From: Dryococelus australis
Taxonomy: Eukaryota > Arthropoda > Insecta > Phasmatodea > Phasmatidae
DNA length: 64,000 nucleotides
Assembly: GCA_029891345.1 (NCBI GenBank)
Contig: CM057003.1
Span: 6,986,709 to 7,050,708 of the forward strand
Direction: 5' to 3'
How positions within the stretch are numbered: position 1 is the first letter of the stretch; every line of letters starts with the position of its first letter. Below are positions 1 through 64,000 of the stretch, in pieces. The notes below the pieces were generated by a model. That model searched no databases. It saw only the letters and a list, made by a program, of their open reading frames with translations, and was not told where the DNA came from. The position numbers and the translations under genes were made by a program.

Positions 1-3000
1 TAGCTATCGGGCGCAGGTGATATGGGTTTTAATCTCGGTCGGGCTTACGATTTTCCTTTATATCACTGCCCCCACTAATGCATAGCTATCTGGCGCAGGT
101 GAATATGGGTTTTTAATCTCGGTCGGGCTTACGATTTTCCTTTATATCACTGCCCCCACTAATGCATAGCTATCGGGCGCAGGTGATATGGGTTTTAATC
201 TCGGTCGGGCTTACGATCCGTGGCTACGTTCCTTTATTCACGCCCATAGCTGTTGGCAGTATATGTTTACTGGCTACATTCCTTACTGCCCAATGCTACG
301 GCGAGTATGGGTTTTCGGCTACGATTTCTTTTATGCCCCACTAATCTATATGGCGCGTGTAGGTTTATCCGTGCTTACGTTCTTATTCACTGCCCTAAGC
401 AATTGGCGAGGTGATAGTTTAATCTCGTGGGCTTACGATTCTTACACCCACAGCAGTATGGGGAGTTATCCGTGCTTACGATTTTCTTTATATCACGCCC
501 CACAATATATCGCGCAGTATAGGGTTTATCTCGGCGGCTACGATTTTCTAATCATGCCAATGCTATGGGAGGTGTTTTTTAATCCGTCGGCTTACGATTC
601 TTTATCACTGCCCACTAATGCTAGATCGGCGCAGTGATATGGTTTAATCTCGGGGTCGATTTTCTTATATCATCCCACAAGCTGCTATCGGCGCGTGTAG
701 GTTTTAAATCCGGGTTACGATTTCCTTTATATATGCCCACAATCTAGCTATCGCGAGGTGATATGGTTTAATCCGTGGCTTACGATTCCTTTAACACTGC
801 CCCCACTAATGCTAGTACGCGCAGGTGATATGGGTTAATCTGGTCGGCTTACGATTTTCCTTTATATCACTGCCCACAATGCTAGTATCGGCGCAGGTGA
901 TATGTTTAATTCGGTCGGCTTACGATTTTCTTATCACTGCCCACTAATGCAGCTATCGGCGAGGTGTATGGTTACGTTCCCTAATCATACTATCGCGGTG
1001 ATATGGTTTTAATCTGGGCACATTCCTATATACGTCCCCCACAATGCTAGATGCCGTATATGTTTATATCTCGGCGGCTACGATTTTCCTTTATCCTGCC
1101 CAGTAATGATTTATCTCGCGGGTAGTTTTTAATCTCGCTGCATACATTTCCTTAAATACTGGCCTTTAATCTGTCGGGCTACGGATTTCTTTTGACTTCG
1201 GCTTACGATTTCCTATGATATGCCTATAATCATGGTTAGGATTTTGTTTTAACTCGTCCGCTACATTTTCTTATCCGTGCATGTAATCGTCGTCGGCTAG
1301 ATTTTTTAATCACGCCCGGCTTGAGTTCTTGATTGCATATATTGTATCCCGTGTTGGGCTCTCGGTTCGATTTTCTTATATCTGCCCCCACTAATGCTTG
1401 AGTTGGTTATTGGTTTTACGTTTTCCTTTATTCTGCCCCTAATCTCTATCAGCCAGTGCTGGTTTTACAATGGTGGCTATCGTGCAAGGATATGGGTTTA
1501 ATCCGGCGGGCTTGGATTTTCCTTTTATCACTCCCCCACTCAAGATAGCTATCGGGCGATGTAATGGGTTTTAATTCGGTCGGGCTTACGATTTTCCTTT
1601 TATCCGGCGCCCCCCTTAATGCATAGCTATCGGGCGCAGTGATATGGGTTTTAATCTCGGTCGGGCTTACATTTTCCTTTATATCACGCCCCACTAATGC
1701 ATAGTATCGGGCGCAGGTGATATGGGTTTTTAATCTCGTCGGCTTAGATTTCTCTTTTATATCCGCCCCACATATGCATAGATCATCTGGCGCAGGTGAT
1801 ATGGGTTTTAATCTCGGTCGGCTTACGATTTTCCTTTATATCACTCCCCCACTAATGCGTAGCTATCGGGCGAAGGTGTAGGGTTTTAATCTCGGTCGGG
1901 CTTACATTTCCTTATATCACTGCCCCACTAATGCTTAGCTATCTGGGCCAGGTATATGGTTTTAATCTCGGCGGTGCTTACGATTTTCTTTATATCACTG
2001 CCCCACTAATGCTCTATCGGCGCCCAGGTGATATGGGTTTTTAATCGGTCGTCCTTACGATTTTCCTTTATACTGCCACCCATCTAATGCATAGCTATCT
2101 GGCGCAGGTTGATATGGGTTTTAATCTCGGTCGGGCTTACGATTTTCCTTTATATCACTGCCCCCACTAATGCATAGCTATCGGGCGCAGGTGATATGGG
2201 TTTTAATCTCGGTCGGGCTTACGATTTTCCTTTATATCACTGCCCCCACTAATGCATAGCTATCGGGCGCAGGTGATATGGGTTTTAATCTCGGTCGGGC
2301 TTACGATTTTCCTTTATATCACAGCCCCCACTAATGCATAGCTATCTGGCGCAGGTGATATAGGTTTTAAACTCGGTCGGGCTTACGATTTTCCTTTATA
2401 TCACTGCCCCCACTAATGCATAGTTATCTGGCGCAGTTTATATGGGTTTTAATCTCGGTCGGGCTTACGATTTTCCTTCAAATCACAGCCCCCACTAATG
2501 AATAGCTATCGGGCGCAGGTTATATAGGTTTTAATCTCGGTCGGGCTTACGATTTTCCTTTATATCACTGCCCCCACTAATGCGTAGCTATCTGGCGCAC
2601 TTGATATGGGTTTTAATCTCGGTCGGGCTTACGATTTTCCTTTATATCACTGGCCCCATTAATGCATAGCTATCGGGCGCAGGTGATATAGTTTTTAATC
2701 TCGGTCGGGCTTACGATTTTCCTTTATATCACTGCCCCCACTAATGCGTAGCTATCTGGCGCAGGTGATATGGGTTTTAATCTCGGTCTGGCTTACGATT
2801 TTACTTTATATCACAGCCACACTAATGCGTAGCTATCTGGCGCAGGTGATATGGGTTTTAATCTCGGTCGGGCTTACGATTTTCCTTTATATCACAGCCA
2901 CACTAATGCGTAGCTATCTGGCGCAGGTGATATGGTTTTAATCTCGGTCTGGCTTACGATTTTACTTTATATCACAGCCACACTAATGCGTAGCTATCTG

Positions 3001-3058
3001 GCGCAGGTGATATGGGTTTTAATCTCGGTCGGGCTTACGATTTTCCTCTATATCAACC
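1..3058. repeat. Satellite array, 81-82 bp unit
   Basis: About 37 head-to-tail copies of an 82-bp unit that begins tagctatcgggcgcaggtga and ends cactaatgca. Copies at 1-250 and 2100-3058 are nearly identical, with a few shared variants such as tatctggcg for tatcgggcg and an 81-bp form with agccacac near 2749-2991. Copies between about 250 and 2050 are full of small deletions in homopolymers and vary in length. The array ends abruptly at about 3058, where it meets unrelated sequence. It runs off the left edge of the window. Short frames through it are a by-product of the 81-bp form being divisible by three. Confidence 0.95.
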
Positions 3059-3304
3059 GAAAGTGTTTGATGCACGTAGAGCCAAACAAATTTTCAGTTG
3101 CGCCAACCGAATATTTGTCTGGGGCAACTAGGTACGGACAACAGAATGATTTTGTTTCAGCAAACCAAATATTTCATTTCCCCATTACGAACAATTGATT
3201 GGGTTGCGCCAAACAAAGTTCGTTAGATTCAACGAAACCCTCATCTCAGCGCATCACTTTTGAACTATGTATCCTAACCTACCTAACACGATCCTCTAAA
3301 CTAA
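3059..3304. other. Unique spacer
   Basis: Single-copy-looking DNA between the satellite and the first MITE. I see no gene or repeat in it. Confidence 0.5.
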
Positions 3305-3830
3305 GGCCGTGTCCGAAATAGCAGATTCTGTTGACGGAATTATCACGTGGCCAGATTTTGTGTACAAAAATGGTGACGTATTTGGTATTTTGGTATTTCG
3401 CATTTTGTATCTAGCGGATGCTTGCGAAAATACAAAATGAAAAACATCAGCGCCATGTTGGTTTTTGCATTTGAAACACATGCGTGAATGCGTGAATAAA
3501 ACGTTTTTTTAAAAACAAATTAGCTGTTCATAAAAAAAAAAAAAGAAGTAAGTGTTGTGCTTCGTTTATATATTTCGCAAAAAAAAATTTTTAAGTCGTT
3601 GTTGCATAAATTATTATTTTCTTGCTAATTAACATATTCGCCGCGTTCTAGTGATGATTTTAGAAATATCACGTCCATTTTAAGTATTAAATTTCTGTAA
3701 AAAAAACTTCACTGTTAATGTAAAAATGAGTTGCCGTGAGTGCTAAACGAGTGACTGTCGGCAACGTCCGAAATAAAGCTTACGAAATGACTAATTACAA
3801 AATAACGAATTTGTAATTTCGTACACGGCC
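3305..3830. mobile_element. Harbinger-like MITE, copy 1
   Basis: Terminal inverted repeats of about 16 bp: ggccgtgtccgaaata at the left and the complement of aatttcgtacacggcc at the right. The flanks on both sides read taa, a 3-bp target duplication. The interior is AT-rich, has no transposase frame, and contains a second internal cgtccgaaat motif near the right end. A diverged copy lies at 6574-7097. Short GG-starting TIRs with 3-bp TNA duplications fit the PIF/Harbinger superfamily. Assignment is by structure only. Confidence 0.75.
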
Positions 3831-3959
3831 TAACCTAGTACAGCAGGCGAATGTGCTCGCTTTCACGCGTGCTTTGCTGGTAACCATGGTCGTGATAATT
3901 GTACACGCGATGCATGGACATAAAATGGTCAGAAAGGAAGCAGGGTTATAAAAACAGCT

Positions 3960-4540
3960 CCCTTGACAGTCTATATAGTCTAGTACCTTAACAGTCTATA
4001 TAGTCTAGTACCTTGACATTCTATATAGTCTAGTACCTTAACTGTCTATATAGTCTAGTACCTTGACAGCCTATATAGTCTAGTACCTTAACAGTCTATA
4101 TAGTCTAGTACCTTAACAGTCTATATAGTCTAGTACCTTAACAGTCTATATAGTCTAGTACTTGACAGTCTATATAGTCTAGTACCTTAACAGTCTATAT
4201 AGTCTAGTACCTTAACAGTCTATATAGTCTAGTACCTTAACAGTCTATATAGTCTAGTACCTTAACAGTCTATATAGTCTAGTACCTTAACAGTCTATAT
4301 AGTCTAGTACCTTGACAGTCTATATAGTCTAGTACCTAACAGTCTATATAGTCTAGTACCTTAACAGTCTATATAGTCTAGTACCTTAACAGTCTATATA
4401 GTCTAGTACCTTAACAGTCTATATAGTCTAGTACCTTAACAGTCTATATAGTCTAGTACCTTAACAGTCTATATAGTCTAGTACCTTAACAGTCTATATA
4501 GTCAAGTACCTTAACAGTCAAATAGTCTAGTACCTTAACG
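3960..4540. repeat. Minisatellite, 25-bp unit, about 23 copies
   Basis: Near-identical head-to-tail copies of a 25-bp unit (core acagtctatatagtctag followed by tacctta or taccttg). Copies differ mainly by a/g at one site and by single-base deletions. The unit contains an internal palindromic ctatatag. It lies between two copies of the same Harbinger-like MITE. Confidence 0.97.
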
Positions 4541-6190
4541 TTGTGTTGGAAGTTAGCGCGACGTTAAGTTTTGCGGCCACTGAATCTTTAGCTTCTGCTG
4601 GTTCTGTGCAAACATAAATTCATAATAACTGGCGAATACGAAACATGTTAACGTCCCTAAAACGTTTAGTTTTACTTGATAGACGCAATAATTTAGCGAC
4701 AGTGTCTATGGCAGGAGAATACAAGCAGGAATTCAAAGTTCATCTGAAGCTCTGGTTTGAAAAGAACACAAAAACGGTGAACAGCTGAGATTCACGAATA
4801 CAGTCGCAGAATTATTACGAACCAACGTATACTTAACTGTAGAAATTTTTTAAGTTAAACTTGCAAGTAATTTTAATCATGTCAGGGTAGTCTTCCCAAG
4901 AAACGTTTGGAAAAACCTACTCTACAACCAATCATACGTATTCATACTAACGTCTAGACTAGTATATCAGAACACTACAACCAGTTATTTCAAACTAATT
5001 AATAGAAATCGGTGTTGTAAATATACTTTTTTAGAATATCAGAGGCAAAATAAATGATTTAAAGGCAAGACGAGAATTGATATAAATGCTGTGTGTTTGT
5101 AGCAGCGATATAGGATGATTGTGAGCAGAATATTTCACCTGTACCATATTATTTTAATATCTGCAGTTCCATAGCAATGAGGTAGTAATTCAAACGGGTA
5201 GGTTCTCTGACCTCATAACATGAAAAACTTAACGTTTTACAGGCAGTCAAGTAAAATAGAAACCCTAAACAATGATTATCACTAGCGCAGTTGATTCGAG
5301 CTTTGTTCGTTACACTTAACCCAACATGTTTACAGTACAACAATCTCAAAACGAAGTGCTGACAGAGCCTACGTAGAGAGTTAAACGAAAAAAAAAAAAA
5401 AATTACATGAGTTTATGAAAAACAAATCATACGTAGGTCTGTCACGACTGTGACGTCACATGTGAATGACTGTGCGTTTCCTCTCGTACTCATGTTTACC
5501 GTGGACCGCGCCACTTGAAATTGCATTAAAGTGCCTCCGGTAATTCTCCTCCATCCTCTCAACTCATCAAACACGCCGACAGCGCCAGGAAAACAAAGCT
5601 AATCCATTTACAAACTCCTGCAGCGAAAGCGAAAATTTCCCGGATGTTCGCGTGCACGCGCCAAGAGCCCACGCGGCATAAATTTAACGCTAATTGAAGG
5701 CCGCAGTTTTTTTTTTTTTTTTTTTGGAAGCTGGCATAAGAGAACGAAGATAGCGCAGTGTTAAGCGACGGCTTTGCTAACTTCGTGAACAAATATTAAG
5801 CCAGAGCGATCCATTCCTTCAGCACGATAGGAAATATCTACACAGAAATGCATCGCTTGAGTGAAATATTAGTTTACAAGGTTGGCAGAAACCGCTTGGT
5901 GACAATGCTCTTTCTAGTTTTTTTTTTTTTTTCGATATTAACATCCAAAATCATATAGACATCAATGATGAACGTAGCATTAATTTGTGCCTCACGCGTT
6001 TTTTTAATCCAGGGAATTTTTCGAAACTGGTATCCTGCACTCGCTAGTACCCTTGTGCGCTAGCAATTTCGTTCCCTTTTGCCTTGTGAATATGGATACC
6101 TAGAGAAATAGAAAAGCACATTAAACCTCATACTGAAGTCGAACTGCGTTATCTTTTACATATAATTCTCCCAGCCCGAAGTAGGCCTAC
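4541..6190. other. Intergenic DNA, no gene seen
   Basis: AT-rich stretch with an A tract at 5388-5401 and T tracts at 5707-5725 and 5918-5932. Frames in it are short and have no recognisable motif. Confidence 0.6.
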
Positions 6191-6195
6191 GTGAG

Positions 6196-6370
6196 GCCCG
6201 CTGTGGTGCAGTAGTAGATCACTTGCCTCCCGCCAGAGCGAACCAGGTTCGATTCCAGACGGGGTCACCCAGATTTCCACGAGGAGGAGACGTGGCAGAC
6301 GTTGCCGTTGGTCGACTGGTTGTCTCGGGGCTCTCCCGTCTATTCCGCCTTTTTCATTCCATAGTGGCTT
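6196..6370 (+). mobile_element. tRNA-derived SINE, truncated copy
   Basis: The head resembles the A box (ctgtggtgcagtagtagatc) and B box (ggttcgattcc) of a tRNA gene. It is followed by the body shared with the SINEs at 44675 and 46540 (gtcgactggttgtctcggggctctcccgt). The 3' third of the family consensus, including the ggctctcaagacc hairpin, is missing or diverged. Confidence 0.7.
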
Positions 6371-6573
6371 CATCTTCACCCGATTTCGCCGTCACGGGCG
6401 TTCAGTATCTCGCTGCGAAGCACCCACCCGAACCTTTATACAACAGCACGCATGCTTGTGAAACCTTGAGAGTTACCTCATGTGATGTTCCTGGTGATTT
6501 CATTTTGATTGTCGTCGAGGTAAAAATGACTGCACCAAGTACTGATGAAATTCTTGTGGCTAGGATACTCTCA

Positions 6574-7097
6574 GACCGTGTCCGAAATGGCAGAATTTGT
6601 TGACAAAATGATCACTGGGCTCTAATTTGCATGCAAAAATGGTGACATATGTGGTTATTTGGTATTTGGTATTTTGTATCTATCTGATGTTAGCAAAAAG
6701 ACAAAATTGCAAAATTCCCGACATGTTGGTTTTGACCTTTAAATACGTACGCGATTGCATAATTAAAACTTAAAAAAAAAAAAAAAAACAAATCAGTGTT
6801 CATAAAATACTATACACATGTTTTAAAAAGCATGTTGTGCTTTGTTTATATATTTCGCTACATTTTTTTAAAGTTGTTATTGCATAAATAATTATTTTCT
6901 TATTTAATAATATATTCGCAGCATTCCAGTAGAGAATCACGTCCGTTTTATAAATTAAATTTAGATAAATATAATTTTCACTGTTGTAAAAATACGTTGC
7001 CGCGAGTGTTAAAACAGTTGACTGTCGAAAACGTCCGAATTGAAAGTTACGAAATATAAAATTATAAAATAACGAATCTTTCATTTCGGGCACTGCC
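6574..7097. mobile_element. Harbinger-like MITE, copy 2
   Basis: Same family as 3305-3830. The left end is gaccgtgtccgaaatgg and the right end is the complement of a TIR (atttcgggcactgcc). Both flanks read tca, giving a 3-bp duplication. The interior matches copy 1 along its length with many substitutions and an A tract at 6771-6788. No coding capacity. Confidence 0.72.
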
Positions 7098-7464
7098 TCA
7101 GGCCCGATTCTGACGTGAATAGCGCTTTGGGCGCGCAATGAACAGTTCAGATGTACCAGCATCGCTCTTACTGCTATTAATATTTCATGCAAATACAAAT
7201 CAGGGGCGTATCTAGCAGCTTTACTTAATTACAATATATTTATTCAGCATTCTAAATTAAACTTTTATATATTTTTTGTAATTTTTCACTTGCTCAGGCA
7301 TTGCGCCCCGAACCTCATGCGCCCGTGGGCACGTGTTCAATGCGCCCTGGTGTAAAATCGGACCTGGATACTCTAAAGTCGAAAAATTGATCAATAAAAC
7401 AAATATAGAAGATGAGTTCCTGTAGACAACCGTGTCCATGGCTATCGCATATGCGCTTGTGAAG
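7098..7464. other. Intergenic DNA, no gene seen
   Basis: Unremarkable AT-rich sequence between the Harbinger-like MITE and a SINE. Confidence 0.5.
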
Positions 7465-7703
7465 AGTGGAGTGGAGAGGTCTGGGCGGCTCTTAACATCG
7501 GGGTCTTGAGAGCCGATGAGGGCGAAGTGAGGTGAGTATGGAGCAGCACCGGAATGCAAGGGCAAGGGGAGCGGGAGATCCCCGAGAAAACCCGCCGACC
7601 AGTGGTATCGTCCGGCACGACTCCCCCGCCGGGAATCGAACCCGATTCGTCTTGGTTGGGGGGGGGGGCGTGAATAGTCTAACCGCTACACCACCGAGGC
7701 CCC
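7465..7703 (-). mobile_element. tRNA-derived SINE, full-length copy
   Basis: Read on the minus strand it starts with a tRNA-like head (gtggtgtagcggttagac as A box, gggttcgattcccgg as B box) and ends with the family hairpin ggctctcaagacc...cttaagagccgcc. A run of ten G at 7659-7668 interrupts the head between the boxes. Its head end abuts the 3' piece of a family A MITE. Confidence 0.88.
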
Positions 7704-7790
7704 TATATGGCGGAAGAATATACAACGTGCATACAAGTAGATCTTAAGCAGGGCTTTCAAATATGCTCAGTTTACCATTAACAGTTTATA
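7704..7790. mobile_element. Family A MITE, terminal fragment
   Basis: Matches the last 85 bp of family A: gcggaagaatatac, gtagatcttaagcagggctttcaaa, then a diverged terminus (gtttaccattaacagttta). The rest is missing, apparently lost or displaced at the SINE junction. Confidence 0.75.
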
Positions 7791-9215
7791 GCATATTATA
7801 TAGTCCAGTTTTGACCGTTCCTTCTGGGCGCTACACTTCTTTTTAACAGACGTAATTCACCATAATTCACAAGGAATCTCCAATGAGCATTATTTCACTA
7901 AATTAAATTATTGATTCGTCTGTAGATTACAGGAGGTCATTAGATTATATACTAATCATTATTTATTTCTTATTACAAGTGCATTAGTTTGTTTTTCCTG
8001 AACACGCTCTCGGTGGTAGACCTTGATAACGTTATTATCATAATGTCGTTTAGAAATAAACCCCTGGAGACACACTCCTATTAGAGTATGTGTTGATAAT
8101 TGCAAAACACGGCTTGGCTTTTGCAATAATACTGGCAATCCAGAATGATAGTAGATTATGTTAGCACAGCGCAGCGTATGCAGGTCGATTTATTGATTTC
8201 CGCAGGGGCCATCTATGCGACAGAATAAAAATATATTCGTGTTTGTGCGGTTTGTTGTAACAGTGGTCTGTTCCCACTGTCTAAAGACGTACGCCTTTTA
8301 AAATTAACTTAAAACATTCTCTGGCGGCGTTCGGGGCCATTTTGCCCTGCTAACCTTGCAGTCTTGTCAAATTTCCAGGCGGTGGCACCCTTCGCTCAAG
8401 CGAATATCTCGACTTTTAAAGTGATTTCCGAGCCCGAGCGGAGGGGCCACGTTAGATAGTCGACGGGATGGCGCGAGCAAACGGCATTAGCGAAGGGATG
8501 CCCGGGGCCCAGCTGCTCTGACGTCAATCTGATGGGGTCACGCCAGCCAACAGTCGCCCTCCCGTCATCCACCGATCCCCAACCCCCTCTCGCACCTTTT
8601 CCACCCAGCCAACCGTCGCCCTCCGCCGAAAGTCGTTTAGCCCGCGGCTTTCACACGTCAGCACGTTCGCAACGCCCGGGGGAGAATCGATTACTTTAAA
8701 ATCGATTGTTCACAGAGGTGATAAGTACACAGATGCGGTAATGGTGTGGCGGATCCTTTCATTTGGAAGTAACTTTTCCCTGATGGGCTGCGTAAGCCTT
8801 TGGGAAACGGTCCTTGGCGTCTGTTTTGGCTAGTGCATTCTGAGAAAGGTTCCTCCATTGGTTGCGCTGCGTGTAGTTTACCAGGCGCTCATTGGCGAAC
8901 AACATTTTGCAGGCGTTTGCGGCTGGATTTCGCGGAATAAGCGGATGTTTCACCTCCACTCTCTTACGTACTCTATGGCGTGTGTTTGCACTTTGAAAAC
9001 CACATGGTCATCAACCGGCTGTGAAAACTATGAAATCGGGCCTCTTACCTTTTCACTTTTTAATGCAGTATCATAACCTAACTAGACCACCTAAACTCGC
9101 GTGGAGTAGTTAGCAAGAATGTCCTCTTATCATTTAAACTAATCTAGAACACTCGGTAAAAAAAGAGTTTGAAGCCATTTTCGTGATTTGATGGTTTGGA
9201 ATTTTAACGCGACTT
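7791..9215. other. Intergenic DNA with a GC-rich block
   Basis: No gene recognised. 8330-8690 is clearly more GC-rich than its surroundings and contains an imperfect 18-bp direct repeat (agccaacagtcgccctcc near 8547 and agccaaccgtcgccctcc near 8608). Frames in the block are short and have no known motif. Confidence 0.5.
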
Positions 9216-9457
9216 ATAAGACTGTTCGTGGTAAAGTGAGCAGCTGTGAAGCCCTAGTAACTTTTTCCTTTCAGCCATTTTTTATCCTTTAGCCACCTTT
9301 TTAAAAAATATTACCATGTAAGTGACAAACACAGTGCGTATATTCCACCTCACTCGAAGGTTTGCGTCTAAGGATAAAATAAAATATATATATATAAACT
9401 ATTATTCCAGACGAGAGGGCTTTCAAAAAAGCGCACTTTACTGTGAATATCATATAA
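9216..9457. mobile_element. Family B MITE
   Basis: About 240 bp. It starts actgttcgtggtaaagtgagc and ends with the inverted form gcgcactttactgtgaata, flanked by tata. The interior matches other B copies in diverged form, in reverse orientation relative to 29609. No coding capacity. Confidence 0.75.
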
Positions 9458-9727
9458 ATAGGGCCAATGATTTTTCGCTTAAAAATCGTAGCTGACAGTG
9501 AACTTTGATACGATATACACACCTCAGCTGTTGTCGTAACCCCATTGGCTGCTGGTGTTCCCGCATTTGAATAAGCCGCTCAAGGTTTTTGTAACCCCGG
9601 CATTGATCCTTCGTGACTCGTGCAGCGCAAACCGTCAACACAGTCCACAACATGTTTCAGCTAATCAGAAAAGCTGGGCGATCCTACAGCGCTTTGAACT
9701 GTATCTTGTCTCGAAATATATTTCACG

Positions 9728-10072
9728 AAATATCACAGCCCCTGCCTGCACATATATTTATGGGTGCACTGAGTAACATTCGCCCAGTAAAGTTGGCACC
9801 GCTGGAAGGAAGGTAGTTCCATATCTTAACGTAGAATAAAACACGTTAGATAACCATTTGGGATAGCTTAAATTATTTACTTTGCTTTTTGTTTCTTTTT
9901 AAATTGACTGAAGTGTAAAAATGAGCAGATTTGTAAAATATTCACTTTTCTAATAATTTGACAGTTTCACTTGATCAACGCATGGATAAAGTGATGAGGC
10001 CCATGGCAGCGTTAAGTTTACATAAGGCGGAAGAATACATAATGTGCTAATTTTACCGCGATTAGCCTATAG
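9728..10072. mobile_element. Family A MITE, one end truncated
   Basis: Family A interior: cagcccctgcctgcacatat, gtaaagttggcaccgctgg, tttcacttgatcaacgcatg. It ends at the diverged terminus attttaccgcgattagcctata. The other terminus is absent. Confidence 0.8.
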
Positions 10073-10989
10073 CCTGGAATACGTACGTGAAAAAGGTGCT
10101 TCAATCACGAACTCCATCTGTACGTGGCAGCAAAATGGAGTCGCGGGCCACAAACTTGCCGCAACGCCTGTTCGCTTACGAACGCCTGGTAATTTAGGCT
10201 ACTTGTCAAGCTGATGTCCGACAGATACGGAATATTTCTCGCCACGCAGAAGGCAATACGACACAACGACCGTTTTCAGAGCCTCGCATCAGTCATCTCG
10301 AAACTGAATACGCCTACCTTAAACAAAACACCAAGCCGTTTCTCTTCTATAGTCTATTCGCGGTTTTTTCACACTTTTTGACGCGAATACGTCTTTAAAT
10401 TTGCAACCGTAGTGGGAGGCAATTCTCCGAAAACCCGATGATAAGAAAATCGGGGGATACAGTTTGGCATTGCAGCTCCGAATCTATCGTCTGCATTCAA
10501 AATTCAATTACACCACTACTTTGCCAAAGGATCAAAGAATACGTTATGCTGAGTGAGGACTACGAATCATCTAACGCTGGAGGGGGGAGGGGAGGCAATT
10601 TTCAGTTCGTTTCGCCACGTCTCATAACTTCCGCATCGTACAACTATTTACTAGGAGAAGCTACGACGCTCGTTTAAAGTTTCAATCTACAGCTCTCGTC
10701 AAGATCAATCGTTCGCGTGTATAAAAATATTTGTGATGTGTGGTTATGGGGAAATTGCATGTGTTTAGTGAAAACACAATTTCGGCATATACTCGTCAAA
10801 ACGCCAAGACGAAATAGATAAATCGTATACGGTTGGAAAGAGCATCTGAAAAGCAATCCACAGTGATACCCATAAAACCCCATATGATCTAGTGAAGCGG
10901 TGCCGGGAACGTAAAATAAACACCAAGGCGTCCGAGTGCGTCAACGTAGACGTATTCACGTGAAACAAACGGCCGTGTCCCCAACACAG
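10073..10989. other. Intergenic DNA, no gene seen
   Basis: Contains at 10348-10400 a solo piece of a family C end (agtctattcgcggtttttt then cacactttt). No other recognisable feature. Confidence 0.5.
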
Positions 10990-11410
10990 CCAAACCCAAT
11001 TTTTTTTAAATCAAACCTTTGAAAAAACAGCCAATGAATGACGTGCATGCCTGTTTGCTAAACATAGTATGTATCAGAAGCATTTTATACTTCTGTTGAC
11101 ACGAAAGTAAATTATTTTTATATAAATTAAACTTTCATTCTTATTTTATCTATACATTTTAAAAATTTTATTTATAATTAATAAGAATAAAACAGGGAGA
11201 AAATGTGTGAGTTGGTAATACCTCGTAATAAATAGTTCTTATGCAAAATATTATTACTCTGACTGCACACGAATGCGGTGCGTTGTCCCTTTGTTGTAAT
11301 ATTCTAGACTAGGTTAGGTTTTGTTTTCACGGGGCGGAGGAATATCTTGGAAGTAGAACTTTAACAGAGCTTCGGGAAAGTTTGAGGTAACCGTTAATGG
11401 GCTATATAGG
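10990..11410. mobile_element. Family C MITE, reverse orientation
   Basis: Matches the complement of the copy at 11912-12337: aaacctttgaaaaa at the left, then an AT-rich core (gaataaaacagggagaaaat), cacacgaatgcggtgcg, and aatatcttggaagtagaact at the right. About 420 bp, no coding capacity. Confidence 0.75.
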
Positions 11411-11473
11411 CCTATATTATATGTTCCGTGTGTAAGGGGTGTGTGTGTTTTCGATTCACGGGCGTCTAATACT

Positions 11474-11733
11474 AGAGCCCCGAGTATTTCGCGGATTGAG
11501 TTGGCAGAAAGGTAGGCAAGACAGCCGCTCTATACACTCGAGACACCATCGCTAACTTATTGGTTGCTGTTAAACACATACACACACACACAACTTCTTC
11601 CTTCTTATTAGTGGCTCACAGTTAAACGGGGCGTGTCTAAAGAACTGTAGCCCAATCACAACAGTGCGAGAAAATAACAAGTGTTTGGAGTCTATCTCGC
11701 CTCTGAATGAATTCGCGAAATACTCGTGGCTCT
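11474..11733. mobile_element. Short foldback MITE, unrelated to families A to C
   Basis: Terminal 20-bp inverted repeats match at 19 of 20 positions: agagccccgagtatttcgcg at 11474-11493 and the complement of cgcgaaatactcgtggctct at 11714-11733. The 260-bp element lies between two inverted family C MITEs. The interior has a short (CA)n run and no frame. Superfamily unknown. Confidence 0.6.
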
Positions 11734-11911
11734 ATTACCGGACTGAATACATGCCAGTGACGTGACAAAATGCCACTCAGCACCTGGTAACCCCAGCCAA
11801 TAAGATACCGTTCGAAGCTCGCAGTAGCCCATCAGAGCCTACATTGTAGAGCAGCAGTCGCCGTGAAAGTAGATCATGGACTCATTGCACCGCCGAAAGT
11901 GCAACTTGCTT

Positions 11912-12337
11912 ATAGTCCATTCACGGCTACTTCACACTGTTCTAAAGCCCTGCTTAAGTTATACTTCCTGGATATTCCTCCGCCTCGTGCAAACAAAGCT
12001 TAACAAAGTGTAGAAAATTACAGCAGATGGAGAGCGCACCGCATCATTCGCATTCATTGCAATAACATTTTGCATAAGAGCTATTTATTACTAGCCATTA
12101 CTAAAAACACATTTTTCCTCTGTTTTTATTCATACTAATTATAAGTTAAATATTATAATTTATGGATAAAATATCAATTAAATTTTAATTCAACCAAAAA
12201 TAAGGTGTGTATGTATTAAAAGAATTATAAAATGTTTGTGACAGGAAATATGTAAGAAACAATGAAACATGTCATAGGTAGCGTGATTTTTCAAAGGCGT
12301 GATTAAAAAAGTGTGAAGTTACCGGAAATATACTATA
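11912..12337. mobile_element. Family C MITE
   Basis: Starts tatagtccattcacggctac and ends gtgtgaagttaccggaaata. It shares gaagccctgcttaag near its start with family A. The core is AT-rich and carries the tattcatactaattataa segment seen in the other C copies. Confidence 0.85.
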
Positions 12338-13585
12338 GCATGCGATTCCGTCCTTGTTTTTTTTTTTTTCCCAGGTAAGTTATAGGTCCAAATTCGTTCA
12401 GGGCGTGGCTTAAAAACCGCGATTCAATTTTTAAAAAAATTAGTCAAATGTACACGTGTTTGGTGTATAGCTTGCCCCAAATGAGCTGACGAAATTTCAA
12501 GATCTTTTAGGCTGAGTCCGAATTCACCTGAAGTACATACTTGTGCATACCTGTGCCCGGAAGTGATGTAAGTGCTATCCGAACTGAAAGTGAAGTATGC
12601 AAGTATACAAGTAAACGAAGTTGTATACTTCTCGCGTACTCGCGGAATATGTATCGCCATTTTTAGAAGAAATTTGTAGGTTACAATTGATTTCCGACAT
12701 AATTATTTAATTTAAAGTTTTATAGGGCAACATTACTCCTTCGTAAACATTGAATGTTGAACTGAGTGAGTAATTATCACAGGGTTCACCTTACAAAAAG
12801 GTCTATACAATAAATTCGTATTAGGCCTATGTTCCTAACCTACAGAAGCTAAGATAAATAAGCAATCAAATTGCACTGACATGCAACAATGCAAGACAAT
12901 ATATGTTAATTGCAATAAAATTGAAATATTATATAGGCCTAGTACTTGGTTTAACCCCTAAAACTTTCGGCAATATTTTCAAATTCTTATTCGGGATACA
13001 TATACATTAACAGTGGTTAGCTGGCTAATATATGTTACAAAAGCCAACAAGACTGACTGTCCGAATCCACCAAGTTTGTTGCCAAGGGTAAGTGAAGTAT
13101 GCAAGGATGCAAGTTCGCAAGTGTATATCTAAATTTGGACATGTCATTTGTACAGTCCACACTTTAAAAATATAAACTACAACTGTAACAAAGTTTGCAC
13201 CTTTTAAATGGAATTACTTCTCTTGGGGAATATGTTATCTATCAAAACACTTACAACTCATATACGTACTTCACTATTTCTTTACGAATAAATTCGAATA
13301 GCAATTTTACAAGTTTAAAACACACTATTTGCACCCAGAGTAAACACCTCCAGACTCGAACTCAGAATCGTGTCTCTTACATAAAGTGCACCAGTATAAT
13401 ACCCTATGCCCTTGTAATGTGCACTGACAAACATATACTTTTAATCGTTCGTTACTGAAATAACGTTGACATAGGAATTTACCACCGACAGTGCTACACT
13501 GCCTCTGCAAATATTAATATCACTGTTTAAAACGGTCCACCTTCCCGTTTTCGGGAATATTCCCCTTGTTTGAATCTTCGCCCTG

Positions 13586-13588
<3 letters not shown>
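12338..13588. other. Intergenic DNA, possible diverged MITE
   Basis: No gene seen. Segments near 12516 (gtccgaattcacc, then gtgaagtatgcaagtatac) and 13075-13139 (gtgaagtatgcaaggatgc, then aaatttggac) suggest weak inverted ends of an old 620-bp element. Confidence 0.35.

Positions 13589-13672
<84 letters not shown>
13589..13672. repeat. (TA)n microsatellite
   Basis: About 42 uninterrupted TA dinucleotides. Confidence 0.97.
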
Positions 13673-13676
<4 letters not shown>

Positions 13677-15014
13677 ACAGGTTGCCCTATTGATGTGCAG
13701 CGCTGGTATTTCGTGACCCATTTCCGCAGGCTATGACGCGCTGGTGTGAAGTGGAAAGGTCAACTGCAGCTCGCGGGACAAAAGTATCGACCAATCAACA
13801 CTCCCCTTCCTCTCCCCAATCATCCAATCCGCGTGCTAAATCTAATTACAGAAGGACGCGTTTTATTGTTTCCGGCCAGCTCTCGGGTCAGTCGGGCGCG
13901 CTCAGAAATCCCGAATCACCGCAGAGGAACCCTGATCAGTTTGAATTGGCCAATTCGTTAATTTGAAATTTGGTGTTTTATTAATTCGCATACAGGAGAG
14001 AGTCATTTGTTTCGCGCGCGCTCGTGGCTAGGCTTCAGAGTGGCCGCAGGTAAAATATTTAAAAGGAGTGATATTGTTTAAAAATCACGCAATTTTGCAC
14101 ATGCTTATCCCTGGAATGTCCGAGATTCAACTACCTCACGGAATTATGACAGTACAATAACTTTTTTAATTAATCATTACTCTTAATAGCAACGAAGTAT
14201 AATTATTAGACCCTATTTGTAATTTAGACCTCTTTATTACTATACACAATAATTTTATTAACACTAAATTTATTTAGCTTTCATGTGTATATTCCCAATG
14301 TTAAAATCAACAATCTAACGCTTTGGTGGTTTACTTTTTGCTATATTCATAATCCCGTTAGTTTCCGTTGGTTAAAAATAGGCGGAAAACCAAAGTATTA
14401 TAAAGAAATGATTTTTATTGATATAATCTACTTATGCAACCATTTTCATCAATAGAATCTGTCAATTTTAGCGGTACCAGATACTTCGGTCCTTTACAGA
14501 AATAGGATTAATCTATGGCAAATGGAAAACAATGGATTCCAATCCCACGGTGGACTTATCTTTCAAACCGGAATTGATTATACATCAGAAAAATTATTTT
14601 TCCGGAATTTTTTTCCATATTATTAGAAAATGTGTTTCCCTTCCTTATAGCGAGAAATAATGTAAAACGATTTTTAATTCCAGTTTAAAGAGAATCCGAA
14701 TAATTTTCTGGATATTAAAATCTAATCACCTGCTTTATGATAACACCGTAGCACCAGGTTTACGATAAGGGCAAGGGTTAATAGCTGCGTATAAATCTAT
14801 GAGTTCTAAAAATCAGATATATGCACAATCAACTTTATACAACGAGCACTAACTGGTGCAATTAAAACGTTAATCACGGGAAGATCATGAGGAAATGCGA
14901 AGCTCAAGTGTGATTCAGATGTTCGCAATAAAATTATACTACTGGAGGTCCGTAAAGCCCGTTAAAGATCAATCTGTCGTATCCATAAGATAAAAAAAAT
15001 ATCCAGTTTTTTAA
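13673..15014. other. Intergenic DNA, no gene seen
   Basis: 13690-14040 has ordinary base composition with two overlapping short frames but no recognisable motif. The remainder is AT-rich. Confidence 0.5.
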
Positions 15015-15446
15015 AGGCTGTTCACGATAAAGTGGGCACTTTTTAAATCAACCTTACAAGAATGTCGCTGCTCCTAACTTCATATATTTTAACGGGCGCA
15101 CTGAGTGACATGTGCACAGTAAAGTTGGTAACGATGGATGGAAAGTAGTTCCATTTCTTAACGTTGAATAAAATGTGTTAGGTTACCATTTGTGATAATC
15201 TAAATTATTTATTTCGCTTTCTGTTTTTTTATGTATCGAAGTGTAAAAATTACCAGATTTGTAAAATATTTTCTTTTCCGATATTTTCACAGTTTCTCCT
15301 GACCGACGCGACGCATGAATAAAGTAATGAGGTCCATGGAAAAAATTAATTTTACATATAGGGCGGAAAAATACACAATGTGCATACATTTAGATATTAA
15401 GCATGGCTTTCAAAAGTGCTCATTTTATTGCGAGCGGCCTATATCA
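15015..15446. mobile_element. Family A MITE, near full length
   Basis: Starts aaaggctgttcacgataaag and ends tgctcattttattgcgagcgg. It carries the diagnostic interior gtaaagttggtaacgatgg, ggttaccatttgtgataa and gcatgaataaagtaatgagg. Confidence 0.88.
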
Positions 15447-16343
15447 TACTGTGTTTCAGTGTAAAGTGGAATAGACATGAAAAGACCTCATATGTCTCTA
15501 TCGTGTCATCCAGAAGGCCGAGTCCCAGTCTGTAATTACCATTCAAAGAAAGTTTTAAGAGAAACTTGGGATTCGGTCCTTGGCCCCGATGGAGGTGAAA
15601 TGAGTTGAAGACTGAGCAACGTAAAAGTGCGATGGTAGGGGAAAACGGAAGTACCACGTGACAACTTCACATGCCAACAGTAACATAAGACAGTACATAA
15701 GTAAATTCGAAAATGTGACTCTGAATCCAACGGGAATGGAAATTTACATAACCTGCAACTTACTTCTCTATTATCTAGGTTGCTTGATAGTGACCTCCGT
15801 TCAGTCATACGCGATACATGTGGTGCTTAGTCTCCCAGATAGAAAAAAAAAAACTAACTAATTTCATTATCTTTGTAATCGCGAATCAAAATCATAATTT
15901 TAAGGGTTTAAAATTAAAAAAATTAATTCAGCTTAGAGAAATGCAATAATGCACATTCATTTAATCGCCAGAAGATACTTTAAGATAAGATACTTCATCA
16001 CAAAGAGAAAAATCATTTTTGAATTTGTATAATTTTCTGTATCGGGAAGTTGTTTCCTAATTTTGTTCTGTAATTGTTCCTGGAAATTTTTTTAATAACT
16101 TTCGCAATGCATGTTTAAAAATTAAACAAATTGTTTACCTTTCAACTTCTCTCGCAATGACTAATTAGATTTTTTAAAATGAGTAAATCTGCAGAATGTT
16201 GTCATGAGATAATGCAAAAGTATATAGAACCTAATTGTTTTTGATTTGAGATAAATGCTGTTATCTTTAGGGTGTACTTCTTGACAAACACAAGTGAAAT
16301 CCCGCAAAAAAAATGCGAAACACTAGCTCTTTCCCCCACCCCC
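15447..16343. other. Intergenic DNA, no gene seen
   Basis: AT-rich, without a recognisable gene or repeat. Confidence 0.5.
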
Positions 16344-16600
16344 AGGGGGTGGCGGTAGTTGAGCGGTTAGAGTACTAGCCTCCCACCTAGGCGAATCGGG
16401 TTTGATTTCTGGCGGTGTCGCTCCCGGATTTTTGCATGTGGGAATCACACAGACGATACCGCTAATTGGCGGGTTTTCTCGCGGATCTCCCATTTCACCC
16501 ACTCTTGCATTCCGGTGCTTCTCCATACTCACGTCACATCACCCTCATCAGCTCTCAAGACCTCGATGTTAAGAGTCGCCCAAATCTCTCCACTCTAATA
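16344..16600 (+). mobile_element. tRNA-derived SINE
   Basis: Head ggtggcggtagttgagcgg (A box) and gggtttgatttctgg (decayed B box). Body gcatgtgggaatcacac and gcgggttttctcgcggatct. The 3' hairpin region reads agctctcaagacctcgatg then ttaagagtcgccc. Full-length but mutated. Confidence 0.88.
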
Positions 16601-17186
16601 CGATCTGGATACTCGCGAAACTACGATAGAAAGCTACAGAGTTACGTCCAACATTAAAGAGTAAGCGCTTAAATTCCCGAAGTTCTACGATCTTTACGAA
16701 ATCACTACGCGCTAGTTCAGTGGCTTGCGCTTAGAGGCGACACTATTTTGTAAACCCCGGTCAACGTTATCCGTAGCGCTTCATCGTGCGTGCCTCGCTA
16801 AAACAAACCTCCTCACTATAGGCAACCACGTTAAAGCTCCAATTCACCTCTGTTGCATAAATTCTTCTTTTAATGTTGTAATTTCGGATACAGAGTAATT
16901 ACCGACAATGTTTGGTTACAGGAGACTTACATTTCACGAATTTTTAGTATTTTTGTGCCTTATTTTCATTGCGTGCTATTTGCTAGTTGTAAAAAGTCAG
17001 GAATATATCTAAATTTTATCAATTAGTTTCTGCCCTTTTGCAAGCTGGAAATAACACACAATGACAATTAGATACATAAGTATAGTTACCAGTGAAGTAT
17101 TGCGGGACTCCATGTTGCTGGAGAATGACGACTTGTTATCTTCCTGAAATTGTGTTGGTATCCACTGTCACTTCATGTAAGTGACG
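16601..17186. other. Intergenic DNA, no gene seen
   Basis: No recognisable feature. Confidence 0.5.
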
Positions 17187-17435
17187 AGTAAAGAGATTTG
17201 GGCGGCTCTTAACATCGAGGTCTTGAGAGCAGATAAGGGTGGAGTGAGTTATGGAGCAGCGCTGTAATGAAAGGGCGGGGGAAACGGGAGATCCCCGAGA
17301 AAACCCCGCCGACCAGTGGCATCGCTCGGCACGATCCCCACATACGAAAATCCGGGAGCGACCCAGTCGGGAATCGAGCAGGATTCGCCTAGATGGGAGG
17401 CGAGTAGTCTAACCACTGCACCACCGTGCGGCCCC
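17187..17435 (-). mobile_element. tRNA-derived SINE
   Basis: On the minus strand: head ggtggtgcagtggttagac, B box region ctgctcgattcccga, body gccactggtcggcgggg, and 3' part ctctcaagacctcgatg then ttaagagccgcccaaatctc. Same family as the copy at 46540. Confidence 0.88.
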
Positions 17436-17753
17436 TGCACAAAATGGAGACAGCAAAAACATGCGTCATAACCAGCTCGCTGATGGACCCGCTCTTGTAA
17501 ACAATTGCCGTATGTCACATTCAGTGGACTTCGATTAGAGACCCATCGGACGCAGATCTAACATGCCGTGCTCTTCTTTCGACGACGGCTGAGTCTGCGT
17601 GCAAGCAGTAAAAAACTTCACGCTAAATTAGCAGCGGCCTGAGCTTGGCACTTTGGTAGGTGGAAACTGCTTACCATCCAATCAGCTTCCAAAATATATC
17701 ACATTTCGGACGAAAGCGCGCAGAGTTTTGAAGCCCGGCCCGTAACTGATTAT

Positions 17754-17985
17754 TATAGGCTATTCACGGTAAAGTGAGAACTTTTTGAAGCTCTTCCAAT
17801 AGGTATTAACACAAATATATTTTATGGCAGCTTCAGACGTTAATTTTGGGAGTGGCGGAATGTATACACTATGTTTATTGCCCAAATGGCAATGTTTATA
17901 TTAAAAAGTGGCTGAAAAATAGAAACTAGATAAAAGGAAACAAATTAGCAGAGGCTTAAAAAGTGAGTAGTTCCACTTCACTTTT
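17754..17985. mobile_element. Family B MITE
   Basis: Starts taggctattcacggtaaag and carries the B interior (ggcaatgtttatattaaaaa). The right terminus is decayed (aaaaagtgagtagttccac). Confidence 0.75.
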
Positions 17986-19490
17986 AATTACTAGGATTAT
18001 CGATTTGATATCAAAGGGTTAATTAAATTGATTGAAAGGGTTAGTCAAATTTAATTCCATCAAAAGTTCTTAATACGATTAAAAACTTCGTAATCCGATC
18101 TTAATTCTATTAAAAATGGAAAGGGTTAAATTTACTGAAAGGGTAAAATTTGAAAGGGTTGTGTTTTTGTTGTTTGTAGTATTTCTTTCTTTCTTTTTGG
18201 GTTGGGGGAGGGGGGTAGCAGGAACTCTGGCACATCCTCATCCTTGGAGCTCTGGCAGTCGATTGACCAGAGGTTTTTCTAACTACCCTATTACTAAGTG
18301 TTAAGTGAAAGCCCGGTGGGTAGAGCGGGATTTAATGCATCTCACGACTAGGCCCCTTACGCCTACAAGGATAGGAAATCATGCAAGGAGACATACATCA
18401 CAGCAAAGAGGGATTGGACAGCCATGGCCTGCAATTAGGTCCATGACTACCTCCCTAAGTGTACTTAAAGCTAAGATATCACTAGAAGAGACGGAAAAAC
18501 CGGCATAGACACCGTAAAAATCCAGTCGACAGAATAGAATTCAAAATTATTCATGCCTTAATCAGAAATGCTACAGGATACAGAGTGTGTAAGTGTGTGT
18601 AACATGATCGTGTTAGTAGAGATGAAAAAACTAGTAGAGAGAAGGTAAGGGAACTATATTTCCTTTCGCCTTGGCAATTGGAGGAATACACTGGCTTGTA
18701 ACCAGAGAGATGCTTTGCACACCTCCCTGGTGGGGGGAAGTGGGGATATTCGACAGCTTCCCCCTCCCCCCGATTCCTCAGTAGAACATGAAAACTAAAG
18801 AGGATAATGTAAGTTGCCAGTAAGCATCGGTGTCAGCGACAGCTGAGCCAATGCTTACTGGTTTTTAGATGTTTGTGAAGAGACGGTACAGCCTGTGAAA
18901 AGAAAGGGGTTAAGTTATTAATATAATATCAAAATAACCTAAGAATCTTATAGTAACATATGTCCTCGGGGACATATGTGTTAACTCTAATGCTGTGCTA
19001 CCTGGCAGCGGCCAGTCTCTGTAGCCATAGGCTGTAACAGAGCATATTTCTATCGTATGCTGTAAGTGCATGGAGCTTCGCAATGTAGCCTGGAAAAGGG
19101 GGAGGGGGATTGACTTATAGTTACGGAGAGGTCTCTCACCAAATGAAGCATCGAACCACATGATTCTGCAAACCTCTACATTTCGGCAGAGGTGGCCTTG
19201 CAATCAGCTGCAGCACAGGGCCATACATGCTAGCAACTGGCTTGTATGAGAGGTTAAGTCTATGTATACCTGAAATATTTTGATAATAATATTTAAGTAT
19301 ACTTAAAGGTTGTATAGTTAACTAAGCTAGTGTGAGCTGTCCCTTCGGGGCTGCGCATTTAGTCTACCTTACATAATTATAACATAGACCTAAGAGGCGG
19401 CACATGTGCTATTATAATTGGCTTGGCAGTGTGTTACACGCAGGGCTAAGGGGGCCGATGTGCTAGAAGCGACTTGGGTTGCTTATAGCT
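17986..19490. other. Probable 3' untranslated part of the minus-strand LINE, plus flank
   Basis: No frame of interest. Two perfect small hairpins occur: 18956-18979 (10-bp stem acatatgtcc around tcgg) and about 18818-18862 (11-bp stem ccagtaagcat). 17995-18165 has short gaaagggtt repeats. The element boundary could not be found because no target duplication was evident. Confidence 0.4.
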
Positions 19491-22140
19491 CTAGGTGTCT
19501 TCAATGTCATAGTCCCCAAGGGCACTGATAAGGGGGTTAGTATGTGCCTCATTAGAATCGTAAAATCTTTGGGCCTACTTGCGAATGACATCTCGCAGCA
19601 TTTCTTGCTTTAATTCTGCATGCAAGTTTTTAGCTGGGTTATATCTGGGTGCATGAACTGCCATTTTAAGGTATTTGTTCTGCACTACTTTTAGTGATTG
19701 TCAGTGAGTTTGTGTGCAGTAAGCCCATGCTGGGGCTGCGTAAGTTATGATGGGTGGAATCATAGTTTGATATAAGCGAATCCCATTTTTCTGCGACAAG
19801 CTGGAATTACGATATACTAGTGGATACAGGGCAGACAGGCAGCCATAAACAAGTTTCCTCTTTGCCTCCACATGGCTTCGCCATATCAGACCTCTGTCCA
19901 TAATAAGACCGAGGTGTTTCACCTCATATTTAAGAGGGATATTCTCCTTGAAGAGAGTGAGTTGTTGATGATTAGGGGGGGGGGGGGTGCGGCAGAGTGT
20001 GAAGACTAATGTTTTGCATTTACCCACATTTATTTTAATGCACCACAGGCAGAAATAGTTGTCTGGCTGAGTGAGCTGTGCCTGGGCGCACTGAATGGCA
20101 AGTCCAGCCCTGTATGAGCGGGTATAAATGACAGTGTCATCTGCATAGACACCTAGATTGATATTCCAGTTAGAGGGGCGCAGAATGTCTTGGGTATAAA
20201 TGCTGTATAGAACAGGACCCAGGATGCTGCCCTAGGGGACTCCTAACCTAATAACTTTCTTTTCGGAAGTTGCCCCTTCCAGAGAGACTGAGAAGGAGCA
20301 TTTCTTTAGATATGATGCCAGTAGCTTAATATAGCAGTCTGGAAAATTGGTTTGGTATAATTTATAAAGGAGCCCTGCATGGAAAATCCTGTCAAAAGTC
20401 TTCTCGGCGTCTAGAAATACCGCAATCGTATAATGTCGCCAGTTAAAGGTGATTGTTATATGTTCCGATAAGCGGACTAGTTAATGTGTGGTTGAATGTT
20501 TTTTCCTGAAGCCAAATTGGTCATTAGGAAATAGGTTATTCACATGTATATGGTTATTTAGGTGGTGCAAGAGAACACATTCGTGAATCTTAAGAGCGAG
20601 CTCAGCAGGCTAATTTTGGTGGGAAAGGGGGGGGGGGGGTAGTTATGCAGGTGTGCTGGGTCTTTGTCCAGTTTGGGAAAAATCAATTACTGAGGCACAT
20701 TTCCAGGGAGTAGGGAAGTGAACAAGGGTAAAACTTGCATTAATGCACTCTGCTATAGCTTCAAACATGCTGTAGGGCAGCTGTTTAAGAACTATAGCCT
20801 GCAGGGAGTCGAACCCAGGTGCTTTCCGGGGCTTCATATATTTGATAATACGCTTTATCCACACAGCGTGCATTGGATCTGGTTCAGCCACTGTAGGCTG
20901 TTGCAGACGCACCCGGAGGTCCGTATAAATTTGGGCCACAAATGCTGCATCCGCAGGGAAGTTGTTTGGTTAAAAAGCTAACTCTAGTTGAGTGGCCATA
21001 ACCTCAGCTTTCTGCTGGGGTGTATAGGCCATGCCTGCATTGCCTCATAGAGGCAGGATTGCGGAGCGCTTTTTTGGTAAACGCTTTTGTCATGCACCAC
21101 AGACTAGTATCTTGTGTACATAAACGGGATAATTTATAATTCCAATTATCAGTCTGCCAAGCCGTGATTTCAGTATCGATTCGCGCTCTAAACTCATTTA
21201 CCTGGGCTTTAAGTAGCCTAGTTCTTGTGCGGGAATAGCGCCTGCGCAGCCTATTTTTGCTCGAGGTCAGCTCCCTTATATGTTCAGGAAGCATATCTGC
21301 ACTGATCCTCGGTGTCTTTTCCAGGATAAACTTACTGGTCCCTGCCTGTATTATCTCTGCGACGTGCTCGACGGCAGAGTCTAATTCAGCAGGAGCACTA
21401 ATCGGAGCTGGGAGATTAATTTCGTCGTCCAGATAATCCCTGAAGCCAGGCCAGTTCGCACGCTTGTAGTCTTTAATTTTACGAATTGGTGTATTGTCTG
21501 TATCAACCTCGTTGAAAGACAAGTGGACAGGATAGTGGTTCGAAGCCAATTCATGGAGCACTTCAAAATCTAAGGCCATATTAAAACCTTTATTTAGTAC
21601 AATATCACGTATATTGGGCTTATGATTAACTTGATTAGGATCATAAGCAGGTTCGCTGGGCGCATAAATAATATAATTATTTTGTGTCTGAATAAGGTAT
21701 TGCCATTGGCTGTGCGCGCGAGACAGTCCCAAGCAGGATATTTGGAATTTAAATCGCCAACAGCTAGTGTAATAGGATATGCATTAATTAATTCATCGAG
21801 ATCTGCGCGTAGAAAGTGTGCGACCTGGTGGGCAGTATACCGAGTAAATAGCAACATGTTGGTTGCCAAGTTTAATAGTGGCGCCTACTGCTTCAAGTGT
21901 TTGGAGGTTTAATATTTTCGCGGGATTACTAATAATTGAATTATGAATTAATATTAGGACACCTCCTCCTAGATTATCGCGATCGTTTCGGTAACATTTA
22001 AAACCTGGAATTAAAATCTGAATTGTGGTCGCAGGTGGGTTTCGTTAATAGATATTATTGTTATCTGGTACCGAGGAAATAAAATCTATCAGCTCTTGCT
22101 CTATACTGCGAATACCGTTAGCATTCCTAGAGGTAGGCGG
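19491..22140 (-). pseudogene. Jockey-type LINE ORF2 (endonuclease and reverse transcriptase), broken
   Basis: ORF2 of a non-LTR retrotransposon, whose product would nick DNA and reverse-transcribe the element RNA at the target. Going down the minus strand I see the endonuclease start NANGIRSIEQ, the RNDRDNLGGGVL and EAVGATI blocks, VGDLNSKYPAWD (about 21740) and the SNHYPV block (about 21550). The reverse transcriptase then shows KPRKAPGFD (about 20825), LDAEKTFDRI (about 20415), a GVPQGS block in which Gln is now TAG (20232-20234), VYADDT (about 20135) and KHLGLIMD (about 19910). The C-terminal domain ends near IEDT with a stop at 19491-19493. Several frameshifts and stops break it, so no protein is expected. 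Clade placement rests on motif similarity. Confidence 0.85.
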
Positions 22141-22159
22141 TATATTTATCGCCTAACAA

Positions 22160-23824
22160 TTAGTAGCAATTAGGCTGCTGTTGAACAATTTGAATGGTAG
22201 CACCCATCAGGGCTTTGACTTTCTCCACAGTTCCCTGAGATGGGTCTGACCATATGATTAATAGAGTGCAGAGTGCCTCCAGCACTCCGCTTAATGCAGG
22301 GTATTTTTGTGTGAGGGGGTTGGCTTTCATCGTATCAAGCATTTCATCATGTCGTCGGGCTTGATTGACTGGGCAGTGTTTTGGGAGGTGTGACACTGTC
22401 TTGTCTCCATGGGCGGACTGAGCGAGGTTTTTTCCCTTTTCGACCCCTTTTTGTTGCTGCAAAAGGCGATCCTGCGTGCCCAATGAGCTCTGGGCTGGTC
22501 CCTGATTGGCCACGCATACAGGAGTGCCTGTGCTAGCCGCTGGAGGGGCGGCTGTTGTTGCGTCTCGGTGGGCCTGTCCTGTGACTGTGAAGGCTGGGAT
22601 TTTTCTGCCTGGTGTTTTTACTCATTTTCCCTTTAAGAGAATCACGTGCTGGCCATCCGGAGCAAGGGTAATTCGCCAGAGGTAGAAAATCCAGCTCAGA
22701 AGGCTGGATATAGTAGGAAACTGCCCCACATCAATTTGATACAGGGGCTGGTCCGTGCTGCATGTACTGTGACACAAATGTCTGACTTGGTGTGCATTGG
22801 TTTTTCCCCTGCACAACTGTCCAGCCATCAGAGGTCTGAACAGTGGCCTGGGGAGGAGGGGAGGGCATGGCGCGATTGGTGCAACATTGTTTGCCCGAGG
22901 CTGGGAAGATACAGCAGCAGAGTATTTGCTCTGCTGTTGTCTCTTTTTTCGCTCGTCAGGAGCGAGGAAGCGCCATTTTTCGTCTTTATATGACTGGCAG
23001 GCCTTATAGTTAGCTGCGAGATTTCCGCCACAGCATGCACAGGTTCTCAGTGACCTGTCGTCCTTGTCCAACAAGTCACAGTTCAATGTGGTGTGGCCTT
23101 TGTCATAGAGCCTATGGCGAGGGGGAGGGGGGCTGGCATACCTTCGACGAATGTCCAAATCGCTGGCAGTGATAGCATTGGGCGGGCCCTTCTGGGCGGT
23201 GAAAGACCTCCACCTTGATTACAAGGCCACAGAGACCACGGAGTTGGAATATGGCGTGCGATTTTTCTTGGGCCGGGAGCTCTACAATAAACATGTGTAG
23301 AGGCCACTTGTCGATCAGTGAGAGCTTAGGGTGGATGCTGATTGGCTCAAAGCTTAGTCCAATCAGCTCTTCGCGGATCCACTCCACCGGAATTTACTTG
23401 TCTAGACCTTTTAGGGCTACTTTAAGCGGTGTTTCGCTGCGTGGGGTTAGGACATGATATCGTACTTGTAAGGTGTCGAGGATTGCGATCGCCGTGCGAT
23501 AATCGTCAATAGACTGGGGGAGGTACTGCACTCCTTGTGGCACGACGCGGTTGGTGGTGGGCTGGGCAAGCTGTTCCCTGAAAATTTTACACACAGTGGC
23601 GTAAGTACAGTTCTGTGTGTGGTACACGGTTAGAGGGCGCAGATCGGGTTCCTTCACCCGGATTGGCGCCTGCTGAGCTGAATCCTGAGTGACTTGCGAC
23701 GCTGAGTGAGTGACTTGCGACGCCGAAGTCGTGGCCCCACCTGTGTGTGTGTGGGGGGGGGGGCAGATGCGGGCGACGACCTCTCGACGGCCTTTCTTTT
23801 CTTATTCGCCATATCCTCATCCAT
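22160..23824 (-). pseudogene. Jockey-type LINE ORF1 (gag-like, zinc knuckles), broken
   Basis: ORF1 gives the nucleic-acid binding gag-like protein of the element. The first usable ATG is at 23824 (MDEDMANKKRK). A C tract at 23752-23763 shifts the frame. The conserved region KEPDLRPLTVYHTQN to LKGLDK follows, then an in-frame TAA at 23394-23396, and the same frame resumes with EWIREELIGL. CYHCQRFGHSSKVC (about 23150) is a perfect CX2CX4HX4C knuckle. A frame change at the G tracts near 23107-23123 leads to HTTLNCD and a third knuckle, CACCGGNLAANYKAC. The end is at 22160-22162. At least three lesions are visible, most at homopolymers. Confidence 0.82.
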
Positions 23825-25505
23825 GGCTGGCGACAGGTGATGTACCGTCCGACATCTTGGTGGGGGGGGGGGAGATTCCCCACGAAGGGCCTAGCATCTA
23901 AACGCTTCTCTCTTCACCTTAAGGGGTAGGGGGGAACTAAAATGAAATCTAAAATAACAATTAACCTATTGCACTGTTGGCCTCCACAAACTAATTTCCC
24001 TGACCTTTCCCCTTTACCGGAGACATGGCTAGAGGAAACCAGCCGCTTGGCAATATTTAAGTTACGCTGGCTAGGGGTGTACCTTTAACATGTGCCCTAT
24101 AAGAAAGCACAGGCCTGGTGTTGCCGAGAAGCTTGCAGTCCTCTTATAACAAAAATTACACTTCTGCTGGTCATATTCAGTACAAATCAGGCCCGCTCAG
24201 GCAGTTTGCCTGCACTGCACAGCAAACTATCCTTTCATAAACAAGCAGGGCAGAGCTACTGCAAAGCACGCCCGACCTGGGCCGAGCACAATGGCGGAAT
24301 GATGTCCCTACTAACCAGAGTGTTGGGTTGCAATATCTTATATAGGTGTGTAGAGTTGAGTGCAAGAGTGGGCTAAGGCAGATTTTTCCAATTTTTCTAC
24401 TTTTGAGGTGTTTGGAGGGATGTCGGTGGTAGATAGGCGATTTTTACTGATATATTTAACACATGAGAGAAATTCAGAGTGTTCTACGTGTGAATGAATT
24501 ACACGCATCGAATCGCAAATTTTCAAACGACTACATGAATAATAATAACTGCAATTACGTGAGTCTTAAATATAACGTGAGTCTCGAGCTTCGAAATATA
24601 ATTTACACGAGAGAGAATTTTAACTACGTGAATAACATCTGATGTCGACAAGTGCAAACTCACTAAACGAGACCCAGCTAGTCAGTATGAATAAATAAAG
24701 ATTTACAAACTTGCATTTAAATTTCAAACAGACGAAATAGCGTAATAGAAAGACACGTACACTACTTAACGCCTCTCGCACATACCTTGAGTATTTTTTA
24801 AAACACGCCCGTTTGATGTGGAGTCCAACATAGCGATTACGTCGTCGTATGAGCTTTGTGCGTGGAAAGCCTGATTATATACATGTAGCGAAGCCGATAG
24901 ACGAATAAGTGGAAATTTAAGAGAAAAACTCTGCATTTCGCCTACAACAGACAACGAAACGATAATTTCTTAAAACTAAAGTTTCACTATTTTCAGAATA
25001 ATTCACTTTTAACACAAGTTAATTCCGTCGAAGCGTAGGGAGACACGGATGACGTGAAGAAGTAGTTATGCCTGTTAAATCTGTGAAATTCACGTCAGTT
25101 GGTAACAAAGAAACGCGAGTTGTTAACGCAAACGGTATTTTCGTCTACCAAACACAGAAATCGATTACTTATCGCAATATTGACTAAACACACGAAAATT
25201 ACTATTTTCCCGATAAAATACTTCGTAAATCGCAGCTATCACTAGAGATGGTCCGGTCCGTAGCTGAGGTAACCCCCGACGGTTGCCTCGTCGGCCGCCA
25301 AGTGTCTAGAGGTGCGGTGTTTATGAAAGAGCTGACAAGTAGCACGTCCATCTCCTGCGAGCGTACATGAGCGACTGAAGCTGACGGAGAGTGGGTTAGC
25401 TGAGGTCACTTCGCTACCTGCACCCCCTCCCCCTCCTCTTGGCCTGAGTTTTCACCAAGCGCCGGCTATACAAAGTAAAGTGATCACATTTGAAAGCCCT
25501 CTCAT
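23825..25505. other. Probable LINE 5' region, then intergenic DNA
   Basis: Sequence just above 23824 is probably the 5' untranslated part of the LINE, including a G tract at 23863-23872. No gene is seen from 24380 to 25505. Confidence 0.4.
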
Positions 25506-25746
25506 TTGGAATAATATTGGCTGTTCACTGTAAAGTGAGCAATTTTTAAGGCCCCCACAACAGGCTTTAACCACTAATAAATGTATCTTATTGCAGCATC
25601 AGGCATTCAATTTCGAGGGTGGTGAAATGTGCTTATTCGTCACAAAGCAATGTTTATATTAAAAAGCAGCAGGAAGTTGGAAATAGGATGAAAGGAAAAA
25701 TTAGAAGGGCCTTAAAAAGTGCTCACTTTACCGTGAACAGCCTATA
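25506..25746. mobile_element. Family B MITE, intact ends
   Basis: Starts ttggctgttcactgtaaag and ends gctcactttaccgtgaacag then cctata. 240 bp with a typical interior (aataaatgtatcttattgca, caatgtttatattaaaaa). Confidence 0.9.
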
Positions 25747-25930
25747 GTCAATAAATATATTTTATTTTAGCCTTAGACGTCGGCTTGCGAGTGCGGTGGA
25801 AAATACACACTGTGTTATATTACTTACATAGCAATATTTATTTTAAAAGGTGGTCAACGGATAAGAAATAGCTGAAAGGAATAAGTAACTAGGGCCTCAA
25901 GAGTGCTCACTTTACCGTGAACAGCCTATA
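25747..25930. mobile_element. Family B MITE, second copy in tandem, left end missing
   Basis: Directly follows the previous copy in the same orientation. It begins inside the element (aataaatatattttatttta) and ends gctcactttaccgtgaacag then cctata. Two B copies in tandem at a shared junction suggest insertion into, or unequal exchange at, a MITE end. Confidence 0.85.
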
Positions 25931-25944
25931 TGTACCCTGCACGA

Positions 25945-28900
25945 CCGCCATTTTACATGACTGGGACGCTACTCCCTCAGCGCGGGGGTAGATCGGTCCC
26001 TTGTGAGGGACCTTGGCCACCCAGTTGGTTCTCAGTTAGATTGCGGAGGCGAGGAGAAGCTAACCCCCTCCCCCCTCCGCAACAGTCAAACATATTTTAA
26101 GCTGCAACAAGCTAGCATTCTTGTACAGGATTCCCAGGGTAGCGCCTGGGAGCTGTTTCCATAACTGATTTTTACTCTCTTTTTCCCTGCCTGTACGGGA
26201 TAAAAGAGAGTGGTGAAGTTAATTGATTTTATCAGCGCGGAATTTTAAAGTTCAGGACTTGTGAAGTACTGTCACGAGCTCCCTGTGAGAGAGCTAGCGA
26301 CAGTTTGGTATAAAAAGCGGAGGTTAATAGCCAAATGAAGTTAAATTTTCGATATAAGTAGCTTTCCCATGACTGGAGTGGCAAGGGTTTATATAATTTA
26401 ATTAATTATATGTATATTGAAGGGGTGAATTTAAGTTTCGCGAAAATTTAAATCAGTGCAGTTGTTTCAGTTTCAGTAATTACTTCATATCTTATATGTT
26501 AAATACAATTAAATAATCTGATTGGTGTGTGAATGCATGTCTGAATGTACCGTGACGAGCGGCTAAAAGTTAAGTAAAACATGTTAACTCGGGGAAGTCC
26601 GAGAGCGATATGGCTGGCGCGATGCTAGCGCCAACTAGTTTTGTTAAACGTGGTCGATTTTGTCTCGGACCGATCGGAAAATTCCGGCCAGTTTCGGGGC
26701 CTTATTTCTATGAAATCGGGCGGTATAATTGCGCTGAGGGCGTGAATTTATATTTTTGAAGTTGTTTTGAACTATATTCCGTATTGATAATTGTTTAGAC
26801 TTGTAAAATTCGAAAGCAGAGCCATGAAAACACGTCTCGTGTGTGAAGTTAAACAGTAATATAGGCCAGAGGGCTCTGATTGGCCGAGAGAACTTGGTGG
26901 GGCGGAGCTTATGAAGTTGCTCGAGAGATGGCAGCATGGTCGTTAGTTTACCGTCAACAGCTTTTATTTGACACGGAAAAATTTAAATAAATTAAAAGCG
27001 GTTGTAATTAAAGTTATTAAATCGTCTTAAATAAATAATTGGTGCTGCAAAACTTAAAATGCTCAGTTGTGTACGACTAGAAAATATACGCAATTATTTC
27101 GCTCGTCATGGTGATTAATGATAATGTAATGTGTTACGGAGTCGCTCCAGTACACAGTAGGGGAATTTGGCATATGCGGGTCTAGTTGACGGGCTAGGGG
27201 GCCGCAAATGACGCCATGGCTTCGAGAAGTAGCCAGGTTCTCTCATGTTTTTCTGTGATGTTGCGGAGTTTTAGTATGTAGGGGTGGAAATGAGCCATGA
27301 GCGAGGCGAAGTCGCATGCTCGAAGGAATTCCATGAGTTCATGGAAATCCTGCATTACGCTTCGCATCTCTCCTGGCGAATTTCGCTGGCGAGGGCGGGA
27401 CTGAGGTTGTGTATTTGGCATTGCAGGGGTGTCAAGAGTGGGAGCTGGTTTGTGAATAGACGCAGAGAGTGCCTGCGAATACGTTTTGCATGGGCTGTAA
27501 TGTCCTGACTGTGAACCTGGACGGGGCAGGAGGTTGTTTTGCCGTTTTTGGCGCGATTTTCGTAGCAGCAGCAGTAGTTCTTTTCTGCACCAAGTCCAGG
27601 AACTTGGGGCAGGTTTTTGAGAGAGCTGTGTGTTCGCCTGCGCAGTTACTGCACGTCGGCTTGGAGTTGGTTTCGTTTTTTTTGCAAGCACTCTCGGGGT
27701 GAGGGCCTGCGCAGTGAGGGCATTTTGTCGGCATGGAACAGTGATTTTTGGTGTGTCCTAAAGCGAGACAGTTGCGGCATTGTGCCACGTCTGTCGGGCG
27801 TTTCTGGTATTGTCGGGGATGAACTATTGTCATATTTACTCTCGTGACAGAGTGCAGAGGAGGGAGAGAAGTGTTCTGCGCCGCCGTGACACAGAAAAAA
27901 CCTTGCGGCTCCAACGTGAATTTGGTGGGGTCTGTTTGGTCTGTGATGCGTTTTTTAAATTGATAAATGTGCTGGATTGAGTATCCAGCACATTCCAGGT
28001 TTGTCTTGATGTCCGCAATGTCGGTTGTCTGATGGAGGTCAAAAACGACTTTCTGTGGGAGCTCGGAAGCTTGACAGAAAGTATAGTAATGGATGTAGTT
28101 CGCTTCTAGCATTGTGCGAGCAGCTGTGAAAAAATCGAAGTTTTTAGTGAGGATTTGCGTTCTGCGAGCTGTGGGGAGAAGGGAGAACCCGTCCCTACTA
28201 ATAGCTCGCAGTTTCTGAACAAGTAAGTTGTATTTTGTGGCGTCAGGAACCACTAATCTGTACTGGTTTTGTTTTTTCTGTCGTGTTTGTGGTGCAGCCG
28301 TTTGTGTTTTGTGGGTGGAGATGCTTAAAGAGCCGGGATGGTTAACTGCTGAGGTTTTTTCTGTTGCCTCCTTAAGCGGGGAAAACCTATTTTGTGTAGG
28401 AATGGTGTTTGTATGTGCCTCAGACGACACAGAATGGAGACGCTTGTTCTCCTGCGTTGTTGTTCTGTCCCCTTTTCGTTTTACTATCTGGAAGTCGGTT
28501 TCCATTTCAAATGTTTCATTTCCTGCGGCCGGTGTTGACGGTCGGGAGGAAGTTGGTGTGGTGATTGTTGGCGTCGTTGGTTCCGTAAGAGTAGCCAGGA
28601 GTATGTCAATGTGGTCGGGGATGCCTTGAGGAAAAATGTCGTAAACAGTTTGGTGATTAGGTCGTCTCTTTGCCAGTTCTAAAAATCGCTTGTTTTCCCG
28701 GAGGTACTGTAAGGAGTACGGGCCAGTTCCCGTCATCCACGACGGCTCAGTCGGTTCCCTGCCCGCCGCCATAACCCGTGAGGGAGGTGGGGAGGGGTAG
28801 GCTCTTTGTGGAGCGACTCTCGATGTTGTGTTGTTTACAAATTGCGAGAAATTGTTGTTAGAAAAGTACCTAAATCGGTGCTATACACTGTGACCGCTGA

Positions 28901-29054
28901 CCCACTAGGGGCTAGGCTCAAGATGACCTGTTTCCAGGCCGATCACAGAGTACAGGGTGTGTGCCACGAGCTATTAGTCGTATACAGCCAGAAGAAGCAG
29001 AGACGCACCCTCCTTAGTCGAAGGCGAAGTCAACACTGTGAGGATCGCTGATTG
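25945..29054 (-). mobile_element. ORF1-only non-LTR retroelement with 14-bp target duplication
   Basis: Both flanks carry tgtaccctgcacga exactly (25931-25944 and 29055-29068), which defines a 3,110-bp insertion. Read on the minus strand it has a leader of about 280 bp, a gag-like ORF1 with zinc knuckles (27194-28772) and about 1.25 kb of 3' sequence. I find no endonuclease or reverse transcriptase motif in that 3' part, in any frame. No poly(A) tail is visible at the 3' end. This is the layout of a half-LINE that depends on another element's ORF2. The alternative is a normal LINE whose ORF2 was deleted after insertion. Confidence 0.75.
27194..28772 (-). CDS. Gag-like ORF1 of the half-LINE, one frameshift
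   Basis: Starts MAAGREPTEPSW at an ATG in good context. Residues 1-170 are low-complexity Thr/Ser/Pro-rich. A conserved gag region then runs from NQYRLVVPDATKY to the PQGFFCVT segment. Three knuckles follow: CRNCLALGHTKNHC (CX2CX4HX4C), CPHCAGPHPESAC (CX2CX3HX4C) and CSNCAGEHTALSKTC. The first frame closes at 27432. The real C-terminus continues in an overlapping frame (KTYSQALSASIHKP onward) to a stop at 27194, so one indel lies between about 27480 and 27560. Otherwise the reading is open for over 500 codons, making this the best preserved ORF1 in the window. By family it binds element RNA. Whether it is expressed is unknown. Confidence 0.8.
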
Positions 29055-29204
29055 CTGTACCCTGCACGATGTGGGTTGCGAAGCAGGTAAGGTCTGTGGG
29101 TGCCACGCCCTTGGCAAACGCCATCTCCAGGAGTAAGGGTGTCTCTCCCAGCTCACCCGCCCACGCGCGAAGTGTGGAGCTGGCGTCGGCCCCTTTGTCA
29201 CTGC
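29055..29204 (-). other. Candidate orphan exon, not recognised
   Basis: On the minus strand a good acceptor (cctcttttgtcag, ending at 29205) precedes an open frame beginning GSDKGADASSTLRAW and including LGETPLLLEMAFAKG. The frame stays open to the target duplication of the half-LINE. Codons are GC-rich and look protein-like, unlike the surrounding DNA. I do not recognise the family. A chance frame in GC-rich DNA remains possible. Confidence 0.3.
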
Positions 29205-29456
29205 CTGACAAAAGAGGCAGGGTGCGTGGAGGGGGCAGTCAGGGGGTGCCGCAAGTCTCGCTGGAACAAAGCGCCCCCCCCCCCCCCGGAGGGTAGGGGG
29301 TGGGGGTGACCACATGGGTTGGGGAGGAGGAGAGTGAAAAGCCACCGGCGATGGATAATAGGGGAAGAGCTACCCTTGGACCGCTAATCCCCGAGAAGCG
29401 CAGTGATTTCACGTCCCCACGGAGATGCGTGACACGTCGCATACTGGCAGCATCTG

Positions 29457-30126
29457 ATGTAGTCCATTCACGGTTACCTTACACTTTTCTGAAGCCCTGC
29501 TGAAGTTCTACTTCCAGGATATTACTCCGCCTCGTGCAAACAAACCTTAACTAAGTATAGAAATTAACTCCGAGGGACAACGCACCTAATTCGTGCGCAC
29601 TCATTTGTATAGGCTGTTCACGGTAAAGTGAGCACTTTTTAAGGTCCTCTCAACATACATTAACCGCTAATAAATGTATTTTATTGCAACCTCGGGTGTT
29701 TACTTTTGATTGTGGTAAAATGTACACACTGTGTTTATTAGTCACAAGGCAATGTTTATATCAAAAAGTGCCGGAAAGATAGAAATTATCTGGAAGTAAA
29801 AATTTAGCAGGACCTTAGAAAGGGCTCACTTTATCGTGAATAGTCTATAGTAATACTTTGAACGAGAACTATTTTCTATTAGGCGCTGCTAACACACACG
29901 TTTTCTCGCTATTTCTATTTTTATTCATTATGAATGAAATATTATCATTTATAAATAAAATATATGTAAAACACCAATTTAACGAAAAATAAGATACTTT
30001 TTTGTTAACATAGATATAAAAAGCGCGTGATACATGTAATATTTAGGAAATAGCTAAACACGCCATACGTGGGGTGATTTTTTAAACGTTTGTTTCAAAA
30101 AGTGCGAAGGAACCGCGAATAGACTA
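29457..30126. mobile_element. Family C MITE split by a nested family B MITE
   Basis: The C copy starts tagtccattcacggttacc. It is interrupted after cgtgcgcactcatttgta by a complete B element and resumes with actttgaacgagaactattt, ending with the terminus ccgcgaatagacta. Confidence 0.88.
29609..29849. mobile_element. Family B MITE nested in family C
   Basis: Starts ataggctgttcacggtaaag and ends gggctcactttatcgtgaat then agtctata, with tata at both edges. The interior is a good B consensus. Family B insertion here is therefore younger than this C copy. Confidence 0.9.
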
Positions 30127-30530
30127 TCTAGTCTATTCGCGATTTCTTCAAACGTTTTGAAACAAACCTTTGAAAAATCACTCCACGTATGATGACGTTT
30201 GGGTGTTTCCTAAATATGTTTTTTTTTCACAAGCGTTTTGTGTTAAAATCAAAGTACTTTTTTGTTACATTTTTATTTTATTTATATTTTGTTTATAAAT
30301 TGCAATATTTCATTTATAATCAATATGAATAAAAAACAGTGAGAAAATATGTGTGTTCTAAATTGTCTTGGAAGATATTGTAAATAATGCAAAATATTAT
30401 TTCACTGAGTGCACACGAATGCGGTTTGTACCCGTTTGTCTACACACCGATAAGTTTTGTTTGCGTGAGGCGTAGGGATATCCTGGAAGTAGAACTTTAG
30501 CAGTACTTCCGGAAAATGTTGCAGAGAAAT
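30127..30530. mobile_element. Family C MITE, inverted relative to its neighbour
   Basis: Begins tagtctattcgcgatttctt directly after the previous C copy, giving a tail-to-tail pair. A perfect 13-bp palindrome (arms 30114-30126 and 30129-30141) sits at the junction. The far end reads atatcctggaagtagaactt. Confidence 0.85.
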
Positions 30531-33269
30531 GAATTTTCGATCTTTCATAAGTGGTTTCCGTCTTAATATTATTATGCTTTCCCACTATTATTATTATTTA
30601 TTTTAATTTTCATCTTACCTCTGCAGTTTTTTTTTGCAGGTATCTCACAAAGATCGTCTTCACGTATTCACCCATTATCATATGCTAATCTCAAAAGTTC
30701 TGTTAGTTTGGGACGCTATTTGAAAAAAAAAATGGTGGGTGAAAACATCAATTAGCATTAGCCACACAGCGTCGTCAATTCAGACTCTCGCGAAATTACC
30801 CACAGTTCAATTAACTTTTGAAACACAGCCCGGAAATAAATGTCAGAGTAATTCGACAACGTGGCGTAAAATGGGTTTCGAATATTTATTAATTAAGTAA
30901 ACTGATTTTAAACTATTTTATTTTGCATACCATAGAATTATTATTTAAAAAACTCACTAATCCCAATTTGTGTAAATTAATTGTCCACAATAAGAATATA
31001 AGATACAGCGGAGAATATGGAAACTGGTCTATGTTTGAGGTCAATTCAATTGGCTTACTGATTTATTTTCTGCGTGAGATTGTACAGTTGCGTACTGCAT
31101 TTATAAATGCTTTTCAACCATTTAGTGTCCGGCTAATATTCGTGGGTTACACCAGCGGAAACGATGAAAATATTTTACCTTTTTTTTTTTGCATATGTTA
31201 CGAATGTCTTTAAAATCGAACACTCATATTTTATTGCCAAAAAAACTGTTTATTAAAAATCATACGACGTGCGATATTTGTTAAATAATAGTGTTTATTC
31301 TTTTTCAACCTCGTCAGTCCAGGCACACAAGCTTACCTAACGTTCTGATTTGAGAACTTTATTTATTAAAGTTGCGTTTGTGATTATTGGTGCTATCGTA
31401 TTTAATTACTTTTGATTTGTCACCTACAATTAATATATTTTGGTCGTAATTATTCTATTTTTATTCAAAATAAACGTAATAAATTTGTTTTCTACATATT
31501 ATTAATTACGCTTCCTAAGGTCTTAAGATACAAGTGGTTTGGGTTATATACCCCATAATATGTTAGTTTCTAGATCTAGTGTAAGAACAATGTAATTGTG
31601 GGTAAGAGATTAAAAAAAAAAAAAACACTTAAACTTTTCAGTAGAGCTGTGTAACTTGGGCTAGAATACCAAAGCATACTTGTTGTAGGTTGTTTATTTA
31701 AGACGTAAAAAAAGTGTGTTTCAAGTACCTGTAGAGTTCTGGTTCTTCCATTTGTTCAACGTCACATTATTTGGGACGTTTTCTCATAAACCAAAACACA
31801 GCTTATGCACATGATTGCGTAGGAAGTGCAGAGTAAACTGTAATATTTTTATCCACGGTCTTTAGTTTTGAAGTAATTGGAAATGGTGACCATACATTTT
31901 CCAATCAAATATAGTTTGTTTACGCCATAAGAAATATTGACTTAGTGGTTATGTACACGACCATTTTAACTTCGGTAAGACAAATTCACTGAAATGGGAT
32001 AGAACAGAACAGAACATTTTTAAATGGCACCAGTAACCAGTCGAAGGCCATAAATGGCCTCAGTTACTTGGATTTAAAATAAATTTAGAAAATAGTCGAA
32101 ACATAAAATTTGTCGCGTTATAACATTTAAAAACAAGTTAAATTTTAAAACAGAGACTTAAAATTATTTTATTAAAGTTTAAAAGAAAATGTTACGTTAT
32201 AATTTAAAAATGTCAAAAGTTAAAATCTTCTGCCTCCACCCTTGAACCCTCACCCCGCCATCCTCTCCGGAGACAGAGAGGCTGACGGGGGTTGTCGTCG
32301 TTTTGTGAGGTGTCCGTCGTGTGTTTGATTGTTTGTGTTGTGTTGGTGTAATGTTGTTTATGTAAGTGTTGTACAGTGTAAGTGTTGTTTCTTCAGTTTA
32401 CTTGTTCTTGTGTCTATCTGTATTATTGATGTCTGTGTGGGTCGTTCGACATCAATATACTGAATATTATTGTTTGTATTGATACGTGATGTATTATTTG
32501 TGAGGGCTCAAGAGGAATATTTAGTAAGTTAGTTCCTAAAATTATACTAATAGTAATTATTATTCATACTCTATCTACTATCTAGATTGTCTGAAATGGG
32601 ACAACAAGATTTCCGGATAATGTTCAGGATAAGTGCATAATTTATGACGGTTTTGATAAACTGATATTATTGTGCAGAGAAAATGCCAGCAGGTAAAGAA
32701 GTCAGACTAAACCTTAAAGGAAATCTAGCAGAAATATTTTAATAGGTGTTTAATCACTTGACCGTCGTAACATTCACTTTGATTTCCAGATGAGTCAGTA
32801 AAAGGAAAAATTGATATCAGAAGTTAACTTTCATCATTGTTACGCGAAAACATTTGCGGTTGTGCCAATGCACTCCTTGAGAACATACTGGCTGTCACAC
32901 TGCTAATGACCTTTCCGCGCCGCTAAAGAGTAGCCATTCTGAAGTGGAATAATTTCCCTCTAAAACTACACTTCCTGCTTATACGCGGTCCCGGGCGAGG
33001 TTAACAGTTGAGAGTTTGCAGGTCGAAATCGTGCGTGGGATGTGGCAGGCCTGACTGGAGGGCAGTGAGAGTGGGGAGGTGTGGGTTGCGAATCGAATCA
33101 ACCGTGGGTTTTATCAGCTGCACTAGACGACCGCGGGGCGCCTGCAGCGAACAGCTACCAGAGGGCGGAGTTATTAACATTCGATAACGTCGCCGGAGGC
33201 GGGGTGTAGCGATGATGCTGCACGAACTGGGAGTATTATTTTTATCGCTTTCAGCTGACAAATGCAGCA
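30531..33269. other. Intergenic DNA, no gene seen
   Basis: AT-rich. 32220-32480 is GT-rich and of simpler composition. No frame with a recognisable domain. Confidence 0.5.
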
Positions 33270-33513
33270 TTGGTATAGGCTGTTCATGGTAAAGTGAGCA
33301 CTTTTTAAGGCCCTGCTGAATATTTCCTTTCGACCAATTTCTATCTTTTTCCACTTTTTGATGTAAATACTGCCATGTGACTAATAAATGAAGTGTATAA
33401 ATTTCACCAAACTCAAAAGTTAACGTCTACGACTGCAATAAAATATATTTATTAGTAATTAATGCCACATGGAATGACCTTAAAAAGTGCTCACTTTACC
33501 GTGAATAGCCTAT
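33270..33513. mobile_element. Family B MITE, intact ends
   Basis: Starts ataggctgttcatggtaaag and ends gctcactttaccgtgaatag then cctata. The interior is in the opposite orientation to the 29609 copy (tgccatgtgactaataaatg near the left). Confidence 0.9.
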
Positions 33514-33604
33514 AACTGCCACAAGTTGGTGGACACCAAATGCGCGTAGTGTACCATCTGGCTCGGTTACAGATGGTAGGGTTGACAACTTTTTCAGATT
33601 AGCC

Positions 33605-33860
33605 TTGAGTGAGTGAAGTGACTGAAGAGATTTGGGCGGCTCTTAACGTCAAGGTCTTGAGAGCCGAAGCGGGTTAAGCGAGGTTACTATGGAATGCAAG
33701 TTCAGGGAAAACGGGAGATCCTCGTAAAAACCCGCCGTCCAGTGGCATCATCTGGCACTATTTCCACACCCGGAAATCCGGGGGTGACCCAGCTGGGATT
33801 CGAGCCCGTTTCGCGTAGGTGGGAGGCGGGTAGTCTAACCACTACGCCACCGCGGCGCCA
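33605..33860 (-). mobile_element. tRNA-derived SINE with target duplication
   Basis: Flanked by agattagcc (33596-33604) and agattggcc (33861-33869), 8 of 9 identical. The minus strand has the head ggtggcgtagtggttagac, B box gggctcgaatcccag and the 3' part ggctctcaagaccttgacg then ttaagagccgccc. Confidence 0.9.
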
Positions 33861-34261
33861 AGATTGGCCATGACGGACACCTCCTACAACTTGGCACACA
33901 TTTGTCCACGATTAAATGTTCAAGGGAAATTATTATTAAAAAAAAAAAAACAGTTCGAAATGATATTTGTTCTTCTTGATAATTCACTATCAAAAATGTC
34001 ACATCAATTTTATATTGAAATAAAAACTTTTATATTTTTATATGATAACATACAACAAGTTAACATGCCATAGCTGAATTATATTCCCTAAATACTCATT
34101 TGGCTGAAAAAAAAATGTTTTAACTAAATCATTTCACTTGTGTTCGCCTGACTTATATTCGTACTTCCGTGTTGGTTCACGTGAGAAACAAAATTCTCTT
34201 TACCAAAATACACATTTACCTACCTGTCCCGCAATCGCCGAAGTGATTTATTACTGATATT

Positions 34262-34633
34262 TTGTTGACAAATATTCGATTAATTTTTGAGGAATTCCGA
34301 GATAAGGGATATGTGGCGTCGCGTCCTTTGTCCATACGGGATAATTATTTCAGGACTTGGATACGGGAATTTCCGTACAATTCGAAACGGTTGGCAACCC
34401 TATACCAAGGTGATTTCCAACAATTGTTGAATGCTGTTTATGCCAACGCGATTCTAACCAACAACCACATGTATCGTAAGATGGTGTCCCCGTATGTTGA
34501 TTCTGTGGCACCTCTTGCGTCTTTGCTGAATTACGTTTTCGTCAAGAGAAATTGTATCACCACACCCAGCTCCCCAGAGAATGCCTGTCTAGCTAGCCGG
34601 GACAAGAACTGTGCGAAAATAATTGTCTGTTAA
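34262..34633 (+). other. Open frame of 123 codons, unrecognised
   Basis: Starts MLTNIRLIFEEFRDKGYV and ends at a TAA at about 34631. Composition is protein-like for its first 90 codons (FRTWIREFPYNSKRLATL) and contrasts with the AT-rich flanks. I recognise no domain. No splice sites or neighbouring frames support it, and it may be debris of an unrecognised transposon. Confidence 0.25.
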
Positions 34634-34685
34634 CCATTTCCTTGGTTACCTTTAAAAAAAAAAAAGATATATGCTTCTATGCTTA

Positions 34686-35077
34686 TATAGGCTGTTCACG
34701 GTAAAATGAGCAATTTTGAAAGCCCTGCTTAAGATCTACATGTATGTACGTTGTGTATTCTTCCATCCTATGTAAGATTAATACTGTCATGGGCCTCATC
34801 ACTTTATTCATGCGTCGTTCATGTGAAACTGTGAAATTATTAGAAAAGTAAATATTTAACATATCTGCTCCGATGTACTAAAAATAAAAAAACAAAGCGA
34901 GAGAAATAGTTTAAGTTATGACAAAGAGTTACGTAACACTTTTATTCGACGTTGAGATACGGAACTACTTCCCATCCATCGTTACCAACTTTACTGGGCG
35001 CCGTTAAAATGTATGCAGGCAAGGACAGTGGCTTTTTTCTAAGGTTGATTTCAAAAGTACTCAATTGATAATAGGAA
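34686..35077. mobile_element. Family A MITE, near full length
   Basis: Starts ataggctgttcacggtaaaa and carries gccctgcttaagatctac, gtgaaactgtgaaattatta and ccatcgttaccaactttact. It ends in the decayed terminus caaaagtactcaattgata. Confidence 0.88.
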
Positions 35078-36680
35078 ATTATAACGCTGGTGTTTACATT
35101 GCCACGGAAAAAAACCTTTGCATGCATAGCAAATCATTAAGTATATAAAATATGTCCATCGTAATGTTTGCTGAAACGTTGGAATACAGCGGGAAAATAA
35201 ATCGTGGAATAATTTACTTTGTTCTGTCTCGTACACGGTGCGCCAGCTTGATTCATGTGTGACACAGCAGAAGCATAACAGTTAACAATGCGTGTCAAAC
35301 AGAAACAATTCTTACTTGCAAACTGAAGAGTCTGAGTAGAACTTTGATAAACGGAATTTTGCAGAAAGTTAATTAAAGAAGAAACCCTTTCAAAATTGCT
35401 ACTAAATAATTTGTCAAAAACACTTTACAAAAAATTTTTGACGATAAAACTAATAATCGTTCGACAGGACTACGTAACTCTGTGTTTTCTTGAATAAAAA
35501 TAAACCATCGTTTTGTAATATACAAAAAAATTTTTTGTAGTCACCAAAAATGTTTTATTACTGCTGCAAAACATCTGTAGGATTTATTAAACACATAGGT
35601 AGAAATATTAAGGATCGAATAACTAATTTCTTCATCTCAGGTTTAAAGGTGAAATTTGCTGGAACAGGGAACAACGTATTGACAGAACTGTTTCATGAAT
35701 TCAGATCTAAAGGCGAAATTTGCCGGAACAGTCTATGAAGCAGAAAGTGGTATAATATACTCAGTGCATAAAAGTTAAACCATTCGAAAGCCATGCTTAA
35801 GTAACTTGGTACCTTGGTACCACTGTGTTACCTTGCTCGTGGGGGATGATGTCTCGAGAACTCCTGACTGCACATCACAGTAAGCATTCATAACGAAGGG
35901 AAGGAAGAAAAGCTAGGTCACAAGAACAGCGAGAGGGGCAGGGGGGGGTCATTGACCCCTCCTCCTTACCCCCCGGCTATTATTTGGATGTGGACCAAGG
36001 GGGAGAAGATTCAAAACATTAAAACAACTGTCTTGAAGATAATTAAAATTTCACTAGAGAATGTAAGTCAGTGACGAAGTATGCATTACTTTGAAAAGTT
36101 TCCCGTCAGCTAGTGAGAAAAGAAGGAATTATTTTTTACATGTTTTGAGCTGACGTTGTTTAAACATCAACGAGTCCCTACTTACAAGCACCGAAGTTAA
36201 TCCAAGTTATCTGGGGAGCTCACGTTTTACGAAGAGCTGCACCTGTCAGATGAGACAGAGGTTCTTCATTTTATGTTCACTATAGACAATCTGTTACTAG
36301 TTATAAATATTAACATTGTCGATATTTCACACTATTTACTGTGCCAGTATTCTGGATCATCATCAGCGTAATGCTAGAAGAAATTTCCAATACTGGACTG
36401 ATTAATAATAAAAAAATGAAGGCACTAGACATAAGTATATTGAAATTTTAACATCTTAACATTCGGGCGTTTCCCCACGACATAGTATAAATAAAAGCTT
36501 CTCAAAATGTATCTAATTAATACACTTTCACTGATTGTGTTACTTTCTGAGTTGCAACTGCCGAGAAGGAATACTTAAATTTTTATTTGTGCACTCGGCT
36601 ACCGAGGTGAGAGTAGCAACATTAATTTAACAATACCGACTTCAGGAGAAGAACTAAATGATGACATGTGCCTTTTAGTG
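35078..36680. other. Intergenic DNA, no gene seen
   Basis: AT-rich. It holds an imperfect direct repeat of aaaggtgaaatttgctggaa at about 35644 and 35709, and a G tract at 35940-35948. Confidence 0.5.
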
Positions 36681-36811
36681 CGGTAAAACCTTCAAATGTG
36701 GATATATCAATCCTGCTAAGTCCATAGTAAAGAGAAAGAAATTATCGAATGTAAGGGTAGTCGTTGTACTTGGTTTGGTAGAACTGTCAATTTTGGGGTT
36801 ATCAATCCTCA

Positions 36812-36918
36812 CTACCAAGCCAAGTACACTGATTACCCCCCAAGTCAGTTGCCTCCTTACTCTCATAAAGAGAAAGGAGGCAACTGACTTGGGGTAATCA
36901 GTGTGCTTGACTTGGTAG
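36812..36918. repeat. Long hairpin in the junction repeat array
   Basis: Arms of about 45 bp (36812-36858 and 36874-36918) pair almost perfectly around a 15-base loop. Both arms are copies of the exon-donor repeat, one inverted relative to the other (gtcagttgcctcctt against aaggaggcaactgac). Confidence 0.9.
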
Positions 36919-36956
36919 TAACACTGCCAAATCCAGAGGGATCAATCCTCAAGGCG

Positions 36957-37145
36957 ACCTCCCGTGGCGCAGTCGGTTGGAGCACTTCCGGTCTGCGGAG
37001 CGGGAGGTTCTGGGTTCGAATCCTAGGTAAGGCATGGGTGTTAGTTTAAGTTAGGTAAAATGTTAGTTTGTAAGCCGTCCCTTGATATGCCTTCAAGCAT
37101 AACACCGGGGGATGTTAATAAGCCCTTATCAACACAATACAATCC
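36957..37145 (+). mobile_element. tRNA-derived SINE, second family
   Basis: Head ctcccgtggcgcagtcggtt (A box) and gggttcgaatcct (B box) spaced as in a tRNA, followed by an unrelated body (gttagtttaagttaggtaaa). It ends near cttatcaacacaatac. It interrupts the repeat array; caatcct on both sides may be a short target duplication. The head does not fold as a sound tRNA with matching acceptor ends, so I do not call a tRNA gene. Confidence 0.7.
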
Positions 37146-37577
37146 TTATCAAGCCGTAGTTAGAACAATGAGGCAACTGATCTAAGGGCAGTTGCCATGC
37201 ATAGCTTGGTAGCTAAACTGTCAAATTTGAGGGGATCAATCCTCCTTGAGCCATAGTAAAGAGAAATGAGGCAACTGACCTGAGGATAGTCGCATTTATT
37301 AGTCTGGTAGTAAAAATAGTCAAATTTGGGGGCATCAATACTTCTCAAGCCATAGTTAAAAAAGAAGGGTAGCAACTGATCAGGGTGTAATCGGCGTACG
37401 TTTTCTGTTAGCATTACTGTCACATTTGGGGAAATCAATTCTCCTGAAGCAAAAGTTAAAGACAATGGGAACCACTGATCTGGATGTAGTCGCCTTACTT
37501 GGTCTGGTAGTAAATCTATCAAATTTGGGGAGATCAAACTTTCTCAAGCCATAGTAAAGAGAAAGAAAGCGACTTAC

Positions 37578-37800
37578 CTGGGGATAGTCGCCGTACTTGG
37601 TCTGGTAGTCGAAGACGTAGAGGTAGGAGTTGTGGCGCGCGGTCGAGTGCAGGTCGGCGGTATGGACGACTGGCGCCACGAATTGGGCGTCGCTGAGCGC
37701 CTCCAGGGTCTCGTCGCGGATGTTGAAGGGGTGCTGCACGGGCCGCTCCCAGTCCGTGTACTCGTTCACGATCGTCGCCAGGATCTCCGACAGGTGGTAC
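37578..37800 (-). CDS. Neuroligin internal exon (downstream of the two)
   Basis: The 223-bp exon encodes YHLSEILATIVNEYTDW, then VQHPFNIRDETLEALSDAQF, then YVFDYQTKYGDYPQ. This matches the cholinesterase-like ectodomain of insect neuroligins, postsynaptic adhesion proteins that bind neurexin. The acceptor is gccggcag/G at 37801-37800 and the donor is CAG/GTAAGT at 37578-37577. One base completes the Arg codon left by exon 42817-43312 and the exon ends in phase 0. The expected next exon (HGEDLPYVFG region in this family) is not in the window. Both junctions are repeated in the flanking introns. No stop or frameshift is seen, so the exon looks functional. Identification is from recalled family similarity. 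Confidence 0.93.
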
Positions 37801-37962
37801 CTGCCGGCATAACCACCCCCAACATACGTGCGACAGGTGGTACCTGCCGGCATAACCACCCCCAACATACGTGCGACAGGTGGTACCTGCCGGCATAACC
37901 ACCCCCAACATACGTGCGGCGACAGGTGGTACCTGCAGACACAACCACTCCCGACACACGTG
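37788..37962. repeat. 43-bp tandem repeat spanning the exon acceptor, 4 copies
   Basis: Copies begin at 37788, 37831, 37874 and 37920. On the minus strand each holds about 30 bp of intron end (tgttgggggtggttatgccg), the acceptor cag, and the first 13 bp of the exon (gtaccacctgtcg). All four acceptors keep AG. Copy 4 is diverged and 3 extra bases separate it from copy 3. Confidence 0.95.
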
Positions 37963-39870
37963 CGAGTCTCTCGCATCACCAGGGTTCACCACCCACCGTG
38001 GCGAAAGTTGCATTGACTGGCATTGGTGTTTTTTGGGGGTAGTTCCATTTCGCGTACCCTTACATCTTATCAGTGCCCCATTCTTGCAATGCTTCGTCAT
38101 CATGGGGGTGAATACCTCATCATCACACTCTTCCATTTAACCCTTTGAGTCCCTGGGTCTACTACAGTGGAAATGGCGTAGAGAAAGTAAATACCGGATG
38201 GATATGAACTCTAACGTCAAACTTTGGCGGGTGATTCCTTATCACTAGAGAGCTAGAAATATCGCGAATTCATTTGAGGACAAGTTAGACTCCAAACACA
38301 TGTACACTTGACTTCCTTCTTCAATTTGATTGCAGTTTGTAAGACATGCGCTGGATGAATTCGAGCTAGTAACCAACTTACAAGGAAAACAAGGACCAAT
38401 TCCGTGCTATTTGGTCTGCGTCAAAACTTGAGCATCAGCCAATGGGGAACTAACTGAGGTTCGAGAACATACATAATTGTGAATTCTAGCTTGTCGCTAA
38501 ACGATAACGCAAAATTCCTGGGTCTCTTCCATGTAGCAAACCACACATGGCCCATTTATGGTTTACAGTCGGATACCAAGCCTGCAAACATTTTGCCAAC
38601 AGCTGGTATGCACCCGGCACCATTGCTGGTCCTGAACTGGCTCCACTAACTAGCCATACTCTGTCCATAACTGGGCCAGGTGTGGTGAACACAAATGGCC
38701 TAAGCATGGTCTATATGTTTACAACAGCAATTGCCCATCGATGGACCATTTAACAGCCATCAGATGGCCTAATGATGGCTAGCGATGCTTCCACTATATG
38801 TCTGACACTAATCAATTATTTTTACCTTCAAGATCAACATTTCTTTGTTTTAATTTCCTTTACTTCACTATTAAACACATTATACGACATGAAAATCTTA
38901 TGCTTACCGGTAGAGGAGAGGGGGTGTGATCATGCATCCCTTTCATTGACAGCCCTGCATGCTAACCATTACTCCACTGTGTATTCTTATATTCAGATGA
39001 ACTAATTTTGAATATATTAGGACTTGAATTATTAACAAACACCAACATAATATAAATTACACCAGTTATTCCATAGTCTTAAAATTTACCATGCGAACAG
39101 ATCAGTTTTTAAAAAGATGCAGATAAACAAAAAAAAAAAAACTCTCTTTGAAAGCAATCTTCCTACATGAATCGCGATATTAACTCAAAAAACTTGCCAT
39201 TAATGTAATATTTCCCAGTATGTATGTCACCTAGATGCTATTCATCAGTTTAGAAATGCAGTCGCCATTAATGAATATTTTAGTGATGTGAAACAACAAA
39301 AGAATATCAATGTTAATTTTCTAAAGGTGGTTATTTATTGTTTTTTTTTTAACTTCTCGTTTTAATTATATTCAACCATGCATGTAAAACATTACATATG
39401 TCAAATTATTCTATACCAGTGACGAAGTCACAACTAATACTGTATTTTCAGCATTTTGCCATAGATATTTCCATCACTATACATTTACAAGTAACATACT
39501 CATTGCATCATATGATATATAATTATATTAGACACATATATACATATATATGTGTGTAGTTTGAAGAAGCTATCTGCGAAGAGTGGGAGCCACAATTCCC
39601 ATAATAAGATAAATTACACCAACAATGGTCCTTCGATGTACCACCTCTCTGCTATCAAATGGCCTATAGATGGCTACCCATACCTTTACCAGCAATCAGT
39701 ATAGGTTATAAGGCCATTGCTGGAATACAGTTGGTAAGCAATTTATGCGCCATTAATAGGTCACCTTCTCTCAACCATCAGTTTCATTTATATCAACATT
39801 CCATCAGTGGGCCATAAATGGCATGCCAAGCGTCTTGCTGCCAGCAGTTAACCTTAGCTTATGGGTCAAA
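37963..39870. other. Neuroligin intron, repeat-like blocks
   Basis: No exon seen. Two blocks rich in atggcc and ccatcgatgg-type words (about 38530-38780 and 39620-39830) flank an AT-rich core and may be the ends of an unrecognised transposon. Confidence 0.4.
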
Positions 39871-39913
39871 CTTATGGGTCTACACAACTGGCACAGTTGT
39901 GTAGACCCATAAG
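39871..39913. repeat. Perfect 19-bp hairpin
   Basis: Arms cttatgggtctacacaact (39871-39889) and its exact complement (39895-39913) surround the loop ggcac. A partial third copy (gcttatgggtcaa) precedes it. Confidence 0.95.
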
Positions 39914-40102
39914 CTTTCTGGTTCAGCAGTAATCCAGCAATTCCATCAGTAAAACCACAGACAGCCCAGATTGTTGCTTGCTACAAGGATGCTTATCACA
40001 AAATAGGTCACATTCACAACTGAACAGAAAATAACAATTAAGGATGCCAGAATTTCGGTGACTAAACTAAATATTTTAAAAACAAACTGTAGGGGGTCTA
40101 TA

Positions 40103-40108
<6 letters not shown>

Positions 40109-40188
<80 letters not shown>
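40109..40188. repeat. (TA)n microsatellite in the neuroligin intron
   Basis: About 40 TA dinucleotides. Confidence 0.97.
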
Positions 40189-40201
<13 letters not shown>

Positions 40202-40283
40202 TCTGGATAGAAGGTTATCTCAGGACTTGTATTTGCTGAGATCGCGTAAACAACGAATGTACAGAAGATACGTTCAGACTACT

Positions 40284-40706
40284 GTAGGCTGTTCGCGGTA
40301 AGATGAGCACTTTTGAAAGTCCTGCTTAAGATCTACTTGTATGTACATTGTGTATTCTTCCACCGCATGTACAATTAACGTTACCATGGATCTGGTCACT
40401 TAAATAGTGCGTCGGTCAATAGCATTTGTAAATTGTTTAGAAAGTAAATATCTTACAAAAGGTTTTATTCTTGCACTTATATGCATGAAAAAAAAAAATA
40501 TAAAAAAAAAAATTTTATATTCACAGAAATTCACTTAACGCAAGTAAATTAACATTAACATAAGAAACTACTTTCTCTCCATCGTTGCCAACTTTACTGG
40601 CCGCGTGGCAGCAAATGTACACGTTAGAACATATATGCAGGTAGGGGCAGTGATATTTTTCTAAGGTTGATTTCAAAAGTGCTCACTTTACCGTGAACAG
40701 CCTTTA
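40284..40706. mobile_element. Family A MITE, intact ends
   Basis: Starts taggctgttcgcggtaagat and ends gctcactttaccgtgaacag then ccttta. Interior gtcctgcttaagatctactt and ccatcgttgccaactttact. It lies in the neuroligin intron. Confidence 0.9.
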
Positions 40707-41088
40707 ACTACCGAAAGCTCCCGCCTAACTTGCGCCTTTTTTCCGCGTTTGAGGCCTACGGGACTTTCAGCGGTGACCCTGTTATTTTATTGATGAAGGT
40801 CCAGCGCAGGGCCCTAGAGTAGATTTGTGTGTATGTTACGCTTATATTTTGAGAATCAGCGGTCTGAAAAAGCCGTCTTTAGCTTTAATGGAGTGTTGTG
40901 AGATTGTGTTTCTAATGTGCGTGACGTCTTGAAAGCACTTGAAAACCCTCGTCACATGTGTGTGTTCTTTTCGTAGGTCAGTACATTGCACGCACGTGTA
41001 TTTCAAACACTCGGCAACGGAGTTTAACGGCGAGGTAGGTCGGAGCAGAACCAGAACCCTTCACTCAATCGCTACTAGTACACTCTAA

Positions 41089-42285
41089 ATTCGATTAAGT
41101 GTGAAACCACTGATTCGCAGTGAAATTCAACTACTCTAATCAGTGAAAATGGCTCCACTTATAATCAGTGGAAAACCACTGATTGTTTCAGTGAAAAAAA
41201 ATTGCACTGATTGAATTAGTGACGTGAAACAATTTCACTGATTGACTAAGTGACGGCCGACTGCAGTGGCGAATTAAATATTGCTTTTATTGAATGTAGG
41301 CAAGTAATTACGTGAAATAAACATATTTACGATAGTTTACTATTAATATTGTGCAATTCACCGTAACTCAAAAAAGTAAAATAAGCTCCACAGGTAACCG
41401 GGAATGAACTCGCGCACCTTTCAACTATAGGCCCTTGTTTTGTCACCTGAGTTTTTTTTTGCCATTGTAGTTGTCGTTGTTGGGATAGTTGACGTTGTTG
41501 AGTTTAAGTGAGACCGACAAGTTGACAGATTCCCAGTGCGACAAGCGAACTGAGGGTCTGCCGCATCGGAGGCACCGGGGCGCGAACCCGCGACCCTCCG
41601 ACTTCAAGTCGGCCACCCTACCCCTGAGCTATGGAGGTAGGGAAAAAAAATATCCTCATGGGGGATAGGAGATGCGAACCCACGACCTCTCGAGTAGGAG
41701 TTGAGCTCTTAGACCACTTACCTATAGAACAGCCATAGCTATCACGCCAAGTTGGAATTATTGAAGGAAAATATGTCTCTTATAGTTCGCTGTGAAATTG
41801 TGTAATTTGAAGTTGTATGCTCATACTTTTCGTGTTTGGTTTGATTGGTACCGTTAGGATTGTTTAAACAGAACGCTGTGTATCGAAATGAAAGACCTAA
41901 AAACGGAATGAAAGGCTGTGTGTTTATATTCACTCGTAAAATGGCGTTTTGGAGGACGAAACACATTTTAGAAAGTATATTGTATTAGTTTTATTTGTTT
42001 ATTCGTTGTTACTACACGTTATTTAACGGCCATTTTCAAACAATGTTCGACGGCCATTTTTACACGCAGTTTCACTGATACATCAGTCGAAAATAAACCA
42101 CTGAATAAAGAGTGAAAAAAATGACTGACGAATCAGTGGGAAATGTCACTGAATCAATCAGCGAAGGAAATATCGCATTTGTCACTGGTTCATCAGTTAA
42201 ATTCACTGAAGTGACTGATTTATCAGTCAGATACGTTTGACTGATTGAAACAGTGAAAATCTCACTGATTCAAATGTAAAGTGTA
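41089..42285. mobile_element. CACTA-like non-autonomous element with subterminal motif clusters
   Basis: Ends are inverted: tacactctaaattcga at the left and the complement of tcaaatgtaaagtgta at the right. About 190 bp inside each end are packed with cactgatt, atcagtga and cagtgaaa words in both orientations. The middle has no transposase frame but carries two tRNA-like stretches. TIRs starting CACT with dense subterminal repeats are typical of the CACTA (EnSpm) group. The target duplication is not certain (ta on both sides). Confidence 0.65.
41570..41735 (-). other. Two tRNA-like sequences in tandem
   Basis: On the minus strand: catagctcaggggtagggtg with gcgggttcgcgccccgg (41570-41637), and gttctataggtaagtggtct with gtgggttcgcatctcc (about 41665-41735). 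Each has A- and B-box-like segments and a central arm, but the acceptor ends do not pair. They are therefore tRNA-derived or pseudogenes rather than working tRNAs. Confidence 0.55.
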
Positions 42286-42313
42286 GTCAGACCATGGCGA
42301 TGCACACACATTG

Positions 42314-42632
42314 GAGGTATTAGTCTATAGAGTGAAGCCGATAATGAAAGACAAGGGCAGGGCTAGGAGGTATTAGTCTATAGAGTGAAGCCGATAATGA
42401 AAGACAAGGGCAGGGCTAGGAGGTATTAGTCTATAGAGTGAAGCCGATAATGAAAGACAAGGGCAGGGCTAGGAGGTATTAGTCTATAGAGTGAAGCCGA
42501 TAATGAAAGACAAGGGCAGGGCTAGGAGGTATTAGTTTATAGAGTGAAACCGATAATGAAAGACAAGGGCAGGGCTAGGAGGTATTCGTCTATAGAGTGA
42601 AGCCGATAATGAAAGACAAGGGCAGGGCTAGT
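42314..42632. repeat. 53-bp tandem repeat, 6 copies
   Basis: Unit core ggaggtattagtctatagag, then gtgaagccgataatgaaag, then acaagggcagggcta. Copies are almost identical; the fifth has gtttat and aaacc changes and the sixth has attcgtc. It lies in the intron 185 bp downstream of the donor of exon 42817-43312. Confidence 0.97.
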
Positions 42633-42816
42633 AGTGGCAAAAAGGTACATGTTTTACATTGCTTACTATGTAACTTCTGCCACTCATAATATGGCGGCTG
42701 ACGTAAACAATCGGTCTGCGCACGCGCAGTTGAAAGAAGTTGGACAAGGCACCGGCTACACTTGATAAACGTGGAGAAGATAGGCTGTCTCTCCAGGGCG
42801 TACACGCGTCTCTCAC

Positions 42817-43312
42817 CTGTAGGTGTTCCTGACGAAGGTGCGCAGGACCTTGGAGCGCCGGTCGGCCTCGATGCCGTACTGGATGTCGTCGCCGGAGAAG
42901 GCGAGGTACGCCTCGGCCCTGACGACGCCGAGCAGGAGGTCGTACCTGGCGAGACGCGACACCACCGCCTTGCGCTCCATGAGGCCGGACGTCGGCGACG
43001 AGGAGGAAGAAGAAGAGGACGAGGAGGACGAGGAGGATGAGTCGGAGGACTGGGCGGGCTCGTCGCCGTCGATGACGACGCCGTCGACGCTGGGTCCGAA
43101 GGCGGGGGAGAACTGAGGCGGGTTGACGGGCGCGGAGAGGAGCGCGTCGAGCGGCCTCTCGCGGAGGCATCGCAGCAGCAGCGAGTCGGGCAGCCCCGCG
43201 GAGCAGTTGGCGTGGCGGGCCACCTGGAGGGCGTAGTGGCCAGGGTTCTCGACGAGCGCCCACGGGCTCAGCGCGGAGCCGCTCATCAGCACAGCGCGGT
43301 GGAACAACGTCC
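42817..43312 (-). CDS. Neuroligin internal exon (upstream of the two)
   Basis: The 496-bp exon encodes TLFHRAVLMSGSALSPWALV, the segment just after the nucleophile elbow of cholinesterase-like proteins. It continues through NCSAGLPDSLLLRCLRERPL, FSPAFGPSVDGVVIDGDEP, RYDLLLGVVRAEAYLAFSG and LRTFVRNTY. The acceptor is gtgcag/GGACG (after a TG repeat) and the donor is ACAG/GTGAGA at 42817-42816. It ends after two bases of an Arg codon that the next exon completes, giving RNTYR then YHLSEIL as in insect neuroligins. A Ser run of about 15 residues sits in the normally variable loop before the RYDLL block. The frame is open throughout. N-terminal exons would lie above 43312 and are not in the window. 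Confidence 0.93.

Positions 43313-43315
<3 letters not shown>

Positions 43316-43343
<28 letters not shown>
43316..43343. repeat. (CA)14 repeat abutting the neuroligin acceptor
   Basis: Read in the gene direction this is (TG)14 running straight into cag at the 3' splice site. It takes the place of a normal polypyrimidine tract. Confidence 0.95.
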
Positions 43344-43344
<1 letters not shown>

Positions 43345-43382
43345 CACCACCATCACCTTCCTCCTCCTCTACAACCATCTTA

Positions 43383-43790
43383 CTACAGGCTCTTCACGGT
43401 AAAGTGAGCACTTGTGAAATCAGCCTTAGAAAAAAAAATCACCGCTCCTGCCTGCACATGGGTGCACTGAGAGACATGCACACAGTAAAGTTGGTAACGA
43501 TGGATTGGAAGTAGTTCCATAACTTTACGTCGAATAACACGTGTTAAGTAACCATCACTGATAAAATAAATTATTTCTTTTGCTTTATGTTTATTTTTTA
43601 ATGCATCAAAGTGTAAAACTGAGCATGTTTGTTAGATATTTACTTTTCAAATAATTTCACATTTTCTCTTGATCGACGCATGAATAAATTTATGGAGCCC
43701 GCGACATTGTGTGGAATAAAGGAAGACGTACATGCAAGTAGATCTTAAGCAGGGCTTTCAAAAGTGCTCATTTTACCGTGAATAGCCTAC
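43383..43790. mobile_element. Family A MITE
   Basis: Starts acaggctcttcacggtaaag and ends tgctcattttaccgtgaata then gcctac. Full interior including gtaaagttggtaacgatgg and cttgatcgacgcatgaata. Opposite orientation to the following copy. Confidence 0.92.
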
Positions 43791-43796
43791 AGCCTA

Positions 43797-44652
43797 CATA
43801 GGTTCACGGTAAAATGAGCACTTTTGAAAGCCCTGCTTAAGGATCCTATGTACTGAAACGTTTTCTGTGAAATCGTTGTTTGCACGTAAGAGCGTATATC
43901 TCGGTAAATAAAAGTTCTGGAAATGCGAAGTTTTGCCAGAAAGGATTTTAAAAAACAATTATCTACGCCCTTATTTTTTTACTTTTGTCATATTAAGTGT
44001 ATTCTCGGAGAAAAAAATTCGTGAAAATGTTCAAATATCGCATTTTTAAAGCTTGCCTATGTAGTTTCCTGAAGCGGCAAGACAAAACTACAAAAAATAC
44101 GGGCGTAGTTTAATCTGTGGTCTTTCATCGCGTGTAATAAAACTCCACTGTTGCAGATCTAATTTTCACAGTACAGGACCACGACGGAAACACTGCACGC
44201 CTTGCACGTAGGAGCGATGAGACGCAAGGCGTGCGTGTTAGTGTCGCCCGTATCGCTCCCTTGCTTCTCGACCTTGGACGCGCAGCTACATAGCCCTCTT
44301 AAGATATATTTCTATATACGCTGTGTATTCCTCCACCTTCTGTAAAATTAACATTACAATGGGTCTCATCACTTAATTCGAGCGTCGTCAAGTGAAACTG
44401 TAAAATTATTAGAAAAGGAGGTACTTTACAAATGTGCTAATTTGTACAGTCTGTGCATTAAGCGAAATAAATAATTTTTAAATTTTCACAAATTGTTACC
44501 TAACCCTTTTTATTCGACATTCTATGCGTCGTTACCAACTTTTCTGAGCGAAGGTCACCCAGTGGGCCTGTTATAATATATGCATGCAGGAGCAGTGACA
44601 TTTTTCTAAGGTTAATTTATAAAGTGCTCACTTTATCATGAACAGCCTATAC
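43797..44652. mobile_element. Family A MITE split by an unknown insert
   Basis: The left end ggttcacggtaaaatgagca to gccctgcttaagg (43801-43842) is followed by about 445 bp of foreign DNA (about 43853-44297). The element then resumes with ccctcttaagatatatttct and runs to the terminus gctcactttatcatgaacag then cctata. The insert has short inverted edges (ctatgta and tacatag) and a perfect 11-bp hairpin at 44195-44234. It has no frame. Confidence 0.8.
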
Positions 44653-44674
44653 TATAGTGCGCTCAAGGTTACTT

Positions 44675-44920
44675 GGGGCCACGATGGCTGAGCGATTAGC
44701 GTCGCCTTCCACCAAGGCAAACCGGGTTCAATCCCCGGCCGGGTCATCGGATAGTGGGAATCGTACCAGACGATGCCACTGGTCGGCTGGTTTTCTCGGG
44801 GATCTCCCGTTTCCCCCTCCCCTTCATTCCGGCGCTGCTCCATGTTCACTTCAATCAGCCTAGTCGGCTCTCGAGACCTCGCTCTTACGAGCCGCTCAAA
44901 TCTCTTCGCTCACTCATGGT
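44675..44920 (+). mobile_element. tRNA-derived SINE
   Basis: Head gatggctgagcgattagcg (A box) and gggttcaatccccgg (B box). Body gccactggtcggctggtttt and gatctcccgtttccccctcc. 3' hairpin region ggctctcgagacctcgctct then tacgagcc. ggttac on both sides is a possible short target duplication. Confidence 0.92.
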
Positions 44921-45544
44921 TACCTCCCAAGTTCCTTGCAGAATAAACATGCCCGACCTGGCTAATGTCCATACTGCTTGTCTTCACTTCTTTGCAACGT
45001 CTTGAATTCTTATTCGTTGGCGTTAAACGATAAACGCAAAGACTTGCAAGTTGGGTAACTTTTAACGCCATACGTGTTACGTTTAGCGTCACAACGACGT
45101 CTAACGTTGGTTGTAGCCAATCTCATTATTCAACGTGTATCGAATACTTCATTGTAACGCTTTATGTTAACGCCAAATCACTTGTAGAAGGAACCTAATA
45201 TCAGTTATCTTATGGTTATCTAAGAAGCTAAATTAGGCGAAAAATATTATACTTGTATCTTCTTTTTTTTTGTGCGTATATAGTATAAATTAAATTCGTC
45301 TTCCTCTAGCCACGATTTTTATGTGTTTATACCTAGAGATTTTTCGGAGAGTATAAAGGAATTACCACTGCCATCTTTGGTACGTTTACGTTTCAAGTAC
45401 TCTGTGGTCAAATATTCACATCAAGGGAAGTCATAGCGGCAGTGTGAAATTAAATAATACGTCTTCACGTCTTTAAAAAAGTTAAATTGCAGTTGTATTT
45501 ATTTCGACATCAAAAAATTAGAGGACCGAGACTCGGGTTTCTGA
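44921..45544. other. Intergenic DNA, no gene seen
   Basis: No recognisable feature apart from gttaacgtc- and ttaacgcc-like short words around 45020-45180. Confidence 0.5.
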
Positions 45545-45842
45545 GTACAGTTATTCATGGATATCACACTTTGCAGAAGTCTTGCTAATATTCTACTTCC
45601 AGAATATTCCCTCCTCGTGCAAACAAAGCTTAACCGAGTCTACGAAATCACACCGGAGAGACAACGCACCGCGTTATATAAAAATTTCAATTTAGCCAAA
45701 AATAATGCAGGATTTTTATGTCAATAGCAGTATGCCTATAAAAGTTTGTGATACATGACAGATTTAGGAAACAACCAAACACGTCATACATGGAGTGATT
45801 TCTCAGAGGCTTGGTTAAAAGTGTGAGGAAACCATGAGAAAA
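45545..45842. mobile_element. Family C MITE, internally deleted
   Basis: Starts tattcatggatatcacactt, carries attctacttccagaatattc and gtgcaaacaaagcttaacc, and ends ggttaaaagtgtgaggaaac. It is about 120 bp shorter than the full-length C copies because much of the AT-rich core is missing. Confidence 0.8.
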
Positions 45843-46539
45843 ATTGCAGTACACTTGTGATGGGCGGGCACGAAACCTGAAGTTGGCAGTAAGTGTGGTA
45901 TTCCAGCGTTAGTGGTTCCCATATTCTTCCTCAGCGACAAGGTAAATAGTTCCAGCTTCCCGCGAGTGTATTTCGTAATAAAGGGCTTAATTAGAGGACT
46001 CTGCAAAGGGCACACACTAAAGGAAGGTCACCCGCGCCAGTCCGCGTTTGCGCGGATTTAGCTTTGAGGGATAAACTAATTAATTAGAGGACTCGGCAGC
46101 AGTGTTGCACAGACGTCACGTTTTCACAGATGATATGCACACGACCTCCACGCAGTAAGCCAGCCATCGGAATGAAGAGCACGGAACACAAGAGGAAAAT
46201 ATAAAGCTAGTTATTACATTGCGAAAATTGTTATGTGTAGGTGATATTTTCATTTCACGCAAGAAGAAGATAAAACACTGTTCACACAGCTTTCTGATCG
46301 GCATTAAAACAAGCGTCATGCGAGTGAAAGGAAGGAAGGTAATATTTACGCAGGTCGCTACAGTTTACTGGAACGTTCTGCTACCAAAACGAATAATCGA
46401 ATAAATAAACTCTTTGATTCTTAATCAAAATAAACAGCCACAAGTTAACGTATTGGACATCAATACATTCCAGAAGCTAAGCAAACACAAATACGCACGT
46501 ACGTCCACGGGGGTTGATTCTTAAACCCTGTTAACAACC
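45843..46539. other. Intergenic DNA, no gene seen
   Basis: Two short agaggactc-containing stretches (45989 and 46086) are weak repeats. No frame of note. Confidence 0.5.
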
Positions 46540-46783
46540 AGGGACCACGGTGGCTGAGCGATTAGAACGATAGCCTCCCACCAAGGCGAACCGGGTTCGA
46601 TCCCCGGCCGGGTCATCGGATAGTGGGAATCGTACCGGAAGATGCCACTGGTCGGCTGGCTTTCTCGGGATTCTCCCGTTTCCCCCGCCCCATCATTCCG
46701 GCGCCGCTCCGTGTTCACTTCCATCACCAACGTCGGCTCTCAAGACCTCGCTCTTAAGAACCGCCCTAATATCTTCACTCACT
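46540..46783 (+). mobile_element. tRNA-derived SINE, best copy with target duplication
   Basis: Flanked by ctgttaacaacc at 46528-46539 and 46784-46795, identical over 12 bp. This fixes the unit at 244 bp. Head gtggctgagcgattagaacg (A box), gggttcgatccccgg (B box), body tcggatagtgggaatcgtac, 3' hairpin ggctctcaagacctcgctct then taagaacc, and a terminal cttcactcact with no poly(A). Confidence 0.95.
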
Positions 46784-46795
46784 CTGTTAACAACC

Positions 46796-47984
46796 CTTCT
46801 AACTATTTCTCTGGAAGACTAACACGAAACGTTGCAGAAACAAACTTCTACGAAAACAACTTGTATGATTAGCGTAAACTTGCTGACAACACTTGAAACA
46901 CATGGCTGACAAAATAAATGGCAACGTACATTTACAAATACATGTAACTAATATTTAAAACTGTCTAGTATGGCGTAACTAAACGAAAATGCGCAAAACC
47001 AATCAAACAAAATCCAAACGTAGATTAGGAAGTAAATAAATTACACGTCGATCTTAAGTTGCGAATGTAAAGTTTCACTCGTTGAGAGCTATGTAAGCGT
47101 CATACGTCGTAAAGTCAAATACACATAACAGAAAATACATGTACAAAGTACATGTCACATGTACTTAGCAAAAGATTTTTACTTAAAATGAAAAAAACAG
47201 AATTCAAGTAATGCCACATGTAAAAATGTATGCAAAAGTTTCTTTACGATTTACATAAAAAAATTTAAATGCGTCGTATTTTCTCTATGCGCCCCTGTAG
47301 ATTATCAAATGTATTGTGTGACGTAATGCCAGCTGCTACGTGGCGTGTAAAGATTCTTCAATTTTCCAGAAGACACGTGGGAAACTACATTAATATATAA
47401 ATAAAACAACGCATAGCTTACGGTGGTGCAAGACACATACAAACTGCAAAAATAAGTTTCTACTATTTTGATAGGGCAAAAAAATTTTCAAGTTGACTTC
47501 TATTTAAAGAGGTTATAATTCTACTTAAAAAGTAGGTGAAAATTTTTAAAAACTGATTTTGTGCTTTTATCAATTTTTTAAAATAATATTTTAATTTATT
47601 AGTACTACCACAAAATTGTGAATTATCTTGGAGAAATAAAAAGGAATAAATTAACTGAAAAAATTCTTTTAAAACCAAACTTTTATTTACGAATGCATTA
47701 AAAAGAGTAAAATAATCATAGTTGTAGTTATATAATGTGTAGAACTTGTAAGACGTGGACGAACAGCAGTAATAAACCGTACTACTAATTAATATTTTTG
47801 TATCAATTTATATTTAGTATATAAATGCTTGGCGCGAATAGTTAAGAGACTTACGCAAGATATGTGCTTACTACGCTTACACTGATGAGGTATGTATTCT
47901 ATATTGTGAATTGTTAAAAAACTTTACGCAAGATATGTACATAATACGTTTACGTTAACACGTGCTTTATTTTCTCCTAAATAT
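46796..47984. other. Intergenic DNA, no gene seen
   Basis: AT-rich, no recognisable repeat or frame. Confidence 0.5.
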
Positions 47985-48356
47985 TGCATTTATTATAAGA
48001 GTTTCATACTTTTGTTGACATTAAACTATTGTATCCATATTTTACCTGTGGATTGTAATATTTAAATTATAATTAATATGAATTAAAAAGTGAGAAAATA
48101 TGCACGTTGTTAATGCCTAGTAAGACATAGTTATGTGAAATATTATTACACTGAGTGCGCATGAATTCGGTGCGTGTTACCTTTGGTGGAACTTTATAGA
48201 CTTGGTTAAGCTTTGTTTGGATAAGGCGGAGTAATATACTGCAAATAGAACTTTAGCGCAGCGCTTCAGAAAATTGTGAAGTAAGCGTGATCGAAACGTA
48301 CAAATAGATGTGAAACGGGTTTTTTAGAAAGTGCTCGGTTTACCGTGAACAGCCTA
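47985..48356. mobile_element. Family C MITE fragment followed by a family A/B terminus
   Basis: 47985-48290 matches reverse-oriented family C (cacttttgttgacattaaac-like start, gagtgcgcatgaattcggtg, aagctttgtttggataaggc). 48318-48356 is only the end of an A or B element (aaagtgctcggtttaccgtg then aacagccta). Confidence 0.7.
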
Positions 48357-49233
48357 TGTGTGTGTGTGTATATAAAGGCCGCATGTCTCTCCTGAACCCT
48401 GGAGTGCGAAGTGGTCGAGCAGAAAGAGATGGGTTGCAGCTCTCGTTTGCGGGCTCTCACCCACGTGTAGCAGTGACGTTTATTGCAGGCCGGGTACCTC
48501 GCCCCAGACGTCCGCTCCCTTACACACTCGCATGCCAGCTCTTTGCCAGGCATCCAGGCGCCACCCCCTCCCGCACCTGATACACTGTCGGCAGTAGTAT
48601 ATTGGGATCCTGGCCCATCGGTTAGAGGGGTGCGGGGAAGCTGTGTAAATACAAAGTGCTTCTATCCCGCTACACACCCACCCTCACCCAAGTCCCTTTC
48701 CCCGCGCCGGCTAATGCCGCGTCTGATGGCGTTACCGTGTAACCTGTCTCTCCCTCCAGCACCCCAACCACTCGCTCGCTTTTCGGGAGCCTCCGCCCCC
48801 CCCCCCCCCTAGTCAAGCCATGCATTATGCAAACTGTCGGAAGGAGAGCCAAGCGCCTCTGGGGAGTCGATGGCTCGCAGTCTTTGTGAGGCGACGATCG
48901 GACCGAAAACGTGTCCTAGCGAGGAGCCACCGTGGCTGTTTAATTTCGGCGCGGGGCGGGCGGGATCGCTGCGACATGGCGATGTATCGATCACGAAGCT
49001 ATATTTATGAAATATCGCCACTGTTATGTCCGACAGTGTAGAGCAAACACATCGCGCATCGCGATTTTTTTTTTGGCGACGCGCGATATTAGCGAGATGC
49101 GATACGTGCGATGTCGCCATCGATTTCCAGTACCTTCTGGGAGCGACGTATCGTAACGATACCGATATGGACGACATGTTTGGGGACGATATTGAAAAGT
49201 GAATATCGCACAGCCTTACTCGAGAGGTTGGAC

Positions 49234-49273
<40 letters not shown>

Positions 49274-49664
49274 CGCACATGTAAGCTACGCAGGGCCAGC
49301 CTATCGTGTTCCGACATCGAAGAAGCCCAGTTCTCTCCCAGAAGCACTATTAAAAACAACACGAGTTTAATTTGAGGTTAGGTCACCGTTTACGTAAATA
49401 AGTTTAATGAGGTGTTTGTATACTTCCTCAAAACTAGTTCTAATGCAACTAGAATATATTGAAATTAGTCAAAGTATTTCGCTCGTACAAAAGGGCGGTT
49501 CTTTTGAAAATTCAAAGGTGTAAAATACACTTTTCCCTCTGTTCACCGTGTGACTTGACAGATGTGTTGGCACGTAGGTATGTTTCAGCATTTCATCGAC
49601 AGCGAGGTCGTTAGACACTGCTCAGAGAAGCAAGGACGGGGAAGAAATCGGCCATGATATATAT
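48357..49664. other. Intergenic DNA with GC-rich part and poly(A)
   Basis: 48357-48990 is GC-rich without a recognisable exon. A C tract lies at 48797-48809 and an A run of about 29 at 49242-49270. 49060-49200 is rich in cgat words. No gene called. Confidence 0.5.
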
Positions 49665-49893
49665 AGGCCGTTCACGGTAAAGTGAGCACTTTTTGAAGCT
49701 GTTTCATCAGACATAACAACCAATAAATACATTTCATTGTGACCTCGGTTTTGGGCATGGCGAATTTGTACACTGTGTTTATTACTCACATGGCAGGGTT
49801 TACATTAACAAGTGGAGGAAGGATATAAATTGGGTGAAAGAAAAAAGTAACTAGGGTTTCAAAAGTGCTCACTTTATCGTGAACGGCCTATAG
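49665..49893. mobile_element. Family B MITE, intact ends
   Basis: Starts taggccgttcacggtaaagt and ends gtgctcactttatcgtgaac then ggcctata. Interior matches B (aataaatacatttcattgtg). Confidence 0.9.
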
Positions 49894-49953
49894 TAAAGAA
49901 CATTCACCTGGAGTGAATACGGGAAACCGACACCAGGATGAACGCAGCGTGAA

Positions 49954-50560
49954 TAATAATAATAAATCGTCTTTATTTGGCGCAGTTAAAGCATATCTGC
50001 CTTCTCTTACACTGAATCATATTACAATTTACACTTGCTTATTACAGTTTAGAAAAAAAATAGTTCTTACAAATTAACAAATACTGCAGAAAATCAAATG
50101 TCGTTACTAGACATTAACGGAACAGGTAATTATACTAAATAGAGACATGCATATTTAAGTACTGAAAAATGTATAAATTTAAGTGGTGATTATTAGGTTT
50201 AAACTAATCCATAAAACACTGATGATGAACTGGCAGGTCTTAGGTCAAATTATGCACCATATACACGCAAGAATATAGTACACTTGCACAAAGCATAAAT
50301 GCACAACAGGCCCACATACATACACGCGTATCAATAGCTCCCGGCAAATAAAATTATAAAATATAACACTAGTTCGTTACAACCCTCATCGCGTATGATC
50401 TGGCCCAGGCCATTCCAATTACGAGCTGCTGAAACGCCAAAAGAATTTGAAAGATAATTTGTTCGGTGGAACGGGATTAGAAGCTTACTGTCGGATTTTG
50501 AGCGAGTGGAAAAATCACAAGCGTAGGAAAGGTAGCCGAATGCGAGTTCGAAGGTTTAAC
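49954..50560 (-). mobile_element. LINE 3' end, 5'-truncated
   Basis: On the minus strand a frame near 50490-50380 reads IPFHRTNYLSNSFGV then AARNWNGL. It matches the conserved IPFHRTN.FSNSF...RxWNSLP-type C-terminus of many LINE reverse transcriptases. It is followed by a 3' untranslated part and the tail aaataaagacgatttatta then (TTA)n. A TAA-type tail rather than poly(A) is known for I-like LINEs. The 5' end was lost at about 50560. Confidence 0.7.
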
Positions 50561-50579
50561 CACTGTACAGGTTTATTAC

Positions 50580-50996
50580 ATGCTGTTCACGATAAACTGA
50601 GAACTTTTGAAGTCCCTGCTTAAGATCTACTTGTAGGCACGTTGTGTATTATTCCACCTTATGTAATATTAACATTGTCATGGGCCTCATCACTTTATTC
50701 ATGCGTCGGTAGAGTAAAAATGTGAAATAATTACGAATGTAAATATTTTACGAATTTGCTTATCGTTATTGCATTTTTATGCATTAAAATCAGGAAACAA
50801 AATATATGTTTTCAGTATTCACGAATGTCCACCTGGCACTTTTAATTCAACGCCATGGCATGGAACTATTTGCCCTCCGTCGTTACCAACTTCACTGGCT
50901 GCGTACCACTCAGTGCGTCCGTTCAAATATACGCAAGTAGAGGCAGTGACGTTTTTCAGAAGTTGATTTCAAAAGTGCTCATTTGATCGCAAATAC
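50580..50996. mobile_element. Family A MITE
   Basis: Starts catgctgttcacgataaact and carries tccctgcttaagatctactt, gggcctcatcactttattca and ccgtcgttaccaacttcact. The terminus is decayed (gctcatttgatcgcaaata). Confidence 0.88.
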
Positions 50997-51376
50997 ATTA
51001 ATTTCTCTAACTTGAAATATACTTATTTCAATTGCAGTAAAACTAGGCCACAGGAAGTTAACAAGCGCTTCAAAGTACTTAGTTAAATAAACAGTGCTAA
51101 AATCTCAAACATTATACAAGTTGGTTTTTGTAGTATTATTGGCAGCAAATAAATCCAATTTTGGAACACGAAGGGTATCTACGGCTAGCACTTTCAAGGT
51201 CAAACTTTGAAAAAATAATCCCTATTCTGATTGTATGTAATACTCTAACACAAATGCTAACTATTACAGATAAAGTAATGTTGGCTACGAATTATGAAGA
51301 TTGGCATAGCTATTTAAGTCTTATTAAAAGCCTAAAATTTAAATACACAAAAATTAAATAAATTTTATTTTTTATT
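50997..51376. other. Intergenic DNA, no gene seen
   Basis: AT-rich; a 66-codon frame at 51161-51361 has no recognisable motif. Confidence 0.45.
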
Positions 51377-51470
51377 CAGAGCACCCATTAAAATATATGA
51401 ATGCAGGGGCAGTGACTTTGTCTTACGGATGATTTCCAAAGTGCTCACTTTATCGTGAACAGCCTTTAGC
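51377..51470. mobile_element. Family A MITE, terminal fragment
   Basis: gcacccattaaaatatatga, gcaggggcagtgactttgtc, gctcactttatcgtgaacag then ccttta. Only one end of the element is present. Confidence 0.8.
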
Positions 51471-51495
51471 ATTGCGTGTTGAAATGGGTACGTTC

Positions 51496-51598
51496 CACAT
51501 AGGCTCTTCGCGGTTATTTGAGAGCACTTTTCAAACAACCTTTGGAAAGTGTCACTGCCCCTACCTGCATATATTTTAATGGCCGCACGGAGTGACAT
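51496..51598. mobile_element. Family A MITE, left half of a split copy
   Basis: Starts cataggctcttcgcggttat, runs through cactgcccctacctgcatat, and stops at cggagtgacat, where the LINE is inserted. The right half resumes at 58128. Confidence 0.9.
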
Positions 51599-51770
51599 TC
51601 AGTGCACTTCGCACGGAACCTCGGTGCTGGGAGGATATCCTCTCAAAGGCCTAGCCTGTCTCCCTCCACAAAGGAGCTGGTCAGCCATCGAGGTGTAAGG
51701 TTGTAGGCGAGTCGGCCAGCGACTCGACATCGTAGAAGCAATACTAGCCTTACTCTGTCTTTCTGAAGAC

Positions 51771-52226
51771 ATGACTAAGGTTGCCCGACAAACTGAAGGT
51801 GCAAACACAAGACAAAATGTCGCACACGAACACACGACTGAGAACACAGTAATGACACGAGTACAGTCTAAGCTACCTGTACCCAGTAAATCAAGTACGA
51901 GCCCGGAAGGAAGGGCCGCGGACACACATCCGGACATCGGGGAACCGAACCACACAAACAAAACAGAAGACAGGCGACTGGAGGACATCGCTAGCCCAAA
52001 CACGAGTGTAACCGAGGCCAGCCAGTCCCTGTCTGAAAGCGACGACAGCACTGTGGGGTCTGTGAACGTCACCAGCTGGTCGATCGATGGTGGGGGAAGC
52101 AGACGAAACAGAGTATCTTCCCAACACTCTCACAACTCTGACATTGGAAGTCGGGCCATCTCCCCCTCAGTGCCTTGACGAGGAGGAGTTCCTTTTCCCC
52201 AGAAAGATGGAGGAAGGAAAAATATT

Positions 52227-52259
<33 letters not shown>

Positions 52260-53708
52260 CAGGTTCGAATTCCTGGGCGAGGAGGGCGCGGAGGGAAGGG
52301 AAGAGAGCCGCCCCTCTTCACAAAACCCACCAACCACACAAAGATACAGGCCTGTGCCTATAATAATTCCAGACAGCAGGTCACTGAAAACAGTGGCTAA
52401 GCTTCTCTGCCAAAGCAATATTAGCTTTCGTAATACTCTTGGACAGATTATGATGAAGCCCGAGTGCTTCTCAAAGAAATAAACCACTACGCACACGCCC
52501 ACAGTGATGAGAAGGCCCAGAGGTTCATCGTTAAAGGCTTGCCAGAGAGCGACGTCGAAATTGAAGCCCCCGGGGACGATATCGGAGCTTGTGGGTTCGA
52601 AATTATCGACCTCCGCAATTTCACACGGAAATCCCCTGCGCACACCCCTGAGGAACCTAAATACATCTTCACTGGCACTTGGTCAGTTACAATAAAGAAC
52701 ACAAAGCAAGTCTTTCTCAGGGCCAAGCGACTCTACTGGACTACTGTCCGGTTAGAGCCGTACAAACCGCGTCCTGGAGATATGCCGGAACTGCGGTCAG
52801 TGGGGCCACACACAAAAACACAGCACTTTGCCGACTGTATGCATGAACTGTGCAGGCCCGCACTCGCACAGAGGATGCAGGGAAAAACACAGCACTTTGC
52901 CGACTGTGTGCGTGAACTGTGCAGGCCCGCACTCGCACGGAGGATGCAGGGAAAAACACAGCACTTTGCCGACTGTGTGCGTGAACTGTGCAGGCCCGCA
53001 CTCGCACGGAGGATGCAGGGAAAAACACAGCACTTTGCCGACTGTGTGCGTGAACTGTGCAGGCCCGCACTCGCACGGAGGATGCAGCGAAAACCAGAAA
53101 GACAACAAGCCCCTGCGGTGCGCTAACTGCAAGGACATCACGCTGCGGACAAATCTTGTAGGGTATACAAGACAATAGTAAACGCTCGCCGAGCAAACAT
53201 GTACAAAAACACTCGTCCGCAGTACACACAACAACAGGCGTCACAAATTAAGAACACAGCTCACTTCCCAGAACTGCGAACACACCCGCGCACACAAACA
53301 CGGCCTGAGGTAACGGTTCAGGCTTGGCCGGTGCCGGTTGTGGCCGGGAAGGGCGTAGCTGAGAGCAGCCAGGCTGGAAACAGCAGGGCTGCGCCTTCTC
53401 GGGGTGCTCCGGGCGCTGTACTGGCTGGGACCGGCCTTTGGACAACGAGAGCGGAAGTCAACAGGCCAGCACAGCAGCCAGGCAGACGACCACCTCTACT
53501 GCCAACTCCAGACCAGCCACCCACACCGGATGGAGGCCTGGGTGCCACTATAGACGACATCCGGGAACTTACGAACATTCTGCGCGACACTCACTTCACC
53601 GAACTCATAACACTCCTACGACCATATTTCGGCGCCATCAGGGCAGCGAAAACCCTTGCGGACAAGCAAATACTGTTGCTAACGGCACTGGCATATCTTC
53701 CACAGTAA
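51771..53708 (+). pseudogene. LINE ORF1 (gag-like) with amplified zinc knuckle, frameshifted
   Basis: Starts MTKVARQTEGANTRQN; the first 135 codons are Ser/Thr-rich. A run of 29 A at 52231-52259 lies inside the coding region and probably marks one frame break. The conserved part runs HYAHAHSDEKAQRFIVKGLP to RLEPYKPRPG. A frame change near 52780 leads to ICRNCGQWGHTQKHS, where the last Cys of the knuckle is Ser. Four 69-bp repeats then each encode CVNCAGPHSHGGC-type knuckles (CX2CX3HX4C). Another frame change splits the last knuckle (CANCKD, then HHAADKSC). The C-terminal part is open to 53708 and includes DDIRELTNILRDTHFTELIT. Role by family: RNA binding and particle formation. Confidence 0.82.
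52812..53088 (+). repeat. 69-bp tandem repeat encoding zinc knuckles, 4 copies
   Basis: cagcactttgccgactgt recurs at 52821, 52890, 52959 and 53028, exactly 69 bp apart. Being divisible by three, each copy adds 23 residues with one knuckle. The first copy differs at a few sites; the other three are nearly identical. Confidence 0.96.
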
Positions 53709-53749
53709 TGGCTAACACTAGAGTAGAGCACACACTAGACCTATTAAAC

Positions 53750-56379
53750 TGAAATGCCTGCGGGATCAGATCGTAAATATATGAACTAGAACAACAACTA
53801 ATAATTTATGGAATTGATATAGCATTTATTACATAAACTAGACTGGATAACCAAGTTAAAATTAAATTTGCGGGATATAATGTATATAGATCAGACAGGA
53901 ACCTAAAAGGGGGCGGAACAGCTATAATATTTAAAAATAATATCCATCACCACCCAGTAAACATTACAGACTTACAGCAGATTGAAGCCACAGCTATAAA
54001 AATGTAAAACAACCATACTCACATCCAAATAGCCGCAGTATATTGTCCCCCGAAATAAATACATAAATGATGAAGACATAAAATTATGGGCGAAACAGAA
54101 CAGTTCTTAATTGCAGGAAATCTCAACAGTAAAAATAAAGAATTGGACTGTTTAAATAATAATACAAATTGCATAAAATTAAGCAGATATGCAGATAATA
54201 ATAATAATGTAATCTTTCCACCACCTAAACCGACACACATACCGAATAATGACCAGGGATCGGATAAATTAGGCATAGTATTAACTAATATTCCCAACTC
54301 AAACATAGAATCAGAAGTACTAGACGAATTAGATTCAGACCACCTCCCAGTCTTTGTAAAATTAACCCTAAACACAAACAGATCTAATAATAAACATACT
54401 ATAAAACGTCTAGTAACAGACTGGGAAGGATTTCAGAAATACCTGATAGATAAAATAGAAACCCCACCTGAAATTAATGATGAATTGGAACTAATTGTGC
54501 AAGTAAATCTATTCACCGATACGATAGCAGAAACATTAAAACAAAATACTAAATATTTGGAAAAAAACGTCTGTACACAAGAGTAAATTACCCATAATTA
54601 GACTTCTTAATAGCCCTTAAAAGACAGGCGCGAAATAACTGGCAAAGAAATAGAAATCCCGCAAATAAAACTGAGTACAATAGGCTTAAAACACAAGTCA
54701 AAAGTAAGCTGGAAGAATTAAAAATAAAAGACTGGAGCGAGACCACCAAAAACGCGGATAAATATTCTAGAGAAATATGGCGATTAAATAAAGCACTGAC
54801 AGGGAAAAGTAAAAAATTAAACACGCCAGCAATAGAAAGGATTTGTTTATAATGAAAGATATAAAGCCAACATAATCGCAGCAAGCCTAGAGAATCAATT
54901 TTCTCCCAATAGAATCAATTTTCCCCCAATAAAGATATACAAGATAAGCAATTCACACAATCAGTAAATAATGACATAAATGACTACCTAAAAATTAAAG
55001 AACCTCTGAATACGAGATTATCACTTAAAAGGAATTTTTAAAAATAATAAAAACGCGCCCCAATAATAAATCCGGAGACCAATTACCTGTAAACGCCCTA
55101 TAATTCTTATAAAAAATATATAATTCTATGTTTAAACTATGTCGATTCCCACAGGCCTGGCAGAAAGCTAAAGTAATTACACTACCAAAACCTGGAAAGG
55201 ATCCCAGTAAACTAGTAAACAGGCGACCTATAAACTTACTAAATAGCATGAGCAAAATTTTTGAAAAAGCCCTTTTATACAGATTACAGTTTCATGCAGA
55301 CGTAAACATAATAATTACAGATAATCAGTATGGTTTTAGAGCTCACCACGGCACCATCCACCCACTAATTAAAATAGTAGAAGATATAACAGATGGATTT
55401 AATAATAAAGAACAAAGATACACGATAATAACATTATTAGTTGCAGAAAAAGCTTTTGGCAAAGTCTGGCTACCAGGATTAATATATAAATTGATAAACT
55501 ATAATTTCCCAGCCACATACGTAAATTTACTACCACACTACTTAAATAACAAACGAGTTTACGTAACACTAGACGGAGCAGACTCTAATGCTAAATTTTC
55601 AACAGCAGGAGTTCCACTGGGATCAGCACTCTCCCCTTTCCTATACAGTATTTACAGGGCTGACATCCCTATAACAGACGCCAGAACTAACGCTAATATT
55701 CAAATGTACGCAGAAGACACTAGCAATAATAAAACAACATTATCATGTAAAATATGCCTTAGCAGCCCTACAAAGACAACTAACAAATCTGGAAAAATGG
55801 TACACCAAATGGAGAATTAAAATAAACCCTGGAAACTCCCAGACAATAATAATCACTAAAATGTTACCAAGATCACCTAAAGAACTAATACTGTGTAATC
55901 AAAATATCCCGTTTGTTAGAACTGCAAAATATTTAGGCATAACATTGGACCATAGATTAATTTGGTAGCCGCACATAAATAACGCAAGAAATGCAGCACT
56001 AGACAAACTTAAACTTCTATACCCCATTTTAAATGCATATAACTTCCCACTGAGCAAAAAAATTATAATATATAAACAAATAATACTCCCAGCTATGCTA
56101 TATGGATGTGAGGTATGCGGACATGCCGCAAAATTCAGATTAAAAGATTTGAAAACTGTGCAAAATAAATATTTGAGAGTAATACATAGCCAAGACAGAT
56201 TCACACCCAATCAAACTATCCATGAGCTGTTCTCCGCAAAACACATTAAAGAAATAATTGTAGACAAAAATAGAAATCTGTATAGTAATTTAGAAGGGCA
56301 TGACAATAAAATTATTAAAAACTTGGGTAACTATGATCCCGCAGGCATAAGAAAATTCAAAAAACCTAAACTTATCTGA
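53750..56379 (+). pseudogene. LINE ORF2 (endonuclease and reverse transcriptase), dead
   Basis: Endonuclease blocks: TRLDNQVKIKFAGYN, then RNLKGGGTAIIFKN, LIAGNLNSKN where the catalytic Asp of GDLN is Asn, and LDSDHLPV. Reverse transcriptase blocks: KVITLPKPGKDPS, RRPINLLNSMSKIFEK, QYGFRAHHGT, LLVAEKAFGKVW where the motif A Asp is lost, GVPLGSALSP, and MYAEDT in place of YADD. The C-terminal domain is GCEVCGHAAKF to YDPAGIRKFK. Multiple stops also break the frame (53783, 53837, 54006 and others). The sequence is strongly A/T-rich, unlike the GC-rich ORF1. Confidence 0.85.
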
Positions 56380-58127
56380 ACACTGCGAAAGTAGGAATGG
56401 GCCCGCCCGTTGGTTGGCCGGTAAAGCCGGCCAATCACAGCGCACGGCCCCGCGAGGCTATAAATATGACCGCGCTACCAAAAAAATCCGGCATTCGGAG
56501 AGCAGCGAGCCGCGAGGCGACAAAAACTTAGCATGCACGGCCGAGCGGCTCTTCTCAGAGCTGCTCGTGCAACGAAAGAGATACAAGTGTGTGTAGTTCT
56601 TCTACCACGCTGCCTGGGAAAGACGGTCCGGCGCTTGTGTCCGGGCCGCCGACTTCCCCCCCCCCCCCACACACACACAATCGGAAAGCATGCGTCGGTA
56701 GAGCGCGCATGCCGACCGCACCACCCCGAGCTGTGCACTATATATTCACTACACTCACCGAAGCACACCGCACCATAACTTCTCAGACACACACAAACAC
56801 AAGTAGAGGTGCGCTGTTTCAGGGGTCAACTGAGTGGACTCTCGGGCAAGGAGACCTGCCCCACCTCCACCCGGGAGTCAGGCCTAGTGGCACTCGCACT
56901 GGCCAAGGGAATGGTGTTCATATGGGGTAACTTCGCAATAATCACTAACATCACTGTATATATCACTTAGCTAGTTTACAACACTGGACATACCGGGATA
57001 ATTAATAAATAATTAAAACTATTGAAATCATTAAAAAACGATATATGTATACATATGTATAAAATTAATAAAAAAGGACAAAAAATATTTAAAAAACAAA
57101 GAAAATAATAAAAAATTCACAAAAAAAATCGAAATTTAAAATTTTAAAAATCAAAAACACCATCAAATACTTATATTATCACATACGTACAATGACGCAC
57201 CGACTTGATACTCTGTTTCAGGTCGGGGAGAAGCTGACTACCAAGAAGGCACAAGGGGGCAGCCCTGCTTTTACCAGAAATCCGACTGGACTATGGTACC
57301 GAGGGCCCCCTAGAATATGCACTAATAACGACCACTTTTCTTTCAGTTTGCACCCTCAGTGCTCAACGAAATTAAAAGGGGGGGGGGGAAATAAAACTTT
57401 GCTCCCCCTCCCCTCTTCGTTCCTTAATTATAGGAAAAATATATATTTTTTCTTCTCAGGTAGCAGAATGAGAAAATATGGCACACAATTAACATTACAA
57501 TCAGCTTTTAATAAGATACCCACTTTGAGTCATATTTCGTCCCGAAAATAAATTTATAAATTAATAAAAATTAAAGTGCTATCAGCACCAAAACAGAAGT
57601 GTGCCATAAGTATAAGTAAAAGTAAATGTTATTAAGTATATCATATCTTTGAATAAGAGCCATCAGCGCAAACACATTTGACTATAAATTTTTTAATTCT
57701 CTCCTACACTACACATTGAAACGATTAAAAGTACCCTGTGGGCTGCCCCCGGGAGACTAGGGACGCACCTACACAAAAAAAATGCGAGTTTAGTTAGCGC
57801 ACTTGCAAACAACAGACCAACATATTATACAGACATCACGACACTAACATTCACTCCAGTCGGGAGGCTGGAGAGGAGCCTCACTCCCCCGCCGAATACA
57901 ACCACACGTAACTTAATATAAAAACAGGCAACACCATAAACAGCCTTAACACGGGTCCGGTGCCCAAGAAACCACAGTTACACGGTGCCCCACCGCCTTG
58001 TCCAATGATTTGAGTACGTGTCGGGGTGCATTTTGTCTTTACAAACACCCTGTGAGTTATGGGAGTCAAGGCTCCCGGTCTCACGACACACAGGCCATTC
58101 GGTGGCCTATGAGGGTTCGGCGGCGGC

Positions 58128-58399
58128 CGGAGTGACATGCGTCCAGTAAAGTTGGTAAACGATGGGTGGAAAGTAGTTTCAATATCTTAACGTCAAACAA
58201 AAGTGTTAGGCAACCATTTGTGATAACTCAATTTCTTTCGATTTATGGTTATTCTCAATGCATCGAAGTATAAGAAGAAAGTGATGAGGCCCATGACAAT
58301 GTTAATTTTTCATAAGACGGAAGAATACACAATGTACATACAATTAGATCGTAACCAAGGCTTTCTAAAGTGCTCATTTTACCGTGAACCGCCTTTACC
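58128..58399. mobile_element. Family A MITE, right half of a split copy
   Basis: Begins with the target duplication and continues gcgtccagtaaagttggtaa, caaccatttgtgataactc, aaagtgatgaggcccatga, ending tgctcattttaccgtgaacc then gccttta. Joined to 51496-51598 it makes a complete family A element of about 365 bp. Confidence 0.9.
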
Positions 58400-60205
58400 A
58401 GAGAGGGTGCGAACGCTTCAGCATACCCTTAATTCGGCTGGCGCACGAACACACACACGAGATCACAAAGAGCGGATGTAAGACCAGATCCACGCCACGC
58501 CGAGGAATATGAAGTGTGAAATGCTCCCCCCCCCCCCCGGGTCTCCACGGCTGAGAACAGCGTTGAAGTCGAATTCGTTGATGTTTATGCGCCGCTTCAC
58601 ACTCAAAACAGTTCCCTCTGCGTCCTATTTTGAGCGGAATAAGTTTCTCGCTTGGGTAGACCGGCAAGCGAATTTACGCAGATGGAGATTTCTCTTTCCA
58701 CAATTCCTGCCGCCTCGAATGAAAGTATAGGCAGTCAAAGCAGAGCGACTTCCCCCCCCCCCCCTCCCCCTTGCTTTCTTGGAACAGTCACGCCTGAAAA
58801 AGGAATAGAGTGGAAAGGGAAGTAATGAGATATTGTTAAATGCGGACAAACGTTCCATGGGGCGCCAAGTCTATGGCGTTAGTTCGGCAACCGTCGGGTA
58901 TGCTCGGGTTCCTTCGTAGGTTGTGTGTACCGATATGTCCGTCGTTACAGCTCACGGCTAAGGTTACTCCCTTTACAGGTTGGGAAGATCAATGTTAAAA
59001 GTTTGGCAAAGGGAAAATTTTCGCCACTAGGTTATGGGCTAGTGTCGCATGTGTCCCAGATTTTCTCTATTTCCTACGTTGAAAAACAGAATCATACTCT
59101 ATAATCAAGAACGGAAGTTTTTGCACAAAAAAACGCTGTTTCTGGAGGGCCGCTGTGGGCAAACATTAGGGAGGGGAGGGAAACCGACCCCCTCTCACTG
59201 ATCCCCCATCCTTCCTATTTGAAAACCTCCCCCCTTCCCCAAAGTGCCTCCGTCCCTAACCCGGGTGGAGTTAGAGGGACAAGGGGTGTATGTGTTCATT
59301 TTGTGGGATTGGGGTCGGCCTGGAAGGTGCATTTTTCGACCGATTTCCTTCAAATTTGAGGAAGGGGTGCCTTGATTTCCTTCTAATTTGAGGGAGGGGT
59401 ACCTTTCCGTGCCCTGTCCTCCCCCCCCCCAATTGACAGTTAGGCCCTTCCTAAGCCTAAGGGCTAAGTCTTAAGTCTTATGTCTTCGGTCTTAAGTATT
59501 AAGTTTTAAGTCTTACATTTTAAGTCTTAAGTTTTAAGTCTTAAGTTGTACTTTCACTATAATTGCTACTGCATGTCAGGATGTATGAGCACGTGCCGAA
59601 TTTCTCAGACGACATTGCACCATAAATACTAATTCATTCGGTTACCCGACATCTTTGGTGACTCGGTAATTGCAATAATCATGAATCAAATATAAAATAA
59701 CTTTGTGACTAAGTAAATTCATTGTCTTTTATAATTCACGAAGCTTAAAATTCCAATTAAAAGTTAACATCTGGAACACTGCGCACCTAGCGGCGAAAAA
59801 TTTCCCTATGCCAAAATTTCCCATTAAGAAATCACATTTTGTTCCAAACCTGAGTAGACGTAACCTCACCCATGGCCGAATGGAGTAGAAAGACTCCAAT
59901 GTTTTCTCATTATTTTTCAATGTAGCATCTCAATCTAATTGGACCACCGAAACTAATTTAGGAAAGGAAAGTGAATAAGTGTTTTTATATTTAAAACTAA
60001 GCTTAACTAAACAAGAATATTAATTGAATAAGTGTTTTCAGAATTTAAACTAATGCATGTTAGTTGGAGTTATTCGGTAACGTTCGGCGAGATAATCTGA
60101 TGACTTCCGATCTTGCACGACAATCTCAGCTTGTAGACATAAATAGTGTCTTGGTTTATAAAACTTTTTTTTTTTCAAACTGCTCTTAAGTAATTCGGAG
60201 CAGTG
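58400..60205. other. Intergenic DNA with homopolymers and simple repeats
   Basis: C tracts at 58524-58538, 58752-58765 and 59420-59430; a duplicated gatttccttcaaatttgagg segment at about 59341-59400; taagtctt-type repeats at 59458-59556. No gene seen. Confidence 0.55.
59458..59556. repeat. Degenerate taagtcttaag repeat
   Basis: About nine imperfect copies of an 8-12 bp word (taagtcttaagt, taagttttaag). Confidence 0.85.
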
Positions 60206-60455
60206 TGAGGAGTGAAGAGATTTTGGCGGCTCTTAACAGCGAGGTCTTGAGAGCCGTTGAGGGTGATTGAAATGAATATGGAGCGGCGCCGGAATGAAGG
60301 GGCGAGGGAAACTGGAGATCCCCGAGAAAACCCGCTGACCAACGGCATAGTCCTGCACCACTTGCAAAAATTCCGGTGACCCGGCCGGGGATTGAAGCCG
60401 CTTCGCCCTGGTGGGTGGGTGGCAAGCTTGCTAACCGCTCAGCCACCGTGGCCCC
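60206..60455 (-). mobile_element. tRNA-derived SINE with target duplication
   Basis: Flanked by cggagcagtg at 60196-60205 and 60456-60465 (10 of 10). The minus strand has the head gtggctgagcggttagc, body cggcgggt-type decayed to gtcagcgggttttctcgg, and the 3' hairpin ggctctcaagacctcgctgt then taagagccgcc. Confidence 0.94.
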
Positions 60456-60515
60456 CGGAGCAGTGCGAAAATGGCCTCTCTTTACTGTGTTGTGGCATCG
60501 TAAGTTGTACCGCAA

Positions 60516-60800
60516 AGGCAGCGGTCGCGCAGTGGCTGGGGCGCTCGCCTCCCACCACGGCGATCCGGGCTCGATATCCGTCGGGTTCAGGCACAGATTT
60601 TCGCATGTGGGAATCGTGGTGGACGATGCCGCTTGCCGAAGGATTTTCTCAGGGTACTCCGGTTTCTTCCTCCCTTGCATTCCAGCACCGCTCCATCCTA
60701 GGGACTCATTTGATGTCATGTCTGGGGATGACGGGCACCTACGGGTCCCAGCTGGAAATCCCGCGAGTGTTGCCTCGCTCTGAGTTCACTCCTCACTTGA
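60516..60800 (+). mobile_element. tRNA-derived SINE, diverged
   Basis: Head gcggtcgcgcagtggctgg (A box) and cgggctcgatatccg (decayed B box). Body gcatgtgggaatcgtggtgg and gattttctcagggtactccg. The 3' part differs from the family (gggatgacgggcacctacgg) and ends cactcctcacttgagtttttt. A subfamily or a chimera. Confidence 0.75.
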
Positions 60801-60947
60801 GTTTTTTTATTTTACCGTGACAAACAGCTGTTGGTAGAAAACATTTCTAAAGATGCTTATTTCTAACCAGGAGAAGTCTATGCCGCTGATGCGACGTTTT
60901 GATGACGCGAAGTACTTAGATACATGAAACATTTATATATGCTAAAA

Positions 60948-61367
60948 GCCTGTTCACGACAAAATGAGCACTTTTGAAATCAACCTTAGATAAATATGTT
61001 ACTGCCCCTGCCTACGTATATTTTAACGGGCTCACTGAGTGATATGCGCCCAGTAAAGTTGGTAACGAAGGATGGAAAGTTGCTCCAAATCATAACGTCG
61101 AATAAAAATTGTTAGGTAACCATTTGTGATAACTTAAATTATTTCTTTCCCTTTCTGCTATTTTAATGCATAAAAGTGTAGAATTAGCAGGTTTTTAATT
61201 TTTTAATTTTTCTAATAATTTTACAGTTTCACTTGACCGACACATGAATAAAGAGCTGAGGCCTGTGAGAATGTTAATCTTACATGAGACGGAAGAAGAC
61301 ACAACGTGTATACAAGTAGATCTTAAACAGAACTTTCAAAAGTGCTCATTTTGCAGTGAACATCTTA
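60948..61367. mobile_element. Family A MITE, intact ends
   Basis: Starts aaagcctgttcacgacaaaa and ends gtgctcattttgcagtgaac then atcttata. Interior gtaaagttggtaacgaagg and ggtaaccatttgtgataact. Confidence 0.9.
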
Positions 61368-62462
61368 TACGTAACTGCTGCCTGAAAGGACAAGTACTGT
61401 ACGGTGATCATAAAAATAATTTCCACAGTTCGTCTACCACACAATTAGGAAACTTTCTGGTTGTTTTAAACTCTTATTTACCACAAAACATAATATCTAT
61501 TTTGAGGGCAATGTATAAAAAATATTCACTACACAAAATTACATTTTGACTTATTGATTTGGTTCTTCTTCTAAAAGTCCAAAGCATTGCGCTTGCTGTG
61601 ATTTTTAGATACCGAGCATGTGTTTGGAAGGCTTCAGGAAAATAATTTTATTTATTTATTTTTTGCCGACTGGGAACAGAATTTGCACACTGCGGTGATT
61701 TAACGCATATTGATATGTTAGTTGTTGGTTGTTACACGCCTTGAGTGTTTTCTCACCAAGGTAATCACGCCTAAATATAAACAGTTCAATTAATTTAGAT
61801 CCTTATGGGAAGTTCGTGCTAGCAACATCCCAGTTATCACTTTAAAGGGTTGGCTTTCGTCAGTTTGTGTGTCAGCTTTCTCGTAGAGAGAATGAAATTT
61901 TTGTAATATTTAGATTCTGGTGATGAGAAGCTTGCACACACAGTTTTTTAATGTATGGCTGTTAGTGAAATACCAACGAGCAGTTTAAAAATTTTACATC
62001 ATCAAACTTATTATTTTAATGACGTGGTAAACTCTCGTTGCCAAATACTATAATTATTATTATGATTAATATTTTTGCTTCAGTTTATATTGGGATGAAG
62101 ATGAGAGAAATTACGGAGCAGAGTGCGCATACGGGTTGCGCAGTGAACTGTCAAAATCCAAGCAGTTCCAACCAACAGTAGCAAATGGTCTACACAAATA
62201 AGTGTTTTGGTATGTTAATGCACTACTTCTGACTAATTTGTGATGCAGATGTGATGTAATCATGTTGAAAGTCACGTACTTTTCCTTTCTTTCAAAAGCA
62301 CGGGCTTGTTTCAAAACTAAATGGAAACAAACGGCACGCCATTTTTTTAATACGGGATTTTTTTACAGTTTTGGCGGCAATCCTAGAACATTTGCACAGG
62401 GTCATTGAAACACAGCTGAAGTGAGCCAGTCCCCCCCCCCCCCCTTGTTTTTCTAGATGTTC
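61368..62462. other. Intergenic DNA, no gene seen
   Basis: AT-rich. A C tract of 16 lies at 62431-62446 just before the purine-rich region. Confidence 0.5.
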
Positions 62463-64000
62463 TACTAGAAACAAGGATGAAGAAGATTAGGATGAGGAGG
62501 AGAGAAGAGGGGGGAAAGGGAGAAGGGAATAGAGGAGAAAGGGGAGGAAGAAGAGAGTAAAAGGAGAAAGAGGGGATAAAATGAGATTAGGAAAGGACGA
62601 TAAAGAGGCGAGGAAGGAGGAATATGAGGATGGAAGAGGAATGATGGAAGAGGAAATAGAGGAAAAGGAATATGAGGGGAAAGATAGAGAGGGAAGAGGA
62701 AGATGAGGAGGAAAAGGAATATGAGGAAGATGAGAGAAGAGGAAGATGCGGAGAAGAATATGAGGATGAAGGAGAAAGACGAGGAAGTAGAGGAAGATGA
62801 GGAGGAAAAGGATATGAGGAGAAAGAGGAATATGTGGAGGAAGAGGAATATGGGGAGGAAGAGGAATAGAGGAAGAAGAGGGAGATGAGGAGGAAGAGAA
62901 AGACGAGGAGGTAGAGGAAGATGAGGAGGAAAAGGAATATGTGGAGGAAGAGGAATATGAGGATGAAGAGGGAGATGAGGAGGAAGAGAAAGACGAGGAG
63001 GTAGAGGAAGATGAGGAGGAAAAGGAATATGTGGAGGAAGAGGAATATGAGGAAGAAGAGGGAGATGAGGAGGAAGAGAAAGACGGGGAGGTAGAGGAAG
63101 ATGAGGAGGAAAAGGAATATGTGGAGGAAGAGGAATATGAGGAAGAAGAGGGAGATGAGGAGGAAGAGAAAGACGAGGAGGTAGAGGAAGATGAGGAAAA
63201 GGAATATGTGGAGGAAGAGGAATATGAGGATGAAGAGGGAGATGAGGAGGAAGAGAAAGACGAGGAGGTAGAGGAAGATGAGGAGGAAAAGGAATATGTG
63301 GAGGAAGAGGAATATGAGGAAGAAGAGGGAGATGAGGAGGAAGAGAAAGACGGGGAGGTAGAGGAAGATGAGGAGGAAAAGGAATATGTGGAGGAAGAGG
63401 AATATGAGGAAGAAGAGGGAGATGAGGAGGAAGAGAAAGACGGGGAGGTAGAGGAAGATGAGGAGGAAAAGGAATATGTGGAGGAAGAGGAATATGAGGA
63501 AGAAGAGGGAGATGAGGAGGAAGAGAAAGACGAGGAGGTAGAGGAAGATGAGGAGGAAAAGGAATATGTGGAGGAAGAGGAATATGAGGAAGAAGAGGGA
63601 GATGAGGAGGAAGAGAAAGACGAGGAGGTAGAGGAAGATGAGGAGGAAAAAGAATATGTGGAGGAAGAGGAATATGAGGATGAAGAGGGAGATGAGGAGG
63701 AAGAGAAAGACGAGGAGGTAGAGGAAGATGAGGAGGAAAAGGAATATGTGGAGGAAGAGGAATATGAGGAAGAAGAGGGAGATGAGGAGGAAGAGAAAGA
63801 CGGGGAGGTAGAGGAAGATGAGGAGGAAAAGGAATATGTGGAGGAAGAGGAATATGAGGAAGAAGAGGGAGATGAGGAGGAAGAGAAAGACGGGGAGGTA
63901 GAGGAAGATGAGGAGGAAAAGGAATATGTGGAGGAAGAGGAATATGAGGAAGAAGAGGGAGATGAGGAGGAAGAGAAAGACGGGGGGTAGAGGAAGATGA
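62463..64000 (+). repeat. Polypurine region with 90-bp tandem array
   Basis: From about 62480 the plus strand is almost only A and G apart from regular T of gat, tat and gtg words. From about 62863 it is a 90-bp array of about 12.5 copies, each encoding a 30-residue Glu-rich unit with EKEYVEEEEYE and EEGDEEEEKD. Indels are multiples of three, such as the 3-bp loss near 63193, so a 349-codon frame runs 62941-63990. Units differ at two sites (gatgaa/gaagaa and gacgag/gacggg). The array runs to the window end. Confidence 0.92.

Follow-up and report, generated by a model that had tools for sequence, protein, structure and literature searches.

The 64,000-nucleotide stretch of Dryococelus australis DNA analysed here (C11:6986709-7050708; hereafter the window) carries on its minus strand a 223-nt exon at 37578-37800, whose translation reads (R)YHLSEILATIVNEYTDWERP...FDYQTKYGDYPQ and has GDYPQ as its C-terminal end. 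Its reading as a neuroligin exon, made in the first-pass annotation, is borne out by protein comparison: neuroligin-1 is the top solved-structure match (E 1.7e-5), with cholinesterases next, from 7e-5, and Pfam COesterase matches the exon with an E of 2e-8. Its acceptor junction (gccggcag|G) lies in phase 2 and its donor junction (CCCCAG|gtaagt) in phase 0. The preceding neuroligin-type exon, recognized by profile matches and by its edges, occupies 496 nt at 42817-43312 on the same strand; no array of period at least 15 lies at its edges, and a CA run adjoins its acceptor. It also codes for a run of 15 serines, a coding microsatellite, and a TG run precedes its acceptor. A scan of the window with seven short motifs gave no convincing further neuroligin exon, and Rfam gave no match at gathering scores. 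A 53-bp array at 42313-42631 was considered as exon-edge sequence and set aside, as it had no other match above chance when compared with the window.

Tandem copies of the exon's own splice junctions at both edges of 37578-37800, as first described, are confirmed by TRF, direct repeats, and nhmmer, and alignment to the exon edges finds exon sequence in the units of both arrays. The acceptor-side array (37788-37965, minus strand; TRF period 43, 4.1 copies) is made of four units of 43-46 bp. Each copies the end of the intron with its CAG plus 13 bases from the start of the exon, just as originally reported, and CAG|GTACCACCTGTCG is present four times, with the first exon-type base at 37932, 37886, 37843, and, for the authentic copy, 37800 (spacings of 46, 43, and 43). 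CAG|GT is kept in four of four units. The inner three copies are identical over 45 nt, and the outermost is 87% identical. Use of the outermost copy, A0 (37920-37932, after ctgcag), would add 132 nt in frame, or 44 codons without a stop; use of A1 (37874-37886) would add 86 nt and shift the frame, with a stop, and use of A2 (37831-37843) would add 43 nt, also with a frameshift. The exon continues as TCG|GAGATC, the outer intron flank reads GAC|TCG|CACGTG, and the inner unit junctions read CTG|TCG|CACGTA, the outermost junction having three extra bases. This pattern suggests that the founding breakpoints shared 3 bp (TCG), which would account for the copying of exactly 13 exon bases. A hairpin was considered and dropped: CGGCAGGT-ACC-ACCTGTCG would allow pairing across the acceptor, yet one unit alone shows no folding advantage over its shuffles (z 0.66). 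About three units together do fold better than shuffles (z -3.6), as expected of tandem near-palindromic units.

The donor-side array (36684-37609, minus strand) consists of seven units of about 99 bp, each formed by the last 32 nt of the exon and 67 nt of intron. Its units were delimited by nhmmer, blastn, and alignment, and around the insertions by eye; TRF reports 37140-37609 with a period of 99. That the donor junction is copied here had been recognized correctly, although the number of copies, put at about four, was too low, the seven units reaching 36684, beyond the interval then marked. With the exon-edge unit as query, nhmmer gives strong copies at 37311-37216 (6e-15), 37511-37417 (4e-11), 37411-37319 (3e-10), and 36781-36686 (1e-8), and weaker pieces at 37212-37140 (2e-4), 36918-36860 (0.002), and, inverted, 36812-36864 (0.02). 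Unit 0 (37511-37609) contains the authentic donor, CAG|GTAAGT. Unit 1 (37412-37510) has lost this site (CAG|ATCAGT) and has a new CAA|GTAAGG at 37498; unit 2 (37312-37411) has lost it as well (CTG|ATCAGT). The one copy that the first-pass annotation credited with CAG|GTCAGT is unit 3 (37213-37311), with its donor G at 37279. Unit 4, whose first part (37146-37212) has lost the donor (TAG|ATCAGT), is split by a plus-strand insertion at 36956-37146, with boundaries read by eye and a tRNA-like head at 36957-37034 detected by ARAGORN; the remainder of the unit lies past it, at about 36920-36955. The insertion is presumably a SINE, and the window holds no second copy of it. In unit 5, an inverted-repeat search finds a foldback palindrome (36811-36919), formed by the head of the unit and, behind it, an inverted copy of that head; CAA|GTCAGT is kept in the head at 36888 (score 5.24), and the RNA fold of 36800-36920 reaches -85.9 kcal/mol versus a shuffle mean of -32.8 (z -13.2). 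The last unit, unit 6 (36684-36782), has lost its donor.

GT is thus kept in three of the seven donor units, 0, 3, and 5, the last with an altered -1 base; among the six extra units the +1 base has gone from G to A in three, and the site is gone in a fourth. Identity to the exon copy ranges from 65 to 78%, and identity among the units from 0.60 to 0.78. In the six extra units taken together, 140 of 188 sites in the exon part and 255 of 360 in the intron part match the exon copy. Exon and intron parts have therefore decayed alike, so that no selection is seen on the copied exon ends, which is what neutral decay would produce. At the far end the array reads TTTTAC|CGCAC, where units have, for example, TTTTTAC|TACCAG and the exon has TTCGAC|TACCAG; the founding breakpoint on this side perhaps shared 2 bp (AC).

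We searched the whole genome (3,415,067,245 bases) with both arrays. The acceptor array matches only itself, and the donor units give five matches: three at this locus, and two 39-nt matches where the exon ends in two paralogs. Because the search skips very common words, this is a strong hint, rather than proof, that neither array occurs elsewhere in the genome. The unrelated unit lengths, 99 versus 43 bp, argue for two separate duplication histories, and decay differs as well, the donor units being 65-78% identical and carrying an insertion and a foldback, the acceptor array having three identical inner units. The original proposal that the two edges were duplicated independently agrees with both.

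Splice sites were scored with matrices of human-type frequencies, and their scores are to be read as relative only. At 12.61, the authentic donor stands at the 99.97th percentile of the 7329 GT sites on both strands of the window. The decoy acceptors and donors pointed out earlier are indeed present, namely A0-A2, the CAG|GTCAGT of unit 3 (8.58), and the CAA|GTAAGG of unit 1 (8.07). With the authentic donor far above the best decoy (12.6 versus 8.6), the donor is safe on paper. On the other side, the authentic acceptor, A1, and A2 all score -0.36 (65th percentile of 7364 AGs), and A0 scores 2.48 (84th percentile). Accessibility of the four acceptor AGs, computed by local folding, gives no usable preference, the AGs of A0 and A3 both being mostly paired. 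Recursive splicing between the CAG|GT copies was considered and judged unlikely, since CAG|GTACCA has a donor score of only 3.6 (87th percentile) and the copies lie close together, 43-46 nt apart.

The same exon edge has been duplicated elsewhere in the family. A genome-wide protein search lists ten matches to the exon (L002-L011, L002 being the window gene), three of which have tandem copies of the donor junction: the window gene (period 99), L008 (102), and L009 (84). L008 (G000:C8:20512008-20515247) has three further intact CAG|GTAAAC, making four donors with the authentic one, and L009 (G000:C14:98268670-98271891) has five further intact CAG|GTGAGC, making six. The own exon end of L008 reads CCCC versus CCCCC in its copies, possibly through a long-read indel error. 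The three units have unrelated intron parts, with similarity scores reached or exceeded by 672, 1000, and 751 of 1000 shuffles, and the exon portions copied, judged from TRF starts, differ (about 32 nt in the window gene, 58 in L008, and 34 in L009), which argues that the three donor arrays arose as separate events. An apparent homology between the arrays of L002 and L008 was due to exon sequence and disappeared with pure intron parts. The recurrence in two paralogs shows that exon-edge duplication has been repeated in the D. australis genome. The other seven paralogs have no edge array; in L004 a 21/42-bp array begins about 60 nt past the donor. The acceptor array, among the ten, is found only in the window gene.

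The intron that ends at this acceptor is itself restricted in distribution. Coding sequence runs uninterrupted across the acceptor position in seven of the ten paralogs (L005-L011), as in RILRTYVRNAYSYHLSE, and in L003 it extends about 12 codons upstream of that position; an intron exactly there appears only in L002 and L004. Together with the likeness of the L004 acceptor to the inner copies described below, this distribution makes the intron seem to belong to the L002/L003/L004 group, and it appears to reflect either a gain in that group or a loss elsewhere. The acceptor array is probably younger than the split from L004, which has one copy. Origin of the intron by flank duplication finds no support, the donor and acceptor flanks scoring 15 against a shuffle mean of 15.4, with 604 of 1000 shuffles at least as high.

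How common are such arrays? As a comparison set we surveyed Ion_trans loci, where exon ends were taken as profile-match ends, so that edge counts are approximate, and where 70 loci, some overlapping, were examined out of 79 listed matches. Arrays of period at least 15 cover 2.3% and 2.1% of the two locus sets. One edge array was found among 140 edges of the 70 loci, with about 3 expected at 2.2% coverage, and exon edges in general are therefore not enriched. The single case, L038 (G000:C4, around 39489687-39489878), which we take to be a para-type sodium channel, has three copies of the acceptor junction GGCAG|GCGACG at the Ion_trans exon ATFEGWMEVMADAVDARG..., spaced 150 and 165, two of which carry only about 103 exon nt. 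Between two copies in L038, 1 of 107 columns varies in the exon part versus 4 of 43 in the intron part (p 0.024, for a single pair with a TG repeat in the intron part). No array lies near the exon in the L038 relative L057 (C4:246724885). The array in L030 ends just before the acceptor, and that in L080 lies within the intron.

For the exon homologs in the nine other paralogs, 2 of 18 edges have an array (binomial p 0.057 at 2.2% coverage; Fisher p 0.034 versus 1 of 140). Arrays near 3' match ends occur at 7 of 24 neuroligin-group loci versus 1 of 70 Ion_trans loci (p 0.0002), a post hoc comparison that includes the window gene and takes in every array between -20 and +150 relative to the match end; only for L002, L008, and L009 among these seven was exon sequence shown in the unit. 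The COesterase set comprises 14 hand-picked neuroligin-like loci of 85 listed matches, again with profile-match ends as exon ends; L094 is probably another esterase. When the window's 16 arrays, merged by hand, were placed at random, an exon received different arrays at its two edges in 1.1% of trials, with the edges of the preceding exon entered 2-4 bases off. Chance overlap is thus a little strained, and the edge and locus counts (2 of 18 and 7 of 24) indicate that something may favor arrays here.

Several arrays near intron starts are worth recording separately. An 18/90-bp array (62738-64000 of the window and L096) fills the first part of an intron, from about 20 nt beyond the donor of a further COesterase exon at C11:7050744-7050941, just past the window end; exon sequence is absent from its unit. 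L086, L096, and L004 each have an array that starts past the donor, at a distance of about 8-60 nt; in L090 one starts near the match end. It is possible that tandem arrays cluster at intron starts in the neuroligin-type gene family. The TRF periods in L002, L008, L009, and L038 (99, 102, 84, and 150) are each divisible by three, unlike the 43-bp acceptor unit, although the whole acceptor array adds 132 nt; five arrays are too few to judge.

Tandem duplications across exon-intron boundaries have been described in amphioxus genes as "mirages", and the D. australis arrays share their anatomy, which by sequence places them in a known but rarely reported class. In amphioxus, mirage units are 10-160 bp long, occur at either boundary, and in many cases carry AG/GT; judged by RT-PCR, splicing seems regular, and mirages are proposed as a route to intron gain (PMC3087553). 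Both systems have units that span the exon-intron boundary at either edge, many but not all with AG/GT, and the unit lengths here, 43-46 and about 99 bp, fall within the amphioxus range (PMC3087553). Mirages are described as homogenizing their inner units with the boundary unit excluded (PMC3087553), a pattern that our acceptor array fits, with three identical inner units and the outer one at 87%, and that the donor units, at 0.60-0.78, do not. The amphioxus globin genes are each affected at one boundary, BflGb6 on the acceptor side and BflGb9 on the donor side (PMC3087553), whereas here both boundaries of one exon are involved, in an insect, and the donor edge was hit independently in three paralogs. 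In the open-licence literature we found no earlier report of boundary-spanning minisatellites outside cephalochordates. With donor-edge arrays in two of nine other paralogs, an acceptor-side array in an ion channel, and the published mirages, the pattern called unusual in the first-pass annotation is not unique.

Single duplications of splice junctions offer further comparisons. Human CBS c.844_845ins68 likewise duplicates an intron/exon junction and sets two like sites in competition, although it is a single 68-bp duplication, a human polymorphism without an array; the spliceosome strongly favors one site, yielding normal mRNA (PMC2630376). In OCT1 (SLC22A1), the donor junction of exon 7 and intron 7 is also duplicated, with the difference that the duplication is 8 bp and adds one copy; alternative splicing was measured at 38-52% in minigenes and 0.3-0.6% in liver (PMC8137991). 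Intron gain by tandem genomic duplication is related in that duplication of AG|GT can make new splice pairs, and the acceptor units here carry CAG|GT. In that process the duplicated segment is exonic, and the intron forms from the sequence separating the two copies (PMC3443670), whereas here a pre-existing junction was duplicated, and the intron ends are no more alike than by chance (604 of 1000 shuffles as good).

Considering these data together, we think it likely that the arrays are two independent exon-edge minisatellites of the mirage kind, near-neutral, with the strong authentic donor in use and either A0 or the exon-proximal copy as acceptor. A short stretch spanning the splice junction would have been duplicated in tandem, separately on each side of the exon, and the duplicated junctions would then have expanded by unequal crossing-over or replication slippage. 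The arrays would be selectively near-neutral, and the tandem duplications at this exon are most likely neutral; splicing would use the strong authentic donor, the donor decoys being mostly dead. The acceptor in use would be either the exon-proximal copy, giving the normal protein by joining ...CCTACAG to GTACCACCTGTCGGAGATC, or the outermost A0, which would preserve the frame and add 44 residues.

Use of A0, constitutive or alternative, would place an in-frame insertion of 44 residues (YHLSPHVCWGWLC...YAGR) in the cholinesterase-like domain. The 132 nt contain no stop and keep the frame, in contrast to the added sequence of A1 and A2, which shifts it; and A0, the most upstream of the four CAG|GT copies, scores 2.48 versus -0.36 for the other three. 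That advantage, however, comes from a splice matrix of human-type frequencies with relative scores only, and local folding, with the AGs of A0 and A3 both mostly paired, expresses no preference. Moreover, L004, apparently with the same intron, has an acceptor of the inner type, GGTGGTT-ATGCCGGCAG versus GGTGGTTGTTGCCGGCAG; its resemblance to the inner copies is equaled by 10 of 1000 shuffles, that to A0 by 210 of 1000. None of the eight read-through paralogs (L003, L005-L011) has an insertion at that point. On this balance, use of A0 seems rather unlikely.

A second alternative concerns the donor edge, where duplication could supply ready-made in-frame microexons, some copies being spliced in and lengthening a neuroligin loop. 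The F-D/E-Y-Q codons (TTCGACTACCAG) read like an acceptor 24 nt before a phase-0 donor, so each copy would be an in-frame exon with both signals. Unit 3 has a hypothetical 24-nt microexon, TNKCDYPQ (37280-37303, minus strand), whose acceptor scores 8.52 and donor 8.58 with the human-type matrices, and an in-frame pair at the same thresholds arises in 4 of 500 dinucleotide shuffles of the array region. Two of the three extra copies in L008 hold a 24-nt exonlet and one a 23-nt exonlet (donor 7.53), and all five in L009 hold a 30-nt exonlet, HQSGETDYxQ (donor 11.2). An acceptor-like site of 5.0-6.8 stands 23-24 nt before the exon end in seven (L002-L008) of the nine scored paralogs (L002-L010); L009 has one of 7.35 at 30 nt and L010 one of 3.8 at 26 nt. 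Short spliced stretches have precedent: vertebrate neuroligins splice stretches of 9-19 residues, and bee neuroligin-3 shows alternative splicing in the neuroligin adhesion domain (PMC2570956). Against this, the 8.5 threshold was chosen after the pair had been seen, and weaker pairs are common, with seven in-frame pairs at scores of at least 6 on the minus strand of the window. Units 1, 2, 4, and 6 of the window array have no donor, and the exonlet acceptors are weak, 5.4 in L008 and only 1.3-3.4 in L009. Conservation gives no sign of use in the window array, where the exon part shows no excess (140/188 versus 255/360), nor in L008, where variable columns number 1 of 56 in the exon part and 1 of 46 in the intron part; L009 shows a weak trend (2 of 33 versus 10 of 51, p 0.075). 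We consider spliced-in donor-edge copies quite improbable, and about equally so the broader proposition that repeated junction duplication bore variably spliced in-frame microexons, of 24 nt in the window gene and L008 and 30 nt in L009, that lengthen a loop of the synaptic adhesion domain. If true, it would mean microexon birth by junction duplication.

It is highly improbable that error-prone long reads made or miscounted the copies: the assembly was built from PacBio CLR reads, for which its authors say that short-read polishing might fix indel errors (PMC10268593), and the three inner 43-bp units are identical, but identity of the donor units to the exon copy is only 65-78%, one unit contains an insertion, the outer acceptor unit has diverged, and the given read N50 of 35 kb would cover the whole region (PMC10268593). 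The copy number of the identical inner acceptor units could nevertheless be off.

The arrays show that boundary-spanning minisatellites extend beyond amphioxus, can occupy both edges of one exon, and recur at one exon across paralogs. Their neutrality, if it holds, would also call for caution in annotation, since good splice sites on a fragment of exon sequence need not make it an exon. The paralogs further form a natural series, with a decayed array in the window gene, fresh ones in L008 and L009, and none at the edges of the other seven. Such a series suits the study of how the spliceosome chooses among duplicated sites, and of arrays as seeds of exons and introns.
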